Origin: Candidatus Hydrogenedentota bacterium
GTDB taxonomy: Bacteria; UBA8481; J006
Reading direction: 5' to 3'
NCBI GenBank assembly: GCA_003697085.1
Contig: RFFU01000143.1
Location: 1 to 38,867 of the forward strand
DNA: 38,867 bases
The notes under the pieces are model-generated. The model was not told the DNA's origin and did no database searches. It saw only the letters and a list, made by a program, of their open reading frames with translations. Positions 1-38,867 of the stretch are shown in pieces. The number at the start of each line of letters is the position of its first letter. Positions within the stretch are counted from its first letter, which is position 1. Position numbers and translations under genes: made by a program.

Positions 1-570
1 GGTTAAATTTCCATTTCGAAGGAAGCACGGGTCGAAGCGTCCGCGGAAGAGAGAAAGAGAAGGAACGCGAACCTGGGAACGCAGGCATCCTTCCTGCGAG
101 ATTGGAGCGCAGAACCTGCGGGGCCGATCGGCACCGCCGTTGTCATTCCGAGCGCCAGCGAGGAATCCCCGCCGCAGGGTATCCCGCCGTGGGGTCAATA
201 TGTCCTCCTCACCCCAACCCTCTCCCCCGAGGGGCAAGGGAGAACGAGGCGGTTGTCAACAATCTTGGGGGATTCCTCGTCGGGCTGCGCCCTTCTCGGA
301 ATGACAGGTGTTGGGGGAGCGAACCGACACCCTGGTGTCATTCCGAGTTCGCTGCAAAGCGAACGAGGGATCCCCCCACGCAGTATCTCGACTTTTGTCA
401 TTCCGAGCGCCAGCGAGGAATCCCCTCCACGGGGTATCCCGAGGGAAGGGCAAGCAAAAGGGAAAAGGGGAAGATGCCTGCGCTACGTTCATCGCCCACT
501 TTTGATACAGCCCCGAACAGGCGTGCGGGAAATACCGGCAGCCTGAGAAGAACCAGTGTCTGAGCCAGAC
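1..570. repeat. Non-coding repeat region upstream of hpf
   Basis: I see no credible gene here; the open frames are low-complexity products of repeats. A hairpin lies at 80-98 (CGCAGG, 7-base loop, CCTGCG). A CCCTCACCCC-type repeat with a GC-rich fold lies at about 206-238. A CATTCCGAG repeat occurs as direct copies at 142-170, 337-377 and 397-425 and as an inverted copy at about 265-306. The copies at 142 and 397 are identical over 29 bases and keep similar flanks (GGGTATCCCG). Similar sequences are widely dispersed in many bacterial genomes and are often mis-annotated as short hypothetical proteins. The first few bases could be the 3' tail of an upstream gene, but this cannot be shown. Confidence 0.8.
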
Positions 571-587
571 AAAAACGGAAACGAGTC

Positions 588-615
588 TTGCTTTCGAGGG
601 GCGGAAGCGTATAAC
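588..615 (+). promoter_or_regulatory. Putative sigma-70 promoter for hpf
   Basis: A TTGCTT hexamer at 588-593 is followed after 16 bases by TATAAC at 610-615, matching the -35/-10 consensus at 4 and 5 of 6 positions. Transcription would begin near 622, leaving a leader of about 93 bases before hpf. This is pattern evidence only. Confidence 0.5.
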
Positions 616-714
616 ATTCGCCGATGCGCGGCGCATCCGGTTCAAGGATCCGCCGGAGCAAAGGTATTCGGGCGGCGCAGGCCGTCTTGAATGACGTTCG
701 AGGAGGAAGAACGA

Positions 715-1245
715 ATGCAGGTGACGACGACCTTTCGGCAGATGCCGTCCTCGGATGCCTTACGGGAGTACGCCGAAGGCAAGATCACGAAGTTGGAAAA
801 GTACTATCAGGGGTTGATCGAAGCGCGGATCGCCTTTTCCGCCGGGAAGACGAGCCAGAAGGCGGAAGTGACGGTCAAGGGGAACGGATTTCGTGTACGG
901 GGTGAAGAGTCGGCGGAAGACGCATACGCGGCGCTCGATTTGGTGGTGGACAAATTGTCGCGGCAGTTGCGTCGCCAGCATGACCGTCTGAAGGACCACC
1001 ACGGTACCGCTTCGGCGAAGCGGACTGTGGAAGAGGGAAGGCCTCGGCGCCGGGAAGCGTCGGCGCGGAGAGAGGGCCTGTTGCGGTTGACATATGCCCC
1101 GAAACCGCTTTTTCTCGACGATGCCTTGGCGCAGTTGGAGGGGGAGGACAGATATCCGTTGCTGTTCGTCAATGCGGAGACAGGCGCGGTCAACGCCGTC
1201 TTTCGGAACGCGGACGGTCGGGTGGGCGTGATCGAGCCGGAATAG
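715..1245 (+). CDS. hpf: Long-form ribosome hibernation promoting factor
   Basis: The product is 176 residues. The N-terminal part (about 1-100) is the beta-alpha-beta-beta-beta-alpha ribosome-binding domain that occupies the decoding centre of stalled 30S subunits. A basic linker (KRTVEEGRPRRRE) follows. The last ~55 residues, with FVNAETGAVNAVFRNADGRV, match the C-terminal dimerisation domain of long HPF, which joins two 70S ribosomes into an inactive 100S particle. The ATG at 715 is chosen because GAGGAGG lies 7-12 bases upstream; an in-frame ATG at 691 would place that ribosome binding site inside the gene. In many bacteria hpf lies between rpoN and ptsN; here a ptsN-like gene follows and rpoN is not in the window. 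Confidence 0.93.
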   Translation: MQVTTTFRQMPSSDALREYAEGKITKLEKYYQGLIEARIAFSAGKTSQKAEVTVKGNGFRVRGEESAEDAYAALDLVVDKLSRQLRRQHDRLKDHHGTASAKRTVEEGRPRRREASARREGLLRLTYAPKPLFLDDALAQLEGEDRYPLLFVNAETGAVNAVFRNADGRVGVIEPE

Positions 1246-1297
1246 AAAGCGAAGGGAACAATCTTCAAAGAAAGAGGAAGATGAGAGGAATGGGAAT

Positions 1298-1762
1298 ATG
1301 AAACTGTCAGACCTGTTGATGGAAGAATGTATCAAGATGAAGATGGTAGCGGGTGACAAGCGCGCGGCGATCGAGGAATTGGTGGACGTTCTCGTGACGG
1401 CCACCGGCAAAGGGGATCGCGAGGCGATCATCGAGGCGGTGTGGAACCGAGAGGAGTTGATGTCGACGGGAATCGGGCAGGGGATTGCGATTCCTCACGC
1501 GAAGACGAATGCCGTGGGCAAACTTTACGCGGTCTTCGGGAAGTCGGAGGCCGGCATCGATTTCGCCGCTCTGGACAACCGTCCCGTCCATATCTTCTTT
1601 CTTCTGGTGGCCCCCGAGGATCAGTCGGGTCCTCACGTCAAGGCTCTGGCGCGTATCTCCCGCCTCTTGAAGCATTCCTATTTCCGAACGGCTCTTTTGG
1701 AGGCCACCTCGCCGTCCGAAGTACTGACGATCATCCGTGAAGAGGAACTGAAGAACTCCTGA
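1298..1762 (+). CDS. ptsN: PTS IIA domain protein, fructose/nitrogen type (PtsN-like)
   Basis: This 154-residue single-domain protein belongs to the PTS_EIIA_2 family. The phosphorylatable histidine is H67 in GIAIPHAKT, and the family's GIGQGIAIPH motif is intact. It would take phosphate from HPr. A stand-alone IIA of this type next to hpf is usually the regulatory EIIA-Ntr rather than a sugar transporter subunit, which is inference here. The gene starts 52 bases after hpf, with an AGAGGA ribosome binding site about 9 bases upstream. A 190-base gap separates it from hprK, so the downstream PTS genes may have their own promoter. A role as the IIA of an unlinked fructose-type transporter cannot be excluded. 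Confidence 0.9.
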   Translation: MKLSDLLMEECIKMKMVAGDKRAAIEELVDVLVTATGKGDREAIIEAVWNREELMSTGIGQGIAIPHAKTNAVGKLYAVFGKSEAGIDFAALDNRPVHIFFLLVAPEDQSGPHVKALARISRLLKHSYFRTALLEATSPSEVLTIIREEELKNS

Positions 1763-1952
1763 CACCGCCGTCACGTTCAAGAAGCCGGGCAGAAGGGCGG
1801 CGGGCCGGTGTTGTGCGTCGATTTCTGGTCCTGACGCGGCGGAAGAAGAGGGACTCAGAGAGCGGAAGAGAAAATTGAATCGAATGGAAGAAGGAGGGGT
1901 GGCAAATGAGGTTTGAGCGGCGGGTTCGGGAGAAAGAGGGAGGAAAGACCGC

Positions 1953-2906
1953 GTGAAGCAGTACGAGCCGGAGAAGGACATTCTTGTCAAGGAACTCTTG
2001 GTTGATCTTGCCGAGGCGATTGATCCGGAGGTTCTGGTGGCGGAGGAGGGATTGCGTCGGCCCATCTTCGGAGAAGAACTCCATCGCCCGGGTCTGGCTC
2101 TGGCGGGATTTCTCGAGTATTTTCGTCCGGAGAACCTTCAGATCCTGGGGATGACGGAACTTTCTTATTTGAAGAGTCTCGAGCCGGAGGTACGAAGGGA
2201 GCGGGTGGCGGCGTTTCTGGAGAAGGGTCCCCCCGCGGTCTTCATCTCCCGCTCGCTCGCCGTGCCCGACGAACTGATCGAAACGGCGGCGAAAGTCCGG
2301 ATTCCGGTGATTCGTTCACCTTTGATGACGGAGGAACTCCGTCACCGCGTCGAACTCTACCTCGAGCGAAGGCTCAACCCGAACAAGATCGTGCATGGCG
2401 TTCTGATGGATGTTTTCGGTGTCGGAGTCTTGATCACGGGGGAATCGGGTGTCGGGAAATCCGAGACGGCGTTGGAGTTGGTCAAGCGCGGCCATCGTCT
2501 CGTCAGCGACGATGTCGTGCAGGTTAGGCGGATACGTTATGACCGATTGGTCGGGACGAGTCCGGAGATCACGCGACACCAGATCGAGATTCGTGGGCTG
2601 GGGATCATCAACGTCAGGCAACTCTACGGAGCCACGGCTGTGACGGAGGAGATGATGATCGATCTGGTGGCGCAGTTGGAACCGTGGGATGAAGAGCGCG
2701 AGTATGACCGTTTGGGGTTGGAGAACGAAACGGTGACGATCCTCGATCTTCCGGTACCTCGCGTGACGGTTCCGGTTCGCCCGGGGAGGAACCTGGCCGT
2801 AATCATCGAAGCGGGAGCGATGAACCAGCGATTGAAGAATATGGGCGTGGATGCCGCTCAGGAATTCAGTGAACGCCTGGAAGGCGTTTTGAAGGAGGAA
2901 CAGTGA
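1953..2906 (+). CDS. hprK: HPr kinase/phosphorylase
   Basis: The 317-residue protein has the family's usual length and order: an N-terminal DRTGG-like domain (about 1-135) and a C-terminal kinase core. The Walker A loop is GESGVGKS (163-170). The catalytic-region histidine is H148 in IVHGVLMDV, the acidic pair is D186-D187 in LVSDDVV, and the signature EIRGLGIINV lies at 212-221. HprK phosphorylates the regulatory serine of HPr with ATP or pyrophosphate and can reverse the reaction. The HPr encoded in this operon keeps that serine (S63). The GTG start has GGGAGGA upstream. The stop codon overlaps the next ATG by one base, so translation is probably coupled to the mannose-type IIA. Confidence 0.95.
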   Translation: MKQYEPEKDILVKELLVDLAEAIDPEVLVAEEGLRRPIFGEELHRPGLALAGFLEYFRPENLQILGMTELSYLKSLEPEVRRERVAAFLEKGPPAVFISRSLAVPDELIETAAKVRIPVIRSPLMTEELRHRVELYLERRLNPNKIVHGVLMDVFGVGVLITGESGVGKSETALELVKRGHRLVSDDVVQVRRIRYDRLVGTSPEITRHQIEIRGLGIINVRQLYGATAVTEEMMIDLVAQLEPWDEEREYDRLGLENETVTILDLPVPRVTVPVRPGRNLAVIIEAGAMNQRLKNMGVDAAQEFSERLEGVLKEEQ

Positions 2907-3361
2907 TGGGGGAAGAGACGGGACCGTATCTGATACTGGCTTCGCATGGGAATCTGGCGCGCGAGGCGCTTTCGACCGCTACGCGCATTCTGGGACCGAT
3001 CGAGGGGGCGGAAGCGATCTGTCTCGGGCAGGACGGAACGTTGGAGGGGATCGAGCGTTCGATCACGGAGATTCTGGAGCGCGAGCAGGGGCGGCCTGTT
3101 CTTTTGATGGTCGATCTTTTCGGCGGATCCTGTTCGAATGTGGCGGCCCGCGTCCTTCAGCGGGAATCGGAAAAGCGGACCCTGGCGGTCGTGGCGGGGT
3201 TCAATCTGGCGATGATCATCGAGTTCGTCTTCAGTCGCGCTCAGTTTTCGATCGAGGACCTGAGTCGGCGTGTGATCGACGCGGGGCGGAAGGCCTGTCT
3301 CGATGTCGCGGGAAAATACCGGCGTCTTGCTGAGAACTGCTCGGAGCAGTCCCCGTCGTGA
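2906..3361 (+). CDS. PTS mannose-class IIA component
   Basis: The product is 151 residues and resembles EIIA-Man. H14 in LASHGNLA is the expected phosphohistidine, and VDLFGGSCSN matches the DLFGGSP motif of the family. It would accept phosphate from HPr and pass it to the adjacent IIB. I chose the ATG at 2906, which lies 7 bases after GGAGG; a GTG immediately before it (2903) is equally readable and adds one residue. The gene overlaps hprK by one base and the IIB gene by four (GTGA). In some bacteria with incomplete mannose-type systems this protein is purely regulatory, but here IIB, IIC and IID are all present. Confidence 0.92.
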   Translation: MGEETGPYLILASHGNLAREALSTATRILGPIEGAEAICLGQDGTLEGIERSITEILEREQGRPVLLMVDLFGGSCSNVAARVLQRESEKRTLAVVAGFNLAMIIEFVFSRAQFSIEDLSRRVIDAGRKACLDVAGKYRRLAENCSEQSPS

Positions 3362-3858
3362 TTGTCATCGCGCGGATCGACGATCGGCTCATCCACGGCC
3401 AGGTTACGGTCGGCTGGTCGCGCTTCCTTCGTCTCGAGAAGATCGTCGTGCTTTCGGACGAACTGGCCGGTGACGAGACACAGAGGTTGCTTTTGGGGAT
3501 GGGGGTGCCGGAGGAGACGGCCTTCGAGATGGGGAGCGTGGCGGAGATGGCGGTGCGATTGCGGGATGAAGAGTTCATCAAACCGCGCACGATGCTTTTG
3601 GCCGCGGCTCCCAAGGCGTTCCGTTCCCTCGTGCTCGAACACGGCTTTCCCCTCGAAGAGATCAACCTCGGAGGGCAGCGTTACGAAGGCGGGGCGATCC
3701 CAATTTGCGAGGGGGTTATGTTGACGGAGGAGGCCCTGGCGGATTTGAAGGTGCTGGCGGAGCATGGCGTCAAGATCGAGGTCCGTGCGACGCCGGCGGA
3801 GCCGAAACGAGACCTTTTCGCCATGCCGATCCTGGCTCGGGACGGAGCGGGGGAATGA
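3358..3858 (+). CDS. PTS mannose-class IIB component
   Basis: This 166-residue protein belongs to the PTSIIB_sorb family. The start MIVIARIDDRLIHGQV carries the active histidine H13 in the typical RIDDRLIHGQV motif. The family feature INLGG (near 100) followed by a conserved loop is also visible. It receives phosphate from the IIA and phosphorylates sugar carried by IIC/IID. The GTG start overlaps the IIA stop as GTGA, and the end overlaps the IIC gene as ATGA. The sugar specificity (mannose, sorbose, fructose or another hexose) cannot be read from the sequence. Confidence 0.92.
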   Translation: MIVIARIDDRLIHGQVTVGWSRFLRLEKIVVLSDELAGDETQRLLLGMGVPEETAFEMGSVAEMAVRLRDEEFIKPRTMLLAAAPKAFRSLVLEHGFPLEEINLGGQRYEGGAIPICEGVMLTEEALADLKVLAEHGVKIEVRATPAEPKRDLFAMPILARDGAGE

Positions 3859-4589
3859 TGACGACGGGAACGATTCTGGCGGCCGGAGTAATGGCCGGAG
3901 CCACCGCCCTCGACCGCGTCCATCTCCTCCAGTGGCTGATCGCGCGGCCCATCTTCTCCGCACCGCTCATCGGCTACCTGCTCGGAGACCTTCCCGGCGG
4001 TTTGCTTATCGGCACCTGGATCGAACTACTCTGGATCAGCGTCCTTCCGATCGGAAACTTCACGCCGCCGGACTCCCACGCCGTGGCGGTCTGTGCCGTC
4101 GCTCTTTTCGCTCCCTGGCACGGTCCTGCGCCCGGGGCGGTCACCGTCTCGTCCGCGACGGGTGTCCTTGCGGTTGCAGCCGCGATCCCACTCGGCATCC
4201 TTTCCCGCAACTGCGATATTGGGATCAGACGCCGTTTGGCGGAAAAGATGGAGGCTTTGATGCAGGAACCGCCGCCGTATCGTTTCGGCCCGCCGCTCTT
4301 TCTCGCTCTCTCTTCCGCCTTCCTCAAGGCGTTTCTTCTCGTCGTCGCCTCCGCGGTCGTCGCCGTCTCGGTCCGCCCGATCGTGAGAGCGGTTGTTTCC
4401 ATTGGGGGGATCCGGCACGGTCTGGAAATGGCGGCGACCTGGATCCCGGCGCTGGGCCTCGTTCAGTTGGCTCGCTGTTACTGCGGGCGGAGCCGGAAAG
4501 CGCCCTTTTTCATCGGGGCCGGTCTCGCCGCCGCCGTTCTCATCATCTTCTTCCTTCGCCGTTGTGTCGTGGGAGTTCCGGTTCCATGA
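3855..4589 (+). CDS. PTS mannose-class IIC membrane component
   Basis: The product is 244 residues with about seven hydrophobic segments. The block GLLIGTWIELLWISVLPIG followed by PPD is the hallmark of the EII-Sor IIC family. IIC forms the sugar pore in the inner membrane with IID. The start is one of two adjacent ATG codons (3855 and 3858). The first gives an ATGA overlap with the IIB stop and lies just after GGAGCGGGGG. The reading frame stays open well upstream inside the IIB gene, which is a shadow and not part of this protein. The end overlaps IID as ATGA. Confidence 0.88.
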   Translation: MMTTGTILAAGVMAGATALDRVHLLQWLIARPIFSAPLIGYLLGDLPGGLLIGTWIELLWISVLPIGNFTPPDSHAVAVCAVALFAPWHGPAPGAVTVSSATGVLAVAAAIPLGILSRNCDIGIRRRLAEKMEALMQEPPPYRFGPPLFLALSSAFLKAFLLVVASAVVAVSVRPIVRAVVSIGGIRHGLEMAATWIPALGLVQLARCYCGRSRKAPFFIGAGLAAAVLIIFFLRRCVVGVPVP

Positions 4590-5353
4590 GCCTCTCCGAG
4601 AAGATCCGCGTCTTCCTGCGCCTTCACGCCGTTCAATTCCTCTGGAACTTCAAGGGGATGCAGAACGTCGGATTTTATTACGCGATCTTGCCGGCGCTTC
4701 GCCGAATCTATGCGGGCGATTCACAGGGGCTCGAGCAAGCCCAGCGCCGTCACTTTGGATTCTTCAACACGCATCCCTATTTCGCTCCGATCTGCGTCGG
4801 TGTTTCGATCAAACTGGAGGAGGACCTGCGCGCCGGAAAGGGGAAACCGGAGATGATCCCGGTTTTGAAGAATCGAATGAGCGGGCCGTTGGCCGCGGTT
4901 GGGGACGCCTTCTTTTGGGAGACGGTTCGGCCCACGGTCGGCGCCCTGGCGGCGCTCTCCGTCTACGCGCTCGGCCTCTCTTCCGCCTCCACGATCCGGT
5001 TGCTTCTTCTTCTTTGGATTCTCTACGTTCTTCCGGTCGAGTGGCTTCGCTGGCAGGGGTTGAGTTGGGGTTATCTCCACGGCTTCGATGTTGTCAAAGT
5101 TTTGAAGGAACGAGGATTTCAGAAACGGATGAAGCGGCTTCGGACCCTGGGGATGTTTCTGTTGGGAGGAGTGACGGTCGGCTTCGTGATGCTCTACGAC
5201 GATCGCATCTTCCTCTGGTGTTGTCGCGCGGGGATCGCGGGGCTGCTGGTTCTGTTGACGCTGAGGAAGGTTTCTCCGACTTTTCAATTGTACATTTTGA
5301 TCCTCGTCGCGCTCCTGGTCTCCTACCTCGGAACAATGGCGGGGCTGGTCTGA
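4586..5353 (+). CDS. PTS mannose-class IID membrane component
   Basis: The product is 255 residues and matches the EIID-AGA/ManZ family. The N-terminal part has QFLWNFKGMQNVGFYYAILP and FFNTHPYFAPICVGVSIKLE, which correspond to the conserved W/N-rich and FNTHP blocks. SGPLAAVGDAFFWETVRP is the conserved GPLAGVGD segment. Two or three hydrophobic helices make up the C-terminal half. With IIC it completes the membrane translocator. The ATG overlaps the IIC stop, and the stop shares one base with the HPr start (TGATG). It is slightly shorter than typical enterobacterial ManZ. Confidence 0.92.
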   Translation: MSLSEKIRVFLRLHAVQFLWNFKGMQNVGFYYAILPALRRIYAGDSQGLEQAQRRHFGFFNTHPYFAPICVGVSIKLEEDLRAGKGKPEMIPVLKNRMSGPLAAVGDAFFWETVRPTVGALAALSVYALGLSSASTIRLLLLLWILYVLPVEWLRWQGLSWGYLHGFDVVKVLKERGFQKRMKRLRTLGMFLLGGVTVGFVMLYDDRIFLWCCRAGIAGLLVLLTLRKVSPTFQLYILILVALLVSYLGTMAGLV

Positions 5354-5673
5354 TGGCGAAGCAAACCTCTCCTTCGGATTCCGCCTCGTTCGGAGATCCA
5401 AACAGCGCCGGGCTGGAGATCGTGATTCCCAACAAGGCCGGTCTTCATGCCCGGGCCGCCGCCCTTCTCGTCCAGTGCACGTCGAAGTTTCCCTGTACGA
5501 TCCTGATGGAAAAGGACGGCGAAGAAGTGAACGCGAAGTCGATTATGGGCGTGATGATGTTGGCTGCAACTTGTGGAAGCCGCGTGCGGTTCCGCGCGGA
5601 GGGGGAACGGGCCAGGGAAGCGTTGGAGGCGGTCCGCGCCCTGATCGATCGGAAATTCGACGAGCCGGAATAA
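5353..5673 (+). CDS. ptsH: Phosphocarrier protein HPr
   Basis: The protein is 106 residues, about 18 longer than classic HPr because of an N-terminal extension rich in Ser/Asp. The catalytic histidine is H32 in NKAGLHARAA. The HprK-target serine is S63 in AKSIMGVMML. The spacing of 31 residues equals that of H15 and S46 in standard HPr, so both phosphorylation sites are intact. This agrees with hprK lying in the same operon. It shares one base with the IID stop and one base (TAATG) with the EI start. The extension may be partly a start-choice effect, but I see no better internal start. Confidence 0.93.
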   Translation: MAKQTSPSDSASFGDPNSAGLEIVIPNKAGLHARAAALLVQCTSKFPCTILMEKDGEEVNAKSIMGVMMLAATCGSRVRFRAEGERAREALEAVRALIDRKFDEPE

Positions 5674-7574
5674 TGAAAGAGCACCGAGGACGCCCCATCT
5701 CCCCCGGGATCGCCATCGCTCCGCTGCAGCTTCTGCGGCGATCTCCGGTCGAATTTGAAAGTCGGCCCATCGAACCCAGTAGCATTGAGCAGGAGTTCGA
5801 GCGTTTCGAGAACGCCGTGACGGCGGCCCGCATCGAACTCCTCCGGCTCCGCGAAAAGACGGAAGAAGAGATCGGAGAGCAGGAGGCGGCGATCTTCGAC
5901 GCGCATCTGATGATCCTCGAGGACCCGCTCCTCCATATGCAGGTCCGGAAACGTCTTGGCGAGCGGTATCGGAACGTCGAAAGCATCCTGGCGGAGGTCG
6001 TCGGGGAGTTGGAATCCAGTTTCGCATCGTTGGACGATCCTCGGATGGTGGAGCGCGCCTCGGACATCGTGGACGTGGGCGAGCGCGTGTTGTGTCATCT
6101 TCAGGGACGTTTACCGGCGGAACTGGAGATTGCGGAGCCGGTGATTTTGGTCGAGCCGGATATGGCGCCTTCGACGACGGCCCTGCTCGATCCCGAGATC
6201 ATTCGCGGTTTGGTCGTCGGCGGCGGCGGAGAAACTTCCCACACCGCCATTCTGGCCCGTGCGTTGGGCATTCCGACCGTCGGCATTTCCCGAGATGTCT
6301 TGGACGCGTGGCGCTCGGGAACCCCCGCCGTGCTCGACGGCTCCGCCGGCCGCGTCATCCTCGATCCGTCCCCCGAGATTCGGGAAGAATACAAGAAGCG
6401 AGCGGCGGAACGGATCGCGTTTCAGTTGGAACTTCTCCACCGATCGAAACTCGATACCACCACCCGCGATGGCGAGCCGGTTCAGGTCGCGGCGAACATC
6501 GAGATGCCGTCGGAGATCGGCGTGGCCCGTGAAAACGCCGCGGCCGGCATCGGGCTTTACCGCACCGAATTCCTCTTCATGAATCGCCGCGAACCGCCTG
6601 ATGAAGAGGAGCAGTACCACCATTATCTCGTCGCGGCGGAGGCGTTTCCGGAGGAGGCGGTGGTGATTCGGACCATCGACGTCGGAGGCGACAAGTTTCT
6701 CAGCCAGGCGGATCTTTCGCGCGAGATGAATCCCTACCTCGGGCTCCGCGCGATTCGCTTCTCTCTTCATCATCCCGATCTCTTTCGCGTCCAGTTGCGC
6801 GCGATCCTCCGCGCAGCGCGGGAAACGGGTAACATCCGGCTGATGTTCCCGATGGTCTCCTGCCTCGAGGAACTGACAGCGGCGTTGGGGCACATCGGCG
6901 AATGCGCGGAGGAACTCGATCTGGCGTTGGAGGATATCGATGTCGGAATCATGGTGGAAACCCCCGCCGCGGCGTTGCGCGCCGGTACCTTCGCACGTTA
7001 CGTGGAGTTCTTCTCGATCGGAACCAACGACCTCGTCCAATACACGATGGCGGCCGAGCGGGGGAATGAAATGCTGGCGAATCTACAATATCCCTTTCAT
7101 CCGGCCATCTTGACGTTACTGGAGCGGATCGTTTCCGCGGCCCGCGCAACGGGGATCGGATGTGCCGTCTGCGGCGAGGCGGCCGGTGACTTGATCAGTC
7201 TGCCCCTCTTTCTCGGAGCAGGAATCCGTGAACTTTCCGTCTCACCCCGCCGCATTCCCGTCGTAAAGGAGTTCATTCGATCGCTGGAAGTGGCGGAGTG
7301 CGAAGGGGTCTTTCGGGAGGCCCTGGAATGCGAGTTTTCTTCGGATGTCAGCAAACTTTTGGAGGAACGGTTTCGTGAGCGCGAAGCGCGGCTTCGTAAC
7401 GCCGGGGCCGCCGTGCATTCCGTAGCGGGGGCACGTTCTTTTGCGGGAGGAAACGGAGAACCGCTGGTAGAAGAACAAGAAACGGAACGAGCGTTCTTTG
7501 GCGGGGGAAGCGAGGCGGGGAGGGGAGAGGGATTGATCGATAGAAGTCCGATTGAAGAGAATCCGGCGCCGTGA
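5673..7574 (+). CDS. ptsI: PTS enzyme I (phosphoenolpyruvate-protein phosphotransferase)
   Basis: The product is 633 residues. It starts with the typical ISPGIAIAP segment. The HPr-binding helical domain covers about 30-145. The phosphohistidine is H190 in [14 protein letters not shown]. The PEP-binding TIM barrel follows, with [12 protein letters not shown], a DVGGDK segment and [12 protein letters not shown], and the catalytic cysteine sits in [10 protein letters not shown]. Enzyme I transfers phosphate from PEP to HPr. The core should end near residue 575; about 55-60 extra residues rich in Gly, Glu and Arg follow and look disordered. The stop overlaps the lepA GTG as GTGA. A domain-poor N-terminus (no GAF) argues for PtsI rather than PtsP. 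Confidence 0.93.
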
Positions 7575-9370
7575 AGACGCGACAAGAACGCATCCGCAAC
7601 TTCTCGATTATTGCGCACATCGACCACGGGAAGTCCACGCTGGCGGATCGTTTTCTCGAGATCACGAAGGCGATCGAGCGCAGGCGGATGAGGGAACAAG
7701 TGCTCGACGATATGGACCTGGAACGAGAGCGCGGAATCACGATCAAGGCCCATCCCGTGCGTCTTCGTTATCGGTCCAGAGCGGACGGACAGGAATATCT
7801 CTTCCATCTGATCGACACGCCGGGTCACGTCGATTTTCGCTACGAGGTCTCGCGGGCAATGGCGGCCTGCGAGGGCGCCGTGCTCGTCGTGGACGCCTCC
7901 CAAGGGGTTCAAGCGCAGACGCTGGCCAACATCGACCTCGCGCTCGAGGAGAACCTCACGTTGATTCCTGTTTTGAACAAGATCGATCTTCCCGGAACCA
8001 ATCTCGAGGTTGCCCGCCGGCAACTCGAGGATCTGGGATTCTCCTCGGAGGAGATTCTCTGCTGCAGCGCGAAGGAGGGCACGGGGGTCGTCGAGATATT
8101 GGAGGCGGTCGTCGAGAGGATTCCTCCGCCGGAGGGAACGATCGACGCACCGCTTCGCGCGCTGATCTTCGATTCCGAATACGACTCCTACCTCGGAGCG
8201 ATCGCGTACATTCGGATCGTGGACGGCTCGATTGCACGCGGCGATCGGATTATGACCGTCTCGACGGGGGAGACGCACGAGGTGACGGAGATCGGCGTCT
8301 TCTCGCCGGATCGGACTCCCGTGGAACGCTTGGAGGCCGGTATGGTGGGGTATCTTACGGCGGCTTTGAAGAAGACGGAGGACGTCCGCGTCGGGGACAC
8401 GATCACCTCCGCACGCGATCCGGCGCCTGCTCTGGAGGGGTACAGAAAACCGTTGCCGATGGTTTTCGCCGGCCTGTATCCGCTCGAGGGGGACCGCTTC
8501 GGTGATCTGCGTTCCGCACTCGAAAAACTTCGGCTCAACGATTCCGCTTTCACTTTCGAGCCGGAGACGAGCGCGGCTTTGGGATTCGGCTTCCGATGCG
8601 GGTTTCTGGGGCTTCTTCATATGGAGATCATTCGGGAGCGGTTGGAGCGCGAGTTTTCGATCCCGCTTTTGGCCACGGCCCCGTCGGTCGAGTTTCGCGT
8701 AACGTTGCGCAACGGCGAAACCCGCCTGATCGACAATCCGGCCGCTTTTCCATCGGCGGGGGAGATCGAGTTGATCGAGGAACCCTATATTGCGGCGAAA
8801 ATCTACACGCCGGACGAGTATCTCGGACCGATCCTCAAACTCTGTCAGGAGAAACGAGGGGTCTCGGTGAATATGAGTTATCCGGCGCCGGGCCGCGCGC
8901 TTCTCGAGTATGATCTTCCGCTCGTCGAGGTCGTGCTCGACTTCTTCGATCGGCTCAAGTCCGTCTCGCGCGGATTCGCGTCCCTCGATTACACCTTTGC
9001 CGGCTATCGCCCCGGCGACCTCGTGCGTCTCGATATTCGCGTGAACGAGGAATCCGTGGATGCACTTTCTTCGATCGTTCACAAAGACCGGGCCTATTCG
9101 ATCGGACGGGAGTTGTGCGCGCGCCTGAAGGAACTGATTCCGCGGCGGCAATTCGCCGTCCCCATTCAAGCAGCCGTCGGAGGGCGTGTGATCGCCCGCG
9201 AAACGATCCGCGCAATGTCCAAGAACGTCACCGCGAAATGTTACGGGGGCGATGTGACGAGAAAACGGAAACTTCTGGAGCGCCAGAAGGAAGGAAAGAA
9301 GAAGATGAAGATGATCGGACGCGTCGAGATTCCGCAAAGCGCGTTTCTCGCCGTTTTGAAGAGAGACTGA
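7571..9370 (+). CDS. lepA: Elongation factor 4 (LepA), back-translocating GTPase
   Basis: At 599 residues the protein has normal LepA length. The G1 motif is AHIDHGKST (15-23). [20 protein letters not shown] and SAKEGTGV supply G2 to G5. Domain II, an EF-G-like domain with [13 protein letters not shown], and the LepA-specific C-terminal domain ([20 protein letters not shown]) are complete. The family acts on stalled or initiating 70S ribosomes. The GTG start overlaps the enzyme I stop and has only a weak GAAGAG upstream, so translational coupling is likely. The next gene begins 3 bases after its stop. Confidence 0.96.
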
Positions 9371-9373
9371 ATC

Positions 9374-10171
9374 GTGTCCCGCCGCCGCCGCGGTCGCGTG
9401 CTCATTCTGGTCGCCGATCCCGCTGTTCGAGGACTCTTGAGCCGCTATTTCGAATCTCGGGAGTATTATGTGGAGGCGGCGGCCGATCGGGAAACAGGCG
9501 CGTCGCGACTTGCCCGCGAGGATTTCGACCTCGTGCTGGCCGAGGTTCCCGGTTCCGAAACCGATTCCGTCGCCCAACTCCTCGAACGCCATCGGAATCG
9601 GCGCTGGATTCTTCTCCCCGATTCCGACCACTCCTCCGTGCTCCAACGGCTCTGGCGACTCCATCCTTGGGACGTGCTTCCCCCTCCGGTCACCTTCGCC
9701 GATCTCGACGCCATCCTTCGGAAAAGTACTCCGTCCGTATCCTTTGAGACCCTGATCCGCGAGGCGGAGCATTGGAACCGGCGGGTCGAAATCCGCTTTC
9801 CCTCCGACATTCGATTGGTGCCCGAGGTTTTGCGGGAGGTGGACCGGTTGTGCGAGGGAGTTCCCGCCGAGCCCGGGATCCGTGACGTGAAAATTCCTCT
9901 CATCGTCGCCGAGGCGGTGTATAATGCTGTCGAGCACGGGAACCGATCGGACCCGCGAAAGTACGTTATGCTGGAAGCCCGCGCGGAAAAGGACGGTTTG
10001 ACGGTAGTGATCGAGGATGAAGGAGAAGGATTCGCCGTCCCGAATCTCGAACGATTGCCGGAAGAACAGTCGGAGGGAGGCCGTGGGCTCTTTTTGATGC
10101 GTCTCTACGCCTCGGAGGTTCGTTTCGAGAAGGGCGGGCGGCGAGTTTTTTTGCGAAGGAGTTGGGTATGA
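9374..10171 (+). CDS. Degenerate receiver domain fused to anti-sigma-type ATPase (RsbW/SpoIIAB-like)
   Basis: The protein has 265 residues. Residues 8-118 have a response-regulator-like pattern (VLILVADP, FDLVLAEVPG, then a helix after a proline-rich PPPV). The phosphoacceptor position appears to be E57 instead of Asp, one acidic-pocket Asp is Ala, and the conserved Lys is missing. Residues about 135-265 form a GHKL ATPase of the HATPase_c_2 type: the N-box EAVYNAVEHGN (180-190), the DEGEGF box (215-220) and the GGRGLFLM lid (235-242). Such domains are usually Ser/Thr kinases or anti-sigma factors in partner-switching systems; no STAS or PP2C partner is in the window. The GTG start is 3 bases after lepA, and the end overlaps dapF (ATGA). 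Confidence 0.78.
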   Translation: MSRRRRGRVLILVADPAVRGLLSRYFESREYYVEAAADRETGASRLAREDFDLVLAEVPGSETDSVAQLLERHRNRRWILLPDSDHSSVLQRLWRLHPWDVLPPPVTFADLDAILRKSTPSVSFETLIREAEHWNRRVEIRFPSDIRLVPEVLREVDRLCEGVPAEPGIRDVKIPLIVAEAVYNAVEHGNRSDPRKYVMLEARAEKDGLTVVIEDEGEGFAVPNLERLPEEQSEGGRGLFLMRLYASEVRFEKGGRRVFLRRSWV

Positions 10172-11070
10172 ATTTTCTCAAGATGCACGGCATCGGCAAC
10201 GATTACGTCTTTCTACGCGAGGAGGAGTTACGGGGAGCGGGGATTCCGGAGGCGGAGTTCGGCGAAGCGGCGGTGCGTCTCGCCGACCGCCATACCGGCA
10301 TCGGTGGAGACGGACTGATTCTCGTTGGAGAATCCGAGACCGCCGCGGCGCGAATGCGCATCTTCAACGCTGATGGGTCCGAGGCGGAGATGTGCGGCAA
10401 CGGAATCCGCTGTGTGGCCTCGTGGCTCTTCCGCGAAGGCCGGATCGGTGAGCGAGGCGTGATCGAGACCGGAGCCGGCCCGATTACCGTCGAGGTTATC
10501 GGCGAACGATCGCGCGGTCACGATGTGCGAGTCGATATGGGACGGCCGATCTTCACTCCGGAGAAGATCCCCGCCGATCTCCCGGCGAAAACCGTTGCGC
10601 TGGGAGGGGAAGAAGTCGAGGCGATCGTCGCGGAACCGATCGCAGTTGGAAGCGAGCGGTTCGAGGTGACCTGCGTCTCGATGGGAAATCCTCACGCCGT
10701 GATCTTCGTTCCCGATGTCGATTCCTTTCCGGTTCCGGAATGGGGGCCGCGGATCGAGCATCATCCCGTTTTCCCCGCGCGCGTGAACGTCGAATTCGTT
10801 CAGGTGCTCGCTCCAGGCCACCTCAAACAGAGAACCTGGGAACGAGGCTCCGGGGAAACGTACGCTTGCGGGACGGGGGCTTCGGCGGTCTTCGCCGCCG
10901 CCGTTCTTTGTGGGATCGCGGAGAAGGAAGCCCGAATTCATCTCCGGGGTGGAGAATTGATAATCTCTTGGGACGGCGAAGGAGACCTCTTTATGACCGG
11001 CCCCGCCGAGGAGTCGTTCCGCGGTACCTTCGATCCGTCTTTATTGAAAGAACCGGAAAAGGACTCGTAA
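10168..11070 (+). CDS. dapF: Diaminopimelate epimerase
   Basis: The 300-residue enzyme interconverts LL- and meso-diaminopimelate in lysine and peptidoglycan synthesis. Both catalytic cysteines are present: C76 in NADGSEAEMCGNGIRC and C234 in GETYACGTGASA. The N-terminal FLKMHGIGNDYV is the standard start of the family. The ATG at 10168 has AAGGAG 6 bases upstream and overlaps the preceding stop; an in-frame TTG two codons earlier is less likely. It is the last gene of the long overlapping train. A 199-base gap follows, with an imperfect stem at about 11084-11118 that is not a convincing terminator. Confidence 0.96.
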   Translation: MNFLKMHGIGNDYVFLREEELRGAGIPEAEFGEAAVRLADRHTGIGGDGLILVGESETAAARMRIFNADGSEAEMCGNGIRCVASWLFREGRIGERGVIETGAGPITVEVIGERSRGHDVRVDMGRPIFTPEKIPADLPAKTVALGGEEVEAIVAEPIAVGSERFEVTCVSMGNPHAVIFVPDVDSFPVPEWGPRIEHHPVFPARVNVEFVQVLAPGHLKQRTWERGSGETYACGTGASAVFAAAVLCGIAEKEARIHLRGGELIISWDGEGDLFMTGPAEESFRGTFDPSLLKEPEKDS

Positions 11071-11269
11071 GAATTTCCACGTATTTCCGACCGAAAACCG
11101 GTGGTTGGAAATCCTCTTTTCGAGAAGGAAGGAGCGAATTCGGGCGGCACTGTCGGGAAGAGCGCGGGAAGAGCGCAGGATTGGGCGAAACGATGACCGG
11201 CATCGCGCACCGTTGTAATGGTCATTCGCCTTGCCGCGGCCGAAGGAATCTTGCCGGGAAGGAAGAAGG

Positions 11270-12592
11270 ATGAACGAGGAAGAAGAAAAAAATTTACGAA
11301 GAGAGCCGATCCGGACCGAAGACGATATTTTGTCCTTTCTGGAACGGCATTCCCGTCCTCGGAAGGAGTGGCTGGTCGGGATGGAATACGAGCGATTGGG
11401 GGTGTTCTGTAAATCCGGAAAGGCAATCTCGTATTACACCGGCGTCGAGCCTTTGCTGGAGGAATTGGCGCGGCGCGACGGATGGAAATGCCACCGCGAA
11501 GACGGCCATGTTATTTCTCTTTCCAAGGACGGCGACGCGATCACATTGGAGCCGGGGGGCCAGATCGAGCATTCCACGAAACCGATGCGTTCGATCCGAG
11601 AACTGCGGGGTCTTGTGGGAAGCCTCGGTGAACTTTTGGACGAGATTGCCGCGGAACGCGGGATCGTGCTGCTTGGGATCGGTTATCAGCCGTTTTCGAA
11701 ATTGGAGGAAGTCGAATGGATTCCGAAGAAGCGGTACCAATTTATGGCGCCGTACCTCGGCCGCCGCGGCGATCTCTCCCATCGGATGATGAAGATGACG
11801 GCCGGATGCCAAGTCGCGCTCGACTATTCCGATCTGACGGACGCGATGCGGAAGATGTGCGCCGCCGCGCGGCTCGTCCCTCTCGCGCAAGCCCTCTTCG
11901 CCTCTTCCGGCATCGCCGAGGGGCGTGTCCTCGATGACCTCTGCTACCGCGGCCGCGTTTGGACGCGCACGGATCCGCAGCGCACGGGAATCCCACCGTT
12001 TCTTCTCCGCTCCCACTGCGATCCGGGGGAGTACGCGCGCTACATTATGACGCGCCCGTTGATGTTCGTGGAGCGAGGAGGCGTTTATCGCGATCCGGAA
12101 GGAAAGACCTTCGGTGATCTGATGGATTCCGGAGCGGCGGACGAGTACGACCTCGAGGTGGCGTTGACGCAGGTTTTCCCCGAGGTCCGGATCAAGACCT
12201 TCGTCGAGGTCCGGGCGCTGGATGCCCCGCAGCCGGAACTGATCACGACGGCGGCTTGTTTCTGGGCTGATCTGCTCTATGGTGATCTCGACGCTATTCT
12301 GGATCTCACCGAAGAACTGGTCGCTTCGGGGGAACAGGAGTTTGCCGCGTTACGGGAGAGGGTCTTTCGAGAAGGGCTTGGGGCGGAGTTCCGCGGTCGC
12401 CCCATCGCGAAATTTCTCGAGGAGATTCTGGAGATGGGAACGGGGGAAACGACGTGCCGGAAGAGTTTCGATCTGTTGCGCGAGCGGTTGGCGTCGGGTA
12501 GAACAGCGGCGGAGGGCGCGCGGGAGTTGCTTTCAGGCGTGGATTCACCGAGCGATTTCGTGGTCCGCTGGAACCATTACCGCTGGTGGTAA
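11270..12592 (+). CDS. gshA: Glutamate-cysteine ligase (proteobacterial/plant-type GshA)
   Basis: The 440-residue protein belongs to the GCS2 family. Recognisable blocks are LVGMEYERLGVF (the family's GxExE start), ITLEPGGQIEHSTKP (the EPGGQ-E substrate and metal segment), MAPYLGRRGDLSHRMM, and RPLMFVERGG with a later PEVRIKTFVEVRALD. It catalyses ATP-dependent formation of gamma-glutamylcysteine, the first step of glutathione or a related thiol. I chose the ATG at 11270 because GGAAGGAAGAAGG lies directly upstream; a TTG at 11231 would add 13 basic residues. No glutathione synthetase is nearby. An EgtA-like role in ergothioneine synthesis is possible but less likely. Confidence 0.88.
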   Translation: MNEEEEKNLRREPIRTEDDILSFLERHSRPRKEWLVGMEYERLGVFCKSGKAISYYTGVEPLLEELARRDGWKCHREDGHVISLSKDGDAITLEPGGQIEHSTKPMRSIRELRGLVGSLGELLDEIAAERGIVLLGIGYQPFSKLEEVEWIPKKRYQFMAPYLGRRGDLSHRMMKMTAGCQVALDYSDLTDAMRKMCAAARLVPLAQALFASSGIAEGRVLDDLCYRGRVWTRTDPQRTGIPPFLLRSHCDPGEYARYIMTRPLMFVERGGVYRDPEGKTFGDLMDSGAADEYDLEVALTQVFPEVRIKTFVEVRALDAPQPELITTAACFWADLLYGDLDAILDLTEELVASGEQEFAALRERVFREGLGAEFRGRPIAKFLEEILEMGTGETTCRKSFDLLRERLASGRTAAEGARELLSGVDSPSDFVVRWNHYRWW

Positions 12593-12824
12593 GAAGGACG
12601 AGCAGAGGTGCCCCGTTCCGTTTCATTCCTTTGCGCTTCGTGCCGGGAAATATCGTCTGGAGGATAGCCCGCTCTTGCCTTTTGTCCCTCTCCTTGCCCC
12701 TGCCGCTCTCCCCATCCTTTTTCACGGATCGCTGCAATCCGCCACCGCGTGGAATGTTTCGGCCGAGGTTTGTTTGTAGGGTGAGATGGTCATTGGAGGG
12801 GGTGAACAATTATTCGCCCGCGCG

Positions 12825-12854
12825 TTGACGAAAGAGCGGGTCTTCCCGCATAAT
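12825..12854 (+). promoter_or_regulatory. Putative sigma-70 promoter of the AAA-ATPase gene
   Basis: TTGACG at 12825-12830 and CATAAT at 12849-12854 are separated by 18 bases, each matching consensus at 5 of 6 positions. The predicted start near 12861 falls on the GGAG ribosome binding site of the next gene, so the leader would be very short. The 230 bases before it (12593-12824) are CT-rich and hold no gene I can support. Confidence 0.6.
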
Positions 12855-12872
12855 GGCGTGGGAGCCGCGAGA

Positions 12873-14423
12873 ATGAAGAAACTGCCGATCGGAATTCAGA
12901 ACTTCGAGGAAATTGCAACGCGAGACTACATCTACGTCGATAAGACACCGTATCTTCACAAATTGCTTACGGAGGGAAAGGTTTATTTCCTTTCCCGGCC
13001 GCGGCGGTTCGGCAAATCCCTCTTGATCTCCACGCTCGAGAATATCTTTCTCGGGAAGAAACATCTTTTCGAAGGATTGTGGATTCACGACCGATGGGAG
13101 TTCGAGAAACATCCGGTGGTCCGGATCGATATGGTGGCGATTGCGCGGGACAACGGGGAAGTGCTGCGGGAAGGGTTGTTGAACCGGGTAAGGGACGTGG
13201 CTGACGAATACGCGGTGAAGATAAAGCGGAAAGAACACAACGAGGCTTTCCACGAGTTGATCAGGAAGTTGAGCGATCAGGGGAAAGTGGTCGTTTTGAT
13301 CGACGAATACGACAAACCGATCATCGATCACGTGACGCGTCCCGAGATCGCGAAGGAGAACCGGGAGGTCCTGAAGAACTTCTACGGGATACTGAAGGCG
13401 GCGGACGAGTATCTGAAGTTCGTGTTGCTGACGGGGGTCAGCAAGTTCGCGCGAACGAGCATCTTTTCGGATCTGAATAATCTGTACGACATAACCATGA
13501 CGGAAAAATACAACAATCTGCTCGGCTATGAAGAGCAGGACTTGGACCGGTATTTCGGAGAATACCTCGATGGGACAGCGAGGAAATTGGGGATTCGTCG
13601 GGAGGAGTTGCGAGCGAAAATGCGGCACTGGTACAACGGGTACCGTTTTTCGGAGCGGGAGGAGAAGGTTTACAATCCGTTTTCCGTTTTGCAACTCTTC
13701 GGAAACGAGCGCTTCGACAACTATTGGTTCGAAAGCGGGACGCCGACGTTTCTGGTGGAATTGATGCGGGAAAGGAATTTCGACGTGTCTCGCGCGGACG
13801 GGTTGGAGCTGTCTGACGACGATTTCTCGAGATTCGACGTCGAGAAGATATACATTCCGGCGTTGTTGTTCCAGACGGGGTATCTCACGATTGAGGATCA
13901 GATCGTCGAAGGAGAAGATCGGTATTATCGACTCGGATATCCGAATTACGAAGTGGAGAAATCGCTGTTGTCGGAATTGTTGGTAGGGTATGCGGGCGAT
14001 CAGGAAGACGTACGGGAGTCGCGATGGCAGAGAGGGTTGAAGAAGTGTTTGCGGAACGGGGATCTGGACGGCTTTTTTGAACTCGTGAAGGTGGCGTTTT
14101 TGGGAATTCCGTATGAGATCGTGATCAAAAGGGAAGACTATTACAACAGCCTGATGTACCTGTGTCTGAAGTTGGCGGGGCTGGAGGGGGCGTTCGAGGT
14201 GATGACGAACCGGGGGCGGTTGGACTGCGCGCTGGAGTTGGAGGAGAGGATTTACATCTTCGAGTTCAAGATCGATGAAGAGCCGCAGAAGTGTATCGAA
14301 CAGATCCGGGAGAAAGGTTATCCCGAGAAGTACCGGGACCGAGGAAAGCCGATAGACCTGGTGGGGGTTACGTATTCGAGCGAGGAGAAGAACATATCGA
14401 ATTGGAAAGTGGAGCGGTTGTAG
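12873..14423 (+). CDS. AAA-ATPase-like protein with C-terminal PD-(D/E)XK nuclease domain (PF09820/DUF1703 type)
   Basis: The protein has 516 residues. It starts with KKLPIGIQNFEEI and YVDKTPYL, typical of the AAA-ATPase_like family. The P-loop variant is SRPRRFGKS (41-49), and Walker B is VVVLIDEYDKP. A conserved LLTGVSKFARTSIFSDLNNL follows. The C-terminal DUF1703 part holds the nuclease motif D451 in GRLDCALEL and E464-F465-K466 in IFEFKI, so the catalytic residues are present. The family is abundant, often multicopy in a genome, and its role is unclear (defence and mobile-element links have been suggested). The ATG at 12873 fits the promoter and a GGAG 8 bases upstream. The gene is isolated, has its own promoter and is directly followed by palindromic repeats, and its codon use looks less GC-rich than its neighbours; acquisition by transfer is plausible. 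Confidence 0.88.
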   Translation: MKKLPIGIQNFEEIATRDYIYVDKTPYLHKLLTEGKVYFLSRPRRFGKSLLISTLENIFLGKKHLFEGLWIHDRWEFEKHPVVRIDMVAIARDNGEVLREGLLNRVRDVADEYAVKIKRKEHNEAFHELIRKLSDQGKVVVLIDEYDKPIIDHVTRPEIAKENREVLKNFYGILKAADEYLKFVLLTGVSKFARTSIFSDLNNLYDITMTEKYNNLLGYEEQDLDRYFGEYLDGTARKLGIRREELRAKMRHWYNGYRFSEREEKVYNPFSVLQLFGNERFDNYWFESGTPTFLVELMRERNFDVSRADGLELSDDDFSRFDVEKIYIPALLFQTGYLTIEDQIVEGEDRYYRLGYPNYEVEKSLLSELLVGYAGDQEDVRESRWQRGLKKCLRNGDLDGFFELVKVAFLGIPYEIVIKREDYYNSLMYLCLKLAGLEGAFEVMTNRGRLDCALELEERIYIFEFKIDEEPQKCIEQIREKGYPEKYRDRGKPIDLVGVTYSSEEKNISNWKVERL

Positions 14424-14520
14424 GGGCACGGCATGCCGTGCCCGTACGGCTGCCGTGCCCGTACGGGATGCCGTGCCCGTGCCCCCTCACCCCGACCCTC
14501 TCCCGGACGAGGCGAAACAG
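14424..14520. repeat. CCGTGCCC palindrome cluster and CCCTCACCCC-type repeat
   Basis: A perfect 20-base palindrome, GGGCACGGCATGCCGTGCCC, occupies 14424-14443, beginning at the base after the preceding stop codon. The unit CCGTGCCCGTACGG recurs at about 14436-14449 and 14453-14466, and part of it again near 14471. A CCCTCACCCCGACCCTCTCCC-like stretch follows at 14484-14504, related to the one near 206 at the window start. No T-run follows, so it is not a standard terminator, although transcripts would fold strongly here. The remainder to 14757 holds only the promoter described next. Confidence 0.8.
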
Positions 14521-14609
14521 GAAAGGCGGGCGGGAACGGCCGCGTGGCGTCTCATTTCCAGCAAGGTTCATAATCGGTCCCATTTGGCCGGACGTTTCCA
14601 AGAATTCAT

Positions 14610-14637
14610 TTGACAACGCAACGGTCTTTTCTACTCT
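14610..14637 (+). promoter_or_regulatory. Putative promoter of ppdK
   Basis: A perfect TTGACA lies at 14610-14615, followed after 16 bases by TACTCT at 14632-14637, which matches the -10 consensus only at 3 of 6 positions. A leader of about 115 bases would precede ppdK, whose own ribosome binding site is TTGGAGG near 14740. Confidence 0.45.
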
Positions 14638-14757
14638 TGTGCGCTGAAATTCCGGTACCCTACGGCTCGAAGCCGGGCAACGGTGAAGCGGACCGGAAGA
14701 CGAAACGCCCGGAAAGCGATTTCCGAATTCTGTCAAATACTTGGAGGTTGAATTACG

Positions 14758-17496
14758 ATGGCTCGAGGGAAGAAACGGCGATACGTGTACTTTTTCGGCG
14801 GCGGGAAAGCGGAAGGGAAGGCCGGTATGAAGGCGCTTTTGGGAGGAAAGGGCGCCAACCTCGCGGAGATGACCAGCCTTGGGCTGCCTGTTCCTCCGGG
14901 ATTCACGATCTCGACCCAAGCCTGTGCGGAGTATTATGAGGCGGGAAAGAGATGGCCCGTGGGACTCAAGGCCGAAGTTGATCGCGCTCTAGAGAGACTT
15001 GAGAAGGTTACGAAGAAGACCTTTGGTTATGGCGATAATCCGCTTCTCGTCTCGGTACGCAGCGGCGCCGCCGTCTCGATGCCGGGGATGATGGATACCG
15101 TTCTCAACCTCGGCCTCAACTCCGCAACGCTCGAGGCTCTGATCCGAAAGACCGGAAACGAGCGTTTTGCTTGGGACGCCTTTCGCCGTTTCATCCAGAT
15201 GTTCGGCGATGTCGTGATGGGAGTGGAGCACGAAGCCTTCGAACACTGTCTTGACGGCGTCAAGGAAGAAGCAGGTGTCAAATTGGACACGGATCTGGGA
15301 GTGGAGGATCTGAAGAAGGTGGTGGCGCGTTACAAGGCTCTCTACAAGCGGCATACGGGGGAGGTTTTTCCGGAAGACCCGAGAATCCAGTTGGAGAAGG
15401 CGATCAGCGCGGTCTTTGGTTCGTGGAACAATCCTCGCGCGATTCGGTATCGCGAATTGAACGATATCCGCGGTTTGCTGGGAACGGCCGTGAATGTCCA
15501 GACGATGGTCTTCGGAAATATGGGGGACCGTTCCGGCACGGGCGTCTGTTTCACGCGGAATCCCTCGACCGGCGAGAACAAGTTTTACGGAGAGTTCCTG
15601 ATGAACGCGCAAGGAGAGGATGTCGTGGCGGGGATTCGAACGCCGGAGCCGATCGAAGCGCTGAAGAAGGTGATGCCGGCCGCGTATAAGAAGCTTTACC
15701 AAATTCGGGGAATCTTGGAGAAGCATTACAAGGATATGCAGGATATCGAGTTCACGATCGAGGACGGAGCGCTTTATATGCTGCAGACGCGGACGGGAAA
15801 ACGAACAGCGGCCGCAGCCGTCAAGATCGCCGTCGATATGGTGAAGGAGCGCCTGATCGATCGGAAGACCGCGCTTCTCCGGATCAATCCCAACGACCTC
15901 GATCAACTCCTGCATCCCCAGTTCGATCCCAGGGCGCTCAAGGCGGCAAAGCCGATCACGAAGGGGCTTCCCGCTTCACCTGGTGCCGCCACGGGGCAAC
16001 TGGTCTTTTCGGCCGAGGCGGCCGAGAAGGCGGCGGCGAAAGGAAAGGATGTCATTCTGTGCCGGATCGAGACGAGTCCCGAGGATATCGGCGGAATGGA
16101 CGCCGCGCGCGGTATTCTGACCGCCCGCGGAGGAATGACCTCGCATGCCGCCGTCGTCGCCCGAGGGATGGGAAAGTGTTGTGTTGCCGGAGCCGGAACA
16201 CTGCGGATCGATTACAAAGCGCGGAAGATGTCGGTGGAAGGGCGTGCGTTTCGAGAGGGCGACTGGATCAGTCTTGACGGATCGACGGGATTCGTTTATG
16301 CGGGAAAAATCGACACGGTGGATCCGAAACTGAGCGGGAACTTCGCCACGATTATGAAGTGGGCCGATCAATACCGTAAACTCGGTGTCCGAACCAATGC
16401 CGACACGCCGCACGATACCGAGGTTGCGGTAAAATTCGGGGCGGAAGGAATCGGGCTTTGCCGGACCGAGCATATGTTCTTCGAGGGAAGAAGGATTACG
16501 AGTTTTCGCCGATTGATCCTGGTCGCGGATACGGTGAAGCGACTCGAAGCGGAATTGGCGGCGGAGGAAGACCCGAAGAGAAGGAAGGCAATCGCGGCTG
16601 AATTGAGAGGCCCGCGGAAGCAGTACGATCGCGCATTGCGGGAACTTCTTCCGCTCCAACGGCGCGATTTCGAGGGGATCTTCGCCGCGTTGAAGGGGAG
16701 ACCGTGCACGATCCGGCTCCTCGATCCTCCCTTGCACGAATTCCTTCCCCATGATGTCGCGGGCCAGAGGGAGATGGCGAAGGCCATGGGAGTGACCCCG
16801 GAGGAAATCCGACGGCGTGTCGAAGAACTGGCCGAATTCAATCCCATGCTGGGGCATCGGGGATGTCGTCTGGGGCTGACGTTTCCGGAGGTTTCAGAGA
16901 TGCAGGTGCGGGCGATCATCGAGGCGGCGGCGAACTGCAAGAAGAAGAGAATTCCCGTCAAGCCCGAGATTATGATTCCGCTCGTTGGAAATGTCGCCGA
17001 ACTTCGCCTGGCGCGGGAACGTGCCGAGAAGGTGATTGCTCGGGTCTTGAAGGAACGCGGATTGACGAAAAAGCAATTGCCTTACCTGATCGGCACGATG
17101 ATTGAGGTTCCTCGCGCCGCGGTGACGGCAGATCAGATCGCGACCGAGGCGGAGTTCTTCTCCTTCGGGACGAATGACCTGACCCAGATGGGATGCGGAT
17201 TCAGCCGCGACGACGCCGGCCGTTTTCTCGGCGAATACGTGAAACTGGGCATCTACGAATATGATCCGTTTCAGGTTCTCGATACCGAGGGTGTGGGCCG
17301 GTTGATCGAGACCGCGGTGCGTCTGGGGCGCGGGGTCCGGAAGGGCTTGAAACTGGGAATTTGCGGCGAGCACGGGGGCGAACCACGCTCGATTGCTTTC
17401 GCTCATAAAGTCGGTCTGACGTATGTTTCCTGCTCGCCGTTCCGGGTACCGATCGCGAGGCTGGCCGCCGCTCACGCGGCACTGCGAGAATCATAA
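14758..17496 (+). CDS. ppdK: Pyruvate, phosphate dikinase
   Basis: The 912-residue enzyme has full family length. It interconverts pyruvate + ATP + phosphate and PEP + AMP + pyrophosphate. The ATP-grasp nucleotide-binding domain fills the N-terminal part (LLGGKGANLAEM near 22, then SVRSGAAVSMPGMMDTVLNLG). The phosphohistidine is H463 in GGMTSHAAVVARGMGKCCVAG. The PEP/pyruvate TIM barrel follows, with GIGLCRTEHMFF, SFGTNDLTQM and the catalytic C869 in GICGEHGGEP. The ATG has TTGGAGG upstream. The gene stands alone, so PEP supply for the PTS in this window is at most a metabolic link. The active-site organisation is shared with enzyme I. Confidence 0.97.
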   Translation: MARGKKRRYVYFFGGGKAEGKAGMKALLGGKGANLAEMTSLGLPVPPGFTISTQACAEYYEAGKRWPVGLKAEVDRALERLEKVTKKTFGYGDNPLLVSVRSGAAVSMPGMMDTVLNLGLNSATLEALIRKTGNERFAWDAFRRFIQMFGDVVMGVEHEAFEHCLDGVKEEAGVKLDTDLGVEDLKKVVARYKALYKRHTGEVFPEDPRIQLEKAISAVFGSWNNPRAIRYRELNDIRGLLGTAVNVQTMVFGNMGDRSGTGVCFTRNPSTGENKFYGEFLMNAQGEDVVAGIRTPEPIEALKKVMPAAYKKLYQIRGILEKHYKDMQDIEFTIEDGALYMLQTRTGKRTAAAAVKIAVDMVKERLIDRKTALLRINPNDLDQLLHPQFDPRALKAAKPITKGLPASPGAATGQLVFSAEAAEKAAAKGKDVILCRIETSPEDIGGMDAARGILTARGGMTSHAAVVARGMGKCCVAGAGTLRIDYKARKMSVEGRAFREGDWISLDGSTGFVYAGKIDTVDPKLSGNFATIMKWADQYRKLGVRTNADTPHDTEVAVKFGAEGIGLCRTEHMFFEGRRITSFRRLILVADTVKRLEAELAAEEDPKRRKAIAAELRGPRKQYDRALRELLPLQRRDFEGIFAALKGRPCTIRLLDPPLHEFLPHDVAGQREMAKAMGVTPEEIRRRVEELAEFNPMLGHRGCRLGLTFPEVSEMQVRAIIEAAANCKKKRIPVKPEIMIPLVGNVAELRLARERAEKVIARVLKERGLTKKQLPYLIGTMIEVPRAAVTADQIATEAEFFSFGTNDLTQMGCGFSRDDAGRFLGEYVKLGIYEYDPFQVLDTEGVGRLIETAVRLGRGVRKGLKLGICGEHGGEPRSIAFAHKVGLTYVSCSPFRVPIARLAAAHAALRES

Positions 17497-17642
17497 GAAA
17501 GAGGCGGGAAAACGCGGGTCACGGCCCTTGTTTTCCTCTCTTCCGCCGGATACGGCACCGACAACTGGGCGGGCTTTTAATGTTGATTCTTGAAGGCGGG
17601 AGGTTCGTTAGGTAGGGCCGAGAACCGAAGCCGTCGGAAATT

Positions 17643-17656
17643 TGACACCGGCGTCA
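17643..17656. promoter_or_regulatory. Near-perfect palindrome upstream of the pilin promoter, candidate activator site
   Basis: TGACACCGGCGTCA is a 14-base inverted repeat with one mismatched pair. Its centre is about 95 bases upstream of the start predicted for the sigma-54 promoter, the usual range for NtrC-type enhancer sites. Assignment to a particular regulator is inference. The overlapping TTGACA (17642-17647) has no good -10 partner. Confidence 0.4.
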
Positions 17657-17717
17657 CTATTCTGATGATTTTAATGGCGTTAGATTGATCTCTTGTTGAA
17701 AAAAGTGAAGTTCCGTG

Positions 17718-17733
17718 CGGCACGCGTTTTGCT
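17718..17733 (+). promoter_or_regulatory. Sigma-54 (-24/-12) promoter of the pilin gene
   Basis: CGGCACG-CGTT-TTGCT matches the RpoN consensus TGGCACG-N4-TTGCW at every position except the first T. The GG and GC doublets are spaced correctly (first G at 17719, G of GC at 17731). Transcription would start near 17744 and give an 85-base leader before the pilin ATG. Pilin genes of several bacteria are known to use this sigma factor. The rest of the 332-base gap after ppdK holds only the palindrome above. Confidence 0.75.
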
Positions 17734-17828
17734 CCTTTACCTATCGACGTTGCGGCGTGGTCTGGATTAAGGGCCGGAACATGAGCCGTGGCGATCGAGG
17801 CGGGAAAGTTAAGTTGAGAGGTGACGGA

Positions 17829-18293
17829 ATGATTCGGTTTCATCGGAAGGGAAAAGGGTTCACACTGATTGAACTCCTGGTTGTTGTGGCGATCATCGGG
17901 ATCTTGGCTTCGATTGCGTTGCCGAAGCTCTTCGCGGCGATCTGCCGCTCGAAGGTCGGCCAGGTTGACGGCACGTTCGGCGCGATCAACGGATCGATGG
18001 CGATGTACTTTGCGGATAATAACGGAACCTATCCGAATAAGACCGCCGCGACGGATGTCACAAGCTCCGCGATGGGTTATCTTATTCCGAAATATCTCCA
18101 AGAGGACCCGACGCCGCCGTGGACCGGGAAATACCGGTATTCGGGCGACGGCTCCGTTTACACCATTTGTGTATCGGTTGACGGTGCGAAAGGCTGTGAC
18201 GGCTCTCCGGGGAGCTCGCCGGCCGACGACTACCGGTATTATTCCAGCACTACCGGGAAGGTCGCTTATACGAATACGAATCCTGGTTGCTGA
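17829..18293 (+). CDS. Type IV pilin / GspG-like major pilin, copy 1
   Basis: The prepilin has 154 residues. A 10-residue basic leader MIRFHRKGKG precedes the cleavage site, followed by FTLIELLVVVAIIGIL with Glu at mature position 5, the class signature for prepilin peptidase. The C-terminal part has PTPPWTGKYRYSGDG and YTICVSVDGAKG, reminiscent of the DPWGNPY...Y...GADG region of GspG pseudopilins, and ends TNTNPGC. Cysteines occur in AAICRSK, TICVS, KGC and at the end. I prefer ATG 17829, which follows GAGAGGTGA; ATG 17781 in frame would give a 26-residue leader. It is about 72% identical to copy 2 by my own gap-free count. No pilus assembly ATPase is in the window. Confidence 0.9.
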   Translation: MIRFHRKGKGFTLIELLVVVAIIGILASIALPKLFAAICRSKVGQVDGTFGAINGSMAMYFADNNGTYPNKTAATDVTSSAMGYLIPKYLQEDPTPPWTGKYRYSGDGSVYTICVSVDGAKGCDGSPGSSPADDYRYYSSTTGKVAYTNTNPGC

Positions 18294-18327
18294 GCGTTTT
18301 TCCTCGAAGCGAGGTTGAAACCGAGGA

Positions 18328-18357
18328 CCCGCCCGCCGGAAGGCGGGCGGGTTTTTT
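18328..18357 (+). terminator. Rho-independent terminator after pilin copy 1
   Basis: A perfect 10-bp stem CCCGCCCGCC / GGCGGGCGGG (18328-18337 and 18342-18351) with loop GGAA is followed by six Ts. It is the clearest intrinsic terminator in the window and implies that pilin copy 2 is expressed from its own promoter or by read-through. Confidence 0.93.
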
Positions 18358-18410
18358 CGTGGATTTCATCTGCGGCGATTCAAAAGAATGACTCTTGGAG
18401 TGAAAATGAA

Positions 18411-18914
18411 ATGATATGGGAAGTAAGAAGGGCGGGAGGAATTCATGACGCGGGGGATGGGAAAAAGGATTCCTTTGGATTTACGCTGATCGAGATTCTC
18501 GTCGTCGTGGCGATCATCGGGATTCTGGCTTCGATTGCCTTGCCGAAACTCTTCGCCGCGATTTGCCGTTCAAAGGTCGGGAAAGTTGATGGTGTCGTCG
18601 GTTCCCTCAACGGGTCCCTCTCGATGTATTTCGCCGACAATGAAGGGTCGTTTCCGGTTCTTTCTTCTTCTACGACGATTAATAGCGCGAGTATGGGATA
18701 TCTCATTCCGAAGTATTTCGAAACGGATCCCATTACTCCTTGGGGCGATCCTTACAGATATACGGGCGACGGAGCCTTCTACACCATCTGCGTCTCCATC
18801 GACGGCGCGAAGGGATGTGACGGAAGTTCCGGAACCTCGCCTCCCGACGACTACCGTTACTATTCTAGCGGAGACGGCAAGATGCAGTCCACGAATACGA
18901 ACCCCGGCTGTTAA
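18411..18914 (+). CDS. Type IV pilin / GspG-like major pilin, copy 2
   Basis: From the in-frame ATG at 18411 the product is 167 residues with an unusually long 23-residue leader that contains several acidic residues, followed by FTLIEILVVVAIIGIL. The mature part is about 72% identical to copy 1, without gaps; differences cluster in a 12-residue stretch after MYFADN.G..P. PITPWGDPYRYTGDG keeps the GspG-like motif. GGAG lies 10 bases before ATG 18411. A better site, GGGAGG with 5-base spacing, precedes ATG 18445, which is in the wrong frame by one base; see the finding on a possible frameshift at 18459-18467. No clear promoter was found between the terminator and the gene. Confidence 0.83.
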   Translation: MIWEVRRAGGIHDAGDGKKDSFGFTLIEILVVVAIIGILASIALPKLFAAICRSKVGKVDGVVGSLNGSLSMYFADNEGSFPVLSSSTTINSASMGYLIPKYFETDPITPWGDPYRYTGDGAFYTICVSIDGAKGCDGSSGTSPPDDYRYYSSGDGKMQSTNTNPGC

Positions 18915-18921
18915 CGCCTCC

Positions 18922-19155
18922 GTCATTCCGAGGCGCTCCTTCGCTGAGGAATCCCCGTCCCCGTTTATCCCTCCGCGATCCCCGCCCTTGCGAGGGTGCG
19001 GGACTTCTCCTCGAACTTCGTCCTTCTCGGGATAACATTCGGGATCTCCTCCACTCCCTTTTCTCCCCGCTTCTCCCTTCTTCCTTCTTCCTTCTTCCTT
19101 TTTCCTTTTGCCTTCTTCCTTCTCCCTTTTGCCTTTTTCCTTTTGCCTTCTTCAA
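18922..19155. repeat. CATTCCGAG repeat pair followed by CT-rich tract
   Basis: A direct copy of the CATTCCGAG repeat (GTCATTCCGAG ... GAGGAATCCCC) lies at 18922-18957 and a degraded inverted copy at about 19000-19042, the same direct-plus-inverted arrangement as at the window start. From about 19060 to 19155 the + strand is a degenerate repeat of CCTTTTGCCTTCTTCC-like units. No gene is supported between the pilin and the following ATG. Confidence 0.8.
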
Positions 19156-19171
19156 TTAAAGTTCCTCCGTA

Positions 19172-20758
19172 ATGAAAAGCCTTTCCGTATCTGCTGTTAT
19201 GACCTATCGGCAGTGTCCCGCGCGCTTCTCTTTTCGTTACCGGGATCGTCTGAGTATCCCGGAAAAAGAATCGGGCGATGAGGAAACCTGGCCTGCAATT
19301 CGAACCGTGCTTCAGCAGTGGTTGGCTTTTCCCCAAAGAGACTGGGATTTTCTCGATCGATGTCTCGTCGATCTCTGGCCGTGGAACCGATTTTCGCGGC
19401 GTCGTGATGCCGTCACCACCTACCATCGATCCCGCGCGCTCCTCTGGAAAGCCTTTCCGATCCTCTCGCACCTCGCTCCTTCCGAAACCTTTCGCTACGT
19501 CAATATTTCCTGGGCCGGCGGCTTCTTCCGCGCGCTTATCGATTATGCCAAATGGGACGACAGGGACTTTGTCGTCGGCCGATTTGCCCGCACCCATCCC
19601 GATACGAAGGCGGAGGAGTTTCGAATGAACCTCTATGGGGCTGTGGCGGAGGTGGTTCACGGCCGGCGCCCCACGATGCTTCAAACCTTCGTACTTGGAG
19701 ATGAACCAACGATAATTGACCACCAACGTCTCGAGCCGGCGCGGCTCGAACAGGAAATACGAGCGCTTCGTCTCGAGATAGCCGAGGCCAGGGAATTTCC
19801 GGCGCGACCGGGGGCGCAATGCCGCTTCTGCTCGTACCGATGGATCTGTCCGGAATCGGGAGTTCCGGTTCGCACACAGGACCGCTTCCTCGAACTCTTC
19901 GCCCTCAACAGGGCTCTGACGATTCTCCTGGAGGGCGAGGGAGATTCCGAACGCTTCGGGGGTCTTATGGAGAAAGCGGTAAAGATGCTATCCGAAAGAG
20001 CCGCGGTTCTTCCGATCGAGGAGTGCCGGGGACGAGGATGGCCGGTTCCGCCTGAGGGGACGATTCTTGAATACCTCGGTCCCGATAGGCCTCGGAAGAG
20101 GGAAATGCGTCCTTCGGACAACGTTTCGGAAGAGGTACCGCTCGTCTTCGCGCGAGCGTTCGCGATTGGGACGCGTTGGGTTGCATTTTTTGAGGAAGGC
20201 ACAAGCGGCACGGCGTGCGAAACGCTGCGTCAGGCTTTGGAATTGGCGTGGGAGAGAACGCGATGGGTCTCCCGCGCGCTTCGCGATCCGCTGACGGGTC
20301 TTCTCAATCGCGGCGGATTCGACTCTCTCCTGCGGGAATTGACTCCTCCGTCGTCCTTGATCCTCTTCGATATCGATCGCTTCAAGCGGATCAACGATAC
20401 CTTCGGCCACCAAGCAGGCGACCTCGTTCTCCGCTCCGTCGCTCAAATACTTTCGGAAGTCGCCGAGGCGGTGGGGTTCCGATACGGAGGTGAGGAGATG
20501 GCACTGGTGCTTCCGGGCGCGAGTCTTGAAACGGCTCAACACGCCGCGGAACGAGTGCGAAGAGATGTGGAAGCCTTGCAATTGTCACCTGTGGAGGGAC
20601 GGACCGTTTCCGTGACGATCTCCGCCGGCGTTGCGGAAATCCTCGCCGGAGAATATCCGGAGGATTTCCTGAAACGGGCGGATAAAGCACTCTATTCCGC
20701 GAAGGATGCGGGGCGTAACCGCGTCATCGTCGCCGCGGCGCCCGCCTCGGGTTCCTGA
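19172..20758 (+). CDS. Fusion of Fe-S PD-(D/E)XK (RecB/Cas4-like) domain and GGDEF diguanylate cyclase
   Basis: The 528-residue protein has three parts. Residues 1-230 resemble PDDEXK_1/Cas4/AddB nucleases: SVSAVMTYRQCPARFSFRYR at the start, a core near FRALIDYAKWDD (D124), and the four cysteines C15, C217, C220, C226 spaced C-x201-C-x2-C-x5-C, the Fe-S cluster pattern. The catalytic D/E-x-K step appears as V135-G136-R137-F138, so nuclease activity is probably lost. Residues about 235-365 look GAF-like (weak). Residues 371-520 are a GGDEF domain with DPLTGLLNR, FDIDRFKRINDTFGH, RYGGEEM (437-443) and ALYSAKDAGRNRV; no RxxD inhibitory site is visible. It should make c-di-GMP. There is no evident ribosome binding site at the ATG. 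The next gene begins immediately after its stop. Confidence 0.85.
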   Translation: MKSLSVSAVMTYRQCPARFSFRYRDRLSIPEKESGDEETWPAIRTVLQQWLAFPQRDWDFLDRCLVDLWPWNRFSRRRDAVTTYHRSRALLWKAFPILSHLAPSETFRYVNISWAGGFFRALIDYAKWDDRDFVVGRFARTHPDTKAEEFRMNLYGAVAEVVHGRRPTMLQTFVLGDEPTIIDHQRLEPARLEQEIRALRLEIAEAREFPARPGAQCRFCSYRWICPESGVPVRTQDRFLELFALNRALTILLEGEGDSERFGGLMEKAVKMLSERAAVLPIEECRGRGWPVPPEGTILEYLGPDRPRKREMRPSDNVSEEVPLVFARAFAIGTRWVAFFEEGTSGTACETLRQALELAWERTRWVSRALRDPLTGLLNRGGFDSLLRELTPPSSLILFDIDRFKRINDTFGHQAGDLVLRSVAQILSEVAEAVGFRYGGEEMALVLPGASLETAQHAAERVRRDVEALQLSPVEGRTVSVTISAGVAEILAGEYPEDFLKRADKALYSAKDAGRNRVIVAAAPASGS

Positions 20759-22600
20759 ATGGGATTCTCCTTCTCCCCGTCGGATCGCCGGCCCTCCGGC
20801 TTCTCCCGCCGCTTCAGAGTGCCTTTACCGGTCTTGGCAGAGATTTTGTTGGTTCTGTACACCTCTCTCTTCGGGATCCGCGTAGCGCCGGTGTTGGCGG
20901 CGTTTTTTGGAGCCGCGGGGCTTCTTATCGCCGGCATCGTTTCCGTTGCCTGGACTCTTTCCCTTATCCTTCTCGCGATCATCCTTGCCGCAACGCTGGC
21001 GATCACCTTGACTTCGGGGAGTGCTCCGGGCCCGGCCATGCATTCAGCGGGGGTGCTTGCGGCCTTCTTTGCCTGGGCGGTGGTCGGACACGCCGCCGCC
21101 TGCTCCGAGGCGAAAGAACGGGCGGCGGAGAGGAGAGAGGGAGAGAGAGGATCGGAAGAATGGTGGGAGAGAATTCCCGGGTTTTTCGCCTTCATTGCGG
21201 CTTTTCTTCTCGCGCTTCCCGCTCTTCTCCAAAGGCTGCTTCGGAATGAGCCGCCGCACTTCTGGTTCGTCTCGTCGATCGACTTCGCCATCGCCGTTCT
21301 TCTTCTCTCGGCCTCGGCCTATTGTTCTTTCCGGGGGCGCTTTCGCCGGTTTCGGCCGTTTCTCGTTTTTCCCGTCGTCGCGATTGCAACGGCTTCCGCC
21401 TCGCGCGCTGTCCTCCTTTCCGCCGCCGCGTTTCTCCTGATCATTTTCGCGAAAGTCTTCCGGAAACGTGCCCGGGCGACGGCGCTTCTGGTGACGATTT
21501 TGCTTTTGTCCGGTGCCGCGTTCTTCACCATTCAAAGAATCCGTTCCGACCCGCTGGCCTGGAACCGCGCGCGCATCTATGTCGCAGCGTTGAACGGCCT
21601 TCGCGAGAGACCTTGGTTCGGATGGGGTTACGGAGCCTTCGATTCCGTCGGCCGGCGTTTTCTTCTTCAGGATCCGACGCCGATTCACCGCGTTCGCTAC
21701 CCCGTTTACGTCCACTCCGAACCGCTCGAGCTTCTCTTCGAAACCGGAATCCTCGGTTTCTCGGCCTGGTTCGCGCTGGGACTCTCGTGGCTTCTCGCGA
21801 TCGCCAGGAAGAACCGTGGCGAACTCGTCGTGCCGGCGGTCCTCTTCTTTCCGGCTCTCTTTTACTTCCCCTTCCGTCTCGTCCTCCCCCTCTTCTTCCT
21901 CGGGTTCTTTCTCGGGCGCGCATTACCCGTGTCTGCGCCGCCCCGCAAGCCTGGCCTCGTGAGGAAGACGCTTTGCTTTGCAGCCTCGATCCTGATGGCG
22001 ATCTATGGTCTTGGTTTGGCCTCGCGCAATCCTCGTTTCGCTCCCTTCGCCGCTCCCCTCTGGCTCGAATCTTCCGCCGAAGAGACGGTTCTGATTCGGA
22101 TCAAGAACCTCGAGCCGTTCCGTCCGGAGTTTTCTTACGACGAAGGAATTTACGCCGCGCGCCACGGCTCGATCGGCGGCGCGATTCGAGGAATGGAACG
22201 CGCCGCTGATCTGGCCCCGGCGGAAGCCCAGTGGCACTTCGAGACGGCGCGGGCGTGGGCCTGGTACGCCGCCCGCTATAAGGATAGAATGCGGAAATGG
22301 TATGGTTGGAAGCGAGCGTGGGAAGAGGTCTCGTTCATTCGCGTCCTCGAGCCGTTACATCTCGGAGCCTTGGCCGCGTTGGGCGACACGATCGAGTTGA
22401 GGTGGCGCGCTGTTGAACTCGAACGTCTTGCCCGGAGGAAAGAGCCGATCGGAAACATTCGTGCCATGCGTCCGCGTCCTCTCGACCTCCCCGCTCCTTT
22501 GCCGGAACTTCTTCGTTCCTTCTCCGAGGAAGACCCCGAATCGAGGGACTCAAACCTTTCAAGAAACGGTGACGCCGCGGAGGACGAAATGGAAAAGTGA
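20759..22600 (+). CDS. O-antigen ligase/polymerase-like membrane protein with C-terminal TPR-like region
   Basis: The protein has 613 residues and about ten hydrophobic segments between 20 and 420. The loop at about 281-345 holds RERPWFGWGYGAFDSVG, then HSEPLELLFETGILGF, which is the Wzy_C signature of the O-antigen ligase family (WaaL, Wzy, also PglL-type glycosyltransferases). The histidine in VHSEPLE is the conserved one. Residues about 455-560 look like helical TPR repeats (YAARHGSIGGAIRGMERAADLAP). Possible roles are joining glycan to lipid A, polymerising a surface polysaccharide, or glycosylating the neighbouring pilins; the sequence cannot decide. The ATG abuts the stop of the preceding gene. 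Confidence 0.78.
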   Translation: MGFSFSPSDRRPSGFSRRFRVPLPVLAEILLVLYTSLFGIRVAPVLAAFFGAAGLLIAGIVSVAWTLSLILLAIILAATLAITLTSGSAPGPAMHSAGVLAAFFAWAVVGHAAACSEAKERAAERREGERGSEEWWERIPGFFAFIAAFLLALPALLQRLLRNEPPHFWFVSSIDFAIAVLLLSASAYCSFRGRFRRFRPFLVFPVVAIATASASRAVLLSAAAFLLIIFAKVFRKRARATALLVTILLLSGAAFFTIQRIRSDPLAWNRARIYVAALNGLRERPWFGWGYGAFDSVGRRFLLQDPTPIHRVRYPVYVHSEPLELLFETGILGFSAWFALGLSWLLAIARKNRGELVVPAVLFFPALFYFPFRLVLPLFFLGFFLGRALPVSAPPRKPGLVRKTLCFAASILMAIYGLGLASRNPRFAPFAAPLWLESSAEETVLIRIKNLEPFRPEFSYDEGIYAARHGSIGGAIRGMERAADLAPAEAQWHFETARAWAWYAARYKDRMRKWYGWKRAWEEVSFIRVLEPLHLGALAALGDTIELRWRAVELERLARRKEPIGNIRAMRPRPLDLPAPLPELLRSFSEEDPESRDSNLSRNGDAAEDEMEK

Positions 22601-23116
22601 GGAGAAAAGGAGAGGTCGTTTCAAGAAAAGTGGGGGAAGCGAAAGAAAAAATGAACGCGATCCGCTCGATCCCGGAGGGGTCCATGGCGAAAAGTGGGCA
22701 CTTTGTGCCAAACGGGGCCTTCTCCTCCGGCAAGCCACGTCTCAATTCAAACCATTTAAAGGAAGCGCAGACTCTCCAGTCCGCGGCGGAATCCGGGAGC
22801 GCAGGTCTGCCTGCCGGAAGGCAGGCATCTTGCCTGCAGGTAACTGTTCTCTTCCGCAGGTTAGAGAACCAGCGCCCCATTTTCGCCGCGTTATGGAGCG
22901 CAGACTCTCCAGTCTGCGGAGTTATGGCAGGAAAACAGAGTTGAACAACAAGCATCAGCGGTTCTGCATGTCAAAATTATTGCGTTCGTCTGCCCATAAT
23001 TTGCCATCTACCCATTCCGGAGTGAATGCGGTGTTGCTCTCTCTTGTTTCAAAACGCGCCGCGGTTGGAGGGTTTGGAAACGGATCGGGTGGAAATTTTT
23101 CTCGGAAGGAGTCGCA
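22601..23116. repeat. Intergenic region with CTCC-loop hairpin repeats
   Basis: I find no gene in these 516 bases. Hairpins of one family lie at 22766-22785 (stem with one mismatch) and 22899-22918 (perfect 8-bp stem CGCAGACT/AGTCTGCG, loop CTCC). Between them is a GC-rich stretch with CTGCCGGAAGGCAG and repeated GCAGG(T/C)A motifs (22801-22870). The last 100 bases carry GGAAGGAG, the ribosome binding site of the next gene; the promoter was not identified. Confidence 0.8.
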
Positions 23117-24115
23117 ATGACCCGCCTGAAGACCTTTCTTTTGGCGGCGATCCTGGCTGTCTTCTGCTTCGTTCTCGTCTCCTTCTTCTTTCTGGCCACG
23201 GCCGCGGAATGGAACCCGATAATGAAAGGGCGAGCGTTGGCGGGGCTCGGGGGTCTTCTCCTGCTCGTCTTCTTTCTCGCTTTTCTTCCGCTGTTCCAGA
23301 AACTGAGGCGCTTGGAAGCGGAGGAAGGCGAGATAGCGCGGGCGATCCTCCAGGATCGCGTTCCGGGATCGAAAATACGATTTCTCGAGGGGATCGCTAC
23401 GGCGTGGCGGAACACGCGGGAAACGCAACTGCGTCGTAGCGAGGAACGGGAAGCAACCGTGAAGAGAAATCGGCTCGAGTTACGTTTGGCGCGGGCCGGA
23501 ATGGTTTCAGCGGAGTTGACACACGAGATGCGAACCCCGCTGACGGTCATTCGTGGCCGCGCGGAGCTTATTCTCGAAAGTATCCATCGAGGAGAAACGC
23601 CCTCGGAGGAGGATGCGAGGGAAATCCTGGAGCAATCGAGACTCTGCGGCGAACTGACCGAGGCGCTCCTTCATTTTGTCCGTGAGGAAAAGATAGAGAA
23701 GGCCGCGGTCCGTTTCGACTCTCTTTCGATCGGAGCGCAACGGGCGGAGGTGGTCACGAATTGGGGAAGAGAGGCGGAGGCCGTCATCGGCGATCGCCGC
23801 CTTCTCGAACTCGTCTTCCGGAATCTCGTTCGGAATGCCGAGGAAGCCGGAGCGAAGAGGATCGTGATCCAATCGGAGCGGGCGGCGGATTGCGTCCGAA
23901 TTTTCATCCGCGACGACGGGCGGGGGATTTCCGCGGAGGTCAAGAAGACGCTCTTCGAGCCGTTCACGAGCGGCCGGAGCGGCGGTACGGGTTTGGGACT
24001 GGCGATCTCCCGCGACATCCTGCGGGCGCACGGCGGCGAAATTACGGCGACGAACCGGCCCGAGGGAGGCGCGGAATTTCAGTTGATTCTTCCGAGGAAG
24101 GGAGGAGAAGCGTGA
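23117..24115 (+). CDS. Membrane histidine kinase of a sigma-54 two-component system
   Basis: The 332-residue kinase has two transmembrane helices (about 6-28 and 40-60) with almost no periplasmic domain between them, so it probably senses the membrane or an intracellular signal. HisKA has H136 in AELTHEMRTPLTVIRG. The ATPase domain shows the N box FRNLVRNAEEAG, G1 DDGRGI, F box LFEPFTSG and G2 GGTGLGLAI. The ATG follows GGAAGGAG. The stop overlaps the GTG of the response regulator (GTGA). It lacks the PAS domain and six helices of PilS. Its target is expected to be the adjacent regulator. Confidence 0.92.
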   Translation: MTRLKTFLLAAILAVFCFVLVSFFFLATAAEWNPIMKGRALAGLGGLLLLVFFLAFLPLFQKLRRLEAEEGEIARAILQDRVPGSKIRFLEGIATAWRNTRETQLRRSEEREATVKRNRLELRLARAGMVSAELTHEMRTPLTVIRGRAELILESIHRGETPSEEDAREILEQSRLCGELTEALLHFVREEKIEKAAVRFDSLSIGAQRAEVVTNWGREAEAVIGDRRLLELVFRNLVRNAEEAGAKRIVIQSERAADCVRIFIRDDGRGISAEVKKTLFEPFTSGRSGGTGLGLAISRDILRAHGGEITATNRPEGGAEFQLILPRKGGEA

Positions 24116-25500
24116 ACGCCGAAGAAAATTTGCCGGAGGTTTCCGGAACGATCCTCGTTGTGGATGACGAGGAATCCGTCAGGAAACTCGTCGCGCGTGC
24201 CCTCCAGGGACGCGATCTGCTCTTTGCCGGGACCGCGGAGGAAGCGCGGGAGAAATATCCTCGCGCCGACGTTGTGCTCCTCGATCTCAAACTCGGTGAC
24301 GCCTCGGGGATGGATTTGCTGGAGGAGTGGAGTGCGGAGGAACCGCGAAAGCCGGTTATCATTATGACCGCTATGGCCTCGATCTCCTCCGCCGTGGAGG
24401 CAATGAAGAAAGGGGCTCGCGATTACCTCCAGAAGCCCTTTCCCTCCCTCGATGAACTTCGCCTGGCGGTGGATCGAGCGGTTGCGGAACGCCGCCTTGA
24501 ACTCGAAAACATCCGCCTCAGGGAACTTCTCGTCGAGCAGGACCGATTCGAGGAGATGATCGGCGCCAGTCCCGCGATGCGCCGCATCTATGAAATGGTT
24601 GACCGCGTCGCCGCTACGAATGCCACGATTTTGATCACAGGGGAGAGCGGAACCGGAAAGGAACTGGTCGCTCGGGCGATTCATCGGAGAAGCGATCGAA
24701 GAAAGAAACCCTTCGTCGAGATCAATTGTGCAGCGATTCCCCACGAACTTCTCGAGAGCGAGCTCTTTGGTCATGAGCGCGGGGCTTTCACCGGCGCGGT
24801 CCGTCGAAAACAGGGGCTTTTGGAACGCGCAAACGGCGGGACGGTTTTTCTGGACGAGATTGGAGAAATGCCGTTGGACCTTCAGGCGAAACTTCTTCGC
24901 GTGATGGATTCCCGCGGTTTCCTTCGGGTCGGAGGAACAGATCTCATCACGGTGAATCTGCGTTTCATTGCGGCCACGAATCGCAATCTTGAGACCGCCG
25001 TCGCGCGGAAACGTTTCCGTGAAGATCTCTTCTACCGATTGGCCGTGATTACGATCGATCTTCCTCCGCTTCGAAAGCGAAAGGGAGACATCCCGTTGCT
25101 CCTGGCGGAGTTTCTCCCCGGGGTTGAGATCGAGCCGGAGGCGCTGGAACTTCTCAAGAGATACCCGTGGCCCGGAAACATTCGCGAACTGAAGAATATC
25201 GCCGAGCGAATCAAGATTCTCGATAGAACAACCGTCGGGCCGGACGATCTCCCGCAGGCGATCCGGGGAGAGTCACGGGAGAAGGCCGGATTGGGGGATG
25301 CCGGCTATGCGGAGGAAAAGGACCTTCCGGCTCGGTTGCGGGAGTTCGAGAAAGGGATATTGGAGGAGGCGTTGGCGCGGGAGAGGGGATCGCGGGCCCG
25401 CGCTGCCAGGCGATTGGGGATCACCCGCCAATCCCTTCAATACAAGTTGGAAAAGTACGGCCTGTTGGAGGAGCGGAAGGAGTCGGATCGAAAGGATTAG
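24112..25500 (+). CDS. NtrC-family sigma-54-dependent response regulator
   Basis: The 462-residue protein has a receiver (about 12-125) with the acidic pair in VVDDE, phosphoacceptor D58 in LLDLK and K108 in QKPF. The AAA+ domain has GESGTGKE (177-184) and GAFTGA (224-229), the loop that contacts sigma-54, followed by GTVFLDEIGEMP and RFREDLFYRL. A Fis-type helix-turn-helix ends the protein (ARAARRLGITRQSLQYKL). It should activate -24/-12 promoters; one is found at the pilin gene 6.4 kb upstream. The GTG start has GGGAGGAG upstream. It is translationally coupled to the kinase. Confidence 0.95.
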   Translation: MNAEENLPEVSGTILVVDDEESVRKLVARALQGRDLLFAGTAEEAREKYPRADVVLLDLKLGDASGMDLLEEWSAEEPRKPVIIMTAMASISSAVEAMKKGARDYLQKPFPSLDELRLAVDRAVAERRLELENIRLRELLVEQDRFEEMIGASPAMRRIYEMVDRVAATNATILITGESGTGKELVARAIHRRSDRRKKPFVEINCAAIPHELLESELFGHERGAFTGAVRRKQGLLERANGGTVFLDEIGEMPLDLQAKLLRVMDSRGFLRVGGTDLITVNLRFIAATNRNLETAVARKRFREDLFYRLAVITIDLPPLRKRKGDIPLLLAEFLPGVEIEPEALELLKRYPWPGNIRELKNIAERIKILDRTTVGPDDLPQAIRGESREKAGLGDAGYAEEKDLPARLREFEKGILEEALARERGSRARAARRLGITRQSLQYKLEKYGLLEERKESDRKD

Positions 25501-25524
25501 ACTTCTATACCGGAGAACCCACAT

Positions 25525-25612
25525 TTCCTTCTCTTCCGTTCCCTTCCCCTTTTTCCTTTTTCCCTTTCCCTATTTCCTTTTGCCTTTTCTTTTTGCCTTT
25601 TGCCTTCTCCCT
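25525..25612. repeat. CT-rich low-complexity tract
   Basis: Between the convergent ends of the response regulator and the DUF2079 gene the + strand consists almost entirely of CCTTTTTCC and CCTTTTGCC-like units, as at 19060-19155 and 34183-34235. No terminator hairpin is visible. Confidence 0.75.
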
Positions 25613-27304
25613 TCATCTCCTTCCCGCGCTTTCCTTCCTCCTATAGACGAAGATGCTGTCTTCGCGGTCCACGAGGGCATAACCGGCGGGCGGATTGGGA
25701 TCGGGTTCGCCTTTTCCGATTTGCGTGTAGAGGTCTCGGATCAACAACGGCCGGCGTCGCATCTCTTTCTTGCGGTCGAGGTAGGGGAGATCGATCACGG
25801 GTTTTCGATCCGCGAGAAGAATGAGCAAGCGATGGTTTCCCTCGAGAGCGACGCCGCCGGGAGGCAAGCGTTTTACGAGCGCACGGGCGTGAAGTGCCGT
25901 CGCGTCCGGTTCCCGGAAGACGATGTCGTAAAAGGCACCCGTATGAGAAAGCGGGCCCAGCGTGCAGAGGATGGCGGCGAGCAGGGCCGAAAGCGCCGAA
26001 AAGGAAGCGACGGATTCGTCGGAAAGATGAAGGAATGAGGCGAGGGAGGCGACGGCCGCTCCGGTGGCGATGCCCAGGAAGGGAAGCGTCAAAGATGCGT
26101 AATGGGACATGATCTTGTACATGGGAAAGCGGGAAACGACGTTGAGGAGAACCTCGGGAAGCGCGGGCAGGAGATAGAGCGGTGCGGCGATCGGAAGGAG
26201 TCCCGCGGGGACGAAGATATGAAGAAGATATCCGACGCGGGAGGGTTGTTTGAGGCTTTCGAGGAGCAGGGCGGGGTGAAATCCCCGGGGACCGAATCGC
26301 AGCCGGGCCTGCGCGGAAAGGTCAAAGCCGGGCCCCGTCCGGTTGTAGGTGAGGAAGACGGCGAGAATCGCGGCGGAGATTGTGGCGAGAAGAAATCCTT
26401 CGCGGCGCCAGGAACGTTTCGTGACGGCCAGCGCAATTCCGGCGAGGATGCCGGCGGCGAGGAAGTGTTCCTTCGAGAGAATGGCGAGGGCGGAGCCGAG
26501 GGCGAACCAAGCACGCCGCCCCCGCGCGTACCCGTAAAAGGCCACCGCCACGCCCAGCGTTCCCAGAACGGCGGGATCCATTTCGTGAACGGCGAATCCG
26601 GAGAAGGCGGGATGAAAGGCCAGCACGCAAAACGCCGCCCAGCCGGCTTCCTCTCCGAAACGCCGACGGACACCGCGTGTCACGAAGAAAAGCGAGAGAC
26701 CAAGGGAAAGAATCTGAATCGCTTGCGGAAAGAAGCCGTTTCGAAAGACGGTATAGAACGGAGCGAGGAGTCCCAGGCTGAGGAAGAGATGATTTCGGAG
26801 AATGGATTGGCCGAGATAATCGCTGAAAAAGCCTCGGCCCGATTCCAGGTTGTCGAGGATATTGAGGACGTGCGCGAGATCGTAGCCGTACTGGAGATGA
26901 AGATAGAGTTGATAGGAACGAAGAAGGAGAAGGGCGAGGATGGTCAGACCGAGAAGGATTTCGGCGGCTCCGGGGCGTTTTGGTATCAAGGGGCCCGTCA
27001 CCGTCCAACTTGCCGCAAAGGCGACAATATAGAGAAAGCGGGTGGGGGGATAGGGTGATCGAAACCCCGGCAATGCCGGGAGAAGAAAGAGGGCCGCGAG
27101 GGAAATCCAGAGGAGTCCGGGAAAGAGAAACGAAGAAATCCTTCGCGCGGTCCAGATTCGGATAAGAAGGAGCGCGGAGAGGAGACAGAGAACGATGCGT
27201 CCAAGAGAGTCCGGTTCTTCGTAATGAACGGCGGCCGCGGTTCCAACGAGAAGAACCAGCACCGCGAAGACGCGCTCGAAAGGTGCGGAAAATTTCCCCT
27301 TCAT
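25613..27304 (-). CDS. DUF2079-like polytopic membrane protein
   Basis: The 563-residue protein has about ten to twelve hydrophobic helices. The block YDLAHVLNILDNLESGRGF, then GQSILRNHLFLSLGLLAPFYTVF, matches the DUF2079 family, whose fold resembles GT-C glycosyltransferases, with an early Asp and a conserved His. A soluble C-terminal tail of about 100 residues follows (LEGNHRLLILLADRKPVID). The substrate is unknown. ATG 27304 is used; a GTG one codon earlier (27307) is equally possible and neither has a clear ribosome binding site. It starts about 40 bases after the ftsK stop on the same strand and is probably co-transcribed. Confidence 0.82.
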   Translation of the reverse strand: MKGKFSAPFERVFAVLVLLVGTAAAVHYEEPDSLGRIVLCLLSALLLIRIWTARRISSFLFPGLLWISLAALFLLPALPGFRSPYPPTRFLYIVAFAASWTVTGPLIPKRPGAAEILLGLTILALLLLRSYQLYLHLQYGYDLAHVLNILDNLESGRGFFSDYLGQSILRNHLFLSLGLLAPFYTVFRNGFFPQAIQILSLGLSLFFVTRGVRRRFGEEAGWAAFCVLAFHPAFSGFAVHEMDPAVLGTLGVAVAFYGYARGRRAWFALGSALAILSKEHFLAAGILAGIALAVTKRSWRREGFLLATISAAILAVFLTYNRTGPGFDLSAQARLRFGPRGFHPALLLESLKQPSRVGYLLHIFVPAGLLPIAAPLYLLPALPEVLLNVVSRFPMYKIMSHYASLTLPFLGIATGAAVASLASFLHLSDESVASFSALSALLAAILCTLGPLSHTGAFYDIVFREPDATALHARALVKRLPPGGVALEGNHRLLILLADRKPVIDLPYLDRKKEMRRRPLLIRDLYTQIGKGEPDPNPPAGYALVDREDSIFVYRRKESAGRR

Positions 27305-27344
27305 CACACTGAGAATCTACCGGAGTGGAAGTCCGACGTCTCTC

Positions 27345-29936
27345 TCAATCGCCGTCGTTTTCGAAGTAGGATTCGTCGAAGAGGAGTTGGCGGGGTTTGG
27401 AGCCGTCGGGCGGCGTGACGAGCCCTCGCGCCTCCATGATGTCGACCAACCGGGCGGCCCGCGGATGTCCGATCTTGAGCCTTCGCTGGAGTCGGGAGAC
27501 ACTGGCTTGCCCGTCCTCCAAGACGATCTTCAAGGCCTGTTCGAAGAGCGGATCGCTTTCTTCGGCGAGATCGGGTCCGGGTCCCAATTCCGTTGCTCCG
27601 TTTTGGAGATTGAATTCGTAACGAATCTTCCCCTGGTCGGTGTAGTATTGAATCACGCGCTTGATCTCTTCCGTCTCGATGAAGCTCCCCTGAAGGCGGA
27701 TCGGTTTGGGCTTGTCGCCTGGTTTGAAGAGCATATCCCCTCGCCCCAAGAGCCGCTCGGCTCCCTGGGAATCCAGTATCGTCCGAGAATCGACCCGGGA
27801 ACTGACGAAGAAAGCGATCCGCGAGGGGAGGTTCGCCTTGATCACTCCTGTGATGACGTCCACGGAGGGGCGCTGTGTGGCGATGATGAGGTGAATGCCG
27901 ACGGCGCGCGCCATCTGGGCGATCCGGATGATCGCCTCTTCCGCCTCTTTCGCCGCGACCATCATCAGGTCTCCGAACTCGTCCACGATGACCACGATGT
28001 ACGGCATCCGCGACGGCATTTCGCGTTGCGGAGCAAGCTCGTCCTCGACATCCACGAACTCGTCGATCTCCGGCTCGCTCTCCATCGCCTTCCGATTGTA
28101 CGATTCGATGTCCCGAACCCCGGCTCGCGCAAGATACCGGTACCGCCGTTCCATCTCTTCCACCGCCCACATCAAGGCCTGCGGCGCCTTTCGCACATCG
28201 GTAATGACCGGAGCCAGAAGATGCGGAATACCGTTGTAACCCTGCAACTCCACGACCTTCGGATCGACCAGAAGAAGTTTTACCTCCGTCGGACGGCTCG
28301 ACAGAATCAATGAGTTCACGATCGCGTTGATGCAGACCGATTTGCCGGAGCCCGTGGAACCGGCGATGAGCAGGTGCGGCATTCTTCTCAGATCGGCCAC
28401 GACCGGCCGGCCTGCTATATCCTTGCCCAAGGCGACCGCCAACGGGGTCTGGTTGCGTAAATCCTGATATTCCGTCGAGGCAAGGACCTCCTTCAATGTG
28501 ACGCACTGCGGTCTTCGGTTCGGTATCTCGACCCCGACGGCCGCCTTTCCCGGAATGGGCGCCTCGATCCGAATCGAGGGTGCCGCCATTGCCAACGCGA
28601 TATCGTCCTCTCGCGCCTTGATCGCTGAGACCTTCACCCCCGGCGCCGGCACGATCTCGAATCGCGTGACCGTCGGCCCCGGAATGATATGCCCGATCTT
28701 GCATTCGATGTTGAAATCGGCCAAACGGTTTTGGAGATCCATCGCTTTGGCCCGGAGTTCCTCCTCAGTCACTGATTCCGTCATCTCCGGATTGTTCAAC
28801 AGACTCAACGGCGGAATCCGGAATTCGTCCTCGCAAAGGTAATCCTCGTCGTCATCTTCCTCTTCCGCGATCACCTCGGGTCTCGCGGCCGCCGGCTTCT
28901 CTTCCGGCTCTTCCTCCTTCGGCTCCGGTATCGCAACAGGAAAAGGCCCTTCCTGCGCCGGCTCGGGTTCCGGCATGTCCGCGGTGACCTCTTGTGCGTC
29001 CGCGGGAACGGTAGGGGGGGCGACGGGAGATCGCGTTTCCGAGTCTTCCGGAGGAGAAGAGTCGGGCTCCGGGGAAGATTCGCCTGACGCAGGTTCCGGA
29101 TGAACCAGCTTCAAAGCGGGAGTCTTGATGATACGCGTCTCGGCCTTTTCATAGTACTCCGGCCCGCGCTTCGCTGATTCTTCCTCGGATGTTTCTCTCT
29201 TCGATCCTTTCCCTTTCCCCGATCTTCCGGGCTTTTCCCCGCGTGCCTGAGGCTCTTCGGGACGAGACTCGTTCGCGGGAGAATGGCGAAAGATTCCCGC
29301 GACCAGATCCCTCCCTTGGAGAAGGATTCGTCCGGCAAGCGCCGCGCCGGCGAAGAGAAGGGAAAAGACCGCGGAAAACGAAAGCGGAGTTCCAATCACG
29401 ACCGCCGTGACGAGACAGAGAAAGACGATGAGAAAAGAGACGTAACCGAACGTCGAAAACAGATCGTCGGCGAGCCGCATCCCCAGCGATCCACCAAGAT
29501 AACCGTCGGGTGCAATCAAACCCAAGAACGCACACGTCGCAATCAGGCAGACGGTCAATGCCAGGCCCTTCGCGAAGAATTTTCGCGCCGTAACCCCGCG
29601 ATAGATTCCGATGCCGGCCAAGGCCATCGCGATTGGGATGATCAAGGAACCGAAGCCGAAGAAGATTCCAAAGCGAGTTGCCACCCATTTTCCAAAGAGA
29701 CCGGTCGCCGTCGGGACCTCCGATGTCTGAATTCCGCGGAGTTCGGACGGGTTGAGAAGCAGCGAAAGGAACAGGATCACAGCGGAAGTAACGAGCAGGA
29801 ACGAAACGGCTTCCCTTTGTTCCCGCGACGAGAAGAACGCCTTGTCGTTGTTTGCCGAGATCCGTTTCCGCCGAGTTTTCCGGATATCGACGATCGAGTC
29901 GGATACGGCCTTCTTTACTGTGGATTGACGTGCCAT
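27345..29936 (-). CDS. ftsK: DNA translocase FtsK/SpoIIIE
   Basis: The product is 863 residues from ATG 29936. Four hydrophobic helices lie in the first ~210 residues, followed by a long acidic, Pro/Glu-rich linker to about residue 370. The alpha domain includes GPTVTRFEIVPAPGVKVS. The motor has GSTGSGKS (526-533) and VVIVDEFGDLMM, with IRIAQMARAVGIHLI and ATQRPSVDVITG. The C-terminal winged-helix gamma domain (DPLFEQALKIV ... RRLKIGHPRAARLVDIM) is present, so KOPS-like sequence reading is expected. The start is uncertain: ATG 29966 has AAGG upstream and adds 10 residues, while 29936 gives the usual basic MAR start but lacks an obvious binding site. Confidence 0.95.
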   Translation of the reverse strand: MARQSTVKKAVSDSIVDIRKTRRKRISANNDKAFFSSREQREAVSFLLVTSAVILFLSLLLNPSELRGIQTSEVPTATGLFGKWVATRFGIFFGFGSLIIPIAMALAGIGIYRGVTARKFFAKGLALTVCLIATCAFLGLIAPDGYLGGSLGMRLADDLFSTFGYVSFLIVFLCLVTAVVIGTPLSFSAVFSLLFAGAALAGRILLQGRDLVAGIFRHSPANESRPEEPQARGEKPGRSGKGKGSKRETSEEESAKRGPEYYEKAETRIIKTPALKLVHPEPASGESSPEPDSSPPEDSETRSPVAPPTVPADAQEVTADMPEPEPAQEGPFPVAIPEPKEEEPEEKPAAARPEVIAEEEDDDEDYLCEDEFRIPPLSLLNNPEMTESVTEEELRAKAMDLQNRLADFNIECKIGHIIPGPTVTRFEIVPAPGVKVSAIKAREDDIALAMAAPSIRIEAPIPGKAAVGVEIPNRRPQCVTLKEVLASTEYQDLRNQTPLAVALGKDIAGRPVVADLRRMPHLLIAGSTGSGKSVCINAIVNSLILSSRPTEVKLLLVDPKVVELQGYNGIPHLLAPVITDVRKAPQALMWAVEEMERRYRYLARAGVRDIESYNRKAMESEPEIDEFVDVEDELAPQREMPSRMPYIVVIVDEFGDLMMVAAKEAEEAIIRIAQMARAVGIHLIIATQRPSVDVITGVIKANLPSRIAFFVSSRVDSRTILDSQGAERLLGRGDMLFKPGDKPKPIRLQGSFIETEEIKRVIQYYTDQGKIRYEFNLQNGATELGPGPDLAEESDPLFEQALKIVLEDGQASVSRLQRRLKIGHPRAARLVDIMEARGLVTPPDGSKPRQLLFDESYFENDGD

Positions 29937-30428
29937 TGAGAGATTAATCGGACGAATGGGAAGCATACTAAAGCCTTGAAAATTAGATAATTGAGGGGAG
30001 AGAAGAGGAAACCGGCGGCGCACGGGCTCTCCCGTCCGCAGCGGTACCCGGAACCGCAGGCCTGCCCGCAGTGGAACGCAGGTTCTCCAACCTGCGGAGG
30101 TCGGAGCGGGCAGTTAACGCTGTCCCGGGAGCGCGGCCATCTTGCCCGCAGATAAAAAACCCAATCGCCGACGTGGAGCGCGGACTCTCCAGTCTGCGCT
30201 AGAAAACATGCCCTCTTCTGGTTGCGAACGGCACGCGGATTCTCCCGTCCGCAGAGAGTACACGGGCTCTCCAGTTTGCGGAATCATCTCGGATTTAGAA
30301 CTCCCTCGAGTCCGAAGACCGTGCGAGTCATTTCCAATCGACCGGTTGGCTGGAGTTCTCCGCGCGGTTTTCGAGTCAACTGAGGTATCTGAAATTGACA
30401 AATTGTAAGAATGACCCCCTTTTTGAGG
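29937..30428. repeat. Intergenic region with several CTCC-loop hairpins
   Basis: No gene is supported. The hairpin family is represented at 30017-30040 (imperfect), 30077-30096 (perfect CGCAGGTT/AACCTGCG, loop CTCC), 30179-30198 (CGCGGACT/AGTCTGCG, one wobble), about 30233-30252 and 30261-30281 (degenerate). They are mixed with single GCCCGCAG and CATCTTGCC fragments resembling those at 22800-22870 and 34360-34420. The ftsK promoter should lie on the - strand at the left edge but was not recognised. Confidence 0.8.
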
Positions 30429-30457
30429 TTGTCGGTGGGGGGGATGTGGCGTAGGAT
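30429..30457 (+). promoter_or_regulatory. Putative promoter of ndk
   Basis: TTGTCG (30429-30434) and TAGGAT (30452-30457) are spaced 17 bases and each match consensus at 4 of 6 positions, which would give a leader of about 45 bases. An isolated TTGACA at 30393-30398 has no acceptable -10 partner. Confidence 0.35.
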
Positions 30458-30508
30458 GCGGACGGAAAGGGGGAGAGGAGAAACGCGAAATGAGGGAGTG
30501 GAGAGAAT

Positions 30509-30934
30509 ATGGAGAGAACACTGGTAATCATCAAACCCGATGCGTTCTTACGGAATCTAACCGGGAAGATTCTGGCCCGGTTTGAGGAGGCGGGGATGAG
30601 GATTCGAGCGGCGCGGGTCGTGAGGTTGACACCGGAGACGGCGGGGCTCTTTTACGAGGTTCACAAGGAACGTCCGTTTTACGCCTCCCTTTGCGCCTAT
30701 ATGTCCTCCGGGCCCTGTTTCCCACTGGTTCTCGAGGGAGAAAACGCGATTTCGCGCGTGCGCGAGATCATGGGAGCGACCGATCCCGCGGAGGCTGCTC
30801 CGGGAACGATCCGCGCCGACTTCGCGGAATCGAAGGAACGAAACAGCGTCCACGGCTCGGACAGCCCCGAGTCCGCGGCGAAAGAGATACCGTTCTTCTT
30901 TGCTGATCTCGAGGTTGCCGTAACGGCGCGCTGA
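30509..30934 (+). CDS. ndk: Nucleoside diphosphate kinase
   Basis: The 141-residue enzyme transfers the gamma-phosphate of ATP to other NDPs. It begins [13 protein letters not shown], the family start with the nucleotide-binding Lys. [17 protein letters not shown] is the conserved substrate loop, and the phosphohistidine is H115 in RNSVHGSDS. The length is normal. GGAG lies a few bases before the ATG. The next gene starts 2 bases after the stop. No residue of the catalytic set that I know is missing. Confidence 0.97.
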
Positions 30935-30936
30935 CC

Positions 30937-31128
30937 GTGAGGGATGATGCCGCCAAGCTTCTCCTGATCATTCTCATCGCTTCCTTCGCCCTGGGGCTTG
31001 CCGTCCTCGGCGTCCGCCGGTTCGTTTTGCATACGCCGTACACGACGGAAACCAATTTCGAAAGCAACAAGGAAGCCGGGTTCTATCCATACAATCCGCC
31101 GGTACGCCGCGCGGACGAGCCCTTCTAA
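30937..31128 (+). CDS. Small single-TM protein between ndk and comEC
   Basis: A 63-residue protein starts at GTG 30937, two bases after ndk, and its stop shares one base with the comEC ATG (TAATG). Residues 7-27 (AKLLLIILIASFALGLAVLGV) form one transmembrane helix. The rest is polar with Tyr and Pro (YTTETNFESNKEAGFYPY, then PPVRRADEPF). I do not recognise a family. The tight packing between two real genes supports it being translated; it could be a ComEC accessory or simply a translational coupler. Confidence 0.6.
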   Translation: MRDDAAKLLLIILIASFALGLAVLGVRRFVLHTPYTTETNFESNKEAGFYPYNPPVRRADEPF

Positions 31129-34100
31129 TGCAAAGAATCATCTTTGCTTTCACCTACAGTTTCATTGCCGGAGTCGGTCTCGGAATGGGCTTCCGTCTGG
31201 ACAGGAGCTATGCCTGGATCGCATACGTCCTGGCGGCCGTCTTCGGAGCGGTGGCGCTGGGGCTATTTTTGGCCGGAAAGCGCGCCAAAAGAAGGATTCC
31301 GTTTTTTGTCGTCCTTCTCGCTTTCGTTCTCGCCGGGGCGCCGCTGGGTTTCGCTCGGTACACTCAAACCTGGCAGCCTCCGGAATTCGATCCGAACGCG
31401 AAAGCCCAGCATATCAGCGCCATCCTCGGCAAATTTCCGGATCAGGATCGCTTTCATGACCGAACGCGCCTGATCGGGACGATCGTGGCGGAGCCGGAGT
31501 ACCGCCCGGCCAAGGGAAAGCCCGGCGTGGTCGCCCTCCTGATCGAGCCGTATCAGGTGATTCCCGATCCCGAAAAAGGAGAAAAGTACGCCGTCAACGG
31601 GGGAAACGTGATGGTTCTTCTCCGCCCCTCCCGCTTTTTCGGGAAACGTGACCAGGAGTTCGGCTCGGTCTTCGCGGAATTGGCCGATCCCGAATCTTAC
31701 GGCGATGTCGTCGTCGTGGACGCGGCCTTTCTCGAATTCCGCCCCGCGGACAACCCCGGCCTCTTCAACGCTCAGGACTTCTATAACGATCAGGATGTCT
31801 ATGCCACGGCCTCGATCTATTTCTGGGACAAGAAGAACCCTCCCATCGAGATCGTTTCGCGCCGGAAAGGAAATCCCATCGTCGCTCTTGCGCTCTCGAT
31901 CAAGAAACGGATGCTTGGTGTCATCAAACTGACCGTCCCCTTTCCCGAGTCGGCGTTCCTTGCGGGCGTGACTTTGGGAGCCCGGCGAGGTCTTACCGGC
32001 GTGAAATGTATCTTCGAGGAGGGCCCGGAGGAAACCGCGACAACGAAATCGGAAGACGAGGAGCCGGACCTACGCAAACTCATCCTCGACGAGTTCCGCT
32101 GGTCGGGAACCAGTCACGTCCTGGCCGTCTCCGGGTTGCATGTTACGATCATAGCGGGGGCCCTGTGGGGATTTTTCGTTCTCCTGCGCATTCCGCGAAA
32201 GATCTACGCCCCGATGATCGTCTTCGCTCTCGTCATATTCTGCCTCATAACCGGCGCGCGTCCCTCGACCGTTCGCGCCGTCATTATGAACTCTCTCGTT
32301 ATCCTCACCTATGTCTATCTCGGCTCCGGTCTGAGAGCCTCGATCCTTCTGGCCATCGGCGTTTCGGCTTTCGCGATCCTGATGCAGAATCCCCGGTGGC
32401 TCGTTGCCCCGGCCTTCGCCCTTTCCTTTATGGCCGTGCTATCCTTAGCGCTTCTGACCGGTCCCCTCGATCGCCTTTTCCGCTTCATACCGGGGTATTC
32501 GAGATTGCCGGTCTGGCTGGCCCAATTCACCGCGGCCCAGGCGGCGATTCAGTTCGGAATGATGTGGCCCCTGAGCTCCTATTACTTCTCGCGCGTCTCC
32601 ATCGCCGGCCCCTTCGCCAATTTCATCGCGATCCCCCTGATCGGAATCATCGTTCAACTCGGTCTCTTCGCCTGTCTCCTCGGCCTGATCCCCGGCATCG
32701 GTCTCTATCTTGCTCTTCCCCTCAACGCCGCGAACTACCTTATGATCTATCTCTTTCTCTGGGCCGCCCACATCTCGACAGTCGTGCTTCCTTTTCCGTA
32801 CGTCCCTTCGCTTACCCCTCGTATGGTGGCCGGTTACTATTTCCTCCTCTCGTTCTTCGTCTTCTGGAAACCGCTCTCGAGGCATTTTCGAATCCTCTAT
32901 TACGATCTCGTGATGGGCATCGGCGGAGTGCGACGCCGCGTCTTTTCCCTTTCGCTCTTCACCGCCGCAATGCTCTTCACCGCCGCAATCATCGTCCTCT
33001 GCTTCCATCCCGAGAAACCGGATGGAAAACTGCACGTTGAATTTCTCTCCGTGCGTTTCGGCTCGGCGGTCCATGTCCAGACCCCCTCCGGCGGACATCT
33101 TCTCTTCGATGCCGGACCCAACGACTACCGATCGGGCTGGAACACGGGCGAACGAACCATCGTCCAGTATCTCTTGAAGAAGCGGATCAATACGCTGGAC
33201 GCCGTCGTGATGACCAATACCTCCCCCGAGGATATGGGAGGCCTGGCCGCGGTCGTAAGCATCCTCCCCGCAAAACGTTTCTACGCCGGTAAAAATGTCT
33301 GGGATTGGGACCCGAATGATGCCGCGGGATTTCAAAAGACGCTGGAAACCGAATTGAGAAACGAGGCCGCGGAGAACCCCCGAAACAAGGATTTCGGGGC
33401 CGCGCTCTTTCACTTCTCAAAACTGGCCACAGCCCTGCGGGCGCCGTGGAACCTCCGGCGTTACCTCGAGGTTCTCCTGATCGCGCCGAACAGACTCTTC
33501 TCTCTTTCCGGCCCGCCCAAACCCTACCTCGTCCGGGAAGGAACCGTTCTTTGGAGAGAAGAGGGGCCGGGCGGAACACTCGAGATCGTTGCGATCCATC
33601 CTCCGGAAGGTTTTTCCCCGAAATTCTCAAACGATGAATCCTTGGCTTTTTCGATCCGATACGGCAATACCGGCTTTCTCCTGACAAGCGATTTGACGAA
33701 ACAGGGAATCCTGAAGCTGGTTGAAGTGGATCCGAGGTGGTTGCATTCGGATGTTCTCCAGGTTCCCGCGCACGGGTCCCCCCAGGCGGCGATACCGTAC
33801 CTCTACAAGGTTGTCTTCGGGGAGAAGGCGGGGAGGAACGCCTTGGCGGTCGTCTCGACCGGGTGGGCCAGCGATCTGAAGAAGCCGCGCCGCGGGCATT
33901 TCACGCACCGTGATTCCTTCCTCCGGCATCGCCAACTCTTTCAGAAGCAGTTGGCGGCCGGAATCGAGGAAACGATCGAGGAATTGAAGGGGAGGGGGGT
34001 CGGGATCGGCCGGACCGACGAAAACGGGGCAATTCTCGTTACCTCCGACGGTTCCACGATAAACGTTGCGGCCACCATCGGACGGATCGGAAGAGGGGAG

Positions 34101-34154
34101 AGATTCGACGAGACGGAGGGTGTATCGGAACTGGAGCGCCAGCGCGAATTTTAA
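31128..34154 (+). CDS. comEC: ComEC/Rec2-like DNA uptake channel with degenerate metallo-beta-lactamase domain
   Basis: The 1008-residue protein has two N-terminal helices, a soluble OB-like DUF4131 region (about 100-300), and a Competence domain of many helices that begins with SGTSHVLAVSGLHVTII (about 325), the family's defining motif. From about residue 635 a metallo-beta-lactamase-like domain follows (LHVEFLSVRFGSAVHVQTPSG, LLFDAGPND). The metal-binding HxHxDH segment is replaced by TNTSPEDMGG, although VPAHGSPQAA (about 874) keeps one His. ComEC moves single-stranded DNA across the inner membrane. It also has a C-terminal extension of about 60 residues. It is translationally coupled to the small protein upstream. 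Confidence 0.9.
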   Translation: MQRIIFAFTYSFIAGVGLGMGFRLDRSYAWIAYVLAAVFGAVALGLFLAGKRAKRRIPFFVVLLAFVLAGAPLGFARYTQTWQPPEFDPNAKAQHISAILGKFPDQDRFHDRTRLIGTIVAEPEYRPAKGKPGVVALLIEPYQVIPDPEKGEKYAVNGGNVMVLLRPSRFFGKRDQEFGSVFAELADPESYGDVVVVDAAFLEFRPADNPGLFNAQDFYNDQDVYATASIYFWDKKNPPIEIVSRRKGNPIVALALSIKKRMLGVIKLTVPFPESAFLAGVTLGARRGLTGVKCIFEEGPEETATTKSEDEEPDLRKLILDEFRWSGTSHVLAVSGLHVTIIAGALWGFFVLLRIPRKIYAPMIVFALVIFCLITGARPSTVRAVIMNSLVILTYVYLGSGLRASILLAIGVSAFAILMQNPRWLVAPAFALSFMAVLSLALLTGPLDRLFRFIPGYSRLPVWLAQFTAAQAAIQFGMMWPLSSYYFSRVSIAGPFANFIAIPLIGIIVQLGLFACLLGLIPGIGLYLALPLNAANYLMIYLFLWAAHISTVVLPFPYVPSLTPRMVAGYYFLLSFFVFWKPLSRHFRILYYDLVMGIGGVRRRVFSLSLFTAAMLFTAAIIVLCFHPEKPDGKLHVEFLSVRFGSAVHVQTPSGGHLLFDAGPNDYRSGWNTGERTIVQYLLKKRINTLDAVVMTNTSPEDMGGLAAVVSILPAKRFYAGKNVWDWDPNDAAGFQKTLETELRNEAAENPRNKDFGAALFHFSKLATALRAPWNLRRYLEVLLIAPNRLFSLSGPPKPYLVREGTVLWREEGPGGTLEIVAIHPPEGFSPKFSNDESLAFSIRYGNTGFLLTSDLTKQGILKLVEVDPRWLHSDVLQVPAHGSPQAAIPYLYKVVFGEKAGRNALAVVSTGWASDLKKPRRGHFTHRDSFLRHRQLFQKQLAAGIEETIEELKGRGVGIGRTDENGAILVTSDGSTINVAATIGRIGRGERFDETEGVSELERQREF

Positions 34155-34424
34155 GAGAAGCCCGCCGTCTCTCCTGCTTTCGCCCTCTTCCTTTTGCTTT
34201 TTGCTTTTTGACTTTTTCCGTCCTTTGCCCTTCCGATTGAACCTCTATCGCGTATACCGTGAGTTGCTTCTTCGTGCTCTTCAGTACCGTTCAATCCGGA
34301 GACAAGAGTGTCCGCGCTCCAAAATACGGCGAAGATGGAGCGCAGGTTCTCCAACCTGCGGAACCTGCGGAAGAGGGCAGTTACCTGCAGGCAAGATGCC
34401 TGTGCTACGGGCGGGTTTTCCGTA
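34155..34424. repeat. Convergent gap with CT-rich tract and CTCC-loop hairpin
   Basis: A CT-rich stretch lies at about 34183-34235. A perfect hairpin CGCAGGTT/AACCTGCG with loop CTCC lies at 34341-34360, identical to the one at 30077-30096. It is followed by GGAACCTGCGG and a TACCTGCAGGCAAGATGCC fragment. The gap separates the ends of comEC and efp; no standard terminator is visible, so the hairpin may contribute to stopping transcription. Confidence 0.75.
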
Positions 34425-34982
34425 TCAAGCGCGGCCGAGAAATTCTCCCGTACGCGTATCGACCTTGACCTTTTCCCCTTCGGCGATGAAGAGCGGGACT
34501 TGGACGGTCAGTCCCGTCTCGAGGGTGGCGGGTTTCGTCGCCGCGGTGGCGGTGTTGCCGCGCACCGCGGGTTCTGTTTTGGAGACCGTCAACTCCACCG
34601 CCGCAGGCAGATCGATTCCCACGGCCCGGTTCTCATAAAAATCGACACGAATGACATCGTTTTCCTTCAGGTACGAAACGGCATCACCGAGATCGTCCGC
34701 CGAGAGCGTGATCTGTTCGTAGGTCGATTCGTCCATAAAGTGGTATCCCGCGTCGTCGGAATAAAGCAACTGCATCTGACGACCCTCCAATTGGATCTCC
34801 TCGATCCGGTCGCTGTCGCGAAACGTCTTCTCCAAGACACGACCGCTTTCGATCTCCTTGATCTTCGTTCGAACGAAGGCCGCTCCCTTGCCGGGTTTGA
34901 CATGTTGGAAATCGACGACGCGGACGAGCCGACCGTCCACGCGAAGGCAGAGCCCCTTCTTGATTTCGTTCATCGTGATCAT
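34425..34982 (-). CDS. efp: Elongation factor P
   Basis: The 185-residue protein has the three-domain EF-P pattern. The N-terminal KOW-like domain ends with the tip loop VKPGKGAAF, in which K32 is the residue usually modified. The middle OB domain carries YSDDAGYHFMDESTYEQI, and the last OB domain ends with FIAEGEKVKVDTRTGEFLGRA. EF-P relieves ribosome stalling at consecutive prolines. No EpmA, YmfI or EarP modification gene is in the window; a Lys at the tip excludes the Arg-rhamnose type. The start MITMNEIKKG is chosen by family similarity; no Shine-Dalgarno sequence precedes it. A -10-like box lies immediately upstream (see promoter). Confidence 0.95.
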   Translation of the reverse strand: MITMNEIKKGLCLRVDGRLVRVVDFQHVKPGKGAAFVRTKIKEIESGRVLEKTFRDSDRIEEIQLEGRQMQLLYSDDAGYHFMDESTYEQITLSADDLGDAVSYLKENDVIRVDFYENRAVGIDLPAAVELTVSKTEPAVRGNTATAATKPATLETGLTVQVPLFIAEGEKVKVDTRTGEFLGRA

Positions 34983-34983
34983 C

Positions 34984-35020
34984 GCGAGGAAATATATGCC
35001 GGGAAACCGGATGCGTTCAA
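34984..35020 (-). promoter_or_regulatory. Putative promoter giving a leaderless efp transcript
   Basis: On the - strand TTGAAC (35020-35015) and TATATT (34996-34991) are spaced 18 bases, matching consensus at 5 and 5 of 6 positions. The predicted start, near 34984, is only one or two bases before the efp ATG, which agrees with the missing ribosome binding site. Confidence 0.5.
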
Positions 35021-35061
35021 GAACGTTTTGCTGTAAGATAAGAAGCGTGAAGAAATCTGAG

Positions 35062-35730
35062 ATGGATACGGGGAACACGATCGTTGTGGACGATGCCGGA
35101 GGAGGCAACGTTCTGGGGGGACTCGTGGTCGGAGCGTGGAAGGGACGCGAATTCCGCTCGGAAGTCCTCGGCCCGGAATGGTGTGGGGACGAAGCCGTTT
35201 TCCAGCCCGTGATCGCGTCGGTTGTTCTGGGGCTTGTGCGAAATTGGGAGCCGGCGGAGAAGGTCGTTCTTTGTCGAACGCGCCTCTTCGACCGCGCGGC
35301 GCGGGATCTCTCCCGCTGCGGATACGTCGTGCGCCGAGCGCGGATCAACGGCGTGCCGCAACGCCGGACGGAGGAGGCCTTCTTCCACCATCTTCTGGCT
35401 TTGGGGCTGCCCGATTATCTGCGGCGCTTTCTCCCGGGAAACGAGATTCCCAAGGAGAAGAGTTATCGAAGATTGAACGAATCCTGCGCGGGGCTTCTTT
35501 TGGCCGATCCTCGCCGCCTGTCTCTTGCGAAGGGGAAATGCCGGACGGTGGAACGGATTCGCAACGCACGGATCCAGCGGGTCCGATTTACAGGACGGAT
35601 TCGGGGAAGAAGACGGTTTTGTGTGGAATGCGGCCGGACGGTGGACCGCGGCGGTTGGCGGGTCACGGGCGCGGGGCGGCGCGTCTACGTGCACGCGGAG
35701 TGCGCTTCGTTCCGGGAGGAGGCTCTGTGA
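35062..35730 (+). CDS. Unrecognised protein with RNase-HII-like N-terminal motif and zinc-site-like tail
   Basis: The protein has 222 residues. It starts with TIVVDDAGGGNVLGGLVVGAW, which superficially resembles the DEAGRGxxxGPVVxAAV strand of RNase HII; the remaining RNase H acidic residues cannot be placed with confidence. The middle is basic and helical (RRTEEAFFHHLLALGLPDYL). The end carries FCVEC and YVHAECA (C187, C190, H211, C214), a likely zinc site. The gene is divergent from efp. ATG 35062 is used; a GTG at 35047 is also possible. I do not recognise the family and assign no function. It lies 5' to thrC but is separated from it by a 197-base AT-changing gap. Confidence 0.7.
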   Translation: MDTGNTIVVDDAGGGNVLGGLVVGAWKGREFRSEVLGPEWCGDEAVFQPVIASVVLGLVRNWEPAEKVVLCRTRLFDRAARDLSRCGYVVRRARINGVPQRRTEEAFFHHLLALGLPDYLRRFLPGNEIPKEKSYRRLNESCAGLLLADPRRLSLAKGKCRTVERIRNARIQRVRFTGRIRGRRRFCVECGRTVDRGGWRVTGAGRRVYVHAECASFREEAL

Positions 35731-35879
35731 TGCCAACCGGCCATCGTTTCCCGTTTCTACCCCCGCCCTCTTCCCGGCTCCTTTCCCCGGTCTCCTTCCG
35801 GCTTTGCTTCGCGTTCCTTTTTCCCGCTCGTTTGACCGGCACGCCGGCCGCCCCTTTTTGTGCTGCGTATCCCGCGTCG

Positions 35880-35933
35880 TTTTTGGTTCAACCAAAAAAT
35901 AAATTAGACGTCATTGATTCATAAATTATGAAT
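35880..35933. promoter_or_regulatory. Two perfect palindromes before and over the thrC start codon
   Basis: TTTTTGGTTCAACCAAAAA (35880-35898, 9-1-9) and ATTCATAAATTATGAAT (35917-35933, 8-1-8) are perfect inverted repeats with centres 36 bp apart in a short AT-rich island. The second contains the thrC ATG (35928-35930). They could be operators or a start-occluding RNA hairpin; neither is shown. No ribosome binding site is visible. Confidence 0.5.
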
Positions 35934-37154
35934 GACTTTTTCCTAAAGTGTATTCTTTGCGGCGAGGAGATCGCGGCGAAGCCGGACGCGACGGTCTGCG
36001 GCAGGTGCGGCGGGAACACCGAGGTGAAATTCGACCTTCCGGCCCCCCCGCCTCGTCCCGACCTTCGTCAGGGACCGCCCGGCCTCGAACGCTTCCTCGA
36101 TCTCCTCCCCCTTCGCTCCGCAGCCTCGCTCCCGCCCCTTCCGGTCGGTCCCACGCCGCTCATTCCGCGCCCGGATCTTGCGCGCGAATACGGCGTCTCC
36201 CGTTTGGAATTCAAGGACGACGGCCGCCTTCCCTCGGCCTCTTTCAAGGACCGCGCCTCGGCCGTCGCGTTGGCGCGCGCGATCGAGATCGAGGCGGAAG
36301 AGATCTGCACCGCTTCGACCGGCAACGCCGCCGCCGCGTTGGCCTGCCTGGCGGCTGCCTCCGGCCGCCGCCCCTACATCTTCGTTCCGCGCTCCGCGCC
36401 GGAAGGTAAGATTGCGCAATTGGTCACCTTCGGCGCCCGAATCTTTCTCGTGGATGGGAACTACGACTCCGCCTGCGACCTTTCCCTCGCCGCCACCCGT
36501 AAGTTCGGGTGGTACAATCGAAATACCGGTTTCAATCCCTACACGCGCGAGGGAAAGAAGACCGCGGCCTTCGAGATTCTCCTTCAGAGAAATTGGCGGG
36601 TTCCGGACGTCGTCGTCGTCCCCGTCGGCGACGGCAACATCATTTCGGGAATTCACAAGGGATTCTCGGAAGCAAAGAGTCTTGGCTGGACAGACCGCGT
36701 GCCGCGCTTGATCGCGGCGCAATCGGAAAAATCCGACGCCGTCTCGAGAGCCGTCCGCGGCGATGGAACGATTCATCCCGTTCATGCGACGACGATCGCC
36801 GATTCCATCTCCGTCGACCGTCCTCGGGACGGCGAGGCCGCGGTGCGGGCGGTGCGCGAATCGAACGGCTCCGCCTGTACCGTCTCCGATGAGGCCATCC
36901 TCGCCGCTCAACGTGAGCTCGCGTCCCGAACAGGAATCTTCGCCGAGCCGGCCGCGTCCTGTGCCTTCGCGGTTTTCCGCCGGGCGGTGCGTGACGGAAC
37001 GATCCGTCCCGACGAGGAGGTCGTCGTGCTCGTCACCGGCAACGGACTCAAGGACATCGCCGCCGTCACCCGCAATCTCGGTCGTCTTCCGGTGGTCGAA
37101 CCGGATATCTCTTCTCTCGAGAAGATTCTCTCGACGAAACCCTTCGGAGAGTAA
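35928..37154 (+). CDS. thrC: Threonine synthase-like PLP enzyme
   Basis: The 408-residue protein has an N-terminal zinc ribbon (C8, C11, C24, C27 in CILCG and CGRCG), followed by GPTPLIPRPDLA and the PLP lysine K107 in LPSASFKDRAS. Later blocks are STGNAAAALA (phosphate/substrate loop), VVVPVGDGNIISGI (PLP phosphate binding, family GxGxx) and LVTGNGLKD. Threonine synthase converts O-phosphohomoserine to threonine. The ATG lies inside a palindrome and lacks a binding site, but the zinc ribbon immediately after it fixes the start. Related type II PLP lyases (cysteate or diaminopropionate enzymes) are possible alternatives. Confidence 0.85.
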   Translation: MNDFFLKCILCGEEIAAKPDATVCGRCGGNTEVKFDLPAPPPRPDLRQGPPGLERFLDLLPLRSAASLPPLPVGPTPLIPRPDLAREYGVSRLEFKDDGRLPSASFKDRASAVALARAIEIEAEEICTASTGNAAAALACLAAASGRRPYIFVPRSAPEGKIAQLVTFGARIFLVDGNYDSACDLSLAATRKFGWYNRNTGFNPYTREGKKTAAFEILLQRNWRVPDVVVVPVGDGNIISGIHKGFSEAKSLGWTDRVPRLIAAQSEKSDAVSRAVRGDGTIHPVHATTIADSISVDRPRDGEAAVRAVRESNGSACTVSDEAILAAQRELASRTGIFAEPAASCAFAVFRRAVRDGTIRPDEEVVVLVTGNGLKDIAAVTRNLGRLPVVEPDISSLEKILSTKPFGE

Positions 37155-37156
37155 AA

Positions 37157-38044
37157 ATGCCGGCCCAGGAGACGTCAAAAACGGGCGGGGTGGGAGGCGA
37201 CACGGAACTCTTCCGGAAGGCCGCGGAGATTCTTTCCCGCGGCGAGCCGTTCGTGATGGCGACGGTCGTACGGACCCGCGGTTCGACCCCGCGGAAGGCC
37301 GGCGCCCGAATGATCGTGGACAGAAGAGGAAACCGTTACGGGACGATCAGCGGCGGGTGTGTCGAGGCGGAGGTTTATGCGGCGGCGCGCGAACGCTTTG
37401 GCAAGTCCGGCTCGGACTTGTTATCATTCACGCTCAATGACGACGCCGCCGCGGAATACGGACTCCGCTGCGGCGGAACGATGGAGGTCTTCGTGGAGCG
37501 GGTCGATCCGAAACCGGTGCTCTTTCTCGTAGGAGCGGGACACATCAATTCCGCGCTGGCGCGTCTCGGAGTCCTTCTGGGCTTTGAGGTCCATCTTCTC
37601 GACGACCATCCCGGTTTTCTCGACCCGGCCGATCATCCCGCGGAGGTGGTCCTGCACGAATGCGCGATCGAGGCGGCCGCGGAGAAGATTCCTTCGGGTT
37701 CCCACGTCGCCGTCGTGATCGCCACCCGTGGACACAAACAGGACTCCGCCGCCTTTCGACCCCTGTCCGGCCGCGACCTCGGCTACCTCGGCCTCGTTTC
37801 CTCCCGCAAGCGCGTCCTGGAATTCTACTCGCAGCTCAAGGAAGAGGGGGTTCCCGTGGAGCGTCTCGAACGAATTGCGGCTCCGGTCGGCCTCGATATC
37901 GGAGCCCACTCGCCCCCGGAGATCGCCGTCGCGATCATCGCCGAGATCCTGGCTCGTTTTCGGAACGGCTCCGGGAAACCCCTCCGGGAGGCCTTCTGGG
38001 CGCTTCCGGGCACGCGAAAGGTCCTTTGCGGAGAGACGCGGTGA
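37157..38044 (+). CDS. XdhC/CoxI family protein
   Basis: The 295-residue protein has both family domains. The N-terminal one contains PFVMATVVRTRGSTPRKAGA, ISGGCVEAEV (C68) and LRCGGTMEVFVE (C105). The C-terminal Rossmann fold begins at about 120 with VLFLVGAGHINSALARLG and HLLDDHP. The family inserts or sulfurates molybdenum cofactor of xanthine/CO dehydrogenase-type enzymes. No molybdoenzyme is in the window, so it is either an orphan chaperone or has been recruited for another role. The ATG follows GGAGAG and lies 2 bases after thrC; the stop overlaps the acyP GTG (GTGA). Confidence 0.88.
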   Translation: MPAQETSKTGGVGGDTELFRKAAEILSRGEPFVMATVVRTRGSTPRKAGARMIVDRRGNRYGTISGGCVEAEVYAAARERFGKSGSDLLSFTLNDDAAAEYGLRCGGTMEVFVERVDPKPVLFLVGAGHINSALARLGVLLGFEVHLLDDHPGFLDPADHPAEVVLHECAIEAAAEKIPSGSHVAVVIATRGHKQDSAAFRPLSGRDLGYLGLVSSRKRVLEFYSQLKEEGVPVERLERIAAPVGLDIGAHSPPEIAVAIIAEILARFRNGSGKPLREAFWALPGTRKVLCGETR

Positions 38045-38328
38045 CGGAAGCGCTCAGAAGGCGCCGCGTGCGTTTTGTCGTTTCGGGGTTTGTCCAAGGG
38101 GTCGGTTTCCGTTGGTTCGTCCGCGAGGAAGCGGCGTCCCGAGGACTGACGGGCTTCGTCCGGAATTGCCCCGACGGTACGGTCCGAGGAGAAGCGGAAG
38201 GGGAGAGGGCGCTCCTCGAGGAATTCCTCGAATCTCTCCGCCGAGGACCCTCCGCGGCCCGGGTGGACGGCGTCGAGATTCAAGAGATTCCCTGCACACA
38301 CCGGAAGGGGTTTCGCATTGAGTTCTAA
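38041..38328 (+). CDS. acyP: Acylphosphatase
   Basis: The 95-residue enzyme hydrolyses acyl phosphates. It shows the catalytic motif SGFVQGVGFRWFVREEA, with the phosphate-binding Arg, and GFVRNCPDGTVRGEAEG, with the catalytic Asn. The length is normal for the family. The GTG start overlaps the XdhC stop by 4 bases. An upstream open stretch in the same frame lies inside the XdhC gene and is not part of this protein. The next gene begins in an overlapping frame before its stop. Confidence 0.95.
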   Translation: MTEALRRRRVRFVVSGFVQGVGFRWFVREEAASRGLTGFVRNCPDGTVRGEAEGERALLEEFLESLRRGPSAARVDGVEIQEIPCTHRKGFRIEF

Positions 38329-38867
38329 TCGAGGGGGCAAGGAGAGGAAGAGCGCGGAGAAGAAACCCGCGATTTCGATACTTCTGATCGACGATCACGA
38401 ACTCGTCCGGATCGGGTTGAAGAAGATTCTCGAGTTCGAGCGGGATTTCGAGGTCATCGGTGAAGCGGGAGAGGGGGAAGCGGGGGTCAGGTTGGTGGAG
38501 GAGAAGGATCCGGACGTCGTTCTTCTCGACCTCAATCTCGGGGGGCCGACAAACGGCTTCGACGTCTGCCGGAGGATTGCCAGGTGCGGTCGAAAGGCCC
38601 GAGTGATCGTTCTTACGATCTACGATCAAGAGACGTACCGGCGCGAGGCGGCGTTGGCCGGCGCCGTCGGCTATCTGCTCAAGGATGTCTCGGGCGAGGA
38701 ACTGGCCGAGACGATCCGCGCGGTCGTTGCGGGAGAGAATCTTCTCGAGAAAGAGGCTTTGGTCGAGGGACCGACCCTGGCGGAGATTCGAGAACGGATG
38801 GATTCGCTGACGGAGCGCGAGCGGCAGGTTCTGGAGAAGATTTTGGAAGGACTTTCGAACAAAGAAA
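38318..38867 (+). CDS. NarL/FixJ-type response regulator, 3' end outside the window
   Basis: About 183 residues are visible. A basic N-terminal tail is followed by a receiver with ISILLIDDHELVRIGLK, phosphoacceptor in DVVLLDLNLGG, LTIYDQ (the Thr switch) and LLKDVSG (the Lys). A LuxR-type helix-turn-helix begins with MDSLTEREREVLEKILEGLSNKE and runs off the end. No ATG or GTG lies in frame before the receiver; TTG 38318, preceded by AAGGGG, is the only sensible start and overlaps acyP by 11 bases. No partner kinase is seen in the window; it may lie just beyond it. Confidence 0.85.
   Translation, partial: MSSNRGGKERKSAEKKPAISILLIDDHELVRIGLKKILEFERDFEVIGEAGEGEAGVRLVEEKDPDVVLLDLNLGGPTNGFDVCRRIARCGRKARVIVLTIYDQETYRREAALAGAVGYLLKDVSGEELAETIRAVVAGENLLEKEALVEGPTLAEIRERMDSLTERERQVLEKILEGLSNKE

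Follow-up and report, generated by a model that had tools for sequence, protein, structure and literature searches.

A candidate nuclease-fold input domain joined to a GAF-like domain and a diguanylate cyclase in Candidatus Hydrogenedentota

A gene found in the 38,867-nucleotide stretch of Candidatus Hydrogenedentota DNA analyzed here (the window) raises the question of what the fold of a DNA nuclease does at the front of a diguanylate cyclase. Known cyclases producing c-di-GMP respond to light, gas, redox or small-molecule inputs, and a GAF domain followed by GGDEF is a standard input-output layout. A preliminary description of this gene, made from the sequence, had read it as a degenerate Fe-S nuclease domain, thought to bind DNA/RNA ends or to sense redox state, serving as the input of an intact cyclase, a design for which it knew no described sensor. 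This still stands within the open-access literature, the only one searched, where no description of a nuclease-GAF-GGDEF fusion was found. The protein belongs to a known kind, the sensor-GGDEF proteins, and its new element is the nuclease-fold input. Judging from its residues, this fold probably does not cut and serves as input to an active cyclase; among the candidate ligands, nucleic acid ranks as the most likely, followed by the Fe-S cluster and then by a ligand of the GAF-like domain.

The fusion gene, its sibling and its occurrence

The open reading frame encodes 528 amino acids, and its coordinates together with the motifs YRQCPARF, FVVGRF and RYGGEEM were all verified. The working architecture is an Fe-S PD-(D/E)XK domain, a GAF-like domain, an exit helix and a GGDEF domain, located as follows:

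19172-20758, plus strand: fusion gene, Fe-S PD-(D/E)XK-like, GAF-like and GGDEF, 528 aa (open reading frame, Pfam, full-length homologue)
19178-19852, plus strand: PDDEXK_1/Cas4-AddB-type PD-(D/E)XK domain, residues 3-227, catalytically degenerate (Pfam)
19214-19216, plus strand: Cys15, predicted Fe-S ligand
19820-19849, plus strand: C217-x2-C220-x5-C226, predicted Fe-S ligands
19874-20266, plus strand: middle domain, residues 235-365, GAF-like, ending in a helix into GGDEF (sibling model; GAF and GAF_2 matches in the related proteins of G394 and G391)
20276-20722, plus strand: GGDEF diguanylate cyclase domain without I-site, GGEEM at 20486-20500 (Pfam; alignment with PleD, PDB 1w25)

The gene is present once in the 3.2-Mb draft genome of the host, whose 145 contigs leave some room for two genes joined by an assembly or gene-calling artefact, which the preliminary description had named as a way in which its reading might fail. 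This explanation deserves practically no credence, since the fusion recurs in independent genomes. The same full-length architecture was present in another family of the order, followed by the same three downstream genes, and again in two further phyla; the fused gene is genuine and no assembly error.

The nearest of these relatives, referred to here as the sibling, comes from Candidatus Hydrogenedentes bacterium CG07_land_8_20_14_0_80_42_17 (contig PEWQ01000130.1; Ca. Hydrogenedentota according to NCBI), the sole other genome of the phylum examined, which belongs to the same order but to another family. Its protein of 516 aa has an identical domain architecture (Pfam PDDEXK_1 with E 3.3e-19 and GGDEF with E 1.3e-31) and is 32% identical to the window protein over the full length. 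The gene order of fusion, Wzy_C, histidine kinase and NtrC-type regulator is conserved between the two loci as a conserved operon, with these genes following the fusion in the window:

20759-22600, plus strand: Wzy_C (O-antigen ligase/polymerase) protein, whose start codon abuts the fusion stop (Pfam; 32% identity to the sibling neighbour)
23117-24115, plus strand: histidine kinase with HisKA and HATPase_c (Pfam; conserved neighbour, 32% identity)
24112-25500, plus strand: NtrC-type response regulator, whose GTG start overlaps the kinase stop codon (conserved neighbour, 58% identity)

The genomic context emphasized earlier consisted of pilins and a polysaccharide gene, and only the second half of it held: the two pilin-like genes upstream had no counterpart beside the fusion in the sibling locus, while Wzy_C was conserved, together with the kinase and the regulator. 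Within this phylum, the conserved Wzy_C gene points to surface polysaccharide as an output.

Several local features of the window were recorded along the way. The upstream pair at 17715-18290 and 18315-18911 (plus strand) consists of type IV pilin-like genes in tandem, whose products carry N_methyl motifs and are almost the same at the N-terminus, and a CTT/CCTTTT-rich tandem repeat occupies 19070-19153, just 5' of the fusion start (12 copies of a 7-mer, also readable as 2.2 copies of a 35-mer). The Wzy_C and kinase genes are separated by 517 bases (22600-23117) that contain a 23-base direct repeat and the near-palindrome GCCTGCCGGAAGGCAG; because in the sibling these two genes overlap without any gap, the spacer may have arisen by insertion of a short repeat element. 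A second PD-(D/E)XK protein of the window, encoded at 12786-14420 (plus strand) with AAA-ATPase_like and PDDEXK_9 domains, is unrelated to the fusion.

Beyond the phylum, a two-sequence profile applied to 386 genomes led to two other small phyla with fusions, and with a six-sequence profile the total rose to eleven proteins in three phyla: two from Hydrogenedentota, six from the phylum of G106, where six of seven genomes carried the fusion, and three from the phylum of G213 (3 of 16 genomes). The fusion architecture is therefore wider than its own lineage, and nine of its members are new. Two of the eleven end at contig ends, G386 lacking the GGDEF part and G388 the C-terminus. The members from the G106 and G213 phyla had the same domain order and the same four cysteines as the window protein.

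Full-length matches occurred only in these three phyla among 385 genomes drawn from many lineages. At E < 1e-70, a level below which distant fusions may score, none was present in 784 genomes of two larger phyla, nor in two genomes of the phylum of G129. In a protein-level scan of 84,980 genomes the window protein alone gave no match, and a two-row profile (window and sibling) retrieved the sibling only. The distribution looks narrow, with the large phyla sampled and divergent fusions expected to score lower. Nuclease and GGDEF domains encoded by separate adjacent genes were not seen in the loci examined, and a viral-contig match (L137) across residues 225-519 was rejected as a membrane GGDEF protein only.

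Properties of the three domains

PDDEXK_1 (Pfam PF12705) matched residues 3-227 of the window protein with E 2.3e-12, the isolated domain scoring 51.9 bits at a cutoff of 22. Sequence profiles of the nuclease part matched the ACE1 and AdnAB chains in PDB, and AddB and Cas4 weakly. The best structural matches of the low-confidence window-protein model (mean pLDDT 46.7) were Cas4 SSO0001 (Z 8.4), EXO5 and AddA, and the sibling model, whose pLDDT was higher (59.4 overall and about 65-77 in the core), matched AdnA (Z 10.8) and ACE1 (Z 10.0) with its residues 11-213. The Fe-S PD-(D/E)XK fold proposed earlier is thus backed by Pfam, profile matches and structural neighbours, the last of these through models of low confidence. 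Membership in CRISPR Cas4 failed, the NCBIfam cas4 model TIGR00372 giving 14.5-16.5 bits against a cutoff of 65.

The cysteine pattern C15 ... C217-x2-C220-x5-C226 and the YRQCPARF start were both present as previously described, and the four predicted cluster ligands were invariant in all eleven aligned fusions. The N-terminal domains of window and sibling were 27% identical across 218 positions; taken with the invariant cysteines and a motif-II Asp also kept in 11/11, this identity argues that the window domain is under constraint. Such cysteine retention despite the catalytic loss in the own lineage might mean that sensing resides in the Fe-S cluster, whose oxidation or loss (through oxygen, NO or iron supply) would change the N-terminal domain and switch the cyclase, with the nuclease fold serving only as scaffold. 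Other Fe-S regulators are well known to be controlled through their clusters, but in the Fe-S PD-(D/E)XK nucleases the cluster is mainly structural, and the cysteines were equally conserved in the fusions with an intact active site, so that their conservation is not specific to redox sensing. We regard a cluster sensor as quite unlikely.

The nuclease active site of the window protein was found to be degenerate, as had been claimed, and more extensively so, with the motif-I His lost as well:

19301-19303, plus strand: Arg44 at the position of the motif-I His (His in 10/11 fusions)
19541-19543, plus strand: Asp124, the retained motif-II Asp
19580-19588, plus strand: R137-F138-A139 where the catalytic D/E-x-K is expected (ungapped alignment with E-Y-H of the sibling; D-Y-K in the nine others)

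The preliminary description had placed V-G-R-F at the catalytic step; FVVGRF is indeed there, and the equivalent of the motif was refined to R137-F-A139, the best reading in the ungapped alignment with the sibling, because between Asp124 and Tyr155 the aligned residues are spaced as they are in the sibling. A gapped alignment gives D132-F-V134 instead, with no lysine, and neither version is an acid-x-Lys. Three of the four key residues (His, Asp/Glu and Lys) are missing by these alignments. The sibling retained His and Asp and has E-Y-H (E-x-H) at the D-x-K step, and in the alignment of eleven the catalytic His, Asp and D-x-K were all intact in the nine fusions of the other two phyla (H-D-D-x-K). 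The catalytic loss is thus confined to the own phylum and is graded there, from H-D-E-x-H in the sibling to a predicted dead site in the window, which makes a degenerate starting domain unlikely. In this respect the earlier proposal that an already degenerate fold was recruited as input was not supported: the fusion probably did not start from the degenerate form, and the decay came after it or in any case is no family trait. The nuclease may be active in the other two phyla.

It could be supposed that the window domain also still cuts, through a rearranged site involving, for instance, D132 or D144-x-K146, with c-di-GMP or GTP at the GGDEF domain controlling cutting. The kept Asp124, a literal D-T-K at 144-146 and the intact sites in two other phyla, where a cutting form probably exists, would fit such a nuclease. 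However, both the motif-I His and the D/E-x-K of the strand are gone; D144-T-K146 lies off the strand, where the following helix begins in the low-confidence model, and was aligned with the motif in none of the alignments made; and the intact half of the protein is GGDEF. A rearranged nuclease is for these reasons highly improbable.

The GGDEF domain matched Pfam at residues 369-517 with E 7.5e-38, and in the alignment with PleD all known catalytic positions were kept (D400, N408, D417, E441/E442, K511 and R515), the metal- and GTP-binding roles of these residues in PleD being established. GGEEM deviates from GG(D/E)EF at the final position. The RxxD I-site is absent upstream of it, V-A-E-A standing at the position of RxxD in PleD, and both Pfam and PleD alignment agree with the complete GGDEF domain (RYGGEEM) without RxxD of the preliminary description. 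RxxD was present in the G213 group and in G388. Since the host genome contained 17 GGDEF and nine PilZ matches, a c-di-GMP network exists in it.

Residues 235-365 of the window protein had no sequence-family (Pfam) match. The middle domain was recognized as GAF by sequence only in the G213 group (GAF/GAF_2 matches in G394 and G391), and residues 240-364 of the sibling model matched GAF structures such as DosP and phytochromes with Z of about 6-9. These matches, together with the heavily decayed active site of the own lineage, can be read as a nuclease fold left as a relic for dimerization or partner binding only, with the GAF-like domain sensing a small ligand. But conservation between the phyla is lowest in the middle (11-22% identity), which is shortened outside the G213 group, and the N-terminal domain retains its cysteines and fold signature; this explanation therefore appears unlikely.

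A proposed role of the nuclease fold as sensory input

With an intact GGDEF domain beside a decayed nuclease site, the cyclase is left as the sole possible enzymatic output in the window lineage, and the constraint on the N-terminal domain leads to a direct reading of this domain as the input. Its leading structural neighbours (AdnA, ACE1/Cas4, AddB, Dna2 and EXO5) are DNA nucleases acting on ends or single strands, and because such relatives bind DNA ends or single strands, nucleic acid becomes the most likely ligand. That nucleic acid is the signal has, in our estimate, slightly less than an even chance, and the same tentative standing is given to the protein as a whole being a soluble sensor diguanylate cyclase which converts the binding of nucleic-acid ends or fragments into c-di-GMP.

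In this sensor, the N-terminal Fe-S fold would have lost cutting, kept its form with the four cysteines holding a cluster, and would still bind a nucleic-acid end or fragment. Binding would alter the domain, and the change would be relayed through the GAF-like domain and the exit helix, setting the GGDEF dimer to produce c-di-GMP without I-site feedback. The product would act via PilZ-type receptors, with surface polysaccharide (from the adjacent Wzy_C) as the likely and pili as a possible output. Against this sensor reading, the sensor could be the GAF-like domain by itself, and in the other phyla an intact nuclease could be the output regulated by the cyclase half, which makes the ancestral direction of signalling uncertain. 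A broader version, in which the fusions form a family of DNA-end-sensing cyclases whose Cas4/AddB-like domain reads broken or single-stranded DNA, with two phyla also processing the ends and the window protein being a pure reader, is doubtful.

With Cas4, ACE1, AddB, AdnA, Dna2 and EXO5 the window protein has in common the fold, the N-terminal Cys with the C-terminal C-x2-C-x5-C and the motif-II Asp. In contrast to the Fe-S PD-(D/E)XK nucleases, it lacks the motif-I His, D/E-x-K and a helicase domain, and adds the GAF-like and GGDEF domains. The succession of input domain, GAF or GAF-like domain, exit helix and GGDEF is shared with sensor-GAF-GGDEF cyclases, such as the phytochrome-linked ones (PDB 5lly), whereas the input in the window protein has the fold of a DNA nuclease. 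If the reading of DNA ends is true, a likeness exists to DisA, the DNA-integrity scanning diadenylate cyclase, in coupling the state of DNA to cyclic dinucleotide synthesis. DisA makes c-di-AMP by its DAC domain and binds DNA by an HhH domain; the two proteins belong to different families, and no DAC (DisA_N) domain was matched in the window protein in Pfam or NCBIfam scans. Sensing of DNA ends would let DNA damage, DNA uptake or phage attack act directly on the choice between a free and a surface-attached life, as a c-di-GMP counterpart of what DisA is for c-di-AMP. For the question of cutting versus binding, the fusions offer a natural series of intact (two phyla), H-D-E-x-H (sibling) and apparently dead (window) sites.

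Origin of the fusion and its neighbours in other phyla

In the nuclease tree, window and sibling were paired firmly (100/97) and this pair joined five proteins of the G106 phylum weakly (79/92), while the G213 group was placed with the standalone nuclease of G129. A single clade of all fusions was not clearly rejected (p 0.078, and 0.047 without G388), and the GGDEF tree lacked resolution for the relationships of the fusions; one origin with later losses and two or three separate origins are both possible. A joint alignment that mixed nucleases with GGDEF rows came out false and was discarded. The standalone Fe-S nuclease of G129 (L027:1447-2232, minus strand) was the closest non-fused relative by profile score, with 167.7 bits.

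The gene neighbours of the fusions differed between the phyla and thus indicate no shared pathway. They included SurA/PpiC, CheC, Memo and DUF6754 in the G106 phylum, and YceG, TldD/PmbA and a CHASE2 cyclase in G213. The fusion of the G106 phylum comes directly after a CheC-like phosphatase gene and a Memo-family gene (L033:2644-4059), an order apparently kept in G242, G370 and G387. In G213, the fusion is followed by an operon-like stretch with TldD/PmbA and a CHASE2-adenylate/guanylate cyclase (L036:2705-4609, minus strand), bringing two second-messenger enzymes close together.
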